Of a stretch of 64,000 nucleotides of DNA, positions 1 through 64,000 are shown piece by piece. The stretch is from NCBI RefSeq assembly GCF_000315485.1, contig NZ_JH992946.1, positions 248,001 to 312,000 on the forward strand. Reading direction: 5' to 3'. Each line of letters begins with the position of its first letter. The first letter of the stretch is position 1. Source of the DNA: Bacteroides oleiciplenus YIT 12058. GTDB taxonomy: Bacteria; Bacteroidota; Bacteroidia; Bacteroidales; Bacteroidaceae. The translations under genes and the position numbers were made by a program. Under the pieces are notes generated by a model that was not told the origin of the DNA, did no database searches, and saw only the letters and a list, made by a program, of their open reading frames with translations.

Positions 1-1
1 T

Positions 2-235
2 CCTACAATTCTGAATCTTTCTGTACATCATGCGGAAAAATTGGACAAGGGAGTACAAATTTGGTTTGAGCAAATCAAATCCGAAATCGTAGATAAGATT
101 ATGGCGGAAGGCTTTCCATGTCATCTTTCATTGCCGGATCAAGGTCGTTTTTTTGTAGGCTATTATCATCAGCGGCAATGTTTTTTTACGAAGAAAGATG
201 ATGCGATAAATGAATTAGAAAATAATGTTGAATAA
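2..235 (+). CDS. cas8c: Type I-C Cascade large subunit Cas8c (Csd1), C-terminal fragment
   Basis: The reading frame is open from base 2 to the stop at 233-235 and has no start inside the window, so this is the last 77 residues of a gene cut by the window edge. The tail contains HLSLPDQGRFFVGYYHQRQ followed by FFTKK, matching the conserved C-terminus of Csd1/Cas8c proteins (usually about 600 residues). Cas8c is the large subunit of the type I-C Cascade effector, which recognises the PAM and helps unwind target DNA. The stop lies 15 nt before cas7, as expected in an I-C operon. cas3 and cas5c are expected further left and cannot be seen. Confidence 0.88.
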   Translation, partial: PTILNLSVHHAEKLDKGVQIWFEQIKSEIVDKIMAEGFPCHLSLPDQGRFFVGYYHQRQCFFTKKDDAINELENNVE

Positions 236-250
236 TAAAAAAATATAATC

Positions 251-1117
251 ATGGAAGACTTATTGTTGAAAAATCGTATTGATTTTATGTATTTTTTTGA
301 TGTGAAAGACGGTAACCCTAATGGAGATCCTGATGCTGGTAATTTGCCGCGTGTTGATGCAGAAACAGGTATGGGCTTGGTGACGGATGTTTGTTTGAAG
401 CGTAAAGTACGTAATTACGTGCAGGTGGCAAAAGAATGTGCTGAGGGCTTTGATATTTTTGTAAAAGAAAAGGCTGTTTTGAATAACCTTATTGATGCTT
501 CCTATGACATCCCGACTGTTAAAGAAAAGAAGGATGAAGGGGATAAAAGAGAAGCTGCACGTAGCGTGATGTGCCAAAAATACTATGATGTACGTACATT
601 TGGCGCAGTGATGTCGACAGGTAAAAATGCTGGGCAGGTTCGTGGACCTATTCAGTTTACATTTGCGCGTTCCATTGACCCTATAACAAGTACGGAGCAC
701 TCTATTACTCGTATGGCAGTGGCTACGGATGCTGAATCTAAAAAACAAAGTGGGGACAATCGTACAATGGGGCGTAAATCTACTATTCCCTATGGCTTGT
801 ATGTTTGTCATGGCTTTATTTCTGCTAATCTTGCTAAACAAACAGGTTTTGATGCAGATGATTTATCAATTTTTTGGGAAGCGCTGAAGAATATGTTCGA
901 TAATGATCGTTCTGCTGCTCGTGGACTAATGAGTGCACAGAAACTGATTGTTTTCCGACATGATTCCGAATTAGGTAATGCCCCGGCAAATAAATTGTTT
1001 GATCTTGTCAAAGTGGAAAAGAATCCGGAAACAGTAGCCCGCTCATTTGCTGATTATAAAATAATCATTGACAGGAATAGTCTTCCTACAGGTATTACAA
1101 TCGAAGAAATTCTTTAA
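251..1117 (+). CDS. cas7: Type I-C CRISPR backbone protein Cas7 (Csd2)
   Basis: This 288-residue protein is a Cas7/Csd2 family RAMP, the subunit that polymerises along the crRNA to form the Cascade backbone. The N-terminus reads [20 protein letters not shown] followed by GNLPRVD, the hallmark Csd2 start. A central [10 protein letters not shown] block and a [18 protein letters not shown] segment are also typical. Length fits the family (about 280-290). It sits between cas8c and cas4, with only one base separating its stop from the cas4 ATG, so translation is probably coupled. Confidence 0.95.
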
Positions 1118-1118
1118 A

Positions 1119-1793
1119 ATGGATTATTCAGAAGATGATATGCTCATGTTGTCGGGGATACAACATTATATGTTTTGTCCTCGACAATGGGCATTAATCC
1201 ATATAGAACAACAGTGGCAGGAGAATAGGTTGACAGTTGAAGGAAATCTTCTGCATAATAATGTTGATAATCCATTCTATCGGCAAAAAAATGGTGAAAT
1301 AATTACTTTGCGCTCAGTCTCTGTTGCTTCCAAGAAATTAGGTTTGTATGGTATAACTGATGCTGTAGAACTTAAAGCGACAAAGGATATGTCTAATGCC
1401 ATTTCACATCCTTCTTATCCTGGATATTGGGTTCCTTATCCTGTTGAGTATAAGCGTGGTCATAGTAAGCCGGATGAAAGAGATGAAGTGCAATTGGCGG
1501 CTCAAGTCATCTGCCTGGAGGAAATGTATGGTATTCATATTTTTACAGCAGCTCTTTATTATGGTGAAACCCGACATCGAGAAGTGATTGTGATAAGCGA
1601 TAAATTGCGAGAACTGACATGCAGATTAGCGGACGAAATGCATTGTATTTATTTAAAGGGCGATGTCCCTAAAGCTGTAATGAAACCTCATTGTAGAAGT
1701 TGTTCACTCTTTGATATTTGTTTACCTCAACTTAATAAGAGATTATCAGTATCTGATTATTTAAAACAAAATCTTTATGAGGAAATTACTTAA
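1119..1793 (+). CDS. cas4: CRISPR-associated exonuclease Cas4 (type I-C)
   Basis: Cas4 is a RecB-family nuclease with a 4Fe-4S cluster that trims prespacers and checks the PAM during adaptation. The start at 1119 is chosen because it lies one base after the cas7 stop; the longer frame from 1068 would run 50 nt into cas7. The 224-residue protein shows one N-terminal cysteine (C20, in YMFCPRQW) and three C-terminal ones (C192, C195, C201), the usual cluster ligands. RecB-type residues are D81 (GITDAVE), E110 and K112 (VEYKRG) and Q125. Its 3' end overlaps cas1 by 17 nt. Confidence 0.95.
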   Translation: MDYSEDDMLMLSGIQHYMFCPRQWALIHIEQQWQENRLTVEGNLLHNNVDNPFYRQKNGEIITLRSVSVASKKLGLYGITDAVELKATKDMSNAISHPSYPGYWVPYPVEYKRGHSKPDERDEVQLAAQVICLEEMYGIHIFTAALYYGETRHREVIVISDKLRELTCRLADEMHCIYLKGDVPKAVMKPHCRSCSLFDICLPQLNKRLSVSDYLKQNLYEEIT

Positions 1794-2799
1794 TACTCTA
1801 TATATCACTACTCCGGAGGCTTATTTGAGCAAGGATGGATTGAATGTTGTTGTATCTGTGAAGCAAGAGGAAATTTTTCGTATTCCTATTTTGAATATAG
1901 AAGGTATCGTGACGTTTGGATATATGGGTGCAAGCCCTGGATTGATGAAACTTTGTGCAGATAATGGTGTATCACTGACATTTCTGTCTCCTTCTGGAAG
2001 ATTTATCAGCAGAGTGCAAGGACCGATAAAAGGTAATGTTTTACTCAGAAAAAAGCAATACCTTTTGTCAGATGATCAGGCATATACGATGCATCTTAGC
2101 CGATTGTTTATTGGTGGTAAAATTCAAAACTATAGAAATATTCTGAGACGTTTTATACGTGATAATGGTGTGAATACTGAAGTCGAAGATGCCGCATCTT
2201 TATTGCTTATTAGAAAGAATGAGTTGTTGAGAGCAAGAGATTTAGATCAATTGCGTGGGATAGAAGGGGATGCTGCTAATGTGTATTTTGGAGTGTTACC
2301 ACATTTAATTCTTAATCAGAAAGTCGATTTTATTTTTAAAGGACGGAATCGTAGACCTCCGAAAGATGCAGTTAATGCTATGCTTTCTTTTGCGTACACA
2401 CTAATAGCAAACGATGTTGCGGCCGCGTTAGAAACAGTAGGACTTGATCCTTATGTTGGCTTTTTGCATTCATTACGTCCAGGACGTACTTCTTTAGCTT
2501 TAGATTTGATGGAAGAAATACGTGCATATTTAGGGGATAGATTAGTACTTTCTTTGATTAATAGGAAACAAATATGCATTAAAGATTTTTGTATGCAAGG
2601 AGATGAAGGTGTTGTAATGACTGATTCTGGAAAGAAAATATTTCTTTCAGCATGGCAAAGTCGCAAGAAAGAATTTATTATTCATCCTTATTTGGGTGAG
2701 AAAATTCCTGTCGGTTTGTTGCCCTATGTTCAATCTGTGCTATTGGCCCGTTATATGCGTGGTGACCTAGATAATTATCCTGTATTTTTAATTTCATAA
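1777..2799 (+). CDS. cas1: CRISPR integrase Cas1 (type I-C)
   Basis: Cas1 is the metal-dependent integrase that, with Cas2, inserts new spacers at the leader end of the array. The 340-residue protein has the expected catalytic residues: E163 in GIEGDAANVYF, H231 in DPYVGFLHSLRPGR, and an acidic pair in ALDLMEE (around 243-247). Length and motif order match type I-C Cas1. It overlaps the end of cas4 and is followed after two bases by cas2, indicating one adaptation operon. No disruption is seen. Confidence 0.96.
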   Translation: MRKLLNTLYITTPEAYLSKDGLNVVVSVKQEEIFRIPILNIEGIVTFGYMGASPGLMKLCADNGVSLTFLSPSGRFISRVQGPIKGNVLLRKKQYLLSDDQAYTMHLSRLFIGGKIQNYRNILRRFIRDNGVNTEVEDAASLLLIRKNELLRARDLDQLRGIEGDAANVYFGVLPHLILNQKVDFIFKGRNRRPPKDAVNAMLSFAYTLIANDVAAALETVGLDPYVGFLHSLRPGRTSLALDLMEEIRAYLGDRLVLSLINRKQICIKDFCMQGDEGVVMTDSGKKIFLSAWQSRKKEFIIHPYLGEKIPVGLLPYVQSVLLARYMRGDLDNYPVFLIS

Positions 2800-2801
2800 G
2801 A

Positions 2802-3092
2802 ATGTTTATATTAGTAACCTATGATGTAGATACTCAATCAGAAACGGGAGCTAAACGATTGCGTAAAGTGGCTAAGGAGTGTTTGAATTATGGGCATCGT
2901 GTCCAAAATTCAGTATTTGAATGTGTATTGTCTGAAGCGCAGTTCCTGATTTTTAAATCGAAAATTATGAAAATAATAGATTATGATTTAGATAGCATTC
3001 GCTTTTATTTCTTAGGCAAAAATAGGAGTAATCGAGTTGAGTGTTTAGGACGTGAAACATCTATTGATGTAAATTCTGAACTAATAATTTAG
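2802..3092 (+). CDS. cas2: CRISPR adaptation protein Cas2
   Basis: This 96-residue protein is the small ferredoxin-fold Cas2 that bridges two Cas1 dimers in the integration complex. It begins MFILVTYDVDT with the conserved Asp8, continues with AKRLRKVAKECLNYGHRVQNS and VFECVLSEAQ, and ends with the SIRFYFLG strand. It starts two bases after the cas1 stop and is the last cas gene before the leader and array, the normal I-C order. Confidence 0.96.
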   Translation: MFILVTYDVDTQSETGAKRLRKVAKECLNYGHRVQNSVFECVLSEAQFLIFKSKIMKIIDYDLDSIRFYFLGKNRSNRVECLGRETSIDVNSELII

Positions 3093-3262
3093 TATATTGC
3101 GAATGTGAAGCGTTGCATATTTTGTGTGTCTTTCGCAAGTGCTAATAATCAGCCATTAAGGTTCTTTTTTGCTTAAAAATGTGTCCTTTATAAAAATAGA
3201 TTTTCTATCTTCGCAAAATGCTCTTTAATCATATAAGAGTATCAATGCTTTAAAGTAAAAGA
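3093..3262 (+). promoter_or_regulatory. CRISPR leader
   Basis: This AT-rich, gene-free 170-base segment lies between the cas2 stop and the first repeat. It contains a near-consensus -7 element TATCTTCG at 3206-3213 and a small hairpin CTCTT/AAGAG at 3221-3225 and 3235-3239. The far end of the array carries the degenerate repeats, so this side is the leader: it should hold the pre-crRNA promoter and the Cas1-Cas2 integration site. The exact promoter is inferred. Confidence 0.75.
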
Positions 3263-4810
3263 GTCACTCCTTATGCGGGAGTGTGGATTGAAACAAAAGA
3301 GATGTCGTACAACATGAAGGCAAGTATGTCACTCCTTATGCGGGAGTGTGGATTGAAACTTCCGCTACGTGTCAAAGGTAGAATCAGCAAAAAGTCACTC
3401 CTTATGCGGGAGTGTGGATTGAAACATGGCAAGTATAAGTCTCAACCAACTATCCACAAGTCACTCCTTATGCGGGAGTGTGGATTGAAACCAAGTTGCA
3501 AGCACTTTGCAGGCGCCGCCTTTTTGTCACTCCTTATGCGGGAGTGTGGATTGAAACTTTTGCGCAAAGTAATGAGCAAACGCAAATGACGTCACTCCTT
3601 ATGCGGGAGTGTGGATTGAAACTCGGAAAGGCTATTGAGGCAGACGAACAACTTGCGTCACTCCTTATGCGGGAGTGTGGATTGAAACTGCCTTACACCA
3701 ATTACTTGTAGTAGTGGGCGAAGGTCACTCCTTATGCGGGAGTGTGGATTGAAACAAATCGCTCAAGGAGGAATAAAATACATAGGAAGTCACTCCTTAT
3801 GCGGGAGTGTGGATTGAAACTGCCCGTTAAAAACGGAAGATATGGACAAGATTAGTCACTCCTTATGCGGGAGTGTGGATTGAAACCGAAATTGTAGACA
3901 GGATACTATTGCCACTACTAGTCACTCCTTATGCGGGAGTGTGGATTGAAACCTCATTGTAGATGTTGAAGACACTTTTCAACATAGTCACTCCTTATGC
4001 GGGAGTGTGGATTGAAACAGAATAAATGTGATTGTAAATATCAAAGCGACAAAGTCACTCCTTATGCGGGAGTGTGGATTGAAACAACGAAAAGAACTGC
4101 AATGCCCAGTGCCGGAAGTGTCACTCCTTATGCGGGAGTGTGGATTGAAACCTACCTTTGCTCGAAAAATATATAGTTATGGCGTCACTCCTTATGCGGG
4201 AGTGTGGATTGAAACCAGCCCAATGTGGTGAAATTGTTATCCGTGAAGGTGTCACTCCTTATGCGGGAGTGTGGATTGAAACTGACTTTTTGCGGCATAT
4301 CCGACGGTGGTATTGGGGTCACTCCTTATGCGGGAGTGTGGATTGAAACTTGATAGGCGAAGAAAAGAAACGTATTGCCGCAGTCACTCCTTATGCGGGA
4401 GTGTGGATTGAAACTTTTAATCAGGATACCTTGCGCAGTATCAAGTACAGTCACTCCTTATGCGGGAGTGTGGATTGAAACATTATCACCTTCAGGTACT
4501 TATTGAAATATTGGGTCACTCCTTATGCGGGAGTGTGGATTGAAACCATGTCTTCCGTGCAGGAAGTGATGATGTCGGCAAGTCACTCCTTATGTGGGAG
4601 TGTGGATTGAAACCTGAAAAGTTAATACCCAATAATGAAGATAAGAAGTCACTCCTTATGCGGGAGTGTGGATTGAAACAGGGCTGCTTCGTATGTCTGC
4701 CGGAAAGCAATAGTCACTCCTTATGCGAGAGTGTGAATTGAAACCAGTAACCGGTGCGCGCTTTCACATAATTTCAGTCACTCTCCTTATACGGAACTCT
4801 GGATTGAAAT
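3263..4810 (+). CRISPR. Type I-C CRISPR array, 24 repeats and 23 spacers
   Basis: A 32-nt repeat beginning GTCACTCCTT and ending GGATTGAAAC recurs with a period of 64-67 nt, giving spacers of 32-35 nt. Repeat starts include 3263, 3328, 3394, 3460, 3526, 3591, 3657, 3724, 3789, 3855, 3921, 3987, 4054, 4120, 4184, 4251, 4318, 4383, 4450, 4515, 4582, 4648, 4713 and 4777. CACTCC and GGAGTG inside each repeat can form the stem that Cas5c is known to cut in type I-C systems, leaving a short 5' handle ending ATTGAAAC. Repeat 21 has one change, repeat 23 two, and repeat 24 (4777-4810) is degenerate with two extra bases. No two spacers look alike. Confidence 0.98.
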
Positions 4811-4846
4811 TAGGTTTTATATACCACTTACCCTAGTGTATCAATT

Positions 4847-4878
4847 ATCGCTCTTATACAGGAAGTGATGATTGATAC
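4847..4878 (+). CRISPR. Decayed 25th CRISPR repeat
   Basis: Beyond the last recognisable repeat, after a spacer-sized gap of 36 nt, a 32-nt stretch beginning ATCGCTCTTA and ending GATTGATAC can be aligned to the repeat. With two single-base indels the ATCGCTC, TTATAC, AGTG and GATTGA blocks line up with the repeat's GTCACTC, TTATGC, AGTG and GATTGA. Gapless identity is only about 20 of 32. The spacing supports a worn-out trailer repeat rather than chance. Confidence 0.6.
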
Positions 4879-5259
4879 ATTCACTTTAGTTAAGTTTTTA
4901 CTTGTTATTTCAATATTTAACGAATAAGTGTGGAGCAATAAGACATTAGCAATTTTCTAAGATTATTGCATATTGCTGTTTTATAGTCTTTCGATGATCA
5001 TTATACTGCAAATAAGTATTGTGGGCGAATCTTGAATTTTGTCGTTTCTCTGCAAGATATATCTTGCTTGTAGAGATGTGCAAAAAATGTTCCCTTCATT
5101 ATCAGTTACTTATGCCTCTCTCTTGTAGAGAACATTACTAATTTGCCATCTTTGCTGTTCTTCTCCGTTTTCTCTTCATTTCATTCCTTGTAGAGATGGC
5201 TGTAATTTAATGTATTGTTTATTAGTGATTTAAAGAATTGTTTGGTAGATGCCATTTTC
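4879..5259. other. Gene-free AT-rich stretch between the CRISPR array and the HU-like gene
   Basis: No plausible coding region or RNA gene is seen. It holds a GCAATAA/TTATTGC hairpin (4935-4941 with 4963-4969) and three copies of TTGTAGAGA at 5068, 5123 and 5188. The first copy is part of a larger stem, TCTCT-GCAAGAT/ATCTTGC-AGAGA, at 5047-5076. Confidence 0.6.
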
Positions 5260-5290
5260 TTGCTTTTACCTTTATCTCGCCCTAACTTTG
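5260..5290 (+). promoter_or_regulatory. Promoter of the HU-like gene
   Basis: TTG at 5260-5262 and TAACTTTG at 5283-5290 are separated by 20 bp, matching the Bacteroides primary sigma factor pattern. The start codon lies about 125 nt downstream, leaving a long 5' leader with no obvious structure. Confidence 0.6.
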
Positions 5291-5417
5291 CAACATCGAA
5301 TCTGAGAAAACAGAACGCCTGACTGTTGAGGCCTCACAGTGAAAAACGTCTTGTTTACGGATGAGATAAGAGAAAGACAATATACATATTATTATTAAAT
5401 CATTAAAAACAACGATT

Positions 5418-5897
5418 ATGGCTATTAAGTATGAAGTAAAGAAGGTAGTGTTTGGTTTCGATAAAACTAAAACTGAGAAATTTGTGGCACAAACGAAAGT
5501 GTTGGGCATGGTAGAATTTAAGAAACTCTGCGAAGAAGTGCAGAAAGTGAGCATGGCACCGCGTGGCGTGGTGAAAATGGTGATTGACGGGCTGATTGAC
5601 ACCCTGAATATGGATTTGGACAAAGGATATTCCGTTCAGTTGGGAGACTTCGGCTGCTTCCGTCCCGGACTGAATGCGAAAAGTCAGGTGGGAGTGGACG
5701 ATGTGGATGCAAATACGGTGTATCGCCGTAAAATTATCTTCACCTCGGGAAGCTATTTCAAGGATATGCTGGGTAAGACCAGTGTGGAAAGGCTGGAATT
5801 AGGTAAGGGGACTGTGATTAGAGACGCAGTCGTTAAACCGAAACCGGGTGAAGGTGGCTCCGGTGAAGGCGGTTTGGAAGAAGATCCTTTGGGATAA
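5418..5897 (+). CDS. HU-like DNA-binding protein (HU-HIG family)
   Basis: This 159-residue protein has the Bacteroidales HU-HIG fold: an N-terminal strand and helix region (MAIKYEVKK...), the helical segment VEFKKLCEEVQKVSMAPRGV and the HU-like core LGDFGCFRPGLNA. The C-terminus is a low-complexity Gly/Glu/Pro tail (KPKPGEGGSGEGG). Related proteins bind DNA non-specifically as nucleoid-associated factors; these variants are abundant in Bacteroides and their exact roles are mostly unknown. It stands alone with its own promoter, next to the CRISPR trailer. Two hairpins follow its stop. Family assignment is firm, specific role is not. Confidence 0.85.
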   Translation: MAIKYEVKKVVFGFDKTKTEKFVAQTKVLGMVEFKKLCEEVQKVSMAPRGVVKMVIDGLIDTLNMDLDKGYSVQLGDFGCFRPGLNAKSQVGVDDVDANTVYRRKIIFTSGSYFKDMLGKTSVERLELGKGTVIRDAVVKPKPGEGGSGEGGLEEDPLG

Positions 5898-5903
5898 AAG
5901 GTC

Positions 5904-5924
5904 GAAAAAGGGTGAACCTTTTTC
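5904..5924 (+). terminator. Perfect hairpin after the HU-like gene
   Basis: GAAAAAGG and CCTTTTTC form an 8-bp perfect stem around a 5-nt loop, starting 6 nt after the stop. The Ts lie inside the 3' arm rather than after it, so it is a stabilising or pausing hairpin more than a classic terminator. Confidence 0.45.
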
Positions 5925-5931
5925 ATATAGA

Positions 5932-5963
5932 AGCGGGAAGTACTAATTATACTTCCTGCTTTT
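5932..5963 (+). terminator. Intrinsic terminator of the HU-like gene
   Basis: AGCGGGAAGT (5932-5941) pairs with ACTTCCTGCT (5951-5960) with one G-U pair and a 9-nt loop, followed by TTT. Its position between the HU stop and the GH95 promoter fits termination of the HU-like transcript. Confidence 0.65.
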
Positions 5964-6011
5964 GTGTAAAAAAACATCTTCGAAAGGAGCGGTTTTATCT
6001 TATTTTAGTGC

Positions 6012-6019
6012 TATTTTTG
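6012..6019 (+). promoter_or_regulatory. -7 element of the GH95 gene
   Basis: TATTTTTG fits TAnnTTTG and lies 37 nt before the chosen ATG. No clear TTTG upstream element was found at the right distance. Confidence 0.45.
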
Positions 6020-6055
6020 TATCGATGCACAAGGAACTTTATTGCTAATAATGTT

Positions 6056-8545
6056 ATGAGAACTCTTTTTGTTTTTTTTCTATTAGTTACCATATATGGT
6101 CCTGTTATGGAAACTGCTGCACAAGCAACTCCTACAGATGTTTGCAACCATCAGCTTTATTACACCACTCCGGCTACCATTTGGGAAGAAACCCTGCCTT
6201 TGGGGAACGGCCGTCTGGGTATGATGCCCGACGGAGGTATTGACAAGGAACATATTGTACTGAATGAAATTTCACTTTGGAGCGGTATGGAGGCCGATTA
6301 CGGTAATCCGGATGCATCCCGTAGTTTGCCAGCCATTCAGCAACTTCTGTTTGAAGGTAAGAATAGAGAGGCTCAAGAGTTGATGTATAATAGTTTTGTT
6401 CCAAAGAAGCCCGAATCGGGTGGTACCTATGGTAATTATCAGATGCTGGCTGATCTTACTTTGAATTTCAGTATTCCAGTCAAAAAGGAATTCTTCTCCG
6501 GTGATACGGTTCCGGTAACCGGCTATCGCCGTTGGCTTGACTTGCGCGATGCTGTGGCTTATACTACTTTTACGAAAGGTGGCATTGATTATCAGCGTGA
6601 ATATTACACTTCCCGTGATAAGGATGTCATGATTATACATCTGACAGCCAGTCGCCGTCGTTCTCTCTTTTTCACTGCTTCTCTTTCCCGTCCACAGCAA
6701 GGGACGGTATCTTTTGTTCCCGGTAATGGAAAAGAATCGGGTACACTTTTGCTGGAAGGTGTTCTGGATAGTGGTAAACCCGGTCAGGATGGAATGAAAT
6801 ATCGTGTTGCCATGAGAGTGGTTTCCAAAGATGGAAAACAGCATATTTCTGCCGAAAACGGTGTTATGTTGACGCAGGGAACGGAAGCCTGGCTGGTAAT
6901 TTCCGCTACTACTTCTTATGCCGCTGCCGGTACGGATTTTTCAGGAAGTCGCTATAAGGAAGTTTGTGACAGCTTGTTGAATGCTGCCACGCAGTCCCAC
7001 TCTCAACTCTCCATTCTCAACTCTCAACTTAAGAATGCTTCCCATCGCGAACTTTACGACCGTGTATCTTTAACTCTTCCTGCTACAGAAGATGATGCGT
7101 TACCGACAAATGAGCGTATCGTCCGTTTTACTGAACGGGAATCTCCTGCTTTAGCTACTCTGTACTATAACTATGGCCGTTATTTGCTTATCAGTAGCAC
7201 TCGTCCCGGAAGCCTGCCGCCGAATTTGCAGGGATTGTGGGCGAATGGAATACAAACTCCCTGGAATGGCGACTATCACACTAATATCAATATCCAGATG
7301 AATCACTGGCCTCTAGAACAGGCCGGTCTTTCGGAACTCTATCAGCCTTTAACCACTCTTATTGAGCGCCTTGTTCCTTCTGGCAAGGAGACTGCCTGTA
7401 CCTTTTATGGTAACCGTGCCCAAGGTTGGGTGCTCCACATGATGACGAATGTCTGGAATTACACAGCCCCTGGTGAACATCCTTCCTGGGGGGCAACGAA
7501 TACCGGTGGTGCCTGGCTTTGTACCCATCTCTGGGAACATTATCAATATACCCAGGATTTGGAATATTTGAAAAAAATATATCCCATACTGAAAGGAGCT
7601 TCTGAGTTCTTCTACTCTACAATGGTGCAGGAACCTAAGCATGGTTGGTTGGTGACGGCACCCACATCTTCTCCTGAGAATGCTTTCTTTGTAGGAGATG
7701 ACCCGACACCTGTCAGCATTTGTATGGGGCCGACGATGGATGTTCAATTGTTGACGGAACTTTATACTAATGTTGTTCAAGCAGCTTCTATATTGAAGTG
7801 TGATGATGGTTATGCTGCTAAACTGCGAGCGGCTTTGGAAAAATTCCCACCTATGCAGATTAGTAAGGAGGGGTATCTGCAAGAGTGGCTGGAAGATTAT
7901 AAAGAACAGGATGTACATCATCGTCATGTTTCCCATCTTTATGGTTTACACCCGGGCAATCTGATTTCTCCTGATGCTACGCCCGAACTTGCCAATGCTT
8001 GTCGTGTTACGCTGAACCGTCGTGGGGATGGTGGTACAGGCTGGAGCCGTGCCTGGAAGATAAACTTCTGGGCTCGCCTGGGTGATGGTGACCGTGCCTG
8101 GACACTTTTTAAAAGCCTTCTTCATCCGGCTGTCGATCCACAGACTAAGCGTCACGGTAGTGGTACGTTCCCAAATCTGTTCTGTTCACATCCTCCTTTC
8201 CAGATTGACGGTAATTATGGGGGGGCCGCTGGCATTGGCGAGATGTTGATGCAAAGCCATGAAGGATTTATTCATTTACTGCCTACTTTGCCGAAAAGCT
8301 GGCATACTGGTAACTTCCATGGCATGAAAGCCCGTGGTGGTATATCAGTAGATTTGGAATGGAAAGACGGAAAGGCTGTGAAAGCTATGCTTGCAGCGGC
8401 TGTGGCGGGAGATTTTAATATAAAGATGCCGACAGGTGTCAACCGGGCAAAGGTGACTGTGAATGGACGGAGCAATACTTATACAAGTAAGACAATATCT
8501 TTGCAGTTAGCTGCGGGGGATTCATGTATATTATTATTTGAATAA
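6056..8545 (+). CDS. Secreted glycoside hydrolase family 95 (alpha-L-fucosidase/galactosidase)
   Basis: The 829-residue protein starts with a signal peptide (RTLFVFFLLVTIYGPVMETAAQA). The start at 6056 is preferred because the longer frame from 5912 would include the upstream terminator and promoter. The GH95 N-terminal domain begins ATIWEETLPLGNGRLGMMP and LNEISLWSG. The (alpha/alpha)6 catalytic domain carries N410 and N412 (HTNINIQMNHW), E541 (TSSPENAFF) and D718 (QIDGNYGGAAGIGEML), the equivalents of the asparagine pair, acid and Asp described for GH95. The family removes terminal alpha-1,2-L-fucose, or L-galactose, from glycans, suggesting host glycan or plant xyloglucan use; the substrate is not decided by sequence. 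There is no SusCD pair beside it. Residues about 316-326 look like an inserted repeat. Confidence 0.93.
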   Translation: MRTLFVFFLLVTIYGPVMETAAQATPTDVCNHQLYYTTPATIWEETLPLGNGRLGMMPDGGIDKEHIVLNEISLWSGMEADYGNPDASRSLPAIQQLLFEGKNREAQELMYNSFVPKKPESGGTYGNYQMLADLTLNFSIPVKKEFFSGDTVPVTGYRRWLDLRDAVAYTTFTKGGIDYQREYYTSRDKDVMIIHLTASRRRSLFFTASLSRPQQGTVSFVPGNGKESGTLLLEGVLDSGKPGQDGMKYRVAMRVVSKDGKQHISAENGVMLTQGTEAWLVISATTSYAAAGTDFSGSRYKEVCDSLLNAATQSHSQLSILNSQLKNASHRELYDRVSLTLPATEDDALPTNERIVRFTERESPALATLYYNYGRYLLISSTRPGSLPPNLQGLWANGIQTPWNGDYHTNINIQMNHWPLEQAGLSELYQPLTTLIERLVPSGKETACTFYGNRAQGWVLHMMTNVWNYTAPGEHPSWGATNTGGAWLCTHLWEHYQYTQDLEYLKKIYPILKGASEFFYSTMVQEPKHGWLVTAPTSSPENAFFVGDDPTPVSICMGPTMDVQLLTELYTNVVQAASILKCDDGYAAKLRAALEKFPPMQISKEGYLQEWLEDYKEQDVHHRHVSHLYGLHPGNLISPDATPELANACRVTLNRRGDGGTGWSRAWKINFWARLGDGDRAWTLFKSLLHPAVDPQTKRHGSGTFPNLFCSHPPFQIDGNYGGAAGIGEMLMQSHEGFIHLLPTLPKSWHTGNFHGMKARGGISVDLEWKDGKAVKAMLAAAVAGDFNIKMPTGVNRAKVTVNGRSNTYTSKTISLQLAAGDSCILLFE

Positions 8546-8591
8546 AGTAGTGTTTTTGATTCCTTCCTGCACAGAAATAATCTTCTGAGGA

Positions 8592-8623
8592 TTTGTCCGA
8601 TGCATTTGAATCTTTTACATTTG
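8592..8623 (+). promoter_or_regulatory. Promoter of the serine hydrolase operon
   Basis: TTTG at 8592-8595 and TACATTTG at 8616-8623 are 20 bp apart, an excellent match to the Bacteroides promoter. The start codon is 38 nt downstream. Confidence 0.7.
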
Positions 8624-8661
8624 CACCTTGCTAATGTATAAGTGCTTAATGCAATATAGTT

Positions 8662-10173
8662 ATGAAGAACAAATTGACTTTATTTTTCTTTACGCTTTCT
8701 CTGTTGACGTCTGTAACAGTCAGCGCACAAATAGGTGAACTGGAGCGTTCCACGCCCGAGGCCGAAGGTGTGCCTTCCGGAGCAGTCATGGCTCTGATGG
8801 ACTCCCTGATAGGGTTACCTCAAACAGATATACATAGTGTAATGGTTCTGCGTCATGGAAAAGTCATTGCCGAAATCTATCCTGAACCTTTCGCTCCGGA
8901 ATATCGTCACACTGTATTCTCCTGCTCTAAAACCTTTGTGGGTGCCGCCGTTGGCCTTGCTATTTCCGAGAATCGTCTGCGGTTGACGGACCGTGTAGCA
9001 TCTTTCTTCCCCGACCAACTTCCGGATAGTATTTCAGCAAACCTTGCCGGTATGACTGTCCGTAACCTGCTGAATATGACTTCCGGCATTGCTCCGGACT
9101 GGAATATGCGTAATGTCCGTACGGATTGGATAAGGGGATATCTGGAGAAAACTGTAAAAGCTCCCGGAGAGCATTTCGATTATGATTCCATGAGCTCTTA
9201 CATTCTTTCTGCCATTGTGCAGAAGGTGACCGGAATGAAGGTGCTGGATTATCTCCGGATGAAGATTTTTGAGTCGATGCATATCACTGATATATCCTGG
9301 GAAGTCAGTCCCGAAGGTATCAATACCGGAGGCTGGGGTGTGTATGTACAAAGCGAATCACTGGCTAAGTTTGCTCAATTGCTGCTGAATCGTGGTGTAT
9401 GGAACGGCAAACAATTGCTTCCTGCCTGGTGGGTGGACCAGATGATGGCAAAACAGTCGGATACAGGCAGCTTCGGCTATGGTTACGGTTATCATATGTG
9501 GCTTTGCGAGTATCCGGGTGCTGTCCGTATAGATGGAGCATTGGGGCAATATGCGCTTATTGTACCCGATAAAGACATGGTGATAGTCATTACTGAATGT
9601 ACCTTGATAGATGGAGCCACGCAGCGCCGCCTGGTATGGAACCGCCTGCTGCCTGCCGTGACGGGCGACCAGCCATTGACACTGGGAAAAGATTATAAGC
9701 GTTTGCAGAAGAAGCAATCTGCTTACTGTTTGCCGGTAGTGCAGGGAAAGGCTAATTCATCCCTTGCCCGGGAGTATGCGGGTAAAAACATTGTGCTCGG
9801 ACCGAATAAATTCGGCTGGCAATCTCTCACTTTTCAGTTCAAACAGAAAGAAGTGATAATGACCGTGATGGAAACTTCCGGAGCTCAATACGACCTTTTG
9901 TTCGGCTACAAACAATGGAAAAAGACTTCTATTGATGCTTATCCACCTTATTCTGTTGATGCCAAAGGACGTTTCAATGGGATAGAAGGTCCCTTCTATG
10001 TGGCGGGAAGTTATGCCTGGCCGTCCTCTTCTACACTGGAATTGAAAGCGCATTATGTCAACTGGATTACAGCTCTCAATCTCACTTTCCGCTTTGAGGG
10101 GGAGCAGGTGCAGTTAACGGTTAAAGAGAACTATTCTTCGGAAGCAAAGATAATTGAAGGGAGGGTATTATGA
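8662..10173 (+). CDS. Secreted serine hydrolase, beta-lactamase class C-like
   Basis: The 503-residue protein has an N-terminal signal peptide ending near SVTVSAQ, so it is probably periplasmic. The penicillin-binding/class C fold is shown by the S-x-x-K motif S87-C-S-K90 (VFSCSKTFVGAAVG) and the Y174-D-S motif in the YDSMSSYILSAIVQKVTG segment. LGQYALIVPDKDMVIVIT fits the third core strand. A C-terminal region of about 170 residues, from about 335, is not part of the core fold. Such enzymes act as peptidases, esterases or amidases, and no substrate can be inferred. The stop overlaps the start of the next gene (ATGA-type), so the two are translationally coupled. Confidence 0.88.
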   Translation: MKNKLTLFFFTLSLLTSVTVSAQIGELERSTPEAEGVPSGAVMALMDSLIGLPQTDIHSVMVLRHGKVIAEIYPEPFAPEYRHTVFSCSKTFVGAAVGLAISENRLRLTDRVASFFPDQLPDSISANLAGMTVRNLLNMTSGIAPDWNMRNVRTDWIRGYLEKTVKAPGEHFDYDSMSSYILSAIVQKVTGMKVLDYLRMKIFESMHITDISWEVSPEGINTGGWGVYVQSESLAKFAQLLLNRGVWNGKQLLPAWWVDQMMAKQSDTGSFGYGYGYHMWLCEYPGAVRIDGALGQYALIVPDKDMVIVITECTLIDGATQRRLVWNRLLPAVTGDQPLTLGKDYKRLQKKQSAYCLPVVQGKANSSLAREYAGKNIVLGPNKFGWQSLTFQFKQKEVIMTVMETSGAQYDLLFGYKQWKKTSIDAYPPYSVDAKGRFNGIEGPFYVAGSYAWPSSSTLELKAHYVNWITALNLTFRFEGEQVQLTVKENYSSEAKIIEGRVL

Positions 10174-10802
10174 ACCGTATCACACTGATTTTGAAACGCC
10201 CGTTTATCTGGTTAAGCCGCTTCCGCCATCGTTGCGGCTATGGGGTACATTCACCTTTTGCTTTCAACCTGATTACGCAGGTGATTTATGAGAGTACTCC
10301 TTATTATAAGTATAAAGACCTGGCTGTGGAACAGAAAAAGCTGGCTCTGCAGAAAGACAAAAACTGGAAATATGAATCGAAAAAGGTGAAACGCCTCCTG
10401 TTTCGGTTAGTTAATTATACCCAGCCCGACACCATTGTAGATGCTGGCAGGCTTGCCGCTTCTTCGCTCTATCTGAAAGCGGGAAAGGAAGGGGCGGACT
10501 ATACTTCTGCATCTGAACTTTCCGAGCTGTTTCTGGAAGCCGGAGTGCCTGTAGATTTCCTTTATCTGCATGACTATCGTCATCCGGAATTTGTAGAAGA
10601 AGTGTTTCGTATCTGTGCTGCGCGCACAACGAAGAAATCAATTTTTGTAGTGGAAGGAATAGAGTATAGTCCACAGATGAAAACTCTTTGGAAACGTATG
10701 CAACAAGATGAAAAAGTGGGTATTACGTTCAACCTTTATGATCTTGGTATTCTCTTCTTTGATAAAACTAAGATAAAACAGGACTATATTGTCAACTTTT
10801 GA
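10170..10802 (+). CDS. SAM-dependent methyltransferase-like protein
   Basis: The 210-residue protein starts inside the stop of the serine hydrolase gene, implying co-translation. The N-terminus RHRCGYGVHSPFAFNLITQV matches a Bacteroidetes-specific group usually annotated as class I SAM-dependent methyltransferase. TIVDAGRLAASSLYLKAGKE sits where the glycine-rich SAM loop (normally VDLGTG-like) should be, but the glycines are largely missing, so activity is uncertain. No signal peptide or membrane segment is seen. The assignment rests on recalled family resemblance. Confidence 0.55.
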   Translation: MNRITLILKRPFIWLSRFRHRCGYGVHSPFAFNLITQVIYESTPYYKYKDLAVEQKKLALQKDKNWKYESKKVKRLLFRLVNYTQPDTIVDAGRLAASSLYLKAGKEGADYTSASELSELFLEAGVPVDFLYLHDYRHPEFVEEVFRICAARTTKKSIFVVEGIEYSPQMKTLWKRMQQDEKVGITFNLYDLGILFFDKTKIKQDYIVNF

Positions 10803-10822
10803 TTATCTTTAGGCGTTTCAAT

Positions 10823-10893
10823 AGTGATTAATGGTTAGTGATGGGTGATTAGCATCATTTACTAACTGCTAATCACTAATCACTAAACACTAA
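10823..10893 (+). repeat. Imperfect inverted repeat before the adenosyltransferase gene
   Basis: TGATTAGCA (10846-10854) pairs perfectly with TGCTAATCA (10867-10875); flanking TAGTGAT-type units on both sides extend the stem imperfectly. The whole is built from iterated TTAGTGAT/ATCACTAA units and ends 5 nt before the start codon, so it forms part of the leader or a dispersed repeat. Confidence 0.6.
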
Positions 10894-10898
10894 TCGTT

Positions 10899-11453
10899 AT
10901 GAAAATATATACCAAAACCGGTGATAAAGGTACTACCTCATTGGTAGGTGGCACTCGTGTGTCTAAAACCCACGTTCGTCTTGAAGCGTACGGCACAGTG
11001 GATGAGTTGAATGCTAACTTAGGCGTGCTCATCACTTATCTGCCCGATGAAGAGGACCAAACACTTGTCCGCCACATCCAGGACCGTCTTTTTGCAGTCG
11101 GCTCCAATCTGGCTACCGATCTTGAGAAGACGGATTTGAAGTGTGCCAGTGTTATTCATCCCGAAGAGATAGAACGCATTGAGAAGGAAATAGACCGTTT
11201 GGATAATTTGCTTCCTCCGTTGCATGCCTTTATATTGCCCGGTGGCAGTCGTGGAGCCTCAGTTTGTCATGTTTGCCGTACGGTTTGCCGCAGGGCGGAA
11301 CGTCGCATTCTGGCTTTGGCAGAGCAATGCAAAGTTGCTCCTGAATTACTCGCTTATGTGAACCGTTTGTCCGATTATTTGTTTGTCTTGTCACGGAAAA
11401 TCAACCAGGATGAGAAAAAAGATGAAATATTTTGGGATAATAGTTGTAAATGA
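10899..11453 (+). CDS. Cob(I)yrinic acid a,c-diamide adenosyltransferase, PduO type
   Basis: The 184-residue protein converts cob(I)alamin and ATP to adenosylcobalamin (EC 2.5.1.17). It begins [21 protein letters not shown], the N-terminal ATP-binding motif of PduO-type enzymes, and has [12 protein letters not shown] and the C-terminal CRRAERR motif that contacts ATP. Length is typical of the single-domain form. It stands alone with an inverted repeat just before its start. Bacteroides depend on salvaged cobalamin for methylmalonyl-CoA mutase, which gives it a clear role. Confidence 0.93.
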
Positions 11454-11465
11454 GAGATTTTATTA

Positions 11466-11473
11466 TACTTTTG
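11466..11473 (+). promoter_or_regulatory. -7 element of the DUF2795 gene
   Basis: TACTTTTG matches TAnnTTTG, with TTG at 11444-11446 19 bp upstream. The ATG is at 11526. Confidence 0.5.
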
Positions 11474-11525
11474 CCGAAAAATAGAAAGTAGGATTTAATA
11501 TTCACAATTTTAATACTTAGGACTT

Positions 11526-11747
11526 ATGTATTGGACATTGGAATTAGCATCTAAATTGGAAGATGCTCCTTGGCCGGCAACCAAGGACGAATTGATCGAT
11601 TATGCCATTCGTTCGGGCGCTCCGCTTGAAGTGATTGAAAATTTGCAGGAAATGGAAGATGAAGGCGATATTTATGAGAGCATCGAAGATATTTGGCCCG
11701 ATTATCCAAGTAAAGAGGATTTCTTCTTTAATGAAGAAGAGTATTAG
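11526..11747 (+). CDS. DUF2795 small acidic protein
   Basis: This 73-residue acidic protein belongs to the DUF2795 family, recognised by DAPWPATKDELIDYAIRSGA and PLEVIENLQEMEDEGDIYES. The C-terminus is rich in Asp, Glu and Phe. DUF2795 proteins are small single-domain proteins common in Bacteroidales and actinobacteria with no established function. It has its own promoter. Confidence 0.8.
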   Translation: MYWTLELASKLEDAPWPATKDELIDYAIRSGAPLEVIENLQEMEDEGDIYESIEDIWPDYPSKEDFFFNEEEY

Positions 11748-11849
11748 ATACGATTTTTTTAAGCTTTGCACTTGTTGCAGGGTAGTAAACACATAGAAAG
11801 AGGTAGTCCGTAGACCTGTTTGCAGCGGGTTAAAGGGTTGCCTCTTTTT

Positions 11850-11857
11850 TATATTTG
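11850..11857 (+). promoter_or_regulatory. -7 element very close to the RecQ-like start
   Basis: TATATTTG fits TAnnTTTG, and its last base is only 7 nt before the chosen ATG at 11865. If used, the mRNA would be leaderless or nearly so. No well-spaced upstream element is seen. Confidence 0.4.
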
Positions 11858-11864
11858 TTCCATT

Positions 11865-14306
11865 ATGACTGAAACACGAGAAGAAGCGGCATGCCGGTTG
11901 CCGGAACTGAAAGAACGGCATTTGCCCGGAGATTGCCGGGAAGCGGTATACGCGCTTTTGAAAGGAACTTACGGGTACGAACAGTTTCGTGACCTGGAGG
12001 TGTACGACGATTTGTTCAAGGGGAAGGACACGCTCCACATCTCGCAGGGGCAATTGATAGAAAGTGTCATTGCCGAAGCGGAGAAGGCGCGTAACGGGGG
12101 AGAAGATGTAGACAACATCTTGTTGACAGCGCCCACCGGGGCAGGAAAATCTCTGTTGTTCCAGTTGCCTGCCATCTATCTGGGCAATGAATATGGGTTG
12201 CTTACCATTGTCGTATCTCCTCTGAAAGCATTAATTGTAGACCAAGTAGAAGGTTTACAGGAGCTGGGATATATGCGTGTGGCATATGCTTCTTCCGATT
12301 TATCACCCGAACAAAAGAATGAGGTGTACCGGCAAGTGCGTGAAGGTGAAGTGGATTTATTCTATCTCTCGCCGGAGTTGTTGCTTTCGTATGACATCAA
12401 GCACTTTGCAGGCGAACGTCGCATCGGGTTGATTGTAGTGGATGAGGCTCATACGGTGACTACCTGGGGTAAGGAGTTCCGGGTGGATTACTGGTTCCTC
12501 GGTCGTTATCTACAGGGCTTGAAGAAAAGTCTCGGCTATGCGTTTCCGCTCTTTGCGCTGACTGCTACGGCGGTCTGGAATCCGAAAGGGGACAACGATA
12601 TGGTGTTCGAAACTATTCGTTCGCTACAAATGGAACCCTGCGTACTTTATGCAGGTACGGTGAAACGCCGGAATATCGGTTTCGATATTCGTCAGATGGA
12701 GATAGAGGAAGGTGAGACGTATGATAAGGCCAAACAGCGTGTAGTGGCTGAACGGGTAGAAGACTTTCTCGACGGACACAAAACTATTCTTTATTATCCC
12801 TTTGCAGGCGGTATCGACATGCGCTTGAAGACGTGGGTGAAATCAACTGACTGGCATTTGGTGGCTTCTTACTACGGCAAAAAGGACAAGGAACAGAAGG
12901 CGGCAATTGTACAGGAGTTTAAAGAGGGTGAAAAGCGGATGATTGTAGCTACAAAGGCATTCGGTATGGGTGTGGATATCAGTGACATTGACCGGGTGTA
13001 TCACGTGGCACCGTCCAGTACATTCGTTGATTATATACAGGAGATCGGGCGCGCAGCTCGCGATATAGATATTCATGGGGTTTCGGCAACGGATTATCAT
13101 GAACGGGATTTTTATTATATGAAGCGTCTGCATATGGCAGGCAATATCGCACAGGAACAGTTGTCGTTGATACTGAAGAAACTGATGGAAGTGTATCGGA
13201 TGAAGGGGGGAAAGCAGGAAATGCTGGTGTCTTTGTCTGACTTTGAATTCGTGGTAAAACTGCCGCGAATGAAGAATAAACTGGAGTATGAGGCGGAACT
13301 GGGACAATTGATTAAGACGGCTTTACTGTGGCTGGAGGATGATTTGAGCCATCGTTATGGCAAGAAACTGTTGGAAGTAAGTCCACAGAACTTGCTGACA
13401 GAAGGATATATACAGGATAAGACCGGTGATGTTTTTATTCGCGAATTTAAGGATTATCTTACCAAGGTGTCCGGTACGGAAGATGTGTATACGGCACGTT
13501 TGGAAAAACTCTGGGAAGAGCGCTTTGCTGAGTTGGGATATAGAGAATTTAAACAGAAACTGAATGGCGGTACACTGTGGGAAGGTTCCCGTGCAGTGTC
13601 CGTGGGCAAACATGAGGTGTTGCTGAAGGAGGATGCGGCAGTGATTCGCCAGCGGATGGATGCGTTGTTCAATAGCTTGAAGACGCTGCTGGTTGATAAA
13701 CTACGAAAAACGAAAGGCCGCTTTGACGAAGAAGAGTTACGGGCGGTATTTGCCGAACATGGCATGGATGTGCCATCGGCAAAACGCTTCATTGGCTCGT
13801 TGTTGGAGTCACGTACGGAAGAGGGACGCAGCGTGAGTTATATCAGCAGTGTGAAAAAGAAGGATTCTAACGAACTCTCTTTCACGGTGACGAAAGGTTT
13901 TGATTTATTGTTGTCCCGTTATCAGAAACTGTTCAGTCAGCGAATAGTAGGGGGGGAAGGAGCTCGTTTACTGTTCTATACTACGCCGTTCTCTGACCTG
14001 AATATGTTGCTCAACTTACTTTCTATGCTCGATTGTCTTTCGTTTAGCGTTGAGGGTGGCGGTACGCCTTGTGTACTGGTTCGCTTTGATGACCCCGATA
14101 GCTTGGAACAGATTGCGTCTTCTGATGAATATCACAATCTGATTCTTGAGAATAATGAGAAGATATTCCAGGAACAGATAGACTTGTTCTCTTTCTTCTT
14201 CGGAACGAATGGAATGGATGATGTGAAACGCTGGAGTTTTATCGAAGATTATTTCACAGGGATGGGAGTAGAGGAGTTGAAGACAAAATACGCTACTCCG
14301 TCATAA
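11865..14306 (+). CDS. RecQ-family ATP-dependent DNA helicase (divergent)
   Basis: The 813-residue protein is an SF2 helicase with Walker A TAPTGAGKS (K95), DEAH box VVDEAHTVTTWG (193-196), the LFALTATA motif III, and motif VI YIQEIGRAARD. The start at 11865 is chosen over the TTG at 11820 because it is an ATG followed by a plausible N-terminus. It resembles RecQ in the core but lacks the four-cysteine zinc cluster expected after motif VI, and the roughly 400-residue C-terminal half is not a recognisable RQC-HRDC arrangement. A role in replication repair or defence is possible. Its last 6 nt overlap the end of the convergent DUF3037 gene. Confidence 0.82.
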   Translation: MTETREEAACRLPELKERHLPGDCREAVYALLKGTYGYEQFRDLEVYDDLFKGKDTLHISQGQLIESVIAEAEKARNGGEDVDNILLTAPTGAGKSLLFQLPAIYLGNEYGLLTIVVSPLKALIVDQVEGLQELGYMRVAYASSDLSPEQKNEVYRQVREGEVDLFYLSPELLLSYDIKHFAGERRIGLIVVDEAHTVTTWGKEFRVDYWFLGRYLQGLKKSLGYAFPLFALTATAVWNPKGDNDMVFETIRSLQMEPCVLYAGTVKRRNIGFDIRQMEIEEGETYDKAKQRVVAERVEDFLDGHKTILYYPFAGGIDMRLKTWVKSTDWHLVASYYGKKDKEQKAAIVQEFKEGEKRMIVATKAFGMGVDISDIDRVYHVAPSSTFVDYIQEIGRAARDIDIHGVSATDYHERDFYYMKRLHMAGNIAQEQLSLILKKLMEVYRMKGGKQEMLVSLSDFEFVVKLPRMKNKLEYEAELGQLIKTALLWLEDDLSHRYGKKLLEVSPQNLLTEGYIQDKTGDVFIREFKDYLTKVSGTEDVYTARLEKLWEERFAELGYREFKQKLNGGTLWEGSRAVSVGKHEVLLKEDAAVIRQRMDALFNSLKTLLVDKLRKTKGRFDEEELRAVFAEHGMDVPSAKRFIGSLLESRTEEGRSVSYISSVKKKDSNELSFTVTKGFDLLLSRYQKLFSQRIVGGEGARLLFYTTPFSDLNMLLNLLSMLDCLSFSVEGGGTPCVLVRFDDPDSLEQIASSDEYHNLILENNEKIFQEQIDLFSFFFGTNGMDDVKRWSFIEDYFTGMGVEELKTKYATPS

Positions 14307-14684
14307 AACCAATTCTTTGAATAATCTTTCTAACGTCCTGTCCAGATCGTCGGAGAAACCGGCATGTGGGCGGGACGTTTGAATACAGGAACTCCGCACG
14401 GCTGTCAGCCACCGGAAACGTTCCGGAACATCAAGCTGGGCAATGGGGCCTCCGTCTTTGGAACCTGAACATATCTTGTTGAACACATCCAAGTGTGCGA
14501 ATACCAGTTCCCGGTCTACTTCGGACACATATAGCTTCAACTTTTCCTCGTTCACCAGGCAAACGGATTTGATGAAGTTTGCCTTTTTTGAGAAAAGGAT
14601 TACGCCTACATTGAAGAATTCTTCACGTTCTACTTTAGGAACCAGGCGGATAACTGCGTATTCATATAAGTGTTTTCCTTGCAT
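14301..14684 (-). CDS. DUF3037 protein, partner of the HipA-like kinase
   Basis: The 127-residue protein has the DUF3037 signature: YEYAVIRLVPKVEREEFFNVGVILF near the N-terminus and a late GGPIAQLDVPERFRWLTAVRSS block. DUF3037 has no established function. It starts inside the upstream HipA-like gene (23-nt overlap), so the two are co-translated. Its end overlaps the convergent RecQ-like gene by 6 nt. Confidence 0.85.
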   Translation of the reverse strand: MQGKHLYEYAVIRLVPKVEREEFFNVGVILFSKKANFIKSVCLVNEEKLKLYVSEVDRELVFAHLDVFNKICSGSKDGGPIAQLDVPERFRWLTAVRSSCIQTSRPHAGFSDDLDRTLERLFKELVL

Positions 14685-15447
14685 TCAATGCTTCTTTTAC
14701 AAATATTTCGGAATGGGCCCGTCTTTCGGTCAGAAAGCGGAGGTAGATATCTCTGATTTCTTCGGGTGTCTCATGGGTATCGTTCCAATGCAACCAATCG
14801 TCAGGAATGAGTGAGACGATTTCCTGTATCTTTTCTTCAGTCAGCAGGACGCGCAGGGTGGCATCGGCTTCTTCAAGCCGGGATGCTTCGGGCAGCAATA
14901 CATGATTCTTGATATAGGTGAAGGGGCTTACCGCATGCTTTTCCCAGTTCTCCCATGAGTGGTGGAAGTAGAGCGAAGCGCCCTGGTCTATCAGCCAGAG
15001 TTCCTTGTGCCACATCAGCATATTGGTGTTGCGGAAAGTACGGTCTATATTTGTGAGGTAGGCATCCAGCCAGACGATGCGGGAAGCCAGGTCGGGGGCT
15101 ACTTTGGTTGCCACGGGGTCAAAGGTCAGGGCTCCCGACAAAAAATGCAGTCCAAGGTTCAGGCCACGGCTACCTTGCAATAAATCTTGTATTTCTTCGT
15201 CTCCTTCAGTGCGGCCGAAAGCTTCGTCAAGGTTCAGGAATACCAGTTCCGGTACTCTGAATCCCAGCATACGTGCAACTTCTCCGCCAATCAATTCAGA
15301 AATCAACGCCTTTGTGCCATGACCGGCACCGCGAAACTTCACGACGTACTTGAATTCGTCGTCAGCCTCTGCCAGCGCGGGCAGCGAGCCACCTTCGCGC
15401 AAAGGGGTGATATAACGGGTAAGGTTGACTGTTCGCAACTCTATCAT
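14662..15447 (-). CDS. HipA-like kinase (HipA_2 type)
   Basis: The 261-residue protein resembles a compact HipA-fold Ser/Thr kinase. K37 (KYVVKF) is the likely ATP lysine, with SELIGGEVA as the partner helix. D135 in NIDRTFRNTNML with N140/N142 forms the catalytic loop, and D154 (LIDQG) matches the metal-binding DFG-like Asp. HipA itself phosphorylates GltX in E. coli, but this shorter group is uncharacterised as far as I know. There is no HipB-like helix-turn-helix gene next to it; instead it overlaps DUF3037. A TATCTTTG element on the minus strand (15510-15503) could be its promoter. Confidence 0.8.
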   Translation of the reverse strand: MIELRTVNLTRYITPLREGGSLPALAEADDEFKYVVKFRGAGHGTKALISELIGGEVARMLGFRVPELVFLNLDEAFGRTEGDEEIQDLLQGSRGLNLGLHFLSGALTFDPVATKVAPDLASRIVWLDAYLTNIDRTFRNTNMLMWHKELWLIDQGASLYFHHSWENWEKHAVSPFTYIKNHVLLPEASRLEEADATLRVLLTEEKIQEIVSLIPDDWLHWNDTHETPEEIRDIYLRFLTERRAHSEIFVKEALNARKTLI

Positions 15448-15530
15448 GGTTGTCCTTTCTGAAAATAGTTATGCTGTCCGCTTTTTTGAAGAACAGCAGT
15501 TGCAAAGATAATGCAAATCGAATGCAAAAC

Positions 15531-15550
15531 TTTCATGCTTGCATGAAAAA
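15531..15550 (-). terminator. Possible terminator of the ric-DUF488 transcript
   Basis: TTTCATGC and GCATGAAA form an 8-bp perfect palindrome with a 2-nt centre; read on the minus strand it is followed by GTTTTGC. It lies between the DUF488 stop and the HipA-like gene. The very short loop and modest T run make it weak; an operator for the kinase gene is the alternative. Confidence 0.4.
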
Positions 15551-15594
15551 GTTATGCTGAGATGCAGCTTATCTTCTTTAAAGATAGTGAATAT

Positions 15595-15960
15595 TCACGA
15601 TTCCCCAAGATGTGTCTCCAGAAACTGTTGTAGAATGCGGGCATGGTTGCGGACAGGCTCTTTAGAAGCATATAGCAAAGTAATCGTTTCATAGGATTTG
15701 ATTTTTGTGAGGAAATCCTGTACTGCCTCCGATGTTTCCAGTTCTTTACGATACATGGCTGAGAAACTTTCCCAATTTCCTATGGGATTCTCGTGGAACC
15801 ATTTTCTTAGCTCAGATGAAGGGGTGATTCCTTTTTCCCAAGCATCATATTTCAAATGTTCTTTCTTCATGCCCCGGGGCCAGAGGCGGTCTACCAATAC
15901 ACGGTAACCGTCTGTAGGTTCGGGGTCTTCATATACTCGTTTGATTTTAATCAGTGTCAT
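15595..15960 (-). CDS. DUF488 family protein (YeaO-like)
   Basis: The 121-residue protein matches the short YeaO-like DUF488 group: IKRVYEDPEPTDGYRVLVDR, then LWPRG, then LRKWFHENP and the TLLYASKEP block. Function is not established. It begins 3 nt after the stop of ric on the same strand and is probably co-transcribed with it, which may point to redox or nitrosative stress, but that is inference. Confidence 0.85.
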   Translation of the reverse strand: MTLIKIKRVYEDPEPTDGYRVLVDRLWPRGMKKEHLKYDAWEKGITPSSELRKWFHENPIGNWESFSAMYRKELETSEAVQDFLTKIKSYETITLLYASKEPVRNHARILQQFLETHLGES

Positions 15961-15963
15961 GAG

Positions 15964-16686
15964 TTATCCTCTTAGTTTTTCTTCCAGTTGAATGGCTCTT
16001 GGGAATACAATGTTGTTTTCCAGATGAATGTGCTGATGCAGGGCGGCTTCAAAAGCTTTCAGCTTCTCAAGTACCAGTCGATAACTGTTGCAGGCATCTT
16101 TCGGGGTGCTATATCCATGTGTCAGCATGTCGATATGGCGATAACGTTCACCTTCGGCATCATGCTCGGCCATCATTACAGATATAGGGGCTTCTACGCT
16201 TCCGCAGTGGAAATCGGGCAGTTGCTTATGTTCTTCCTGCGTCTTGAACATGTCGTAGATGTAGGGGAACAATACTAACTCTTCTTTATCGAGATGATTG
16301 CCGAGATCGTATAATGAACTTTGGAAGAGTTCGCGCACCTCAAAAAGTTCTGGATGATGTTCGCCATGAACATTGCATACCTTCTCAAGCAATTTCAGGA
16401 TTTCCGGTCCGTGGGAACGGATATTGCGATGGTGAATTTTGAGTATGTAATCCACCAGCAGGTCAATCGGCCAACTTTTGAAATCAATGCTTTCGGGGGT
16501 GCCGGATGTTTTGCTCTCTATATCTTTGATCACTTCATCCATGTTAGCTCCCGCTTTCCGGCTTGCTTCGGGCAGGGAGTCGGAACCATGACAACAAAAA
16601 TCAATGCCGTATTTATCGAAAATAGCTGCATTATCAAAATTGTCGGCTACGATTTCGCCGACTGTCATACTCTGATAGTCTTTCAT
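15964..16686 (-). CDS. ric: Iron-sulfur cluster repair di-iron protein (Ric/ScdA/YtfE)
   Basis: The 240-residue protein has the two-part Ric layout. The N-terminal ScdA domain contains MTVGEIVADNFDNAAIFDKY and FCCHG (C31, C32). The hemerythrin-like domain carries His/Glu ligands in DYILKIHHRNIRSHGPE, HGEHHPE, LDKEELVLFPYI, MMAEHDAEGERYRHI and the final HQHIHLENNIVFPRA. Such proteins repair Fe-S clusters damaged by nitric oxide or oxidants. Length fits the family (about 220-245). It is the first gene of a short operon with DUF488. Confidence 0.93.
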   Translation of the reverse strand: MKDYQSMTVGEIVADNFDNAAIFDKYGIDFCCHGSDSLPEASRKAGANMDEVIKDIESKTSGTPESIDFKSWPIDLLVDYILKIHHRNIRSHGPEILKLLEKVCNVHGEHHPELFEVRELFQSSLYDLGNHLDKEELVLFPYIYDMFKTQEEHKQLPDFHCGSVEAPISVMMAEHDAEGERYRHIDMLTHGYSTPKDACNSYRLVLEKLKAFEAALHQHIHLENNIVFPRAIQLEEKLRG

Positions 16687-16799
16687 ACACGATACATTTT
16701 TTTAGTCTCCATGGAATTATGGAGATGTTTTGTATATACTACAGTTATCGGTGGAGGAATGTTCGGGTGGTTATGATAAATTGGATTACTCTGGTTCTG

Positions 16800-16829
16800 T
16801 TGAATTATAGCTATTTATCTTTATCTTTG
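16800..16829 (+). promoter_or_regulatory. Promoter of the GNAT gene
   Basis: TTG at 16800-16802 and TATCTTTG at 16822-16829 are spaced by 19 bp, matching the Bacteroides consensus. Confidence 0.6.
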
Positions 16830-16872
16830 CAGAGGCCGCATTTTGCTTAGTACAAACCTCAAAGTTAGAGAT

Positions 16873-17313
16873 ATGGAGATAAAGATACGGGAAGCTGAAG
16901 TTTCGGATTTCAATAGAATCAATGCCTTGTTTAAAGAGTTTGCTGCATTTGAGAATTTACCGGAAAGAATGACAAATACGGTAGAGCAAATGCTGGAAGA
17001 AAAAGAGTACTTCAACTGCTTTGTTGCAGAGACGGCTGAAGGTGAAATAGCCGGTTATGTTACTTACTTCTTTTGTTATTATACATGGGTAGGTAAATCA
17101 TTGTATATGGACGATTTGTATGTGAGACCGGAGTTCAGAGGAAAAAGTATCGGGTCACAACTGATAAAGAAGATAATAGGGTATGCAAAAGACTCCGGAT
17201 GCCGCAGATTACGCTGGCAAGTGTCGGAATGGAACCAACCGGCTATTGATTTCTATAAGAAGTTGGGTGCTGGTGTCAGCGGTGTAGAGCAGAATTGTGA
17301 CTTGATGCTTTAA
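16873..17313 (+). CDS. GNAT family N-acetyltransferase
   Basis: The 146-residue protein is a GNAT acetyltransferase: the acetyl-CoA motif A is LYMDDLYVRPEFRGKSIG, and the C-terminal QVSEWNQPAIDFYKKLGA is the motif B region. The pattern is closest to the diamine (spermidine/spermine) acetyltransferase-like branch, but the acceptor cannot be assigned. The start at 16873 gives a normal GNAT N-terminus (MEIKIREAEVSDF); the frame from 16843 starts too close to the promoter. It appears monocistronic. Confidence 0.85.
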   Translation: MEIKIREAEVSDFNRINALFKEFAAFENLPERMTNTVEQMLEEKEYFNCFVAETAEGEIAGYVTYFFCYYTWVGKSLYMDDLYVRPEFRGKSIGSQLIKKIIGYAKDSGCRRLRWQVSEWNQPAIDFYKKLGAGVSGVEQNCDLML

Positions 17314-17357
17314 AGAATGAATAGGGAGATCGCAATCGCTTATATATGAACTGTTTA

Positions 17358-17445
17358 TTCTGGAAGCTTTACGAACGCGTTCATAAAGCTTCCAGAGCGT
17401 GTTCGTAAAGCTTCTGGAATACGTTCATAAAGCTGGGTGTATCAT
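17358..17445. repeat. 22-nt periodic intergenic repeat with palindromic start
   Basis: TTCRTAAAGCTTC-type units begin at 17380, 17402 and 17424 (the last diverges after AAAGCT), exactly 22 nt apart. An inverted copy lies at 17363-17375. The first two units create a palindrome at 17360-17395 with 17 of 18 pairs. It lies between the GNAT gene and porP, with no coding potential. Confidence 0.75.
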
Positions 17446-17550
17446 TTGTGCTTGTACATATCATCCCATTTATAAATCCTACTCTTTGCTTTCTTCTTTT
17501 TTAGCTTCCGCCTTGCACAATTTTTTCTTGCTTTCTCAGTTATTATATCG

Positions 17551-18504
17551 ATGAAATGTCGTTCCATCCTGAAATATATGATACTGGTGTGCCTCTTCTT
17601 CTGTGCGGCAGGAGTACAGGCACAGTTTGACGCACGTTTTAGTCAATACTGGGCGGTGCCGGGCTATTACCATCCCGGATGGGCAGGGCAGACGGACAAT
17701 AAACTGAACATCTATGGTTCGTACGGTATGCAACTGATGGGTTTCACTCATGCTCCGCGAGTAATGTATTTTGGTGCAGATATGCCTTTTACCCTATTCA
17801 GGAAACAGCAAGGCGCCGGTGTGGGCTTTTTTAATGAAGCTATCGGTCTGTTTCGTAATCAACGCTTCTGGGGGCAGTATGCCTATCAAATGAAAATCCG
17901 TAAAGGTAAGCTAGGCATTGGCTTGCAGGCAGGCATACTGAACATTTCTTTTGACCCTTCCGACATTAATCTTGGTGATGAAACAGACGATGAGGCTTTT
18001 CCTACTACAGCAGAGAGCGGTACGGCTGTGGACATCGGATTGGGGGCTTATTACTCACACCCCCAATTTTATGCAGCCTTTTCCGCTCATCACCTGACGG
18101 CTCCCCGCATCTCTTTGGGAGAAAAAAGCCAAATTAAAATACATCCTATCGTTTATTTGACAGGCGGATACAATATTCAGACACGTAATCCGTTAATTTC
18201 CATACAGCCCTCGATGCAGTTGCAAAGTGATTTTATTTCTACACGACTGGATTTGACGGGACGGTTATTCTATACCTACCGCTCTAAAGTGCTTAGTGGA
18301 GGACTGACTTATTCGCCCGACACTTCGGTGACATTTAGCTTTGGACTGACGGTGCAGGGTGTGACACTGGGATATGCTTATGAGTGCTTTACCTCGAAAA
18401 TAGGTGCCGCAAGCGGTAGTCACGACCTGATGGTGAGATACGCATTGGATTTGAATGTATTTAAGAAAAGCCGGAACTTGCATAAGAGTGTACGGATTTT
18501 GTAA
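17551..18504 (+). CDS. porP: PorP/SprF family type IX secretion outer-membrane protein
   Basis: The 317-residue protein has a signal peptide (ILVCLFFCAAGVQAQ) and the PorP/SprF signature FDARFSQYWAVPGYYHPGWAG, followed by alternating strands typical of a beta barrel. In type IX secretion and gliding systems PorP/SprF proteins associate with the PorK-N/GldK-N complex. It heads the run porP-gldK-gldL-gldM-gldN, the same order as porPKLMN in Porphyromonas gingivalis. gldK follows after 14 nt. Confidence 0.9.
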   Translation: MKCRSILKYMILVCLFFCAAGVQAQFDARFSQYWAVPGYYHPGWAGQTDNKLNIYGSYGMQLMGFTHAPRVMYFGADMPFTLFRKQQGAGVGFFNEAIGLFRNQRFWGQYAYQMKIRKGKLGIGLQAGILNISFDPSDINLGDETDDEAFPTTAESGTAVDIGLGAYYSHPQFYAAFSAHHLTAPRISLGEKSQIKIHPIVYLTGGYNIQTRNPLISIQPSMQLQSDFISTRLDLTGRLFYTYRSKVLSGGLTYSPDTSVTFSFGLTVQGVTLGYAYECFTSKIGAASGSHDLMVRYALDLNVFKKSRNLHKSVRIL

Positions 18505-18518
18505 GAGATATACGAACG

Positions 18519-19976
18519 ATGAAAAAGAATAAAGGAATGAAAGTAATTCATGCATGGTACGGAGCAGCGTTATTGTTGTTCGGTTCGCTGGCTTCGTGCA
18601 TGGGGACGGTGGGCAGCAGTTCCATGCGGGGCGGTGAGGTGATAGGCGCCAGTGCTGTGGCATGGAATGAACCTGCGCCTTATGGTATGGTGCTGGTGAA
18701 ACGCGGTTCGGTGAAGATGGGACCTGACAAGCAAGACAGCTTGTGGGGAACAATCGTTCCTTCACGGGAGATTTCGGTAGAGTCTTTCTGGATGGATGAT
18801 ACCGAAGTGACCGTTGCCGAATATAAACAGTTTGTCAACTGGGTGCGCGACTCCATTATCCGCGAACGCTTGGCGGACCCTGCTTATGGTGGCAATGAAT
18901 TATTCAAGATAGAGGAAGACCGGGAAGGAAATCCGATAAAACCTTATCTGAACTGGGCGAAGCCTATTCCCTGGAAGCGGGCGACGGAAGATGAACAGAT
19001 GGCCATAGAAAGTGTATATAAGCGGCATCCGATTGACGGTACGCTGATGCTGGATGGTGCCCAGTTGAATTATTATTATGAAATTTATGATTATGCTGAG
19101 GCCGCCAAGCGCCGCAACCGTCTGAATCCTGCTGAACGGGTTAAGAATACGGATATAGAAGTGAATCCGGAAGAGGTTGTGATGATAACGAAGGATACGG
19201 CATACATTAATGATGAAGGACGGATTGTGAACCGTACCATTACCCGTCCGCTATCCAGCGAATGGGATTTTCTGAATAGTTATATTGTGAATATCTATCC
19301 CGATACGACTTGTTGGGTGAATGACTTCCCGAACGCGAATAATGAGCAGTATATGCGTCTGTATTTCAATCATCCCAGTTACAATGAACATCCGGTGGTG
19401 GGTGTCAGTTGGGAACAGGCGAATGCATTCTGTGCATGGCGCACGAACTATTTGCTTGCAGGTCTGCGCGGGCAGGCGAAGTATATCCAGCGCTACCGTC
19501 TGCCGACTGAGGCGGAATGGGAGTTTGCTGCACGAGGACGGGAAGATAACAAATATCCCTGGAAAGACAGTGAGGAAACGAAGGATGACCGGGGATGTTA
19601 CAATGCAAACTACAAACCTGGCAAGGGAAATTATACCAAAGACGGTAATCTGATTTCTACCCGTGTAGGAGCTTATGCTCCGAACTCGAACGGGCTACAT
19701 GATATGGCGGGCAATGTGGCTGAGTGGACCTCAACGGCATATACCGAGTCGGGAGTGTTGCAGGCAAGCGATATCAATCCGGATATTCAGTATAATGCTG
19801 CGCCGGATGATCCGTATGCAATGAAGAAGAAAGTGGTGCGTGGTGGTTCGTGGAAAGATGTGAATGCGTTTATCCGCTCCGATGCCCGTACGGCAGAGTA
19901 TCAGAATGAGCAACGTTCATATATCGGTTTCCGTTGCGTGCGTACGCAGGTGGGATATAATAAGAAAGGGAAATGA
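18519..19976 (+). CDS. gldK: Type IX secretion lipoprotein GldK/PorK
   Basis: The 485-residue lipoprotein has a lipobox LASC with the lipidated cysteine at about 27. Its body is a formylglycine-generating-enzyme-like (sulfatase-modifying) domain: GMVLVKRGSVKMGPDKQD, SFWMDDTEVTVAEYKQFVNW, PVVGVSWEQANAFCAWR, YRLPTEAEWEFAARG and GLHDMAGNVAEWT, ending RGGSWKD and YIGFRCV. GldK/PorK forms the periplasmic outer-membrane ring with GldN/PorN. The enzyme fold is thought to be structural here. Second gene of the operon. Confidence 0.93.
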   Translation: MKKNKGMKVIHAWYGAALLLFGSLASCMGTVGSSSMRGGEVIGASAVAWNEPAPYGMVLVKRGSVKMGPDKQDSLWGTIVPSREISVESFWMDDTEVTVAEYKQFVNWVRDSIIRERLADPAYGGNELFKIEEDREGNPIKPYLNWAKPIPWKRATEDEQMAIESVYKRHPIDGTLMLDGAQLNYYYEIYDYAEAAKRRNRLNPAERVKNTDIEVNPEEVVMITKDTAYINDEGRIVNRTITRPLSSEWDFLNSYIVNIYPDTTCWVNDFPNANNEQYMRLYFNHPSYNEHPVVGVSWEQANAFCAWRTNYLLAGLRGQAKYIQRYRLPTEAEWEFAARGREDNKYPWKDSEETKDDRGCYNANYKPGKGNYTKDGNLISTRVGAYAPNSNGLHDMAGNVAEWTSTAYTESGVLQASDINPDIQYNAAPDDPYAMKKKVVRGGSWKDVNAFIRSDARTAEYQNEQRSYIGFRCVRTQVGYNKKGK

Positions 19977-19988
19977 TAAGACGCTAAA

Positions 19989-20678
19989 ATGGTAAAGATG
20001 ATGGAAAAAGATACTATAAATAGAAAAAGGGGGCTGGGACAAAAGTTACAGGACTTTATGGCAAGTTACCGTGGCAAGGTCATTATGAATTATGCCTATA
20101 GCTGGGGTGCTGCTATTGTAATTGCGGGTACGTTGTTTAAACTGACGCATTTACCCGGTGCCAATCTGATGTTATGGATTGGGATGGGGACGGAAGTGCT
20201 GGTGTTTTTTATTTCTGCATTTGACTTGCCGAACCAGCAGGCGGGAAGTACTGCGGGAGGAGTCATTGTTGTAGGTGACGGTGCGCAAGCCAATCAGCCT
20301 GTAGTGTCTGTTCCGAATCAACCTGTATCGGCGACTGTAGGGGCGAATAATTATTCGTCCGGAAACACAGCTCCTGCCTTTACCCCTGAAATGGAAGAAA
20401 CCACTCAGGCCTATATCGACCAACTGAAAGAAATGACAGAAATGCTATCTCACTTCACCGCTCAGGCAGAATCCCTTTCGCATGATGCCGAACAAATGAG
20501 TGCCCTGAACCGTAACCTTGCAGGTATCAATGCCATTTACGAAATGCAACTTCGCAGTGCCAGTACCCAAATAAATACAATTGACCAGGTGCACGAGCAA
20601 ACCCGTAAGATGGCCCGTCAGATAGAAGAACTGAATGCCGTCTATGCCCGTATGCTGCAAGCGGTACAGGTGAAGTGA
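19989..20678 (+). CDS. gldL: Type IX secretion motor protein GldL/PorL
   Basis: The 229-residue inner-membrane protein has two transmembrane segments, about 34-54 (NYAYSWGAAIVIAGTLFKLTH) and about 60-78 (including GMGTEVLVFFISAF). Charged residues within or at the edges of the helices (K51, H54, E69) fit the GldL proton-channel role described with GldM. A long cytoplasmic C-terminal part from about 130 is helical (MTEMLSHFTAQAESLSHDAE). Alternative ATGs at 19998 and 20001 would remove 3-4 residues. It starts 12 nt after gldK. Confidence 0.92.
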   Translation: MVKMMEKDTINRKRGLGQKLQDFMASYRGKVIMNYAYSWGAAIVIAGTLFKLTHLPGANLMLWIGMGTEVLVFFISAFDLPNQQAGSTAGGVIVVGDGAQANQPVVSVPNQPVSATVGANNYSSGNTAPAFTPEMEETTQAYIDQLKEMTEMLSHFTAQAESLSHDAEQMSALNRNLAGINAIYEMQLRSASTQINTIDQVHEQTRKMARQIEELNAVYARMLQAVQVK

Positions 20679-20680
20679 TT

Positions 20681-20713
20681 TTTTTAAATTTTTAATTCTC
20701 AATTTTTAATTTA
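20681..20713 (+). repeat. AT-rich dispersed repeat before gldM
   Basis: Only 37 nt separate gldL and gldM, and nearly all of it is the run TTTTTAATTCTCAATTTTTA and flanking TTTTTAA, ending 2 nt before the ATG. The same kind of sequence precedes waaA and rpoC. Confidence 0.6.
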
Positions 20714-20715
20714 TA

Positions 20716-22281
20716 ATGACTACCAATCCGGACTCTCCGCGTCAGAAGATGATAAACCTGATGTATATCGTCTTGATGGCACTGCTGGCACTAAACGTTT
20801 CGTCGGATGTGCTGAACGGCTTTTCATTGGTGGATGAAAGTCTTTCACGTACAACGGCAAATTCGACTGTGCAGAATCAGTCACTCTACGACGGGCTTGC
20901 CGGTGCAAACGAGCGTAACCCTGAAAAGGTGGGACCGTGGTTTGAGAAGGCGGTACATGTGAAAAATACATCCGATTCGCTCTATGCCTATGTCGATGAA
21001 CTGAAATTGCGCATAGTACAGGAAGCGGATGGAAAGAATGGTGACGTTGCCAATATCTCCAATAGAGAAGACCTGGAAGCTGCCTCTTTTGTGATGCTTG
21101 CCCCCGGGAGGGGACAAGGCAAGGAGTTGTATAACCGTATCAATCAATACCGGGAAGAGATTCTGGCTTTTGTTACCGACCCTGTGCAGCAGAAGATTAT
21201 CCGCGATAACCTGAATACCGAAGTGCCGCGTAAAGCATCGACAGCGGGGAAGAACTGGCAGGAATATATATTTGAGAATACCCCGGTAGCTGCAGCGGTC
21301 ACCCTGTTGACGAAGCTGCAAAGCGATGTGCGCTATGCCGAAGGTGAAGTCCTCCATTTGCTGACACAGAATACCGACGTGCAGGATGTACGTGTGAATC
21401 AGCTTCAGGCTTATGTGATTCCTACTTCGCAGAATGTGGTGCGTGGTGGTACATACAGTGCCCGTGTCATTCTGGCTGCTGTGGACTCTACGCAGCGCCC
21501 TTCTATTTATATAGCCGGTGAAAAGCAACCGGATAATGCAGAAGGCTGGTTTGAAACAGTTTGTAACCGTACAGGAGAGTTCTCTTTGAACGGTTATCTG
21601 GAACTCATGCAAAGAAACGGTGAAGTTCTCCGCAGAGACTTCTCACAGAAATATACGGTGGTAGAGCCAACTGCAACCGTATCTGCTACCATGATGAATG
21701 TGCTTTACGCCGGATATGATAATCCTATCAGTATTTCAGTCCCGGGAGTTCCCGCCGGACAGGTGCAGGCGAGCATCGTGAGTGGAAACGGTACGTTGAC
21801 CCGTGCCGGAAACGGCTATATAGCACACCCTGCGACTATCGGTAAAGATGTAGTGATTCGTGTGACAGCATCTGTTGGCGGACGTACGCAATCAATGGGA
21901 GATTATACCTATCGTGTACGCCAATTACCAGACCCGTCACCGTTCATTGAATATACGGAAGATGGAACGCCAAAGCGTTATCGGGGCGGACACGGACTGT
22001 CCAAGGCTGTTCTGATGAGTACTCCGGGCATTGTGGCAGCCATAGACGATGGTCTGTTGAATATTAATTTCCGTGTGTTAGGTTTTGAAACGGTTTTCTT
22101 TGATAATATGGGAAATGCTGTGCCGGAAGTGTCTTCGGGAGCTGCTTTTTCTACACGTCAGAAAGATATGTTCCGTCGTCTGTCCCGAGGCAAACGTTTT
22201 TATATATCCCGGGTACGTGCGGTTGGGCCGGATGGGGTGGAACGTTTGTTGCCTACCACCTTGGAAGTGATTGTGAATTAG
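20716..22281 (+). CDS. gldM: Type IX secretion motor protein GldM/PorM
   Basis: The 521-residue protein has one N-terminal transmembrane helix (SPRQKMINLMYIVLMALLAL), the strongly conserved GldM start, followed by NVSSDVLNGFSLVDESL. The rest is a long periplasmic part of several domains; VVRGGTYSARVILAAVDST and the Ig-like tail PSPFIEYTEDGTPKRYRGG fit the D2-D4 domains. GldM spans the periplasm and carries motor torque from GldL to the GldK/N ring. It lies between gldL and gldN as expected. Confidence 0.93.
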   Translation: MTTNPDSPRQKMINLMYIVLMALLALNVSSDVLNGFSLVDESLSRTTANSTVQNQSLYDGLAGANERNPEKVGPWFEKAVHVKNTSDSLYAYVDELKLRIVQEADGKNGDVANISNREDLEAASFVMLAPGRGQGKELYNRINQYREEILAFVTDPVQQKIIRDNLNTEVPRKASTAGKNWQEYIFENTPVAAAVTLLTKLQSDVRYAEGEVLHLLTQNTDVQDVRVNQLQAYVIPTSQNVVRGGTYSARVILAAVDSTQRPSIYIAGEKQPDNAEGWFETVCNRTGEFSLNGYLELMQRNGEVLRRDFSQKYTVVEPTATVSATMMNVLYAGYDNPISISVPGVPAGQVQASIVSGNGTLTRAGNGYIAHPATIGKDVVIRVTASVGGRTQSMGDYTYRVRQLPDPSPFIEYTEDGTPKRYRGGHGLSKAVLMSTPGIVAAIDDGLLNINFRVLGFETVFFDNMGNAVPEVSSGAAFSTRQKDMFRRLSRGKRFYISRVRAVGPDGVERLLPTTLEVIVN

Positions 22282-22308
22282 AAATCGATAATAATAAGAT
22301 ATACGACT

Positions 22309-23328
22309 ATGAAACTATCCGTGAAACTCATAATAGCTGTTACTCTGTGTGCATTGAATGTCTCTGCGGGGTGGACACAAAGGCAATATCCCGGTTCGGT
22401 GGGCTTGCCGGATGATGTGGTGTGGATGCGTGAAATCTACCGTACGCTGGATTTGACTAAGGATACCAATGGTGCACTGTACTATCCGGTGGAGCCGCAA
22501 GGAAGTAAGGTGAATCTTTTCACTACTATGTTCCGCCTGCTGGCACAGAAAAAAATACCAGCTTACGAATATCAGTTGGACGGGACGGAACGTTTTCAGA
22601 AAGATGCTGAAGTAACTTTCCGCGAGGTGCTGGACCGTTTCCAAATCTACTATGAAATGAAGAAAGTGGCAAATCGTCGTGACAGTGTTTTGTCTGTCAA
22701 CAACAGCGATATACCTTCGGCGGATGTGTTGAGCTACTTTATAAAGGAAGTATGGTATTTTGACCAGCGTACTTCCACTTATGGTTCAGTAATAACAGCC
22801 GTCTGCCCGGTGCTGCATCGTTCGGAAGATTTTAGTTCGGAGAAGATGACCTTCCCTATGTTCTGGGTGAATTATCAAGACTTGGTTCCTTATCTGACGC
22901 AGTCGAAAATATCTGTAAGCAACTATAATAATGCAGCTAACAGTACCTGGGACGATTTCTTTACGGCACGTTTGTATAAAGGGGAAATTTACAAAACTAC
23001 CAATCTGCAAAACCGGACTTTGTCGCAATATTGTCCTACGGATAGTGCCATGGTGAAAGAGCAGAAACGAATAGAAAAAGAACTGGTAGATTTTGAAAAT
23101 ACACTGTATGGCAGGGATCTGATAGAAGAAACCGACTCGCTTTCTGCAACTTCCGGAGTGAAGGTTGCAAAGTCTAATTCTAAGAAGAAAGGGCGTGACA
23201 ATGTTGTTACAACAAAAAGTAAATCTTCTTCCTCAGTAAAGTCAAAATCCTCTTCAAGTAAGTCACAATCGGTCTCTAAGCGTGAAGCAGCGGCTCCTAA
23301 AGCATCAGTACGCCGACAGCGTCGTTGA
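22309..23328 (+). CDS. gldN: Type IX secretion ring protein GldN/PorN
   Basis: The 339-residue periplasmic protein has a signal peptide and the GldN signature DDVVWMREIYRTLDLTKDTN, with NGALYYPVEPQGSK and LFTTMFRLLAQKKIPAYEYQ following. GldN binds the lipoprotein GldK to form the periplasmic ring. About the last 55 residues are a low-complexity Lys/Ser/Arg tail (KSKSSSSVKSKSSSSKSQ) not expected in the conserved domain. It closes the operon. Confidence 0.92.
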   Translation: MKLSVKLIIAVTLCALNVSAGWTQRQYPGSVGLPDDVVWMREIYRTLDLTKDTNGALYYPVEPQGSKVNLFTTMFRLLAQKKIPAYEYQLDGTERFQKDAEVTFREVLDRFQIYYEMKKVANRRDSVLSVNNSDIPSADVLSYFIKEVWYFDQRTSTYGSVITAVCPVLHRSEDFSSEKMTFPMFWVNYQDLVPYLTQSKISVSNYNNAANSTWDDFFTARLYKGEIYKTTNLQNRTLSQYCPTDSAMVKEQKRIEKELVDFENTLYGRDLIEETDSLSATSGVKVAKSNSKKKGRDNVVTTKSKSSSSVKSKSSSSKSQSVSKREAAAPKASVRRQRR

Positions 23329-23344
23329 ACAAAATTGAATCTTT

Positions 23345-23377
23345 TTTGTTCTTTTTGAGAATTAATCCATATATTTG
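23345..23377 (+). promoter_or_regulatory. Promoter of the small barrel gene
   Basis: TTTG at 23345-23348 and TATATTTG at 23370-23377 are 21 bp apart. The gene therefore has its own promoter after gldN. Confidence 0.6.
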
Positions 23378-23403
23378 TCCCGATAATTTAAACAAAAAGA
23401 ATT

Positions 23404-23964
23404 ATGAAACAGATTTTTAGTGTTTTCATTATAGCTGTATGCTGTATGTTTATGGCTATGCCTGCTCAGGCACAACTCATTAAGTGGGGTGTAAAAGGTG
23501 GTGTGAACTTAACAAAGATAGACTGGGATGGAGGATATAAAGGAAACAAGGATAATTCCGCTGGTTTCTTTATTGGTCCCATGGCTGAGATTACAATTCC
23601 TATTGTAGGTCTGGGTATTGATGGCGCTTTGTTATTTTCACAAAGAGGTAAGGGTGACGTAAAACAAACCGGAGCGGAGGTTCCCATCAATCTGAAATAT
23701 ACGATTGGCTTAGGTAGTATGCTGGGAATTTATTTTGCTGCCGGACCTGATTTTTTCTTTGATTTTAAGAAGAAAGATGAAATTGACCGGAAAAAGACTC
23801 AGGTAGGACTTAATCTGGGAGCTGGTGTGAAGCTTGTTAAACATTTGCAGATAGGTATTAACTATCAGTTCCCGATGGGCGACAGTTTTACATGGAAGGG
23901 TGCAGGCAAGGCTATTGGTGCAAAAAATAAAACCTGGCAGGTTTCCGCTGCTTATCTTTTCTAA
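23404..23964 (+). CDS. Small outer-membrane beta-barrel protein (PorT-like family)
   Basis: The 186-residue protein has a signal peptide (VFIIAVCCMFMAMPAQAQ) and glycine-rich amphipathic strands such as KWGVKGGVNLTKIDW, GLGIDGALLFSQRG and HLQIGINYQFPMGD, ending in the aromatic AAYLF typical of barrels. It fits the OMP_b-brl_2/PorT-like group, usually 8-stranded. Nearness to porP-gldN suggests a link to the type IX machinery, but it has its own promoter and terminator. Confidence 0.82.
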   Translation: MKQIFSVFIIAVCCMFMAMPAQAQLIKWGVKGGVNLTKIDWDGGYKGNKDNSAGFFIGPMAEITIPIVGLGIDGALLFSQRGKGDVKQTGAEVPINLKYTIGLGSMLGIYFAAGPDFFFDFKKKDEIDRKKTQVGLNLGAGVKLVKHLQIGINYQFPMGDSFTWKGAGKAIGAKNKTWQVSAAYLF

Positions 23965-23986
23965 GAAAAATAATAGTTATAATATA

Positions 23987-24025
23987 ACGGGGATGGATTC
24001 TTTAATAGAATTCATCCCCGTTTTT
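23987..24025 (+). terminator. Strong intrinsic terminator
   Basis: ACGGGGATGGATTC (23987-24000) pairs with GAATTCATCCCCGT (24008-24021) over 14 bp with one G-U pair and a 7-nt loop, followed by TTTT. It lies 23 nt after the barrel gene stop. Confidence 0.9.
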
Positions 24026-24103
24026 GTAATAAAAGGGTTTCAGCCTTAGGCTGCGCTAAATCATCATTTGCCTCATTTCTTATCGGGATTGAATACTTCT
24101 TTG

Positions 24104-24111
24104 TATCTTTG
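24104..24111 (+). promoter_or_regulatory. -7 element immediately before priA
   Basis: TATCTTTG is a consensus element ending 8 nt before the priA ATG (5 before the alternative GTG). Transcription would begin at or within a few bases of the start codon. Confidence 0.5.
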
Positions 24112-24119
24112 CAGCTGTG

Positions 24120-26591
24120 ATGAAAAAGTTTGCGGATGTCATATTGCCTTTGCCTCTGCCCCGCTGTTTTACCTATTCTTTACCCGAAGAATGGGCGGAT
24201 GAGGTGCAGATAGGTTGCCGGGTTGTAGTCCCGTTTGGACGAAAGAAATACTATACGGCAATAGTGCGTAATGTGCATTATTTCAAGCCGGAGGAGTATG
24301 AGGTGAAAGATGTTTCGACCTTGCTGGATGCCCGTCCGATATTGCTGCCGGAACAATTCAAGTTCTGGGAATGGCTGGCCGACTATTATCTTTGTGCGCA
24401 GGGAGATGTTTATAAAGCTGCCCTGCCGTCTGGTTTGAAATTGGAGAGTGAAACGATGGTGGAGTACAATCCTGACTTTGAATCGGAAGTCCGCCTGCCG
24501 GAAAAGGAACAGAAAGTGCTGGATTTACTTTCTGCGGAACCGGAGCAATGCGTCACGAAGCTGGAAAAGGATAGTGGCATTAAGAATATACTTTCCGTTA
24601 TCAAATCGCTGCTTGATAAGGAGGCTATCTTTGTGAAAGAGGAGCTTCGCCGAACCTATAGGCCCAAAACTGAAACTCGCGTAAGATTGGTGGAAGAAGT
24701 GCGGAATGAGAAAAGACTGCAAGAACTCTTTGATGAACTGGCGCGTGCTCCGAAGCAACTGGATTTACTGATGAAGTATATCGAACTATCCGGTATTCTG
24801 GGCGGAGACGGGCTGAAAAGTTTCCCTAAAGAAGTCACCAAGAAAGAACTTTTGTTGCGGGCGGCCGCTTCACCGGCAGTATTCAATGGCTTGGTGGATA
24901 AACATGTCTTCGAAGTTTATCAACAAGAAGTGGGACGGCTCAATGCCATTGTCCGGGATACCCTTCCTGTCAACCCCTTGAATGAACATCAACAACTCGC
25001 ACACGATGGGATTGTACAAAGTTTCCAATCCAAAAATGTCTGTTTGCTGCATGGAGTGACTTCTAGTGGAAAAACGGAAATCTATATTCATCTGATAGAA
25101 GAAACTATCCGGCAAGGAAAACAAGTGTTGTATCTGTTGCCGGAAATAGCTCTTACCACCCAGATTACCGAACGTCTACAACGGGTGTTTGGTGATCGTC
25201 TGGGCATTTATCATTCCAAGTTCCCTGATGCCGAGCGCGTAGAAATCTGGCAGAAGCAACTGACGGAAAAAGGATATGACATTATTTTGGGAGTTCGTTC
25301 CTCTGTTTTCCTGCCTTTCCGTAATCTTGGTTTGGTGATTGTGGATGAGGAACATGAGAATACCTATAAACAACAAGACCCAGCTCCCCGCTACCATGCC
25401 CGGAATGCAGCGATAGTTCTGGCGGCGATGTATGGTGCCAAAACCCTGTTGGGTACGGCTACTCCTTCCATCGAAACGTGGTACAACGCTTCTTCCGGTA
25501 AGTACGGGCTGGTGGAACTGAAGGAACGGTATAAAGAGATACAATTGCCCGAAATTATTCCGGTGGATATACAGGAGTTGCATCGGAAGAAACGCATGAA
25601 CGGCCCGTTTTCTCCGCTCTTGCTTCAATATATCCGTGAGACTTTGGAACAGAAGGAACAGGTTATTCTGTTTCAGAATCGGCGCGGCTTTGCTCCAATG
25701 ATTGAATGCCGCACATGTGGCTGGGTGCCGAAGTGCAAGAATTGTGATGTGAGTCTGACATTCCATAAAGGATTGAACCAATTGACATGCCATTATTGCG
25801 GCTACACTTATCAACTGCCCCGTATGTGTCCTGCTTGCGAGGGAACAGACTTGCGCAATCGTGGATTTGGAACGGAGAAGATAGAAGATGACATCAAGAT
25901 CTTATTTCCTGAAGCCTCTGTAGCCCGTATGGATCTGGATACCACTCGTACCCGTTCGGCTTACGAGCGTATTATTGCGGACTTTGAACAGGGAAAGACA
26001 GATATCTTGATAGGTACACAGATGGTTTCTAAAGGACTGGACTTCGACCATGTCAGTGTGGTAGGTATCCTGAATGCGGATACAATGTTGAATTATCCGG
26101 ATTTTCGTTCTTATGAACGTGCCTTCCAGTTGATGGCGCAAGTGTCGGGACGTGCCGGGCGGAAAAACAAACGCGGACGAGTTATCTTGCAGACCAAGAG
26201 CATAGATCATCCTATTATTGCCCAAGTCATCCATAATGATTTCGAACAAATGGTAGCCGGTCAACTTGCTGAAAGACAGTTATTCCATTATCCTCCTTAT
26301 TACCGTTTGGTCTATGTGTATCTGAAGAACCGTAACGAGCAATTGCTTGACCTGATGGCTCACACCATGTCAAGCAAATTGCGTACTGTTTTCGGTAATC
26401 GCGTGTTGGGACCGGACAAGCCGCCGGTTGCCCGCATACAAACGCTGTTTATACGTAAGATTGTTGTAAAGATAGAGTATAATGCGCCTATGGCCCGTGC
26501 TCGTGAATTGCTGGTGCAGGTTCAGAAAGAGATGGTGATGGAAGATCGTTTTAAGTCCTTGATAGTCTATTATGATGTAGACCCGATGTAA
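24120..26591 (+). CDS. priA: Primosomal protein N' (replication restart helicase PriA)
   Basis: The protein is 823 residues from the ATG at 24120; a GTG three bases earlier is possible. PriA recognises abandoned forks and reloads the replisome. The N-terminal DNA-binding domain starts FADVILPLPLPRCFTYSLP. The helicase has Walker A GVTSSGKTEIY and the DEEH box VIVDEEHENTYKQ. The zinc region is C-x2-C, C-x2-C, C-x2-C, C-x2-C within CRTCGWVPKCKNCDVSLTF and CHYCGYTY/CPACEG. GTQMVSKGLDFDHVSVVGIL and GRAGRKNKRG complete the motifs. Full length. Its stop directly abuts the stop of the convergent TonB-type gene. Confidence 0.97.
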   Translation: MKKFADVILPLPLPRCFTYSLPEEWADEVQIGCRVVVPFGRKKYYTAIVRNVHYFKPEEYEVKDVSTLLDARPILLPEQFKFWEWLADYYLCAQGDVYKAALPSGLKLESETMVEYNPDFESEVRLPEKEQKVLDLLSAEPEQCVTKLEKDSGIKNILSVIKSLLDKEAIFVKEELRRTYRPKTETRVRLVEEVRNEKRLQELFDELARAPKQLDLLMKYIELSGILGGDGLKSFPKEVTKKELLLRAAASPAVFNGLVDKHVFEVYQQEVGRLNAIVRDTLPVNPLNEHQQLAHDGIVQSFQSKNVCLLHGVTSSGKTEIYIHLIEETIRQGKQVLYLLPEIALTTQITERLQRVFGDRLGIYHSKFPDAERVEIWQKQLTEKGYDIILGVRSSVFLPFRNLGLVIVDEEHENTYKQQDPAPRYHARNAAIVLAAMYGAKTLLGTATPSIETWYNASSGKYGLVELKERYKEIQLPEIIPVDIQELHRKKRMNGPFSPLLLQYIRETLEQKEQVILFQNRRGFAPMIECRTCGWVPKCKNCDVSLTFHKGLNQLTCHYCGYTYQLPRMCPACEGTDLRNRGFGTEKIEDDIKILFPEASVARMDLDTTRTRSAYERIIADFEQGKTDILIGTQMVSKGLDFDHVSVVGILNADTMLNYPDFRSYERAFQLMAQVSGRAGRKNKRGRVILQTKSIDHPIIAQVIHNDFEQMVAGQLAERQLFHYPPYYRLVYVYLKNRNEQLLDLMAHTMSSKLRTVFGNRVLGPDKPPVARIQTLFIRKIVVKIEYNAPMARARELLVQVQKEMVMEDRFKSLIVYYDVDPM

Positions 26592-28691
26592 TCAATCTTT
26601 CGTCCCTTGCAGGATTCCGGAATCGGTATCCATATTCTGTATTGTCTTATTCGCACTTTTATATTGCCGTCCGAAGTTTAGGTTGAAGTTGACCTTTACT
26701 ACAAAGGTATTCGACATATTAGTGCTGTGTATATCCGATTTTACCGGATTCAGTGCAGACCAGTTTTCGTTCTCCGAGCGGTAAGTCTTCATAAAAGGGT
26801 TATGAATCCCTGCCATAACGGACCATGCCGGTTGCTTATAACCTATCATAAGCGTATGCATCAATTCACCTTTCATTAATTGCTCGCCATATGCATACCT
26901 GTTGGGCGGGGTAATGGTCATGAAACTTAGGAGCCAGTTCTTGTACGAAGCATCCAGATTGATACGTAATTCTTTTAAGGTATAGGTGTGCAGATAATGG
27001 TTCCCCGTACTTATATATCGGCTGATTCCCGGCGTGACGGAGAGACTGATATATTCTTTCCAGGGTTTTATTTTGAAAGTGACTTCCGCTGCCAGATGCT
27101 GGAATGATTTCTGATTCTCATAGGTATGAACAAACATTCCTCCTTCATAAAGCACTGATTCCATAATAGGATTTTTCTCATACGTGTAACTAACCAGGGC
27201 ATCAATACTGCAAATACCTGTATTGAATGCTGCATTAAAATCCTGAATGGTGCTGCGGAATGCTTTTAAAGTCGGATTACCTCTTCGAATTTGCAAATTA
27301 TCAATGTTCTGCTCTACATCATTCAGATAAGCTATGGAGGGAGCGTTGTTTTTCAGATTGATGTGGTAGCGGAAATGCAAATTATCTATAGGATTATAGG
27401 ATATCAGGAAAGAGGGTTGGAGGCCATATCTTTCGCTCCGGTTATCTTTTTGACTATAGTAGAAACGGTTGAATGCCATATTTGCCATATATCCCCAGTT
27501 TTGTATCTTGCCTTTATATTCGGCATAAGCATAACTTTCCGCTTGTTTCATGATGACGTCCATTGCATTGTTTCCCAGATATTGATTGTTTGTGTAGGAC
27601 TGTATATGTCTGAGGCCTCCCGTCAGTACTCCTTGAGCTATCTTCTTTTCATAGATACCTTCGGTGATTAGTGAATATTTCTTTCCGGTTATGTTGGAAT
27701 ACAACTCCGTTTCGGTTAAATCTTCCTGCTTTTCTTGATAAACACGTGTGCTACTGCTCTTGATATAAGTTCCGACAATATTGAATATGAGGCGTTGATT
27801 ATTTTTTATGTCTTGCTGATAGTATAAGTCAAGAGCCGGTAGATGGTTTTGTTCTTTGGTGTGATCGTAAATGGATAGCGGGATGTCTGAATCAGAAGTA
27901 TAAAGTTTACTCTTTCGGTCTTCATATCCGGCAGGATTATCCTGTAAGGTATATCTGAATTGTGCGTTAAAAAGATATTTTCCCTTTTCCTGCAGACTGT
28001 AGTTGAGGCTGGAAGTCAGTAGCTTTTTGTTGAACAGGGTAGGCTCTCCGGTTTCCTGGCGATGCAGCTCTTTATCCGGGAAGATGAATCGTTCATCATA
28101 TTCACGTGTCCAGTCTCCTTTCCGCTGTATATATCGGATATTGGCTGATATTTCAGACTTACCATAGTTGTATCTTCCGGATAGCATATCGTCAATGGAA
28201 GTGCGGTCGCTACTGAGATTATGGAAAGCTCCTCCGCGTATGCTGCCCCCTGTTTTTCTGGTTTTGGTGATATAATCAATGACTGCGGAGGCATTCCCAT
28301 AACGTACCCCGGGTGTATCGTGGTATTCTATGCGAAGAATATCTTCCGGATTGAGTGCGGAGACTTCCGTATAAGTAACTTGTACTCCGTTGATTCGTAA
28401 TTGCACTTCTCCATTGCCCGAGGTGGTTATTTCGCCGGACATGATATCGACAGTGATGCGGGGAAGTTGCAACCTGCTCAACAGGTCTATGCCACTGGAG
28501 GACATTTTCAGTTGGTTTTGGGTAGGAAGAATTACTTTCCGGTCGCCTTTTTCAATAACAGAGCGTGCTTTTATGGTCACTTCATCCAGGGAGATAGCCA
28601 TAACTCCGGTAGAATCTTTGGCAATGAATTGCGCATGAGAGGGGCAGGCCATACACAGTAGTATGGTCATAAATGACACTATTGTTTTCAT
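26592..28691 (-). CDS. TonB-dependent receptor-like outer-membrane barrel
   Basis: The 699-residue protein has a signal peptide (MKTIVSFMTILLCMACPSHAQ), a plug-like domain (LDEVTIKARSVIEKGDRKVI, LRINGVQVTYTEVSALNPED, RIEYHDTPGVRYGNASAVID) and a large 22-strand-type barrel ending NLNFGRQYKSA. It resembles the OMP_b-brl_3 group with a plug. It lacks the carboxypeptidase-like N-terminal domain typical of SusC, and no SusD gene is next to it, so it is probably not a polysaccharide importer. The ECF sigma factor gene lies 61 nt upstream on the same strand. The ligand is unknown. Confidence 0.85.
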   Translation of the reverse strand: MKTIVSFMTILLCMACPSHAQFIAKDSTGVMAISLDEVTIKARSVIEKGDRKVILPTQNQLKMSSSGIDLLSRLQLPRITVDIMSGEITTSGNGEVQLRINGVQVTYTEVSALNPEDILRIEYHDTPGVRYGNASAVIDYITKTRKTGGSIRGGAFHNLSSDRTSIDDMLSGRYNYGKSEISANIRYIQRKGDWTREYDERFIFPDKELHRQETGEPTLFNKKLLTSSLNYSLQEKGKYLFNAQFRYTLQDNPAGYEDRKSKLYTSDSDIPLSIYDHTKEQNHLPALDLYYQQDIKNNQRLIFNIVGTYIKSSSTRVYQEKQEDLTETELYSNITGKKYSLITEGIYEKKIAQGVLTGGLRHIQSYTNNQYLGNNAMDVIMKQAESYAYAEYKGKIQNWGYMANMAFNRFYYSQKDNRSERYGLQPSFLISYNPIDNLHFRYHINLKNNAPSIAYLNDVEQNIDNLQIRRGNPTLKAFRSTIQDFNAAFNTGICSIDALVSYTYEKNPIMESVLYEGGMFVHTYENQKSFQHLAAEVTFKIKPWKEYISLSVTPGISRYISTGNHYLHTYTLKELRINLDASYKNWLLSFMTITPPNRYAYGEQLMKGELMHTLMIGYKQPAWSVMAGIHNPFMKTYRSENENWSALNPVKSDIHSTNMSNTFVVKVNFNLNFGRQYKSANKTIQNMDTDSGILQGTKD

Positions 28692-28752
28692 AAATGTTTG
28701 TTAGGGGTGGTTGCTGCCCGTTGTCGGGCGGACAGAAATATTTAAAAACAGG

Positions 28753-29322
28753 TTAATAGTTCAGCAGGTCGCTGTACAATCCTTTCAACCGCTTGCGAAG
28801 GTGGATGACGGCATAATGCTTTCTTGATAATAATGTATTGACCGGAATCCCGGTGGCACTGGAAACTTCTTTTGCAGAGAGCCCTTCCAGTTCCATGAGC
28901 TCAAACGCTTCCCGTTGTTCGGGTGGTAATTCGGCAAGAGCTGTCTCAAGCTCTTGCCAAACGAGTGAACGCATGTATTCTGTTTCAGGAGTGGGTGCGG
29001 CATCACTGAATAACACTTCTGAAAAATCATTCAGGATATTATCATCTTTATCATAAGCAAGAGTGGGAAGTTCTTCTTCCTGCATCTTTCTGCTTTTGTT
29101 GATAATCGTATTTTTTGCTACACGATACAACCATGCCGTCACTTGCTCAATCGGATTGAAAGTACTTTCGATAGTCTTTACTAATTGATAAAACACATCC
29201 TGCAGGATATCTTCGGCGTCTTCTTTATTGGAGACCCGCTTTCGGATAAATGCTTTCAGGCGGGGTTGATGTTCCGCAATCAACTCTTCCAGACCGTTAT
29301 CTTTTTCAGTCAGCTTATTCAT
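28753..29322 (-). CDS. ECF-type RNA polymerase sigma factor
   Basis: From the ATG at 29322 the protein is 189 residues. Sigma region 2 is EHQPRLKAFIRKRVSNKEDA followed by EDILQDVFYQLVKTI; region 4 is LPPEQREAFELMELEGLSAK plus EVSSATGIPVNTLLSRKHYA, a helix-turn-helix. The start at 29322 is chosen over 29358 because it overlaps the upstream gene's stop by 8 nt (ATGAATAA), the usual coupled arrangement. There is no FecR-like anti-sigma gene. It probably controls itself and the adjacent TonB-type barrel; this is inference from position. Confidence 0.9.
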   Translation of the reverse strand: MNKLTEKDNGLEELIAEHQPRLKAFIRKRVSNKEDAEDILQDVFYQLVKTIESTFNPIEQVTAWLYRVAKNTIINKSRKMQEEELPTLAYDKDDNILNDFSEVLFSDAAPTPETEYMRSLVWQELETALAELPPEQREAFELMELEGLSAKEVSSATGIPVNTLLSRKHYAVIHLRKRLKGLYSDLLNY

Positions 29323-29713
29323 TCTCTTTGGGAGTTTCACTACTGTTGTTTCTATCAAAGTTATTCTCGTCGAAGAATCGGTCTCCCCCGAAAGGACCGC
29401 CGAATCCGAATTTCTTCCTTCTGTTTATGAAGTCCTTACGTTCTTCCGGTGTCATCTTCTCCCATTTGGCACGAAACGGATTTCCTTCTCTGCTGCTGGG
29501 CATTCCTCTTCTGCCCGGAAATCCTCTTCTGCCGGGGAAACCTCCGAAGAGAATGCGTGCAAGTGCAAACAATGCCAGTGCCTGCCAGAAATTGATGGTT
29601 GCCAATCCTAAAACTCCGGGCACTACAAAGTTCCATAATAACATGACTATCGCGCCAAATGCTGCAATGGCTAATACTCCAAACAAAGGTATGATAAAAA
29701 ATCTTTTTTTCAT
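29315..29713 (-). CDS. Small membrane protein encoded before the sigma factor
   Basis: The 132-residue protein has two hydrophobic segments, about 5-34 (FFIIPLFGVLAIAAFGAIVM onward) and about 40-57 (FWQALALFALARILFGG). Next comes a Gly/Arg repeat (GRRGFPGRRGMP) and a soluble tail with WEKMTPEERKDFINRRKKFG, a motif reminiscent of Spy/CpxP-type sensors. It overlaps the sigma factor start by 8 nt. A role as membrane-bound regulator of the sigma factor is plausible but unproven; I do not recognise a named family. Confidence 0.7.
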   Translation of the reverse strand: MKKRFFIIPLFGVLAIAAFGAIVMLLWNFVVPGVLGLATINFWQALALFALARILFGGFPGRRGFPGRRGMPSSREGNPFRAKWEKMTPEERKDFINRRKKFGFGGPFGGDRFFDENNFDRNNSSETPKENE

Positions 29714-29846
29714 GATGTTCTGATTTTATTGATTTATGTACTTTTTGAAAACGTTCTCTGTTAATGCAGACAATTGAGAAGAAGAAATATTTTAAGAGAA
29801 TGCAGAAAACTTCTATCTTTACGCTTTAAAATATAAAAAAGCACTT

Positions 29847-30317
29847 ATGAAGCCTCGTAAAATACTGTTTGTTTGCCTCGGAAATATTTGCCGTTCTTCT
29901 TCTGCAGAAGGTGTGATGAAGCATTTGCTGGAAGAAGCGGGACTGGAAAATGAGTTTGTGATAGACTCTGCCGGTATTTTGTCCTATCATCAGGGAGAAC
30001 TGCCCGATAGCCGGATGCGTGCACATGCCGTTCGTAGGGGGTATGACCTGATACATCGTTCACGTCCTGTGCGGACGGAAGATTTCTATAACTTCGATTT
30101 AATCATCGGGATGGACGACCGTAATATGGAGGATTTGAAGGAACGTGCCCCTTCTCTTGAGGCATTGCAGAAGATACACCGCATGACGGAATATTGCACC
30201 CGCTTTACGCATGCCGACCATGTGCCCGATCCGTATTATGGAGGGGCCGAAGGTTTTGAGTATGTGCTCGATTTGCTTGAAGATGCTTGTGCGGGGCTGC
30301 TGGAACATTTGCGGTGA
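29847..30317 (+). CDS. Low-molecular-weight protein tyrosine phosphatase
   Basis: The 156-residue protein has the P-loop C10-LGNICR16-S (CLGNICRSSSAEGVM) near the N-terminus and the general acid D128 in DPYYGG. These are the signature of LMW-PTP (EC 3.1.3.48); length is typical. In bacteria such enzymes often act on polysaccharide-assembly tyrosine kinases or arginine phosphate, but no such partner is nearby. It is divergent from the sigma factor cluster and probably monocistronic; a near-consensus TATCTTTA sits about 25 nt before the start. Confidence 0.92.
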   Translation: MKPRKILFVCLGNICRSSSAEGVMKHLLEEAGLENEFVIDSAGILSYHQGELPDSRMRAHAVRRGYDLIHRSRPVRTEDFYNFDLIIGMDDRNMEDLKERAPSLEALQKIHRMTEYCTRFTHADHVPDPYYGGAEGFEYVLDLLEDACAGLLEHLR

Positions 30318-30335
30318 GGACGAATTTGCGTTGGA

Positions 30336-31109
30336 TTAATGATTTACATAAGTGTCCTGATAGAACCGTTTGTTATCGTTCAGACTGCATGTCGCATCAA
30401 CACCCGCGCTTTGCAGCACTTCGGCAATATCACTCAAGGTCCTTCGGGATACCCTGCCTATATAGTAAAGTCGATAGTGGTAATCCTTGTCCAGTATCTC
30501 CATCACATGGGTAAATGCTTGTTCGCGTGCAAAGTCAAAGTTTACTTTGAGTATTTTCTCATAAGGATACTTAATTTCTCGTCCTACACTGTATATGCTG
30601 AGGCTTTCATTATCCACTTTCAGATAGCAGAAGCGTGTCATCAACATGTGTATGAAGTAGATACCCAATCCGAATGAAAGTACTCCGAGGGCATATCCCC
30701 ACCATGTATCGATTGTAACAGCCTGATATCCCAATATCATGAACGTAATGAAAAGCACAAAGAAATAGAACATATACAGGGATGGGCGTTGATAAATCGT
30801 CGTCGGAATTTCCGTAGCTGTTCGTTCATGGGGAATAGAGTTATCGAAAGGTATATTCTGTGCCATCAGGTATCGGATAACAGATGACGGATGCTGGAAC
30901 GGCCGGACATAAAACGCTTTTTTAACGCCTTGTTTCAGATGGAGCGTCAATATGCCCGCACCATATTTGTCTTTCACTTTCAGATTATTTTTGCGCGGCA
31001 CTTCGTGAAAGCGCTTCATAAAACTGAAACTCTGGATGTCGTGTAGCCGGATACCTTTGCGCTGCAATAAGCTCTCGACACGTTTCTGGTCTTGGACAGG
31101 TGTTTTCAT
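30336..31109 (-). CDS. Uncharacterised membrane protein
   Basis: The 257-residue protein has two central transmembrane helices (FYFFVLFITFMILGYQAV and YALGVLSFGLGIYFIHMLM), with soluble parts on both sides. The C-terminal part (RFCYLKVDNESLSIYSVGRE to YRLYYIGRVSRR) looks like a PH-like beta domain. I do not recognise a family. It begins 5 nt after the stop of the PgpH-like gene on the same strand, so the two form an operon and may work together. Confidence 0.7.
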   Translation of the reverse strand: MKTPVQDQKRVESLLQRKGIRLHDIQSFSFMKRFHEVPRKNNLKVKDKYGAGILTLHLKQGVKKAFYVRPFQHPSSVIRYLMAQNIPFDNSIPHERTATEIPTTIYQRPSLYMFYFFVLFITFMILGYQAVTIDTWWGYALGVLSFGLGIYFIHMLMTRFCYLKVDNESLSIYSVGREIKYPYEKILKVNFDFAREQAFTHVMEILDKDYHYRLYYIGRVSRRTLSDIAEVLQSAGVDATCSLNDNKRFYQDTYVNH

Positions 31110-31114
31110 GATCT

Positions 31115-33175
31115 TTATTTTTTAAGTTCAGGATAACTGATACGGGTATGGTAAATTGTCTTCAGCTTTTCTTTGAAAACTGATTTCACGATAGCGATAT
31201 CTTTAAATGTGATGGGACATTCTTTGAAGTAGCCTTCTTCTACCTGCGAGTCTATAATCTTTTCCACCAGGTTGTTGATGCTCTCTTCTGTATATTCGGG
31301 CAGACTGCGGGAAGCGGCTTCCACGGCATCCGCCATCATCAGAATCGCTGTTTCGCGAGTGAATGGATTCGGTCCGGGGTAGGTGAATAGTTCTTCGTTC
31401 GGTTCCTCATCAGGGTGCTCGTTTTTCCAGGAAATATAGAAGTATTTCGTTTTGCCCCTGCCATGGTGGGTACTGATAAAGTCTTTTATCACTTTAGGCA
31501 GATTATTCTTTTCCGCCAATTTCAGTCCATCCGTCACATGGCTGATGATGACCTGCGCGCTTTGTTCATAGCTAAGGTTTTTGTGAGGATTGACACCTCC
31601 CGACTGGTTTTCGGTAAAGAATACAGGATTTTCCATCTTTCCGATGTCATGATACAAAGCCCCCGTACGCACTAACTGACTTTTAGCTCCGATGCGATTA
31701 GCTGCTTCTGCTGCAAGATTGGCCACTTGCATGGAGTGCTGGAAGGTGCCTGGAACAGTTTCGGACAAGCGGCGAAGCAGTGGGCTGTTGATATTGGAAA
31801 GCTCTACCAAGGTAACATTGGAAGTGAATCCGAAAGTTTTCTCCAGCAAGAACAGAAGAGGATAAGCAAACAGCAGAAGTACGCCATTGACTGTGAAGTA
31901 GGTATACATACTGCCATTCAGTTTCGACAGGTCATTCTCCGTAATCAGTTCAAAAGAGAAATAAACGGCAGCATAAGTGAGTATCACTAGTACCGCTGTC
32001 CGGAATAATTGTGAACGTTGTGACAGTTCGCGCAGACTGAAAATAGCAACCAGCCCGGCTGACAGTTGGAGTAATATGAACTCATGTGGAAAGCGCAGAC
32101 AGACGGAACATATAAGTATGGTGACCACATGCGTGAGGAATGCCGTACGTGAATCGAGGAATACGCGGATGATGATAGGCAACATGGCGTATGGGATGAT
32201 ATAGACATTATAGATGTTGTTTGCCACCATGAGGGCAGTCACCACACAGTAGAACATGATAATTGTGAAAAGCAGAGATAAACTGCCTTTACGCTCGTAA
32301 TAATCTTTACGGAACAAATCGAGATAGAGCATGAAGCATAGCATGAAAACACTGACAAATAGTATTTGTCCCGTCAGTATCAGACGCTTCTGCCCGATGG
32401 ATTCGCTACGTTGAATAGATTCTTTGCGTAAGCTTTCTAGGATATTATAAGTCTCTTGTGTGACAATTTCTCCCCGGTCGATGATTTTTTGTCCGCTTAC
32501 TACGATACCATTTGCCCAAGCATAATTGTCGAGAGTTTCTTTCTTGGCTGTTTCCGTGCGTTGTTCGTCATAAGTCAGATTCGGATATAGATATTCATTC
32601 AGGGAACACTGCCGGAGAATATAAGGAGAATAGTGCGCGGTATCCGCCGTGAGCAGATATGAATAAGCATCTTTTACGGAAAATAATTGCTCCGTAAATC
32701 GTTGGTTAGCAAGCTTATCATCAATCACCATTATACTAGTAGTGCTATCCTTCTGTAATTTATTGAGTTCTTCAGTCGATACTATTCCCGCCTTGTAGAT
32801 TTCTGACAACCTTTTTTCCAGATAACGCATATAATCCGAAGAAGGTACTATGTCACGCAAATGGCTCTGATAATCTGCTTTCAGTTTACTTAATACAGTC
32901 TTCTCTATGTTCTTATCCAATTGATAATAAGGCTGAAAAGTGGCAAGAATGCTATCCTGCTCACGTTTTACGACGGCATCATCCTTATAAATAGGAAATT
33001 CGAAGGTAGCCATGAGCTGCCCGTACTTCCACGGCTTGTCTACATCAAACTGATAGTTGAACTTACCGTCGCGTGGCAGGAAATATACAATAATGGCTAC
33101 TGTGCCGATAAAAATGAGTGCTTTGTATAGCAAATCTCTATAAGAAAAGCTCTTTTTAGTCCTGGATTTATTCAT
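31115..33175 (-). CDS. 7TM-HD phosphodiesterase (PgpH family)
   Basis: From the ATG at 33175 the protein is 686 residues; the frame from 33214 adds 13 residues of unlikely start. After one N-terminal transmembrane helix there is a large extracytoplasmic domain (7TMR-HDED, about 30-270). Multiple helices follow (LTGQILFVSVFMLCFMLYLD onward). The cytoplasmic HD domain has FQHSMQVANLAAEAANRIGA, ALYHDIGK with the HD pair, and THHGRGKTKYFY. PgpH-family enzymes hydrolyse c-di-AMP in Listeria, so the same is likely here. It is divergent from gltX. Confidence 0.9.
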   Translation of the reverse strand: MNKSRTKKSFSYRDLLYKALIFIGTVAIIVYFLPRDGKFNYQFDVDKPWKYGQLMATFEFPIYKDDAVVKREQDSILATFQPYYQLDKNIEKTVLSKLKADYQSHLRDIVPSSDYMRYLEKRLSEIYKAGIVSTEELNKLQKDSTTSIMVIDDKLANQRFTEQLFSVKDAYSYLLTADTAHYSPYILRQCSLNEYLYPNLTYDEQRTETAKKETLDNYAWANGIVVSGQKIIDRGEIVTQETYNILESLRKESIQRSESIGQKRLILTGQILFVSVFMLCFMLYLDLFRKDYYERKGSLSLLFTIIMFYCVVTALMVANNIYNVYIIPYAMLPIIIRVFLDSRTAFLTHVVTILICSVCLRFPHEFILLQLSAGLVAIFSLRELSQRSQLFRTAVLVILTYAAVYFSFELITENDLSKLNGSMYTYFTVNGVLLLFAYPLLFLLEKTFGFTSNVTLVELSNINSPLLRRLSETVPGTFQHSMQVANLAAEAANRIGAKSQLVRTGALYHDIGKMENPVFFTENQSGGVNPHKNLSYEQSAQVIISHVTDGLKLAEKNNLPKVIKDFISTHHGRGKTKYFYISWKNEHPDEEPNEELFTYPGPNPFTRETAILMMADAVEAASRSLPEYTEESINNLVEKIIDSQVEEGYFKECPITFKDIAIVKSVFKEKLKTIYHTRISYPELKK

Positions 33176-33233
33176 ATCAGTTGAATTTTTTGCGAAAAGT
33201 ACAAAAAAAAACATTAGTGTGGAAAAAAAGGTT

Positions 33234-33241
33234 TAATTTTG
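33234..33241 (+). promoter_or_regulatory. -7 element of gltX
   Basis: TAATTTTG matches TAnnTTTG and lies 22 nt before the ATG at 33264. No upstream TTTG is well spaced. Confidence 0.45.
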
Positions 33242-33263
33242 CCACCTAATTATATCATAAGTG

Positions 33264-34790
33264 ATGCAAAATATGACAGAAAGAAGAGTCAGAGTTCGTT
33301 TTGCCCCAAGTCCTACGGGGGCTTTGCACATTGGTGGTGTGCGTACAGCATTATACAATTATCTTTTTGCGCGCCAACATGGAGGCGATATGATTTTCCG
33401 TATTGAAGATACTGATAGCAACCGTTTTGTGCCGGGTGCGGAAGAATATATACTGGAGTCGTTCAAGTGGTTGGGTATCCTTTTCGATGAGGGAGTCAGC
33501 TTCGGTGGAGAACATGGTCCGTATCGTCAGTCCGAACGTCGCGAAATATACAAGAAGTATGTGAAGGTGTTGCTCGATGCGGGCAAGGCTTATATCGCTT
33601 TTGATACTCCGGAAGAACTGGATGCTAAGCGTGCTGAGATTGCTAATTTCCAGTATGATGCTTCTATCCGTATGCAGATGCGTAATTCACTGACGCTGTC
33701 AAAAGAAGAAGTGGACGCACTGATTGCCGAAGGTAAGCAATACGTAGTTCGTTTCAAGATAGAACCGAATGAAGACGTACATGTGAACGATCTCATTCGT
33801 GGTGAGGTAATAATCAACTCTTCCATTCTGGATGATAAAGTACTCTATAAATCGGCGGACGAACTTCCGACTTATCACTTGGCAAATATCGTGGATGACC
33901 ATTTGATGGAGGTTTCTCATGTGATTCGTGGTGAAGAATGGTTGCCTTCGGCACCGTTGCACGTATTGCTATACCGTGCTTTCGGATGGGAAGATACGAT
34001 GCCGGCATTTGCCCACCTGCCTTTGTTGCTGAAACCGGAAGGAAACGGCAAACTGAGCAAGCGTGATGGTGACCGTCTTGGTTTCCCCGTATTCCCATTG
34101 GAATGGCATGATCCTAAAACAGGAGAAATTTCTTCCGGATACCGTGAAGCTGGCTATCTGCCCGAAGCAGTTATTAATTTCCTGGCTCTGCTGGGCTGGA
34201 ATCCGGGTAACGATCAGGAAATCATGTCAATGGAAGAACTGATAAAACTGTTCGACCTGAGTCATTGCAGCAAATCCGGCGCTAAATTTGATTTCAAGAA
34301 AGGAATCTGGTTCAATCATGAATATATCTTGTTGAAGCCGGATGAAGAGATAGCCGAACTTTTTGTTCCCGTTCTGAAAGAGCATGATGTGGAAGCTCCA
34401 TTCGAGAAAGTTGTAGCAGTAGTAGGCATGATGAAGAATCGCGTAAGTTTTGTACGCGAACTTTGGGAAGCTTGTAGTTTCTTCTTCGTAGCTCCGACAG
34501 AGTACGATGAAAAGACCGTGAAGAAACGCTGGAAAGAAGATTCGGCTCAGTGTATGACCGAATTGATGGAAGTTTTGGCAGGTATCGAAGACTTTGGCAT
34601 TGAAAACCAAGAAAAGATTGTAATGGATTGGATTGCTGAAAAAGGATACCATACCGGAAATATAATGAACGCCTTCCGTTTGACTCTGGTAGGCGAAGGG
34701 AAAGGTCCGCACATGTTCGACATCTCTTGGGTGCTGGGCAAGGAAGAGACACTAGCGCGCATGAAACGTGCAATTGAGGTACTGAAATAA
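33264..34790 (+). CDS. gltX: Glutamyl-tRNA synthetase
   Basis: The class I synthetase of about 508 residues has the HIGH-like motif in [20 protein letters not shown] and the KMSKS-like KLSKRDG. It charges tRNA-Glu (EC 6.1.1.17). Possible starts are GTG 33261, ATG 33264 and ATG 33273; the last gives [14 protein letters not shown], also typical. Length matches a standard GltX. It is followed by waaA after a repeat-rich gap. GltX is the known HipA target in E. coli, of interest given the HipA-like gene in this window, but no link is shown. Confidence 0.96.
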
Positions 34791-34797
34791 ATTGAAT

Positions 34798-34875
34798 ATT
34801 GAAAATTAAAAAATGAGAAATAATGCCCGGCATGTTTCATTCATTTTTTAATTTTCAATTCTTAATTCTTAATTT
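34798..34875 (+). repeat. Inverted repeat and AT-rich dispersed repeat before waaA
   Basis: ATTGAAAATTAAAAAATG (34798-34815) pairs perfectly with CATTTTTTAATTTTCAAT (34842-34859), an 18-bp stem. It is followed by CTTAATTCTTAATTT, ending 8 nt before the waaA ATG. Bases 34838-34862 are identical over 25 nt to part of the segment before rpoC. Confidence 0.75.
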
Positions 34876-34882
34876 AATAAGT

Positions 34883-36103
34883 ATGCTTTACGACCTTGCG
34901 ATAGGTATCTATGACCTTTTGGTGCATCTGGCGGCTCCGTTCAGCCGTAAGCCCCGTAAAATGATGAAAGGGCATTGGGTGGTGTATGAACTCCTCAGGC
35001 AGCAATTGGAAAAAGATGTGCGTTATATCTGGTTTCATGCCGCTTCTTTAGGCGAATTTGAACAGGGACGTCCTTTGATTGAGAAGATTCGTGCCAAATA
35101 CCCTGATTACGGCATATTGCTAACGTTTTTCTCCCCTTCGGGATACGAGGTGCGTAAGAATTATCGTGGTGCTGATGTGGTATGTTACCTGCCGTTCGAT
35201 AAGCCCCGGAATGTGAAGAAGTTCTTGGATATAGCAAATCCTTGTATGGCATTCTTCATCAAATATGAGTTTTGGAAGAATTATCTGGACGAATTGCACA
35301 AACGTCGTATTCCGGTATATAGTGTGTCGTCCATATTCCGTCGCGGACAAGTTTTCTTCAAGTGGTATGGCGGTACTTATCGTCACGTGTTGCGTAACTT
35401 TGACCATCTGTTTGTGCAAAATGAGCGTTCCAAACGCTATCTGGGCAAGATTGGTATCAGCCGTGTAACGGTGGTAGGTGATACGCGTTTCGACCGTGTG
35501 TTGCAGATACGTGAAGAGGCGAAGGATCTTCCTTTGGTGAAACTCTTCAAAAATAATACGATGACTTTCGTTGCAGGTAGTTCCTGGCAACCGGATGAAG
35601 ATTTATTTATTGAATATTTCAATAACCATCCGGAAGTGAAACTGATAATTGCTCCGCATGTGATAGATGAGAATCATCTGGTAGAGATTATCCGGAAGTT
35701 GAAACGGTCATACGTGCGTTATACCCGTGCCGATGAGAAGAATGTGCAGAAGGCCGATTGTCTGATTATCGATTGTTTTGGTTTGCTCTCTTCAATCTAT
35801 CGCTATGGTGAGATAGCCTATATTGGTGGTGGTTTCGGGGTAGGTATTCACAATACATTGGAGGCAGCAGTTTATGGCATTCCGGTTATATTTGGCCCTA
35901 AATATCAGAAGTTTATGGAAGCCATGCAGTTGATAGAGGCTAAAGGTGCTTTCTCTATTAAGAATTATGAGGAACTGAAAGAACTGCTCGACCGGATGCT
36001 GGCGGATGAAGTCTTCCTGCGGGAAACCGGAACGAATGCTGGATATTATGTCACCAGTAATGCCGGGGCTACTGACAAGGTTTTGAGCATGATTAATTTC
36101 TAA
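34883..36103 (+). CDS. waaA: 3-deoxy-D-manno-octulosonic acid (Kdo) transferase
   Basis: The 406-residue GT30 enzyme transfers Kdo to lipid A in the inner-membrane cytoplasmic face. It starts with a membrane-anchoring segment (LYDLAIGIYDLLVHLAAPF). It has IWFHAASLGEFEQGRPLIE, LLTFFSPSGYE, FIKYEFWKNYL, and the nucleotide-binding IGGGFGVGIHNTLEAAVYG motif. The start at 34883 is chosen; the longer frame would translate the upstream repeat. It follows gltX on the same strand. Confidence 0.95.
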   Translation: MLYDLAIGIYDLLVHLAAPFSRKPRKMMKGHWVVYELLRQQLEKDVRYIWFHAASLGEFEQGRPLIEKIRAKYPDYGILLTFFSPSGYEVRKNYRGADVVCYLPFDKPRNVKKFLDIANPCMAFFIKYEFWKNYLDELHKRRIPVYSVSSIFRRGQVFFKWYGGTYRHVLRNFDHLFVQNERSKRYLGKIGISRVTVVGDTRFDRVLQIREEAKDLPLVKLFKNNTMTFVAGSSWQPDEDLFIEYFNNHPEVKLIIAPHVIDENHLVEIIRKLKRSYVRYTRADEKNVQKADCLIIDCFGLLSSIYRYGEIAYIGGGFGVGIHNTLEAAVYGIPVIFGPKYQKFMEAMQLIEAKGAFSIKNYEELKELLDRMLADEVFLRETGTNAGYYVTSNAGATDKVLSMINF

Positions 36104-36132
36104 ATAGCTATAAGAAGATAGTCTAAGAATAT

Positions 36133-36210
36133 AAATTACGCAAATTGCACAAAATCGACCTTATGGCATAAAAGTGAGTAAACTTTTGATTTGTGTAATT
36201 TGCGTAATTT
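36133..36210. repeat. Inverted repeat between convergent genes
   Basis: Bases 36133-36156 and 36188-36210 are near-complementary over about 23 bp, with one single-base indel and one mismatch or wobble (core AAATTACGCAAATT and AATTTGCGTAATTT). It lies between the ends of waaA and the gamma carbonic anhydrase gene, so a bidirectional terminator or a dispersed repeat is likely. Confidence 0.65.
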
Positions 36211-36219
36211 GTGTTCAGA

Positions 36220-36732
36220 CTATTTATACCAATCCGAATACATCAGGTAGTTGTGTGCTATCTTTTGGTTCAGTTCCTTTGCCTGCGCCGGGTCCACTTT
36301 CTTGATAAACTTGGCGGGCACGCCCCCCCAGATACTTCCCGGCTCAATTATTGTATTACTCAAAACCAAAGAACCTGCTGCCACAATAGCGCCTTCGCCT
36401 ACTACCGCATGATCAAGAATAGTGGATCCCATTCCTATCAATGCATAATCCTTAATAGTAGCTCCATGAATAGTTACATTATGTCCCACGGAAACATGAT
36501 CGCCTATTTCAATCGTCGATTTCTCATATAATGTGTGCAGCACACTTCCATCCTGTATGTTCACTCCATCGCCGATACGGATGGAATTTACATCTCCGCG
36601 CAAGACCGTACTGAACCAGATACTGCAATCGCGTCCCATTTTCACGTCTCCGATGATGGCTGCATTGTCAGCCAAAAAACAGTTTTCTCCGAACTCAGGA
36701 GTAAACCCCCTTACTGATTTTATTAATGCCAT
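36220..36732 (-). CDS. Gamma carbonic anhydrase family protein
   Basis: The 170-residue protein is a left-handed beta-helix of the gamma-CA/PaaY group. GRDCSIWFSTVLRGDVNSIR, IGDGVNIQDGSVLH, VSVGHNVTIHGATIKDYALI and GMGSTILDHAVVGEGAIVAA are the hexapeptide blocks, with zinc-binding histidines in HTLY, GHNVTIHG. Actual carbonic anhydrase activity is not guaranteed in this family. The aminopeptidase gene ends 27 nt before its start on the same strand, suggesting co-transcription. Confidence 0.92.
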   Translation of the reverse strand: MALIKSVRGFTPEFGENCFLADNAAIIGDVKMGRDCSIWFSTVLRGDVNSIRIGDGVNIQDGSVLHTLYEKSTIEIGDHVSVGHNVTIHGATIKDYALIGMGSTILDHAVVGEGAIVAAGSLVLSNTIIEPGSIWGGVPAKFIKKVDPAQAKELNQKIAHNYLMYSDWYK

Positions 36733-36759
36733 TTCTGTATAAAGTTATTAGTCAATCTA

Positions 36760-38541
36760 TTATAAACTATTTGTTTTTTCTTTCAACCATTCCTGTTCTT
36801 CTTTGTTCAGGCTTGGCGATAATTTCTCATAGACAGTCTGATGATATTTGTCGAACCATTCGATTTCTTCTTTGGTCAGCAACTCTTTAATGATGCCTTT
36901 CTTGCAAATAGGGCAAAGAGTAACTGTCTCGAATTGCAGATAATTGCCAAACATGCCTTCACCCGCCGGAACCACCAAAACAAGATTCTCCGTACGAACC
37001 CCATGACTCCCTGCCTTATATACCCCCGGCTCATTAGAAGTCAGCATACCCAATTGCAGTGTTACCGGATTTTCATTCATGCGGATGCTTTGCGGACCTT
37101 CGTGTACATTCAGGAAATGACCGACACCGTGCCCTGTGCCATGCAGAAAATTCATGCCCCGCTGCCATATCGGCATACGCGCCAGTACATCCAGTTGTGC
37201 CCCCCGTGTGCCAACGGGAAATTTTGCCATTGCCAGTGCAATGTGCCCTTTCAGTATCAGTGTATAATCTGTTTTTTCTTCTTCAGTCAGTTCCCCCAAC
37301 GCAATAGTACGCGTAATATCGGTCGTTCCATCCAGATATTGCGCACCAGAATCCAATAGTAGAAAACCTTTTTGCTTCAGAGGGACATCCGTTTCAGGTG
37401 TAGCTTCATAATGCACAATAGCCCCATGCTCTTTGTAGCCGGCAATTGTATCGAAACTTTCTCCCATATATAAGTCCTGTTCGGCGCGGAAGTCGTGTAG
37501 CTTTTTATCCACACTAATTTCGGTTTCTTTACCCGACGGTACGGCTTCTTCCAGCCATTTCAGGAATTTCACCAGCGCCACTCCATCCCGTTGCATGGCA
37601 GCATGTATGCCGTTGATTTCTTGCTCGTTGCGGATGGCTTTCAATAATGTAACCGGAGAAACACCATGAATAATCTTGCAATTAGGATTGATAGCCGAAT
37701 ACATGGCATAATTCGTTTTAGCCGGGTTGACGAGCAGACTTTCAACCTCAATCCGATTGAGGTACATTTCTACTTCTTCATAAGAGTGTAGGCTTACACC
37801 TGTCGTTTTTAAATATTCGGCAACTTCGGGAGTGATTTTCTGCGGTTGGATAAAATAGTGTATATCCTGTTCTTCAATCAATAGGTAACTGACAATTACA
37901 GGATTGCAATGTACGTCGTTACCGCGTAGATTAAGCGTCCATGCAATCTCGTCCAAAGCAGATAAAAATAACGCTTTGGCATTGCTTTTCTTCAATTCTT
38001 CCCGGATGATAGAAATCTTTTCCACGCTACTTTTTCCGGAATATCTGGTTTCATGAATGAAAGCGGGGGCCTCCGGCATGGATGGACGATCAGTCCACAA
38101 CTCCTCCATTGGGTCCGGAATATTTTTTATGTCTATTCGGCATTTCTGTAATTCAGCTTGCATTCTTTCCACTTCTTCTGCCGAGAACATTTTTCCGTCA
38201 ATGCCGACTGCATCACCCGGACTTAACTCTGTACATAAGAACGTGGAAATACTTGGTGTATCGGGGAGCATTTCCTTGTAAAGTTCTATTTCCGTACCTT
38301 TCAACTGCTGGGCGGCTTGGAGAAAATAGCGGGAGTCAGTCCAAAGCCCTGTCTTGTCCGTGGTGATAACGATGGTTCCTGCTGAACCGGTAAAACCGGA
38401 AATCCATTCTCGGGATTTCCAATGGGGAGCAACATATTCACTCAGATGCGGGTCCGTACTTGGAATGATGAAGGCTTGTATACCTTCTCGACTAAACAAT
38501 GCCCGTAAGGCTTGAATCCGATTGTTTATTGTTTGGCTCAT
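36760..38541 (-). CDS. Xaa-Pro aminopeptidase (M24B, aminopeptidase P family)
   Basis: The 593-residue protein has two N-terminal creatinase-like domains (FIIPSTDPHLSEYVAPHWKS, TDKTGLWTDSRYFLQA) and the pita-bread M24 domain. Metal ligands appear in LLLDSGAQYLDGTTDITRT (two Asp), LHGTGHGVGHFLNVHEGPQ (His), TSNEPGVY (Glu) and GVRTENLV (Glu). It removes N-terminal residues before proline. A TATCTTTG element on the minus strand at 38583-38576 could be its promoter. No signal peptide, so it is cytoplasmic. Confidence 0.95.
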   Translation of the reverse strand: MSQTINNRIQALRALFSREGIQAFIIPSTDPHLSEYVAPHWKSREWISGFTGSAGTIVITTDKTGLWTDSRYFLQAAQQLKGTEIELYKEMLPDTPSISTFLCTELSPGDAVGIDGKMFSAEEVERMQAELQKCRIDIKNIPDPMEELWTDRPSMPEAPAFIHETRYSGKSSVEKISIIREELKKSNAKALFLSALDEIAWTLNLRGNDVHCNPVIVSYLLIEEQDIHYFIQPQKITPEVAEYLKTTGVSLHSYEEVEMYLNRIEVESLLVNPAKTNYAMYSAINPNCKIIHGVSPVTLLKAIRNEQEINGIHAAMQRDGVALVKFLKWLEEAVPSGKETEISVDKKLHDFRAEQDLYMGESFDTIAGYKEHGAIVHYEATPETDVPLKQKGFLLLDSGAQYLDGTTDITRTIALGELTEEEKTDYTLILKGHIALAMAKFPVGTRGAQLDVLARMPIWQRGMNFLHGTGHGVGHFLNVHEGPQSIRMNENPVTLQLGMLTSNEPGVYKAGSHGVRTENLVLVVPAGEGMFGNYLQFETVTLCPICKKGIIKELLTKEEIEWFDKYHQTVYEKLSPSLNKEEQEWLKEKTNSL

Positions 38542-38583
38542 ATTCTATATATAATAAGGTGTAACATTAATCCCTCAAAGATA

Positions 38584-38946
38584 CTCACTTTCTTTGAATA
38601 TTTTTGTGGCCCACTATACTTTATCCGTCGGCATAGTAGAAACTAATCTCTATACCGCAAGAAACTAATCTCGGGGATACTAAAAAGTATTCATACAACA
38701 ACTGTTTAAGTTTCCTACAATAACTATTTAAGTTACTTACATCAACTGTTGTAAGAAACATTATTATTTATTGTATGAATACTTTTTAGTATCCCCGAGA
38801 TTAGTTTCTTGCGGTTCGGAGATTAGTTTCTTATAGTCTCGCGATTAGTTCTTAGCGCATTCTCGGTTGGTTTGTCTTTTTCCTCCGTCGGAAGAGGTTT
38901 GAGATGAGATAATCTTTTCTCTTTTTGCAGTTTTTTGGCAGAAAGT
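38584..38946. other. Gene-free region dominated by a large palindrome
   Basis: The gap between the aminopeptidase and rpsU (about 490 nt) has no coding potential. It holds the palindrome described separately at 38638-38831, further 22-nt units to about 38880, and then the rpsU promoter. Confidence 0.7.
38638..38865. repeat. Large palindrome built of 22-nt units
   Basis: Bases 38654-38698 and 38771-38815 are perfect reverse complements over 45 nt. After a 3-nt mismatch, 38638-38650 and 38819-38831 add 13 more pairs, giving arms of about 61 nt around a 72-nt centre. GAAACTAATC begins at 38639 and 38661; its complement GATTAGTT begins at 38799, 38821 and 38843; AACTRTT in the centre begins at 38700, 38722 and 38744: every step is 22 nt. 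ATAGT flanks the arms at 38633-38637 and 38833-38837, a possible target duplication. Confidence 0.85.
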
Positions 38947-38977
38947 TTTGTGAATAAAGAAACTATGTGTAATTTTG
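38947..38977 (+). promoter_or_regulatory. Promoter of rpsU-xerC-hpf
   Basis: TTTG at 38947-38950 and TAATTTTG at 38970-38977 are 19 bp apart, a near-ideal Bacteroides promoter, 54 nt before the rpsU start. Confidence 0.75.
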
Positions 38978-39031
38978 CCGCTCAATTTAATCGTGAGATT
39001 TTTAAACCATTAACATTTTAATAAAAAGAAA

Positions 39032-39223
39032 ATGATTGTAGTACCTGTAAAAGAAGGCGAAAACATTGAAAAAGCGCTGAAGAAGTTTAAAAGAAAATTT
39101 GAGAAAACTGGTATCGTTAAAGAATTAAGAAGCAGACAGCAGTTTGACAAACCATCTGTTGTTAACAGACTTAAGAAAGAACGTGCAGTTTACGTACAGC
39201 AACTTCAGCAAGTAGAAGATTAA
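39032..39223 (+). CDS. rpsU: 30S ribosomal protein S21
   Basis: The 63-residue basic protein matches S21: MIVVPVKEGENIEKALKKFK and RKFEKTGIVKELRSRQQFD. S21 helps the 30S subunit in initiation; in Bacteroidetes it has been linked to occlusion of the anti-Shine-Dalgarno sequence, in line with the general lack of such sites here. First gene of rpsU-xerC-hpf. Confidence 0.96.
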   Translation: MIVVPVKEGENIEKALKKFKRKFEKTGIVKELRSRQQFDKPSVVNRLKKERAVYVQQLQQVED

Positions 39224-39294
39224 TAATTCGTAATTTCCTTTGAATTATTGAATTCTTTTCATACATTCGTTGCATGATTTTGATGTAACGATAT

Positions 39295-40179
39295 ATGTGG
39301 TTGACAAACTCTTTTCTTGACTATCTTCAATGTGAACGGAACTATTCCGAAGAGACTATAAAGTCTTATCGGGAAGATCTTCGTCAGTTTGAGGAATTTG
39401 CCAGGGAAGAACTTGGAGATTCGGCTCCATCGGAAGTAAAAGCTGAACTTGTTCGTGAATGGATTGTTTCTTTAATGGACAAGGGATATGCTTCTACTTC
39501 AATAAACCGGAAGTTGAGTTCGCTCAGGTCATTTTATAAATTCCTTTTACGGAAAGGTGAAGTGACGGTGAATCCATTGCAAAAGGTGACAGGTCCTAAG
39601 AACAAAAGGCCATTGCCTGCTTTTCTGAAAGAAAGTGAGATGGATAAACTATTGGATGAGGTTAATTTCGGTGAAGGATTTAAAGGGTGTCGTGATCATA
39701 TGATTATTGAGATGTTTTATACTACCGGTATGAGGCTTTCTGAATTAATCGGACTGGACGACAAAGATGTGGATTTCTCCTCTTTGCTTATAAGGGTGAC
39801 GGGGAAGCGGAATAAACAACGATTGATACCTTTTGATGAAGAGTTGAAAATTGCAATGACGGAGTATGTCAATGTAAGGAATGAGTCGATTCCAGTCCGT
39901 ACGGGTGCTTTTTTTGTCCGTGAGAATGGAGAGCGGCTTTCCCGCAGTATTGTAGAAAATCTAGTGAAACGAAACCTGTCGAAGGTAGTGACGTTGAAAA
40001 AACGTAGTCCTCATGTGTTGAGGCATACTTTTGCTACGACTATGCTGAATCATGATGCAAAACTCGGAGCGATAAAGGAGCTTCTTGGACATGAAAGTTT
40101 AGCGACTACGGAAATTTATACGCATACTACTTTTGAAGAACTTAAAAAAGTGTATAACCAGGCTCATCCTCGGGCCTAA
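39295..40179 (+). CDS. xerC: Tyrosine recombinase XerC
   Basis: The 294-residue recombinase has an N-terminal SAM-like domain (FLDYLQCERNYSEETIKSYR) and the catalytic set R147, K171, H240, R243, H266 and Y275 (TGMRLSEL, GKRNKQR, HVLRHTFA, LGHESLATTEIYTHT). It resolves chromosome dimers at dif with a partner Xer protein. Its place between rpsU and hpf is a conserved housekeeping setting, not a mobile element. Confidence 0.94.
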   Translation: MWLTNSFLDYLQCERNYSEETIKSYREDLRQFEEFAREELGDSAPSEVKAELVREWIVSLMDKGYASTSINRKLSSLRSFYKFLLRKGEVTVNPLQKVTGPKNKRPLPAFLKESEMDKLLDEVNFGEGFKGCRDHMIIEMFYTTGMRLSELIGLDDKDVDFSSLLIRVTGKRNKQRLIPFDEELKIAMTEYVNVRNESIPVRTGAFFVRENGERLSRSIVENLVKRNLSKVVTLKKRSPHVLRHTFATTMLNHDAKLGAIKELLGHESLATTEIYTHTTFEELKKVYNQAHPRA

Positions 40180-40195
40180 AAGTAAGGAGGTAAGT

Positions 40196-40495
40196 ATGGA
40201 AGTAAGAATTCAATCAATTCACTTTGATGCGTCAGAGCAATTGCAGTCTTTTATTCAGAAGAAAGTCGCAAAGTTGGAGAAGTATTACGATGATATAAAG
40301 AAAGTAGAGGTGTCATTAAAGGTTGTTAAGCCAGAAACCGCAGAAAATAAAGAAGCCGGTGTGAAAGTGATCATTCCTAATGGTGAGTTTTATGCAAGCA
40401 AAATCTGCAATACGTTTGAAGAGTCGGTTGATTTAAGTGTCGAAGCCTTGGAAAAACAGCTGGTAAAACACAAGGAAAAACAACGGAGCAAATAA
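40196..40495 (+). CDS. hpf: Ribosome hibernation-promoting factor (HPF/RaiA family)
   Basis: The 99-residue protein belongs to the short HPF/YfiA family: VRIQSIHFDASEQLQSFIQK and KVAKLEKYYDDI, then KVEVSLKVVKPETAENKEAG. It binds the 30S decoding region to silence ribosomes in starvation. The start at 40196 is chosen because AAGGAGG at 40184-40190 is placed 5 nt upstream, an unusually strong Shine-Dalgarno for this organism; the frame from 40133 overlaps xerC. Last gene of the operon. Confidence 0.93.
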   Translation: MEVRIQSIHFDASEQLQSFIQKKVAKLEKYYDDIKKVEVSLKVVKPETAENKEAGVKVIIPNGEFYASKICNTFEESVDLSVEALEKQLVKHKEKQRSK

Positions 40496-40509
40496 ATTTT
40501 CGCTAAAAT

Positions 40510-40540
40510 TTTGCGGAAAAGAAATAAATGCCTAAATTTG
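40510..40540 (+). promoter_or_regulatory. Promoter of the tRNA-tuf operon
   Basis: TTTG at 40510-40513 and TAAATTTG at 40533-40540 are 19 bp apart, a strong promoter about 50 nt before the first tRNA. Confidence 0.75.
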
Positions 40541-40582
40541 CAGCCGTTTCGCTCACGATAGAACGTAACGGTTGCATTTTTT
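40540..40582 (+). terminator. Hairpin with T-run after hpf, overlapping the tRNA-tuf promoter
   Basis: GCAGCCGTT (40540-40548) pairs with AACGGTTGC (40567-40575) with one G-U pair, followed by A and six Ts. It would terminate the rpsU-xerC-hpf transcript, while lying on the start site of the next promoter. Confidence 0.6.
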
Positions 40583-40590
40583 GAGTAATT

Positions 40591-40664
40591 GCCTCTTTAG
40601 CTCAGCTGGCCAGAGCACGTGATTTGTAATCTCGGGGTCGTTGGTTCGAATCCGACAAGAGGCT
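40591..40664 (+). tRNA. tRNA-Thr (UGU)
   Basis: GCCTCTT and AAGAGGC form the acceptor stem, GCTC/GAGC the D stem, and GGTTCGAATCC the T-loop region. The anticodon loop TTTGTAA gives UGU (threonine). The anticodon stem has one T-T mismatch. CCA is not encoded. Confidence 0.93.
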
Positions 40665-40708
40665 CAAAAAAAACAATAAGGAAAAAAGAGTTCTTTATTT
40701 AAATGTAA

Positions 40709-40791
40709 GGGCAAATACCAGAGTGGCCAAATGGGGCAGACTGTAAATCTGCTGTCTTTCGACTTCGGTGGTTCGAATCCATCTTTGCCCA
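40709..40791 (+). tRNA. tRNA-Tyr (GUA)
   Basis: GGGCAAA and TTTGCCC form the acceptor stem; the anticodon loop CTGTAAA gives GUA. The long variable arm, as in bacterial tRNA-Tyr, explains the 83-nt length. Confidence 0.95.
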
Positions 40792-40808
40792 CACCTCTTT
40801 TTCTTCTT

Positions 40809-40880
<72 letters not shown>

Positions 40881-40930
40881 CATGAATATGTAAATGCTGA
40901 TTATTAATCAAATAAATAACAAGTAAAGCT

Positions 40931-42115
40931 ATGGCTAAAGAGAAATTCGAACGTAAAAAACCGCATGTAAACATCGGTACAATCGGTCACGTTGACCACG
41001 GTAAAACCACGTTGACAGCTGCTATCACTACTGTGTTGGCAAAGAAAGGTCTTTCAGAAGTTAAGTCTTTCGACCAGATTGACAATGCTCCTGAAGAAAA
41101 GGAAAGAGGTATCACTATTAATACTTCTCATGTAGAGTATGAAACAGCTAACCGTCACTATGCACACGTAGACTGCCCGGGTCACGCCGACTACGTAAAG
41201 AACATGGTAACTGGTGCTGCTCAGATGGATGGTGCTATCATTGTAGTTGCTGCTACTGATGGTCCGATGCCTCAAACTCGTGAACACATCCTGTTGGCTC
41301 GTCAGGTAAACGTACCGAAGCTTGTTGTATTTATGAACAAGTGCGATATGGTTGATGACGAAGAAATGTTGGAGCTCGTTGAAATGGAAATGCGCGAATT
41401 GCTCGCTGCTTATGAATTCGACGGTGACAATACTCCTATTATCCGTGGCTCTGCTCTTGGTGCATTGAATGGTGTAGAAAAATGGGAAGACAAAGTAATG
41501 GAACTGATGGATGCAGTTGATACTTGGATTCCGCTGCCTCCGCGTGATGTTGATAAACCGTTCTTGATGCCGGTTGAAGATGTATTCTCTATTACTGGTC
41601 GTGGTACTGTTGCTACAGGTCGTATCGAAACTGGTATTATTCACGTAGGTGATGAAGTTGAGATCCTCGGCTTGGGTGAAGACAAGAAGTCTGTTGTAAC
41701 TGGCGTTGAAATGTTCCGCAAATTGCTGGATCAGGGTGAAGCTGGTGATAACGTAGGTTTGTTGCTTCGTGGTGTTGATAAGAATGAAATCAAACGTGGT
41801 ATGGTTCTTTGTAAACCTGGTCAGATTAAACCTCACTCTAAATTCAAAGCTTCTATCTATGTTTTGAAGAAAGAAGAAGGTGGTCGTCATACTCCGTTCC
41901 ACAATAAATACCGTCCTCAATTCTATCTGCGTACTATGGACTGTACAGGTGAAATTACTCTTCCGGAAGGAACTGAAATGGTAATGCCTGGTGATAACGT
42001 TTCAATCAACGTAGAACTGATCTATCCGGTAGCTTTGAACGTAGGTTTGCGTTTCGCTATTCGTGAAGGTGGTCGTACGGTAGGTTCTGGTCAGATTACT
42101 GAAATTCTTGACTAA
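40931..42115 (+). CDS. tuf: Elongation factor Tu
   Basis: The 394-residue GTPase brings aminoacyl-tRNA to the ribosome. G motifs are clear: [10 protein letters not shown] (G1), [12 protein letters not shown] (G3) and NKCD (G4), with domain II/III motifs [13 protein letters not shown] and GQITEILD at the end. It follows three tRNA genes and precedes tRNA-Trp and secE, the common tRNA-tuf-secE order. In this window tuf is not in the rpsL-rpsG-fusA cluster. Confidence 0.98.
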
Positions 42116-42130
42116 TTACCAAATATCTTA

Positions 42131-42160
42131 ATCAGTTCTCGGTAAATGCCGGGAACTGAT
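42131..42160 (+). terminator. Hairpin between tuf and tRNA-Trp
   Basis: ATCAGTTC and GAACTGAT with inner pairs give a 12-bp stem around a short loop. There is no T-run, so it may be a processing or partial termination signal rather than a full terminator. Confidence 0.4.
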
Positions 42161-42169
42161 TATGTTCAC

Positions 42170-42242
42170 ACGGGAGTAGCTCAGTTGGTAGAGCACCGGT
42201 CTCCAAAACCGGGTGTCGGGAGTTCGAGCCTCTCCTCCCGTG
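42170..42242 (+). tRNA. tRNA-Trp (CCA)
   Basis: ACGGGAG and CTCCCGT form the acceptor stem; the loop CTCCAAA gives the anticodon CCA, and GAGTTCGAGCCTC the T arm. It lies 15 nt before secE, a widespread arrangement. Confidence 0.95.
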
Positions 42243-42256
42243 CTAATATTTTTGAA

Positions 42257-42448
42257 ATGAAGAAGATTGTATCTTATATTAAAGAAACCTACGACGAACT
42301 TGTACATAAAGTGTCGTGGCCTACGTATTCTGAACTTACTAACAGTGCAGTAGTTGTTTTATATGCTTCCCTGCTTATTGCATTGGTGGTATTTGCGATG
42401 GACTTCTGTTTCCAGAACGTAATGGAGAAAATTATTTATCCACACTAA
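42257..42448 (+). CDS. secE: Protein translocase subunit SecE
   Basis: The 63-residue protein is a short SecE with an amphipathic N-terminus (VSYIKETYDELVHKVSWPTY) and one transmembrane helix (SAVVVLYASLLIALVVFAMD). It stabilises SecY. The start at 42257 is chosen because the longer frame begins upstream of, and runs through, tRNA-Trp. nusG follows after 12 nt. Confidence 0.95.
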   Translation: MKKIVSYIKETYDELVHKVSWPTYSELTNSAVVVLYASLLIALVVFAMDFCFQNVMEKIIYPH

Positions 42449-42460
42449 AAACGAGGGAAA

Positions 42461-43003
42461 ATGTCTGAGATTGAAAAGAAATGGTACGTCCTGCGTGCTA
42501 TTAGCGGAAAAGAAGCTAAGGTGAAGGAATACCTTGAAGCTGATATTAAAAACAGCGACCTTGGTGATTACGTATCTCAGGTATTGATTCCTACCGAAAA
42601 GGTTTATCAGGTTCGCAATGGAAAAAAAATTGTGAAAGAGAGAAGTTATCTCCCTGGTTACGTTTTGGTGGAGGCTGCTTTGGTAGGTGAGGTTTCTCAC
42701 CACTTGAGAAATACTCCTAATGTGATTGGATTTTTGGGAGGATCGGATAAACCGGTTCCCTTGAGACAATCGGAAGTGAATCGTATACTTGGTACGGTGG
42801 ACGAATTGCAGGATGCCAGTGAGGAACTGAGTACCCCGTATATAGTCGGCGAAACTGTAAAAGTAAATTACGGACCGTTCAGCGGATTCAGTGGCATCAT
42901 TGAAGAAGTGAACACCGAGAAGAAGAAGCTTAAGGTCATGGTAAAGATATTCGGACGGAAAACTCCGCTCGAGTTGGGCTTTATGCAAGTTGAAAAAGAA
43001 TAA
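42461..43003 (+). CDS. nusG: Transcription termination/antitermination protein NusG
   Basis: The 180-residue protein has the NGN domain (KKWYVLRAISGKEAKVKEYL, YLPGYVLVEAALVGEVSHHL, TPNVIGFLGGSDKPVPLR) and the KOW domain (GETVKVNYGPFSGFSGIIEE). It links RNA polymerase with Rho or ribosomes. Conserved secE-nusG-rplK context. Confidence 0.97.
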   Translation: MSEIEKKWYVLRAISGKEAKVKEYLEADIKNSDLGDYVSQVLIPTEKVYQVRNGKKIVKERSYLPGYVLVEAALVGEVSHHLRNTPNVIGFLGGSDKPVPLRQSEVNRILGTVDELQDASEELSTPYIVGETVKVNYGPFSGFSGIIEEVNTEKKKLKVMVKIFGRKTPLELGFMQVEKE

Positions 43004-43060
43004 TGCAGGTGTTACGCTGTAGTATTCTTTATTAATGTTTATATATAAATCAATAAAAAA

Positions 43061-43504
43061 ATGGCTAAAGAAGTTGCTGGACTAATCAAATTACAGATTA
43101 AAGGAGGCGCGGCAAACCCATCACCTCCCGTAGGACCTGCTTTAGGTTCTAAGGGTATTAACATCATGGAGTTTTGCAAGCAATTCAACGCCAGAACCCA
43201 GGACAAAGCAGGAAAAATTCTTCCTGTGATTATCACTTACTACGCAGATAAGTCTTTCGATTTTGTAATCAAGACTCCTCCCGTTGCTATTCAATTACTT
43301 GAAGTAGCTAAGGTAAAGAGTGGTTCTGCTGAGCCTAACCGTAAGAAAGTTGCTGAGTTAACTTGGGAACAGGTTCGTACGATTGCTCAGGACAAATTGG
43401 TGGACTTGAACTGTTTCACTGTAGAAGCTGCCATGAAGATGGTTGCTGGTACTGCTAGAAGTATGGGTATCACTGTAAAAGGGGAGTTCCCGGTTAATAA
43501 CTAA
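43061..43504 (+). CDS. rplK: 50S ribosomal protein L11
   Basis: The 147-residue protein has the N-terminal [20 protein letters not shown] and the RNA-binding C-terminal domain with [12 protein letters not shown]. It forms the GTPase-associated centre with 23S rRNA. Confidence 0.98.
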
Positions 43505-43519
43505 TAAACTTCAATTAGA

Positions 43520-44218
43520 ATGGGTAAACTGACAAAAAAACAAAAGTTGGCTGCAGAGAAAATTGAAGCAGGGAAAGCATACTCACTGAAAGAAGCTGCA
43601 TCTTTGGTAAAGGAAATCACTTATACCAAGTTTGATGCTTCACTGGATATCGACGTGCGTTTGGGCGTTGACCCGCGTAAGGCGAACCAGATGGTGAGAG
43701 GTGTTGTATCACTTCCTCACGGTACTGGTAAGGTTGTACGCGTTTTGGTGCTTTGTACACCGGATGCTGAAGCTGCTGCAAAAGAAGCCGGAGCTGACTA
43801 CGTTGGTCTTGACGAATATATTGAAAAGATCAAAGGTGGATGGACTGATGTGGATGTAATCATCACTATGCCGTCTATCATGGGTAAAATTGGTGCACTC
43901 GGTCGTGTGCTCGGTCCTCGTGGATTGATGCCTAACCCGAAGAGTGGTACTGTAACTATGGATGTTGCTAAAGCTGTGAAAGAAGTAAAACAAGGCAAGA
44001 TTGACTTTAAAGTTGATAAGAGCGGTATTGTTCATACTTCTATCGGTAAAGTTTCATTTGGCGTTGATCAAATTCGCGACAATGCGAAGGAATTCATGGC
44101 TACTTTGAATAAGTTGAAACCGACCGCAGCCAAGGGTACATATATTAAGAGTATTTATCTTTCTAGCACTATGAGTGCAGGTATCAAGATTGACCCGAAA
44201 TCAATAGAAGAAATCTAA
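43520..44218 (+). CDS. rplA: 50S ribosomal protein L1
   Basis: The 232-residue protein forms the L1 stalk. [16 protein letters not shown] and [16 protein letters not shown] are the family signatures. In many bacteria L1 represses its own operon; the leader here has not been identified. Confidence 0.98.
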
Positions 44219-44233
44219 TAAAACGGAGTAATA

Positions 44234-44755
44234 ATGAGAAAGGAAGATAAAAGTACGATTATTGAGCAGATTGCTGCTACAGTAAAGGAATATAGTCACT
44301 TCTATTTGATTGATATCACTGCGATGAACGCTGCTGCTACAAGCGCGTTGAGAAGAGAATGTTTCAAATCTGACATCAAGTTGATGTTGATTAAGAATAC
44401 GTTGCTTCACAAAGCATTGGAAAGTCTGGAAGAAGATTATTCTCCGCTTTATGGTTGCTTGAAAGGTACTACAGCGATTATGTTCTGTAATACTGCTAAC
44501 TTACCTGCTAAGTTGATCAAAGCAAAGGCTAAAGACGGTATTCCCGGACTGAAAGCTGCATATGCAGAAGAAAGCTTCTATGTTGGTGCTGACCAGTTGG
44601 ATGCTCTCGTTAGTATCAAGAGTAAGAATGAAGTTATTGCCGATATCGTTGCCTTGCTGCAATCGCCGGCCAAGAATGTTATTTCTGCTCTTCAATCAGG
44701 TGGAAACACCATTCACGGAGTTCTTAAGACTCTTGGTGAACGTACCGAAGCGTAA
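44234..44755 (+). CDS. rplJ: 50S ribosomal protein L10
   Basis: The 173-residue protein anchors the L7/L12 stalk. KSTIIEQIAATVKEYSHFYL and LRRECFKSDIKLMLIKNTLL fit L10. It is followed by rplL after 91 nt that may contain a regulatory hairpin. Confidence 0.96.
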   Translation: MRKEDKSTIIEQIAATVKEYSHFYLIDITAMNAAATSALRRECFKSDIKLMLIKNTLLHKALESLEEDYSPLYGCLKGTTAIMFCNTANLPAKLIKAKAKDGIPGLKAAYAEESFYVGADQLDALVSIKSKNEVIADIVALLQSPAKNVISALQSGGNTIHGVLKTLGERTEA

Positions 44756-44759
44756 AAAT

Positions 44760-44806
44760 GGGAAAGGTGTTACAACCTTGGGAGTAACGTCCCGAACAAT
44801 TTTTTT
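44760..44806 (+). promoter_or_regulatory. Possible attenuator hairpin between rplJ and rplL
   Basis: GTTAC (44769-44773) can pair with GTAAC (44784-44788), and GGGA (44760-44763) with TCCC (44790-44793); alternative pairs AAGGT/ACCTT compete. A run of seven Ts follows at 44800-44806. Pairing is short, so this is tentative. Confidence 0.3.
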
Positions 44807-44846
44807 ATAAACAAATAAGTATTTAAACAATTAAAATCATACAAAA

Positions 44847-45224
44847 ATGGCAGATTTGAAAGCTTTTGCAGAACAATTAGTTAACTTGACAGTAAAAGAA
44901 GTTAATGAACTTGCAACTATCCTTAAAGAAGAATATGGTATTGAACCTGCTGCTGCAGCTGTAGCTGTTGCTGCTGGTCCTGCAGCTGGTGGTGCTGCTG
45001 CCGCTGAAGAAAAAACTTCTTTTGATGTAGTATTGAAGAGCGCTGGCTCAGCTAAACTTCAGGTTGTTAAAGCCGTTAAGGAAGCTTGCGGTCTTGGTTT
45101 GAAGGAAGCTAAGGACTTGGTAGACGGTGCTCCTAGCGTAGTTAAAGAAGGTTTGGCTAAAGACGAAGCAGAATCATTGAAGAAAACATTGGAAGAAGCT
45201 GGAGCTGAAGTTGAACTTAAATAA
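44847..45224 (+). CDS. rplL: 50S ribosomal protein L7/L12
   Basis: The 125-residue acidic protein has the N-terminal dimerisation domain, an Ala/Gly-rich hinge ([14 protein letters not shown]) and the C-terminal domain [20 protein letters not shown] followed by [14 protein letters not shown]. It recruits elongation factors. Confidence 0.98.
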
Positions 45225-45249
45225 CATTAGCCTGTATATCAGGTAATTC

Positions 45250-45287
45250 GGTTAAGAACCCTTCAGAAGAGGGTTCTTAACCTTTTT
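45250..45287 (+). terminator. Intrinsic terminator/attenuator between rplL and rpoB
   Basis: GGTTAAGAACCCT (45250-45262) pairs perfectly with AGGGTTCTTAACC (45270-45282), a 13-bp stem with a 7-nt loop and five Ts. No promoter was found before rpoB, so partial read-through is probably how rpoBC is expressed below the ribosomal proteins, as known for the rplL-rpoB attenuator of E. coli. Confidence 0.85.
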
Positions 45288-45328
45288 GTGTATATATTTA
45301 AAATTAAGTTCTACAAATCCATTAACAG

Positions 45329-48300
45329 ATGTCTTCAAATACTGTAAACCAAAGAATTAATTTTGCTTCGACTAAAAATCCACTTGAATATCCGGATTTT
45401 TTGGAAGTACAATTGAAGTCATTCAAAGACTTTTTACAACTGGATACCCCACCCGAAAAGCGTAAGAACGAGGGACTGTATAAAGTATTTGCTGAAAACT
45501 TCCCCATTGCCGATACAAGAAACAATTTTGTTCTTGAGTTTTTGGACTACTATATTGATCCGCCGCGCTATACTATCGATGATTGTATAGAGCGAGGGCT
45601 TACTTATAGCGTGCCCTTGAAAGCAAAATTGAAATTATACTGTACTGATCCCGATCATGAGGATTTTGATACGGTTATTCAGGATGTATTCCTCGGTCCT
45701 ATTCCTTATATGACGGATAAGGCGACTTTCGTCATTAACGGTGCGGAACGTGTGGTTGTATCTCAGCTTCACCGTTCTCCGGGCGTATTCTTCGGTCAGA
45801 GCGTGCATGCTAATGGTACCAAACTTTATTCTGCCCGTATCATTCCGTTCAAAGGTTCTTGGATTGAGTTTGCTACTGATATTAACAATGTCATGTATGC
45901 GTACATCGACCGTAAGAAGAAGTTACCCGTTACTACTTTGTTGAGAGCTATCGGTTTTGAAAATGATAAGGACATCCTTGAAATTTTCAATTTGGCCGAG
46001 GATATTAAAGTCAATAAGACTAATCTCAAAAGAGTGTTGGGACGTAAGTTGGCGGCTCGTGTTTTGAAAACATGGATTGAGGATTTTGTAGACGAAGATA
46101 CCGGTGAAGTTGTTTCCATTGAACGTAACGAAGTGGTTATTGACCGTGAAACAGTTATCGAACCGGAACATGTTGATATTATCTTAGAGTCAGGCGTTCA
46201 GAATATTCTTGTTCACAAGGAAGAGCCGAATCAGTCTGACTACTCTATCATATATAACACGCTTCAGAAAGACCCGAGTAATTCGGAAAAAGAAGCTGTA
46301 CTGTACATCTATCGTCAGTTGCGTAATGCTGACCCTGCCGATGATGCCAGTGCACGTGAGGTCATCAACAACTTGTTCTTCTCTGAAAAGAGATATGACT
46401 TGGGTAATGTAGGTCGTTACAGGATCAACAAGAAGTTGAATCTGACGACTGATATGGATGTGCGTGTTCTGACAAAGGAAGATATTATTGAAATCATCAA
46501 GTACCTGATTGAGTTGATTAACTCAAAGGCTGATGTGGATGATATTGACCACTTGAGCAACCGTCGTGTGCGTACTGTAGGCGAGCAATTGTCTAATCAG
46601 TTTGCAGTTGGTTTGGCTCGTATGTCGCGTACAATTCGTGAGCGTATGAATGTACGTGACAATGAAGTGTTTACTCCGATTGACTTGATTAATGCAAAGA
46701 CTATTTCTTCCGTAATCAATTCATTCTTCGGAACGAATGCTTTGTCTCAGTTTATGGACCAGACGAATCCGCTGGCTGAAATTACGCACAAGCGTCGTAT
46801 GTCTGCCCTCGGTCCTGGTGGTTTGTCTCGTGAGCGTGCCGGATTTGAGGTACGTGACGTTCACTATACGCACTATGGTCGTCTTTGTCCGATTGAAACA
46901 CCGGAAGGTCCAAACATCGGTTTGATTTCTTCTTTGTGCGTGTTTGCTAAGATTAATGTGCTTGGTTTCATCGAAACTCCATATCGTAAAGTTGAAAACG
47001 GTAAGGTAGATCTTTCTGATGAAGGTTTGGCATATTTGACTGCGGAAGAAGAAGAAGCTAAGATTATTGCTCAGGGTAATGCGCCATTGAATGATGATGG
47101 TACTTTTATTCGTGATAAAGTAAAAGCTCGTCAGGATGCTGACTATCCGGTGGTAACTCCGGATGAAGTAGAGTTGATGGATGTTTCTCCTCAGCAGATT
47201 GCTTCAATTGCCGCATCTTTGATTCCGTTCCTGGAACATGATGATGCCAATCGTGCGTTGATGGGGTCAAACATGATGCGCCAGGCAGTTCCTTTGCTGA
47301 AGAGCGAAGCTCCTATTGTAGGTACAGGTATTGAACGTCAGTTGGTTCGCGACTCTCGTACGCAAATCACGGCTGAAGGTGATGGTGTAATTGAGTTTGT
47401 TGATGCTACTGCTATCCGTATATTGTATGATCGTACGGAAGATGAAGAATTTGTAAGCTTCGAACCGGCATTGAAGGAATATCGCATTCCGAAGTGGCGT
47501 CGTACGAATCAGAATATGACGATTGACCTTCGTCCTATTTGTGAAAAAGGTCAGCGTGTAACGAAAGGTCAGATTCTGACTGAAGGTTATTCTACGGAAA
47601 AGGGTGAGTTGGCTTTGGGTAAAAACCTGTTGGTAGCTTACATGCCGTGGAAGGGTTACAACTATGAGGATGCTATCGTATTGAACGAACGTGTGGTTCG
47701 TGAAGATATATTGACTTCTATTCACGTAGAAGAATATTCATTGGAGGTTCGTGAAACGAAACGTGGTATGGAGGAATTGACTTCCGATATTCCGAACGTG
47801 AGTGAAGAAGCTACCAAAGATTTGGATGAAAACGGTATAGTACGTGTGGGGGCTCGCATCCAGCCGGGTGATATATTGATTGGTAAGATTACGCCGAAGG
47901 GTGAGTCTGATCCGTCACCGGAAGAGAAGTTGCTTCGTGCTATTTTTGGTGACAAGGCAGGAGATGTGAAAGATGCTTCTCTGAAAGCTTCTCCTTCTTT
48001 GAAGGGTGTGGTTATCGACAAGCGTTTGTTTTCACGTGTAATCAAGAGCCGTAGCTCCAAGTTGGCTGACAAGGCTTTGTTGCCGAAGATTGATGATGAG
48101 TTTGATGCAAAGGTTGCTGATTTGAGAGGCATTCTGATCAGAAAACTATTGAAGTTGACGGAGAATTATGTATCTGAAGGTGTGAAGGATTACATGGGTG
48201 CTGAGGTTATCTCAAAAGGCGCTAAATTCTCTCCTTCTGATTTTGGTGATTTGGACTTCACTTCAATCCAGTTAAGTAACTGGACGAATGATGCCCGTAT

Positions 48301-49141
48301 TAACGGTATGATTCGTGACCTGGTGATGAACTTCATTAAGAAATATAAAGAACTGGATGCTGAACTGAAACGTAAGAAGTTTGCTATTACTATTGGTGAC
48401 GAACTTCCTGCTGGTATTATTCAGATGGCAAAAGTTTATATTGCTAAAAAACGTAAGATTGGTGTAGGTGATAAGATGGCAGGTCGTCATGGTAACAAGG
48501 GTATTGTTTCCCGCGTTGTTCGTCAGGAAGATATGCCGTTCCTTGCTGATGGTACTCCGGTAGATATCGTATTGAATCCGTTAGGTGTGCCTTCTCGTAT
48601 GAACATCGGTCAGATATTCGAGGCTGTATTGGGTAGTGCCGGTAGAAAGTTAGGTGTGAAGTTTGCTACTCCTATCTTTGATGGTGCTACATTGGATAAC
48701 CTGAATGAGTGGACTGACAAGGCTGGTTTGCCACGTTATGGTAAGACTAAGTTGTATGATGGCGGTACGGGTGAACCGTTTGACCAACATGCTACGGTGG
48801 GGGTTACTTACATGTTGAAGTTGGGCCACATGGTTGAGGATAAGATGCATGCACGTTCTATCGGTCCGTACTCTCTGATTACTCAGCAGCCGTTAGGTGG
48901 TAAGGCGCAATTTGGTGGTCAGCGTTTCGGAGAAATGGAGGTTTGGGCGCTTGAAGCATTTGGTGCTGCGCACATTCTACAGGAAATCCTGACTATCAAA
49001 TCCGATGACGTTGTTGGCCGTTCTAAAGCTTATGAAGCAATTGTGAAGGGTGAACCGATGCCGCAACCTGGCATTCCGGAATCACTCAATGTATTACTGC
49101 ATGAGTTGAGAGGTCTGGGCCTTAGCATCAACCTGGAATAA
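45329..49141 (+). CDS. rpoB: DNA-directed RNA polymerase subunit beta
   Basis: The 1270-residue protein is the beta subunit. The rifampicin region reads [20 protein letters not shown] followed by [14 protein letters not shown], with the wild-type Asp, His and Ser residues whose change gives resistance elsewhere. [35 protein letters not shown] and the C-terminal [15 protein letters not shown] are standard. Length is normal for Bacteroidetes. rpoC follows after about 100 nt of repeats. Confidence 0.98.
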
Positions 49142-49157
49142 TTTGAAAAAATAGAGA

Positions 49158-49235
49158 ATTGAGAACTAAAAAATAATAGTTCTCAATCCTTATTTTCTCA
49201 ACATTCATTTTTTAATTTTCAATTCTCAATTAATA
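49158..49235 (+). repeat. Hairpin and AT-rich dispersed repeat between rpoB and rpoC
   Basis: ATTGAGAACTA (49158-49168) pairs perfectly with TAGTTCTCAAT (49177-49187). Then TTTTTTAATTTTCAATTCTC runs up to about 10 nt before the rpoC ATG. It contains the 25-nt identity shared with the repeat before waaA. Confidence 0.75.
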
Positions 49236-49242
49236 TAAAAGT

Positions 49243-52200
49243 ATGGCTTTTAGAAAAGATAACAAGATAAAGAGTAATTTCTCGAAGATCTCTATTGGTT
49301 TGGCTTCCCCGGAAGAAATTCTTGAGAATTCGAGTGGTGAAGTTTTAAAGCCTGAAACCATCAACTATCGTACGTATAAGCCTGAACGTGACGGTTTGTT
49401 CTGTGAGCGTATTTTTGGTCCGATCAAGGACTATGAATGCCATTGCGGTAAATACAAGCGTATTCGTTATAAAGGTATTGTTTGCGACCGTTGTGGTGTA
49501 GAAGTGACTGAGAAGAAAGTACGTCGTGAGCGTATGGGACACATCCAGTTGGTGGTGCCGGTAGCTCATATCTGGTATTTCCGTTCACTTCCTAATAAGA
49601 TCGGTTATTTGCTGGGCTTGCCTACAAAGAAACTTGATTCTATTATTTATTATGAACGCTATGTGGTGATTCAGGCCGGTGTGATGTCGGGTGAAATTGC
49701 TGAATATGATCTGCTCTCAGAAGAAGAATATCTGGACTTGATGGAAAAATTGCCGAAAGACAATCAGTTTCTGGAAGATTCAGATCCTAATAAATTTATT
49801 GCTAGAATGGGTGCGGAAGCCATTTATGACTTGTTGGCCCGTCTGGACTTGGATGCATTGTCTTATGAATTGCGTCACCGTGCAGGTAATGATGCTTCTC
49901 AACAACGTAAGAATGAGGCTTTGAAGCGTCTTCAGGTTGTTGAGTCATTCCGTGCATCTCGCGGACGTAATAAGCCAGAGTGGATGATTGTGCGTATCGT
50001 GCCGGTTATTCCGCCTGAACTTCGTCCGTTGGTTCCGTTGGATGGTGGTCGTTTTGCTACGTCTGACTTGAATGACCTTTATCGTCGTGTGATTATCCGT
50101 AACAACCGTTTGAAGAGACTGATTGAGATTAAGGCTCCTGAAGTGATTTTGCGTAATGAAAAGCGTATGTTGCAGGAAGCTGTTGACTCATTGTTCGATA
50201 ACTCACGCAAATCCAGCGCAGTGAAAACGGATGCTAACCGTCCTTTGAAATCTCTTTCTGATAGTTTGAAAGGTAAGCAAGGTCGTTTTCGTCAGAACTT
50301 GTTGGGTAAACGTGTTGACTACTCTGCACGTTCGGTAATTGTTGTTGGTCCGGAATTGAAAATGGGTGAATGCGGTATTCCTAAATTGATGGCTGCCGAA
50401 CTGTACAAACCGTTCATTATACGTAAGTTGATTGAACGTGGTATTGTGAAGACAGTGAAGAGTGCCAAGAAGATTGTAGACCGTAAGGAAGCTGTTATCT
50501 GGGATATTCTGGAACATGTAATGAAAGGCCATCCGGTGCTATTGAACCGTGCGCCGACATTGCACCGTTTGGGTATTCAGGCATTCCAGCCTAAGATGAT
50601 TGAAGGAAAGGCTATTCAGTTGCACCCGTTGGCATGTACGGCTTTCAATGCCGACTTCGACGGTGACCAGATGGCTGTTCACTTGCCTTTGAGTCATGAA
50701 GCAGTTCTGGAAGCTCAAATGTTGATGCTCCAATCTCATAATATCCTCAATCCTGCTAATGGTGCGCCTATCACTGTACCTTCTCAGGATATGGTACTCG
50801 GTTTGTATTATATCACAAAGCTACGTAAGGGTGCTAAGGGTGAAGGATTGATATTCTATGGTCCGGAAGAAGCTCTGATTGCCTACAATGAAGGAAAGGT
50901 AGATATCCATGCTCCGATTAGTGTTGTTGTGAAGGATGTGGATGAGAATGGCAATGTTATTGATACAATGATGCATGATACTTCAGTAGGACGTGTAATT
51001 GTTAATGAGATTGTTCCTCCTGAAGCTGGTTACATCAATACCATTATCTCTAAAAAATCACTTCGCGATATCATTAGTGATGTTATCAAGGTATGTGGTG
51101 TGGCAAAAGCTGCCGATTTCCTTGATGGTATCAAGAACTTAGGTTACCAGATGGCTTTCAAGGGTGGTTTGTCATTCAACTTGGGTGATATTATCATTCC
51201 GGAACAAAAAGAAACGTTGGTACAGAAAGGTTATGATGAAGTTGAGCAAGTTATCAACAACTATAACATGGGTTTCATTACCAACAACGAACGTTATAAT
51301 CAGGTAATTGACATTTGGACACATGTTAACTCTGAGTTGTCTAACATCTTGATGAAGACTATTTCGAGCGATGATCAAGGTTTCAACTCTGTATATATGA
51401 TGTTGGATTCCGGTGCTCGTGGTTCTAAAGAACAGATTCGTCAGTTGTCTGGTATGCGTGGTTTGATGGCAAAACCGCAGAAGGCAGGTGCAGAAGGTGG
51501 ACAGATTATTGAAAACCCGATTCTTTCGAACTTTAAAGAAGGTCTTTCGGTGTTGGAGTACTTTATCTCTACCCACGGTGCCCGTAAAGGTTTGGCAGAT
51601 ACGGCATTGAAGACGGCTGATGCCGGATACTTGACGCGTCGTCTGGTAGACGTTTCTCATGATGTAATTATTAATGAAGAAGACTGCGGTACGCTCCGTG
51701 GATTAGTTTGTACAGACTTGAAGAATAACGATGAAGTTATTGCTACGTTGTATGAACGTATTCTTGGCCGTGTTTCCGTACATGATATTGTGCACCCTAC
51801 AACTGGTGAATTGCTGGTTGCCGGTGGTGAAGAAATAACAGAAGAAGTAGCAAAGAAGATTCAGGATTCTCCGATTGAAAGTGTTGAAATACGTTCAGTA
51901 TTGACTTGTGAATCGAAGAAAGGTGTTTGTGCTAAATGTTATGGACGTAACCTTGCAACGAGTCAGATGGTTCAGAGAGGTGAGGCTGTTGGTGTTATCG
52001 CTGCACAGTCTATCGGTGAGCCGGGTACACAGTTGACATTGCGTACATTCCATGCCGGTGGTACGGCTGCCAATATTGCAGCCAATGCAAGTATTGTAGC
52101 TAAGAATCCGGCACGTCTGGAATTCGAAGAACTTCGTACGGTAGATGTTGTCGATGAAGCTGGTGAACCTGCAAAAGTTGTGGTTGGTCGTTTGGCTGAA

Positions 52201-53535
52201 GTGCGCTTTGTAGACGTAAATACTGGTATTGTTCTTTCTACTCATAATGTGCCTTATGGCTCTACTCTCTATGCTGCTGATGGCGAGGTGGTAGAAAAAG
52301 GTAAGATGATTGCCCGTTGGGACCCGTTCAATGCTGTTATTATAACAGAAGCTACTGGTAAGATTGAATTTGAGGGCGTTATTGAGAACGTTACTTATAA
52401 GGTAGAATCTGATGAATCTACTGGTCTGCGCGAAATCATCATCATTGAGTCTAAGGATAAGACGAAAGTTCCGATGGCTCATATTATGACAGAAGACGGT
52501 GACCTTATTCGTACATATAACCTCCCTGTGGGTGGTCACGTAGTGGTAGAAAATAAACAAAAGGTAAAAGGCGGTGAAGTTATCGTGAAGATACCTCGTG
52601 CTGTTGGTAAGGCTGGTGATATCACGGGTGGTCTTCCGCGTGTAACAGAGTTATTTGAAGCTCGTAATCCGTCTAATCCTGCTGTTGTTTCTGAAATTGA
52701 TGGTGAGGTTACAATGGGTAAGGTGAAACGTGGTAACCGCGAAATTGTTGTTACTTCTAAAACTGGTGAAGTTAAGAAGTACCTAGTGCCACTGTCAAAA
52801 CAGATTCTGGTGCAGGAAAATGACTATGTACGTGCTGGTACTCCGTTGTCTGACGGAGCTACTACTCCTGCGGATATTCTTGCTATTAAAGGTCCTACGG
52901 CCGTTCAGGAATATATTGTGAACGAAGTACAGGATGTATATCGTCTGCAAGGTGTGAAGATTAATGATAAGCACTTTGAGATCATTGTTCGTCAGATGAT
53001 GCGTAAAGTTGAAATCGATGAGCCGGGTGATACTCGCTTCCTGGAACAGCAGGTTGTGGACAAACTGGATTTCATGGAAGAAAATGATCGCATCTGGGGT
53101 AAGAAGGTTGTCGTTGATGCTGGTGATTCTCAAAATATGCAACCGGGACAGATTGTTACTGCCCGTAAGTTGCGTGATGAGAATAGTATGCTGAAACGTC
53201 GTGACTTGAAACCTGTTGAAGTACGTGATGCTGTTCCTGCGACTTCTACTCAGATTCTTCAGGGTATTACTCGTGCAGCTCTGCAAACTTCAAGCTTTAT
53301 GTCAGCTGCTTCATTCCAGGAGACTACTAAGGTTTTGAATGAAGCTGCTATCAATGGTAAGGTGGACAAATTGGAAGGTATGAAGGAGAATGTCATCTGT
53401 GGTCACTTGATACCTGCTGGTACTGGTCAGCGTGAATTTGAAAAGATTATTGTTGGCTCCAAAGAAGAGTATGATCGTATTCTTGCTAATAAGAAGACGG
53501 TGCTGGATTACAACTCAATGGATGTTGAAGAATAA
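49243..53535 (+). CDS. rpoC: DNA-directed RNA polymerase subunit beta'
   Basis: The 1430-residue protein has the N-terminal zinc ribbon ([20 protein letters not shown]), the catalytic NADFDGDQM triad of aspartates, and the second zinc site ([16 protein letters not shown]). The trigger loop region [18 protein letters not shown] is intact. It ends the rpoBC transcript at the terminator that follows. Confidence 0.98.
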
Positions 53536-53572
53536 GATGTAATAAATACAATCAGTTGATTATTAAATAGGG

Positions 53573-53614
53573 AAGGGGAGATGTCTTTTATAGGATGTCT
53601 CCCCTTTTGTTTTT
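53573..53614 (+). terminator. Intrinsic terminator of rpoBC
   Basis: AAGGGGAGA (53573-53581) pairs with TCTCCCCTT (53598-53606), extended by four weaker pairs, then TTGTTTTT. It lies 37 nt after the rpoC stop. Confidence 0.88.
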
Positions 53615-53632
53615 AGAATGAAATATTATTCT

Positions 53633-53640
53633 TACCTTTG
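53633..53640 (+). promoter_or_regulatory. -7 element of the DUF3467 gene
   Basis: TACCTTTG matches TAnnTTTG. The nearest TTTG is 23 bp upstream, slightly long. The ATG is 31 nt downstream. Confidence 0.4.
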
Positions 53641-53670
53641 GATGTTTTAAAGTTTAATCATAGAAAGAAA

Positions 53671-53979
53671 ATGGAAAACAAGGAAATGAATAATCAGTTA
53701 CAAATAGAATTGAAAGAAGATGTAGCACAAGGAACATATGCAAATTTAGCTGTTATCACACATTCTAGTTCTGAGTTTATTGTAGATTTTATACGTGTAA
53801 TGCCGGGAATGCCCAAAGCTGGTGTAAAATCCCGTATTGTGCTGGCTCCGGAGCATGCAAAGAGATTATTGCGCGCTTTGGAAGAAAATATAGGTAAATA
53901 TGAACGTACATTCGGACCTATCCGGTTGCTGGATGAACAATCAATTCCGCCTATGGTGAATCTCAAAGGGGAGGCATAA
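53671..53979 (+). CDS. DUF3467 protein
   Basis: The 102-residue protein matches DUF3467: LQIELKEDVAQGTYANLAVI, THSSSEFIVDFIRVMPGMPK, and SRIVLAPEHAKRLLRALEEN. Function is unknown. The start at 53671 gives a normal N-terminus; the frame from 53638 begins inside the promoter. It lies between rpoC and rpsL with its own promoter, a conserved Bacteroidales position. Confidence 0.88.
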   Translation: MENKEMNNQLQIELKEDVAQGTYANLAVITHSSSEFIVDFIRVMPGMPKAGVKSRIVLAPEHAKRLLRALEENIGKYERTFGPIRLLDEQSIPPMVNLKGEA

Positions 53980-54003
53980 AATCAAAAAAAAACTTGTAGT
54001 GCA

Positions 54004-54033
54004 TTGATTATTCAAATATTATTCGTATTTTTG
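54004..54033 (+). promoter_or_regulatory. Promoter of the str operon (rpsL-rpsG-fusA)
   Basis: TTG at 54004-54006 and TATTTTTG at 54026-54033 are 19 bp apart. The rpsL start is 63 nt downstream. Confidence 0.7.
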
Positions 54034-54096
54034 CAGCCCAAAAGTGTATAGCTACGAAATTAATATAACAATAATATATAATTAAAAACAATTAAA

Positions 54097-54501
54097 ATGC
54101 CTACAATTCAGCAATTAGTAAGAAAAGGACGCGAGGTGTTGGTGGAGAAAAGTAAGTCACCGGCTCTTGATTCATGTCCTCAAAGACGTGGCGTTTGCGT
54201 GAGAGTGTATACAACCACTCCGAAAAAACCGAATTCTGCAATGCGTAAAGTTGCACGTGTACGTTTGACCAATGGTAAAGAAGTGAACTCTTACATTCCG
54301 GGAGAAGGACATAACTTGCAGGAGCACTCTATCGTATTAGTACGCGGTGGTCGTGTGAAAGATCTTCCGGGTGTACGTTATCACATCGTTCGTGGAACAT
54401 TGGATACTGCAGGTGTTGCAGGTCGTACTCAAAGACGTTCCAAATATGGCTCTAAGCGTCCGAAACCGGGACAGCAGGCTGCGCCGGCTAAGAAAAAGTA
54501 A
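54097..54501 (+). CDS. rpsL: 30S ribosomal protein S12
   Basis: The 134-residue protein has [20 protein letters not shown], the decoding-site [15 protein letters not shown] with intact lysines (streptomycin-sensitive type), and [14 protein letters not shown]. First gene of the str operon. Confidence 0.98.
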
Positions 54502-54656
54502 TTAAGTAGCCTTACACTGTAAACAGTTAAATTAAAAGTAATAACTTACGTTTTAGTTTATTGGAAATGCTAAAGGTTGAGTAAATTCTCCGGAGGGGGA
54601 GTTGAAGAAGTCAAGAAGTAAACAACCAAGAACGAAAACATTATTCTTTCAAACAA

Positions 54657-55133
54657 ATGAGAAAAGCAAAACCAAAAAAACGCGTTATCCTGCCGGATCC
54701 CGTGTTTAATGATCAAAAGGTTTCAAAATTCGTAAACCATCTGATGTATGACGGAAAGAAGAATACCTCTTATGAAATCTTCTATGCCGCTTTGGAAACA
54801 GTAAAAGCAAAACTTCCTAACGAAGAAAAGTCTGCCCTAGAAATTTGGAAAAAGGCGCTGGATAATGTAACTCCGCAAGTTGAAGTAAAGTCCCGCCGTG
54901 TAGGTGGTGCGACATTCCAGGTTCCGACTGAAATCCGTCCGGATCGTAAGGAATCAGTTTCTATGAAGAACCTGATTATTTTTGCTCGTAAACGTGGTGG
55001 TAAATCAATGGCTGATAAATTGGCTGCTGAGATCATGGATGCATACAATGAACAAGGTGGCGCTTACAAACGTAAAGAAGATATGCATAGAATGGCTGAA
55101 GCTAACCGTGCATTTGCTCATTTCAGATTCTAA
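54657..55133 (+). CDS. rpsG: 30S ribosomal protein S7
   Basis: The 158-residue protein matches S7: [40 protein letters not shown] and [20 protein letters not shown]7 binds the 16S 3' major domain. The 155-nt gap before it may hold an autoregulatory site, but I found no clear structure. Confidence 0.98.
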
Positions 55134-55185
55134 TACTATAAGAATAACCGATAGATTAAAAACTTAAAGTAAAAGGAATTAAAAA

Positions 55186-57303
55186 ATGGCTAAGCAAGAT
55201 TTACATTTGACGCGTAATATTGGTATCATGGCTCACATCGATGCCGGAAAAACAACAACTTCTGAACGTATCCTGTTTTACACGGGTTTGACTCACAAAA
55301 TTGGAGAAGTACATGATGGTGCTGCTACAATGGACTGGATGGCGCAGGAGCAGGAGCGTGGTATTACTATCACTTCTGCTGCTACTACAACTCGTTGGAA
55401 ATATGCAGGTGATACTTATAAAATCAACTTGATTGATACTCCGGGACACGTTGACTTTACTGCTGAAGTAGAGCGTTCATTGCGTATCTTGGACGGTGCC
55501 GTTGCTGCATATTGTGCAGTAGGTGGTGTTGAACCGCAGTCTGAGACTGTATGGCGTCAAGCTGATAAATATAATGTGCCCCGTATCGCTTATGTGAACA
55601 AAATGGACCGTTCTGGTGCTGACTTCTTTGAGGTTGTTCGCCAGATGAAAGCTGTTTTGGGAGCTAATCCGTGTCCGATCGTTATTCCTATAGGTGCTGA
55701 AGAATCTTTTAAAGGTCTGGTAGATCTTGTAAAGATGAAAGCTATTTATTGGCATGATGAAACAATGGGTGCTGACTACACAGTAGAGGAGATCCCTGCT
55801 AATTTGGTTGAAGAAGCCAATGAGTGGAGAGATAAAATGCTTGAAAAGGTAGCAGAATTTGACGACGCTTTGATGGAGAAATATTTCGATGATCCTTCTA
55901 CTATCACAGAAGAAGAAGTATTGAGAGCTCTTCGTAATGCTACTGTGCAGATGGCTGTCGTTCCAATGTTGTGTGGTTCTTCATTTAAGAATAAGGGCGT
56001 ACAGACGTTGTTGGACTATGTTTGTGCATTTTTGCCATCTCCGCTAGATACGGAAAATGTAATCGGTACTAACCCTGATACGGGTGCCGAAGAAGACCGT
56101 AAACCAAGTGATGATGAGAAGACTTCAGCTTTGGCATTTAAGATTGCTACTGACCCGTATGTAGGTCGTTTGACTTTCTTCCGTGTTTACTCAGGCAAGA
56201 TTGAAGCTGGCTCTTATATCTATAATTCTCGCTCTGGTAAGAAAGAACGCGTATCTCGTTTGTTCCAGATGCACTCAAATAAACAGAATCCGGTGGAGGT
56301 TATCGGGGCTGGTGATATTGGTGCTGGCGTTGGTTTCAAAGATATTCATACTGGAGATACTTTGTGTGATGAAACTGCACCGATTGTATTGGAATCTATG
56401 GACTTCCCGGAACCGGTTATTGGTATCGCAGTAGAGCCGAAGACTCAAAAAGATATGGATAAGCTGTCTAATGGTTTGGCTAAGTTGGCTGAAGAAGATC
56501 CGACGTTCACAGTGAAGACTGACGAACAGACTGGTCAGACAGTTATTTCGGGTATGGGTGAGCTTCATTTGGATATCATTATTGACCGTCTGAAACGTGA
56601 GTTTAAAGTAGAATGTAACCAAGGTAAACCCCAGGTTAACTACAAAGAGGCTATTACGAAGACCGTTAATTTGCGTGAGGTTTATAAGAAACAGTCTGGT
56701 GGACGTGGTAAATTTGCTGATATTATTGTGAATATTGGTCCGGCTGATGAAGACTTTACTCAAGGTGGTCTGCAGTTTGTTGATGAAGTGAAGGGCGGTA
56801 ATATTCCTAAGGAGTTTATTCCATCTGTACAGAAGGGTTTCACAACTGCTATGAAAAATGGTGTGTTGGCTGGTTATCCTTTGGATTCATTGAAGGTAAC
56901 ATTGCTTGATGGTTCTTTCCATCCGGTTGACTCTGACCAGTTGTCATTCGAAATTTGTGCTATTCAGGCATATAAGAGTGCTTGTGCTAAAGCGGGTCCT
57001 GTGCTTATGGAACCTATCATGAAACTGGAAGTTGTAACTCCGGAAGAAAACATGGGTGATGTAATTGGTGACTTGAATAAACGCCGTGGTCAAGTAGAAG
57101 GTATGGAGTCTAGTCGTTCAGGTGCTCGTATTGTGAAGGCTATGGTTCCGTTGGCAGAAATGTTCGGATATGTAACAGCTTTGCGTACTATTACTTCAGG
57201 TCGTGCTACTTCATCAATGGTATATTCTCATCATGCTCAACTTTCCAACTCTATTGCAAAGGCAGTATTGGAAGAAGTGAAAGGTCGTGCTGATCTGATC
57301 TAA
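55186..57303 (+). CDS. fusA: Elongation factor G
   Basis: The 705-residue translocase has [19 protein letters not shown] (G1), [20 protein letters not shown] (G3) and [10 protein letters not shown] (G4), and the C-terminal domains with [15 protein letters not shown]. Follows rpsG closely in the str operon. Confidence 0.97.
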
Positions 57304-57315
57304 AAACATTAAAAA

Positions 57316-57349
57316 TCCGTAGGCTAGCGAATGACTCTTAGCCTACGGA
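57316..57349 (+). terminator. Hairpin between fusA and rpsJ
   Basis: TCCGTAGGCTA (57316-57326) pairs perfectly with TAGCCTACGGA (57339-57349), an 11-bp stem with a 12-nt loop. There is only a weak T-run after it (AATTTATC), so partial termination between the str and S10 operons is likely. Confidence 0.5.
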
Positions 57350-57387
57350 AATTTATCTTATTATAACTTTAATAATTAATAAAACTA

Positions 57388-57693
57388 ATGAGTCAGAAAA
57401 TTAGAATTAAATTGAAATCTTACGACCACAACTTGGTTGACAAGTCTGCTGAGAAGATTGTAAGAACGGTGAAGGCAACGGGCGCCATCGTTAGCGGTCC
57501 GATTCCTCTCCCTACGCACAAGCGTATCTTTACCGTGAACCGTTCGACTTTTGTTAATAAGAAGTCACGTGAACAGTTTGAACTCTCTTCTTATAAGAGA
57601 TTGATCGACATCTATAGCTCAACTGCTAAGACTGTAGACGCTCTGATGAAGTTGGAGTTACCGAGTGGTGTGGAAGTAGAAATCAAAGTTTAG
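57388..57693 (+). CDS. rpsJ: 30S ribosomal protein S10
   Basis: The 101-residue protein matches S10/Nus[21 protein letters not shown] and [20 protein letters not shown]. It heads the S10 operon and also takes part in antitermination as NusE. Confidence 0.98.
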
Positions 57694-57713
57694 TATTTTA
57701 AATTTTAAGTGAA

Positions 57714-58331
57714 ATGCCAGGATTATTAGGAAAAAAAATCGGAATGACATCCGTTTTCAGTGCCGAGGGTAAAAATGTACCATGCACTGTTATCGAAGCA
57801 GGTCCTTGTGTTGTTACTCAAGTTAAGACTGTAGAGAAAGATGGCTATGCAGCTGTTCAGTTGGGCTTCCAAGAAAAGAAGGAAAAGCACACAACGAAAC
57901 CGTTGATGGGTCACTTTAAGAGAGCCGGAGTAACACCCAAGAAACACTTGGCTGAGTTCAAAGAATTTGAAACAGAATTGAATCTGGGTGATGCTGTTAC
58001 CGTAGAGCTGTTTAATGACGCAACTTTTGTTGATGTTATTGGAACTTCTAAAGGTAAAGGTTTCCAAGGTGTAGTTAAAAGACATGGTTTTGGTGGTGTA
58101 GGTCAAGCTACTCACGGTCAGCACAACCGCGCTCGTAAGCCGGGTTCTATTGGTGCCTGTTCATACCCTGCAAAAGTATTCAAAGGAATGCGTATGGGTG
58201 GTCAACTTGGTGGTGATAGGGTGACTGTTCAAAACTTACAGGTATTAAAGGTTCTTCCGGATCACAACCTTCTTTTGATTAAGGGTTCTGTTCCCGGTTG
58301 CAAAGGTTCAATCGTAATAATTGAGAAATAA
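57714..58331 (+). CDS. rplC: 50S ribosomal protein L3
   Basis: The 205-residue protein starts [16 protein letters not shown] and has [16 protein letters not shown]. Its stop overlaps the start of rplD by 1 nt, so translation is coupled. Confidence 0.97.
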
Positions 58332-58957
58332 TGGAAGTTAACGTATATAACATTAAAGGTGAAGACACTGGGAGAAAGATTACGTTAAACGAATCTATCT
58401 TCGGAATTGAGCCCAACGACCACGCTATCTATTTGGACGTAAAGCAATTTATGGCTAATCAGCGTCAGGGTACACATAAATCAAAAGAAAGAAGTGAGAT
58501 TAGTGGTTCTACCCGTAAGATCGGTCGTCAGAAAGGTGGCGGTGGTGCACGGCGTGGTGATATGAACTCTCCGGTTCTTGTTGGCGGTGCTCGTGTTTTC
58601 GGGCCTAAACCGAGAGATTACTACTTCAAGTTGAATAAAAAAGTAAAGACATTAGCTCGTAAGTCGGCTTTAGCATATAAAGCTCAGAATAATGCGGTTG
58701 TTATTGTAGAAGACTTCAATTTTGAAGCTCCGAAAACGAAAGAATTCGTTGCAATGACAAAAAACCTTAAAGTTTCTGACAAAAAGCTGCTTGTGATTTT
58801 ACCGGAAGCAAATAAAAACGTATATTTGTCGGCTCGTAATGTGGAAAGTGCAAATGTACAGACTATCTCAGGATTAAATACTTACAGAGTATTGAATGCT
58901 GGGGTTGTTGTGTTTACTGAAAGCGCTCTTTCGGCTATTGACAATATCTTAATGTAA
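58331..58957 (+). CDS. rplD: 50S ribosomal protein L4
   Basis: The 208-residue protein has the extended loop [20 protein letters not shown] reaching the exit tunnel. In E. coli L4 represses the S10 operon; no matching leader is evident here. Confidence 0.97.
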
Positions 58958-58973
58958 AAAGGAGGCTTAAATA

Positions 58974-59267
58974 ATGGGAATTATTATTAAACCGTTAGTA
59001 ACAGAGAAAATGACAGCGATTACAGATAAGACGAACAATCGTTTCGGCTTTATCGTGCGTCCTGAAGCTAACAAACTGGAAATTAAGAGTGAAGTTGAAG
59101 CCTTATATAACGTTACGGTAGTTGATGTGAATACAGTTAAGTATGCTGGCAAAAATAAGAGCCGTTATACAAAAGCAGGTATCATCAATGGTCGTACGAA
59201 TGCTTATAAGAAAGCAGTCGTTACGTTGAAAGAAGGAGATACTATTGATTTTTATAGCAATATTTAA
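58974..59267 (+). CDS. rplW: 50S ribosomal protein L23
   Basis: The 97-residue protein starts [20 protein letters not shown] and ends in DTIDFYSNI. It lies at the tunnel exit. AAAAAGGAGG just upstream (ending at about 58965) is a strong Shine-Dalgarno, rare in this window. Confidence 0.97.
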
Positions 59268-59272
59268 AAGAA

Positions 59273-60097
59273 ATGGCAGTACGTAAATTTAAGCCCACAA
59301 CACCGGGGCAGAGACATAAAGTTATTGGTACCTATGAGGAAATTACTGCGCGGGTACCAGAAAAATCTCTTGTTTTTGGCAAGAAGTCTTCAGGTGGTCG
59401 TAACAACGAAGGTAAGATGACTATGCGCTACATTGGTGGCGGTCACAAGAAGATTATCAGAATTGTAGATTTCAAGAGAAATAAGGACGGTGTGCCTGCA
59501 GTGGTTAAAACAATTGAATACGATCCGAATCGTTCGGCTCGTATTGCTTTGTTGTTTTATGCAGATGGAGAGAAAAGATATATAATTGCTCCCAATGGAT
59601 TGCAAGTAGGTGCGACTTTAATGTCAGGTGAAACTGCAGCTCCGGAAATCGGAAATGCACTTCCTCTTCAGAATATTCCGGTTGGTACTGTAATTCACAA
59701 TATTGAATTACGTCCGGGCCAGGGTGCAGCTTTGGTTCGCTCAGCAGGTAATTTTGCTCAGTTAACTTCAAGAGAGGGTAAATATTGTGTAATCAAATTG
59801 CCTTCAGGTGAAGTTAGACAAATACTTAGCACTTGTAAAGCTACTATCGGTAGTGTTGGTAACTCAGATCATGGATTGGAGAGTTCAGGTAAAGCTGGAC
59901 GCTCTCGTTGGATGGGCCGTCGCCCGCGTAACCGTGGTGTTGTAATGAACCCGGTTGATCACCCGATGGGTGGTGGTGAAGGACGTGCTTCAGGAGGACA
60001 CCCAAGATCTCGTAAGGGATTGTATGCTAAGGGACTTAAGACTAGAGCTCCGAAGAAACAATCGTCTAAGTATATTATTGAGAGAAGAAAGAAGTAA
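59273..60097 (+). CDS. rplB: 50S ribosomal protein L2
   Basis: The 274-residue protein has [19 protein letters not shown], the peptidyl-transferase-proximal [20 protein letters not shown] with the conserved His, and a basic tail. Only 5 nt separate it from rplW. Confidence 0.98.
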
Positions 60098-60117
60098 TCT
60101 GATTAATTGAGTAAACT

Positions 60118-60387
60118 ATGAGTCGTTCATTAAAAAAAGGTCCGTATATTAACGTTAAGCTTGAGAAGAGAGTTCTTGCTATGAATGAATCTGGCAAGAA
60201 AATTGTTGTTAAGACTTGGGCCAGAGCTTCAATGATTTCGCCTGATTTCGTAGGCCATACCGTTGCAGTTCATAACGGAAATAAATTTATTCCTGTATAC
60301 GTTACCGAGAATATGGTAGGTCACAAGTTGGGCGAATTTGCTCCAACTCGTACTTTCAGAGGACACGCCGGTAACAAGAAAAGATAA
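60118..60387 (+). CDS. rpsS: 30S ribosomal protein S19
   Basis: The 89-residue protein has [18 protein letters not shown] and [20 protein letters not shown], typical of S19 in the 30S head. Confidence 0.98.
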
Positions 60388-60421
60388 CAGGATTTATCTG
60401 AAATAATAAAGTATAAATATA

Positions 60422-60832
60422 ATGGGAGCAAGAAAAAAAATATCGGCTGATAAAAGAAAAGAAGCCCTTAAAACCATGTATTTTGCAAAGTTGCAGAATG
60501 TTCCTACTTCCCCTCGCAAGATGCGTCTCGTGGCTGACATGATCCGCGGGATGGAAGTGAACAGAGCACTTGGCGTTTTGAAGTTTTCTTCAAAAGAAGC
60601 AGCTGCCAGAGTTGAGAAATTACTGCGCTCTGCAATTGCTAACTGGGAGCAGAAAAACGAACGTAAAGCTGAAAGTGGTGAGTTATTTGTAACTAAGATT
60701 TTTGTTGATGGTGGTGCTACACTCAAAAGAATGAGACCAGCTCCGCAGGGAAGAGGTTACAGAATTCGTAAACGTTCAAATCACGTGACGTTGTTCGTTG
60801 GTTCTAAAAGTAATAACGAAGATCAAAATTAA
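60422..60832 (+). CDS. rplV: 50S ribosomal protein L22
   Basis: The 136-residue protein has [20 protein letters not shown] and the tunnel hairpin [20 protein letters not shown]. rpsC begins 5 nt later. Confidence 0.97.
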
Positions 60833-60837
60833 GGTAA

Positions 60838-61569
60838 ATGGGACAAAAAGTTAATCCAATAAGCAACCGTTTAGGAATTATCAGAGGATGGGATTCCAAT
60901 TGGTATGGTGGAAATAATTACGGCGATTCTTTGCTGGAAGATAGCAAGATTCGTAAATATTTGAACGCTAGACTTGCAAAAGCCAGTGTGTCAAGAATCG
61001 TAATTGAACGTACACTGAAACTCGTGACTATTACCGTTTGCACTGCACGTCCGGGTATTATTATCGGTAAGGGTGGCCAGGAAGTTGATAAGTTGAAAGA
61101 GGAGTTGAAGAAGGTTACCGATAAGGATATTCAGATCAATATCTTCGAAGTGAAAAGGCCTGAGTTGGATGCTGTTATTGTTGCAAATAACATCGCTCGT
61201 CAGGTAGAGGGAAAGATTGCCTATCGCCGTGCCATTAAGATGGCTATCGCTAACACTATGCGTATGGGTGCTGAAGGTATCAAGGTTCAGATTTCAGGAC
61301 GTTTGAATGGAGCTGAAATGGCTCGTTCTGAAATGTATAAGGAAGGAAGAACTCCGTTGCACACTTTCAGAGCAGATATCGACTATTGTCATGCAGAAGC
61401 ATTGACTAAGGTTGGTCTTCTCGGTATTAAAGTTTGGATTTGTAGAGGTGAAGTATTTGGTAAGAGAGAATTAGCTCCGAACTTTACTCAAAGCAAAGAA
61501 GGTGGTCGTGGAAGCAATAGCGGAAACAATAGCGGAAAGAACTTCAAAAGAAAGAAAAATAATCGCTAA
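60838..61569 (+). CDS. rpsC: 30S ribosomal protein S3
   Basis: The 243-residue protein starts [20 protein letters not shown] and has the KH motif [20 protein letters not shown]. The C-terminus is a Ser/Gly/Asn/Lys-rich tail ([19 protein letters not shown]), common in Bacteroidetes S3. Confidence 0.97.
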
Positions 61570-61591
61570 ACGAATTTGAATTTTAGGAATT

Positions 61592-62026
61592 ATGTTACAA
61601 CCGAAAAAGACAAAATTCAGAAGACAACAAAAAGGCCGTCAAAAAGGTATTGCCCAAAGAGGTAACCAATTGGCTTTCGGCTCTTTTGGAATTAAGGCTT
61701 TGGAAACAAAATGGATTACAGGCCGTCAAATCGAAGCTGCTCGTATTGCAGTGACAAGATATATGCAACGTCAAGGACAAATTTGGATTCGTATTTTCCC
61801 GGATAAACCTATTACCAGAAAGCCTGCCGATGTACGTATGGGTAAAGGTAAGGGTGCTCCAGAGGGCTTTGTTGCTCCTGTAACGCCGGGAAGAATTATT
61901 ATCGAAGCTGAAGGAGTATCTTATGAAATCGCAAAAGAAGCTTTGCGCTTGGCTGCACAAAAGCTTCCTATTACAACGAAGTTTGTTGTAAGACGTGATT
62001 ATGATATTCAAAATCAAAATGCGTAG
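61592..62026 (+). CDS. rplP: 50S ribosomal protein L16
   Basis: The 144-residue protein starts [20 protein letters not shown] and has the [20 protein letters not shown] loop next to the A site. Confidence 0.98.
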
Positions 62027-62031
62027 TGGAT

Positions 62032-62229
62032 ATGAAAATAGCAGAAATTAAAGAGATGCCTACCAATGACTTGGTAGAAAGAGTAGAGGCAGAAGTGACG
62101 AATTATAACCAGATGGTTTTAAATCATTCTATTTCTCCTTTGGATAATCCTGCTCAGATCAAACAATTACGCAGGACTATTGCGCGTATGAAAACAGAAT
62201 TACGCCAAAGAGAACTTAACAATAAATGA
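62032..62229 (+). CDS. rpmC: 50S ribosomal protein L29
   Basis: The 65-residue protein matches L29: [20 protein letters not shown] and [20 protein letters not shown]. The ATG at 62032 is chosen; a GTG at 62026 overlapping the rplP stop would add two residues. Confidence 0.95.
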
Positions 62230-62495
62230 TGAGTTTGATGGAAGCAAGAAATTTAAGAAAAGAAAGAACTGGGGTTGTGCTGAGCAATAAAATGGATAAA
62301 ACCATCACAGTAGCAGCTAAATTTAAGGAAAAGCACCCCATATATGGCAAGTTCGTTAGCAAAACGAAGAAGTACCATGCTCATGATGAAAAGAATGAGT
62401 GCAATATCGGCGATACTGTACACATCATGGAAACTCGTCCTTTGAGCAAGACTAAGAGATGGAGATTAGTAGAAATAATTGAAAGAGCGAAGTAA
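62226..62495 (+). CDS. rpsQ: 30S ribosomal protein S17
   Basis: The 89-residue protein has [20 protein letters not shown] and [20 protein letters not shown]. The start overlaps the rpmC stop (ATGA); a second ATG at 62229 is equally possible. Confidence 0.97.
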
Positions 62496-62497
62496 TT

Positions 62498-62863
62498 ATG
62501 ATACAAGTAGAATCCAGACTTATAGTATGTGATAATAGTGGAGCAAAAGAAGCTCTCTGTATTCGTGTTTTGGGCGGTACAGGTCGTCGTTATGCTTCAG
62601 TAGGAGACGTGATTGTTGTTTCAGTAAAGAGCGTTATCCCTTCAAGTGATATTAAAAAAGGTGCAGTGTCTAAAGCTTTGATCGTACGTACTAAGAAAGA
62701 AATCCGTCGTCCCGATGGCTCTTATATACGTTTTGATGATAATGCTTGTGTGTTGTTGAACAACGCAGGCGAGATTAGAGGTAGTCGTATTTTCGGTCCG
62801 GTAGCAAGAGAACTTCGTGCTACTAACATGAAAGTTGTGTCACTCGCCCCTGAAGTACTTTAA
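62498..62863 (+). CDS. rplN: 50S ribosomal protein L14
   Basis: The 121-residue protein starts [20 protein letters not shown] and ends [20 protein letters not shown], the L14 pattern. Confidence 0.98.
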
Positions 62864-62883
62864 TTTTGTAAAAGATTTAAGTA

Positions 62884-63204
62884 ATGAGTAAACTACATAT
62901 TAAAAAAGGCGATACAGTTTACGTAAACGCTGGTGAAGACAAAGGTAAAACTGGTCGCGTATTGAAGGTTCTAGTTAAAGAGGGCCGTGCAATTGTTGAA
63001 GGTATCAACATGGTATCTAAGAGCACTAAACCGAATGCAAAGAACCCACAAGGTGGTATTGTGAAGCAGGAAGCTTCTATCCACATTTCTAACTTGAATC
63101 CGGTTGATCCAAAAACTGGTAAAGCAACGCGTGTTGGTAGAAAAGAAAGTTCTGATGGAACTTTAGTGCGTTATTCTAAAAAATCAGGAGAGGAGATTAA
63201 GTAA
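62884..63204 (+). CDS. rplX: 50S ribosomal protein L24
   Basis: The 106-residue protein has the KOW motif [20 protein letters not shown] and [20 protein letters not shown]. Its stop overlaps the rplE start by 1 nt. Confidence 0.97.
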
Positions 63205-63761
63205 TGAGTAATACTGCTAGTCTTAAGAAAGAATATGCAGAGCGTATTGCGCCTGCGTTGAAATCACAGTTCCAGTATTCTTCTGCAATGCAGATACCCG
63301 TACTTAAGAAGATTGTTATCAATCAGGGTTTAGGTATGGCGGTTGCCGACAAGAAGATTATTGAGGTTGCAATTAATGAGATGACTGCTATTACAGGTCA
63401 AAAAGCTGTAGCAACGATTTCTCGTAAAGATATCGCGAACTTTAAGTTGCGTAAGAAAATGCCTATTGGTGTTATGGTAACTTTGCGTCGTGAAAGAATG
63501 TACGAATTCCTTGAAAAATTAGTTCGTGTAGCTCTTCCTCGTATCCGTGACTTCAAGGGTATTGAGAGTAAGTTTGATGGAAAGGGTAATTATACTCTTG
63601 GTATTCAGGAACAAATCATTTTCCCTGAAATTAATATCGATAGTATTACTAGAATTCTCGGAATGAATATTACCTTTGTAACCTCTGCAGAAACAGATGA
63701 AGAAGGTTATGCCTTGTTGAAAGAATTCGGTTTACCGTTTAAAAACGCTAAAAAAGATTGA
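63204..63761 (+). CDS. rplE: 50S ribosomal protein L5
   Basis: The 185-residue protein has [20 protein letters not shown] and [20 protein letters not shown], fitting L5, which binds 5S rRNA. Confidence 0.98.
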
Positions 63762-63767
63762 TAAGTT

Positions 63768-64000
63768 ATGGCAAAGGAATCAATGAAAGCACGTGAAGTA
63801 AGACGTGCTAAATTAGTAGCCAAATATGCCGAGAAGAGAGCTGCATTGAAGCAAATCGTTAGAACAGGTGATCCTGCAGAAGCTTTTGAAGCTGCACAAA
63901 AATTGCAAGATCTGCCAAAGAATTCTAACCCGATTCGTATGCATAACCGTTGTAAATTGACTGGTCGTCCGAAAGGATATATCCGTCAGTTCGGCATCTC
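63768..64000 (+). CDS. rpsN: 30S ribosomal protein S14, 5' part
   Basis: The frame starts [20 protein letters not shown] and runs off the window edge after about 77 residues, at [16 protein letters not shown]. It is the longer zinc-independent S14 type, with no CxxC motif. It follows rplE by 6 nt, continuing the spc cluster. Confidence 0.95.

Follow-up and report, generated by a model that had tools for sequence, protein, structure and literature searches.

The question raised by this locus is what a large palindrome built of phased 22 nt units, lying between two divergent genes, might be and what might recognize it. The window, by which we mean the whole stretch of 64 000 nt of the Bacteroides oleiciplenus YIT 12058 genome that was analysed, carries the palindrome between a gene of the aminopeptidase P family (pepP; 36760–38541 on the minus strand, with its 5′ end towards the element), assigned from its open reading frame and protein likeness, and rpsU, for ribosomal protein S21 (39032–39223 on the plus strand), an open reading frame named by sequence reading. 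Here and around the other copies described below, gene names and directions are a reading of open-reading-frame lists, not annotation. In our view, and on the basis of sequence comparison, the window element is probably one of several scattered copies of an operator array that belongs to an HU-HIG protein which would regulate itself and has a putative winged helix at its C-terminus.

The palindrome itself is as originally predicted: direct reading and folding place two perfect arms of 45 nt at 38654–38698 (plus) and 38771–38815 (minus), around a centre of 72 nt at 38699–38770. A repeat search finds longer imperfect arms of 83 nt (38638–38720 and 38749–38831) which are 88% complementary. The predicted words are likewise present at a spacing of exactly 22 nt, with GAAACTAATC at 38639 and 38661, AACTRTT at 38700, 38722 and 38744, and GATTAGTT at 38799, 38821 and 38843. 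Among the 20 Tandem Repeats Finder rows for the window (score of at least 40), period 22 occurs only at 38685–38755, 38797–38854 and 17364–17434; the last of these is the locus near 17.36 kb for which the same period had been proposed, and lag 22 is the best lag there.

From an alignment of copies projected onto the window, we read the whole element (38625–38860) as ten dyad sites at a pitch of 22 nt, centred at 38635.5, 38657.5, 38679.5, 38701.5, 38723.5, 38745.5, 38767.5, 38789.5, 38811.5 and 38833.5. The inner (B) block at 38691–38779 consists of four dyads of the form ACAAYA..TRTTGT, bounded by TTCATAC and GTATGAA, and makes this a copy of type FFFRR. The outer (A) words are AAACTAAT on the left side (38640–38669, plus strand) and ATTAGTT on the right side (38800–38850, minus strand), both with 22 nt spacing. 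Two TAnnTTTG-type boxes, both recognized by pattern match, flank the element: TATCTTTG (38576–38583, minus strand) is a candidate for pepP, and TAATTTTG (38970–38977, plus strand) is a candidate for rpsU which is conserved in orthologous gaps. A CRISPR array was rejected as the identity of the element, as the units are diverged, 22 nt long and without spacers. Elsewhere in the window, at 3327–4349, Tandem Repeats Finder does report a CRISPR array with 32 nt repeats (GTCACTCCTTATGCGGGAGTGTGGATTGAAAC).

The element is one of 12 related loci in the genome (7.09 Mb in 15 contigs), ten of which are full length and two of which are short with outer units alone. As read from the open-reading-frame lists, the neighbouring genes are divergent at eight of these loci, codirectional at three and convergent at one. 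Within the genus, nine of 119 genomes match the element at E ≤ 0.001, its own included; the match in genome G168 is a single weak stretch of 30 nt, and relatives with E below 1e-10 occur in seven other Bacteroides genomes. Carriers include B. stercorirosoris (G195), B. timonensis (G234) and B. cellulosilyticus (G190). A family-level DNA search with the window copy gave matches in seven of 151 genomes, again including its own, the others being short and weak. We note that the window-family matches listed for two large contigs, of G221 and G205, lie between 3.5 and 6.7 Mb; the numbers are small, but the copies may be unevenly distributed over the chromosome.

The alignment contains 38 copies, ten from the genome itself and 28 from the seven others; the two short loci of the genome itself were left out, as were L091 (at a contig end), L106 (short) and L118 (the 30 nt match). 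Over 230 columns (101–330) 36 of the 38 copies are gap-free and the other two are gapped by 3 and 1 near the outer edge, although the copies were collected by BLAST likeness, so that copies with large insertions were possibly missed and the gap-free share is perhaps somewhat too high. The autocorrelation of column conservation peaks at lag 22 (0.53). The four inner dyads have an A.A..T.T core with half-sites TAC and GTA, and on either side of them are three sites that are centred on TGC(A) and carry the words CTAAT/ATTAG. For the inner words the arrangement is FFFRR in 19 copies and FFFFR in ten, with rarer or ambiguous arrangements in nine. A constant length combined with a variable orientation suggests that it is the spacing which is constrained. 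Complementarity of the outer arms is higher within copies than between them (0.747 versus 0.651, with the value within the copy higher in 27 of 38), which is not the case for the inner arms (0.581 within versus 0.611 between), and the perfect arms of the window copy therefore appear to be mostly homogenized outer arms.

The pepP–rpsU gap can be followed in relatives. In G191, G195, G205 and G221 the flanks align and a short remnant is found near AGAAACTA...TTTCTTGC. The gap of B. cellulosilyticus (G190) contains a palindrome of another family, with 22 nt spacing and perfect arms of 33 nt (L069, 1147–1236); its words are those of the second array family described below, and a short form of this palindrome is seen by eye in the gap of G234. 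The gap of G226 contains no repeat with 22 nt spacing. These gaps do not bear out the suggestion that the element is flanked by an ATAGT target-site duplication. Orthologous gaps have GGCATATTAGAAACTA and CTTGCAGTC, or close variants of them, at the two places, and in the remnant-bearing relatives the ATAGT positions read ATATT (ATGTT in G191) and GCAGT (GCAGC in G191). As both places differ from ATAGT in the orthologous gaps, the two ATAGTs look like point changes and not like a duplicated target.

The candidate for a protein that reads the element comes from another of its copies. The copy at C3:738350–738545, which matches the window element with E = 2.1e-25, adjoins a gene for a 203-residue HU-HIG protein (G000:C3:737683–738291), and its outer edge is about 40 nt 5′ of that gene (in L009 the arms begin from 2982 and the 5′ end of the gene is at 2942). 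The HU-HIG family (PF18291), reportedly named in a 2017 paper, comprises proteins in which HU is fused to a wHTH, an Ig or a glycine-rich motif, and the protein beside the copy belongs to it by score (E = 3.6e-38, 130.9 bits, compared with a curated cut-off of 26.2). Its HU part matches solved HU/IHF chains. The C-terminal segment is conserved across 32 aligned proteins and gave no separate match in Pfam; we read it as a putative winged helix (wHTH).

A copy of the same family, with the same words, also lies beside the orthologous HU-HIG gene in G221, G205, G195, G190 and G191. Among the 119 genomes of the genus, the element is present in all seven which have an HU-HIG ortholog of at least 60% identity (hypergeometric 1.4e-10, a value uncorrected for kinship and drawn mostly from one clade). 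The exception in the words is G226, where the ortholog (63% identical) has upstream words of the TCTTTCCAC kind (L134, 594–673) and a window-family copy, its 22 nt spacing confirmed, is located elsewhere (774584; L117, 1255–1336). Gene and words are thus mismatched in G226, and this mismatch slightly lowers our confidence in the interpretation of the window element. In B. timonensis (G234; L111, 1383–1640) an internal deletion and a premature stop disrupt the HU-wHTH gene beside its array, and arrays remain in the genome.

If the HU-HIG protein reads the array, other HU-HIG proteins which share its C-terminal part should own arrays. The genes used for this comparison were 20 chosen by protein similarity alone, together with the paralogs in the genome itself and members from additional genomes within the order; the 314 nt upstream of each were scanned at lags 12 to 40 (29 lags) against dinucleotide-preserving shuffles. 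Lag 22 was the best lag upstream of 34 of the 36 wHTH-type genes, a set that includes close orthologs, with p ≤ 0.01 in 33 of the 36; when the seed gene and its G191 ortholog are removed the figure is 32 of 34. The exceptions are L163 (lag 33) and L224 (lag 19), and L147 is weak (p = 0.017). Of 51 control regions of the window, taken upstream of open reading frames of at least 150 residues that include nested and probably false frames, two have best lag 22, namely the 17.36 kb and 38.5 kb loci, and the difference from 34 of 36 corresponds to a Fisher value of 2e-19. A best lag of 22 is expected by chance in about 1/29 of regions, so that it is the scores and places of these two loci, and not their count, which matter; both have p = 0.005 against shuffles, and p ≤ 0.05 was obtained in six of the 51 regions.

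In a wider control of 123 non-nested open reading frames, from the window and seven loci, lag 22 was best in eight, and in six of the 60 which have at least 150 nt before them. Four of the eight are pepP gaps (those of the window, L081, L082 and L086), one is the 17551 locus, and the others are L082 8528, L084 18092 and L087 4150. The best-lag-22 scores of L084 18092 and L087 4150 are 29 and 28, respectively.

Relatives of the HU-HIG protein were also found in 16 of 72 556 plasmid records and six of 50 697 phage records. In a second set of genes, taken from 15 of these 22 matching records, 12 have best lag 22 and three have lag 21, compared with lag 22 in two of 45 control pieces of the same records; the set is not fully independent of the first, as L230 and L240 appear to be near-duplicates of L141 and L150. 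The strong lag-21 arrays (L236, L238 and L239) precede genes for HU-wHTH relatives in records from Phocaeicola and Parabacteroides. We considered and rejected the idea that the relatives are plasmid-borne, since the ten plasmid records examined (L230–L239; B. finegoldii, P. massiliensis and Par. distasonis), all of them TSDC17.2 assemblies, appear to be fragments of chromosomes. Carriage on viral contigs was also rejected: none of 50 stretches matching one search pattern codes for a relative.

One of these records bears on the pepP neighbourhood. In Parabacteroides distasonis (L234, 701–1997) an HU-wHTH relative with a lag-22 array immediately precedes an aminopeptidase P gene, the product of which is 54% identical to that of the window across 205 residues. 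The pepP-side arrays of the clade may be the remains of a former home locus.

Lag 22 is also found upstream of some short HU-HIG genes, and a wHTH is therefore not strictly required. Among 17 such genes the best lag is 22 in three and 23 in three, and p ≤ 0.05 at lag 22 is reached in seven, where the split between wHTH-type and short genes is one of open-frame length, set after the repeats had been listed for most genes, and S_L173 (213 residues, with a strong lag-22 array) and S_L176 (200 residues) possibly belong with the long genes. The genes with best lag 23 are L171, L176 and L178, an example being AAAACATGGGGATGTTTTCACCC before L178. The short HU-HIG gene inside the window (5418–5792; G000:C7:253418–253792) has best lag 17 and is without a lag-22 array.

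Comparison of the arrays indicates that the register is shared more widely than the words. The four-dyad block aligns gap-free across subfamilies in 26 of the 36 arrays, of which 20 remain after a filter at 80% array identity. The subfamily words differ (TTCTTTCCACCATGG, TCGTCTGACTATAGT, TCGTCTGACAACTGT, TTGCACGAA and others) on the same pitch of 22 nt. This agrees with the original prediction that the period and not the sequence is kept, and arrays with subfamily-specific words upstream of HU-wHTH genes lend support, at the level of sequence, to the suggestion made there of an array for a protein. Array identity is correlated with protein identity (r = 0.77 for 32 genes, a value reached by none of 2000 permutations), and among the 455 pairs whose proteins are less than 60% identical r is 0.52; the correlation arises partly because array and gene are inherited together.

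In 21 of the 36 cases the 60 nt that precede the array contain a TAnnTTTG box, compared with a background of 50 in 1066 60-mers of the window, and the gap between box and array is 12–14 nt in all 21 and 13 nt in 19. For the primary sigma factor of Bacteroides, the consensus at −7 is described as TAnnTTTG (PMC7366714). With the box 12–14 nt before it, the array would begin near the expected transcription start.

Two further dispersed array families occur in the genome. The second family includes the array of the HU-HIG paralog C7:242698, which is about 5 kb outside the window, and has five further clear genomic copies, 84–97% identical, and one weak match. Over 67 nt the identity between copies reaches 97%, and by eye the clear ones have similar flanks beyond the core. 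A mixed-word copy (C4:131333) is 72% identical and, again by eye, resembles the array of paralog L152. At least two second-family copies are apparently located between convergent genes, a placement which does not fit promoter control and which, for those copies, favours folding or plain spread over regulation. The third family, with AAGCTT and GAACGCGTTC words, is represented in the window at 17364–17434 and has 14 loci in the genome. Its own words are spaced by 22 nt in 11 of the 14; of the other three, L199 has 44 nt spacing, L201 has another family's words only and L198 has nothing. None of the listed HU-HIG genes is within 10 kb of any of the 14 third-family loci. We also observed a further 22 nt family with TTACAYGCCGWGGTAAAG-like words beside two third-family copies (L200, 1350–1412; L201, 1684–1750).

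An alternative account of these data is that the element is a selfish or miniature transposable palindrome, similar to a MITE or REP, which spreads between genes, the HU-HIG promoters being merely among its sites or their arrays having turned mobile. The element is indeed multicopy and intergenic, and the occupation of the pepP–rpsU gap by the window family here, by remnants in four relatives and by a different family in G190 can be read in this way, as can the close identity and common flanks of the second-family copies. Moreover, the genome has two Y1_Tnp matches, one of which, an IS200-like gene (L013, 5542–6123), is about 2.5 kb from one copy. We nevertheless judge this account unlikely: the target duplication is absent at the window copy, the window-family copies are old (orthologs are 89–93% identical), a mobile element is not expected to stay gap-free over 230 columns in 36 of 38 copies, and chance insertion would be unlikely to give subfamily words at a fixed distance after a box at many HU-HIG/wHTH genes. 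A Y1 transposase is probably not the main partner, with just these two matches in the genome and one of them near a single copy. Selfish spread and the operator-array interpretation are compatible, as the former can be the route by which copies of the latter are spread.

The palindrome might instead be transcribed as a long hairpin, acting as a terminator, small RNA or leader. The predicted fold is very stable compared with those of shuffled sequences (z = −16.5 and −15.7 for the two strands), the outer arms match better within copies than between them, and transcription is to be expected at the HU genes, where the array follows a promoter box. This is very improbable as an explanation of the element, however, and the lower complementarity of the inner arms within copies than between copies argues against the hairpin RNA that had been put forward, at least as a general rule. 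Furthermore, the FFFFR copies (ten of 38) cannot pair throughout, eight of the 12 loci in the genome itself are between divergent genes, and the seven Rfam matches listed are all under their gathering scores. A known RNA family was rejected since the microRNA-precursor matches fall below the gathering scores, and we take such matches to be typical of any long hairpin. An invertible segment with the arms as recombination sites would account for the perfect 45 nt inverted arms and for the several orientation classes of the inner words, but we regard it as scarcely credible. With orientations judged by eye, all three orthologs of the own_C6_53 locus are of the same class after correction for the direction of the locus, and five of the six copies at the HU promoter agree with each other (F=FFR or FFFFR), the exception being G234_C14; among nine other full copies in the genome, the repeat search gives arms of 70–88% complementarity in eight and none in the ninth. 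Minisatellite-like arrays are common in bacteria, and chance or simple tandem duplication with no function might produce a periodic stretch of this sort. The gap-free register between diverged copies and the occurrence of lag 22 in almost all of the wHTH-type genes, compared with two of 51 control regions, leave this explanation with a very small probability, slightly above that of inversion.

The operator-array interpretation has partial parallels in known systems. Like the REP/REPIN–RAYT pairs, a gene is tied to its own palindromic repeat, which is dispersed between genes. RAYTs are transposase-related and a REP spans 20–40 bp, whereas the partner here has no catalytic domain in Pfam and the element consists of about 230 bp of phased dyads. 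The 22 bp iterons of R6K and the ParR/parC system have sites at whole helical turns, cooperative binding and autoregulation; they are plasmid replication or partition sites present at one or two places, unlike the present arrays, which are chromosomal, scattered and palindromic, with a predicted binder fused to HU.

The BrickBuilt MITEs of Porphyromonas gingivalis are described as intergenic and multicopy, with between 1 and 22.8 tandem units of 23 nt, IS5-like terminal repeats, a leader and a tail, and BrickBuilt_14 is tabulated beside a gene for a DNA-binding protein of the HU family (PF00216) (PMC4596501). The element resembles them, as described there, in being intergenic and multicopy, in its short tandem units and in having one copy beside an HU-family gene, but its full-length copies are fixed in length and the window copy is without a target duplication. 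At the P. gingivalis capsule locus, a 77 bp inverted repeat upstream of the operon is preferentially bound by the HU protein PG0121, the gene for which is at the same locus (PMC3969353). That case differs in that the HU protein is of about 10 kDa, a single locus is involved and a 22 nt phased array is not among the features described in that account (PMC3969353). A full-text search of one literature collection found no published description of cognate DNA arrays of HU-HIG proteins; the one paper listed there for HU-HIG concerns, by its title, a Bacteroides vulgatus strain and celiac disease.

Returning to the interpretation of the window element as an operator-array copy, we infer binding, repression and a role for the dispersed copies from the arrangement described above, and propose the following mechanism. 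Dimers of the HU-wHTH protein would dock at one dyad after another, with a spacing of two helical turns (22 bp) that places them on the same face of the DNA. The winged helix would read the subfamily words and the HU body would bend the DNA, and neighbouring dimers would connect to form an uninterrupted nucleoprotein complex, by which about 230 bp would be bent or coated. At the home gene, where the array starts shortly after the −7 box, binding would shut the gene off. At the scattered intergenic copies the same complex would form and could affect neighbouring promoters or chromosome folding. In the window, it would lie just upstream of the pepP promoter, with the rpsU box about 110 nt away on the other side, and might tune pepP or rpsU or mark a point of chromosome folding. 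That the element regulates rpsU or pepP in particular we regard as doubtful.

A more general proposal, which we offer tentatively and at slightly less than even confidence, is that the Bacteroidales possess a set of HU-like architectural proteins, every one of which would have a winged helix and a dyad code of its own at a pitch of 22 bp (21 or 23 in some relatives), would repress its own gene and would mark a private set of scattered intergenic sites. Several orthogonal chromatin-like systems would then coexist in one genome, with arrays being copied, shortened and replaced at the same site. HU proteins are usually considered to bind DNA with little sequence preference. If the proposal is true, it would mean that common gut bacteria have sequence-addressed chromosome structure or regulation. 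Because sequence is all that is needed to find an array, it would become possible to predict where many uncharacterized HU-HIG proteins bind DNA, and a class of puzzling palindromic intergenic repeats might find an explanation.
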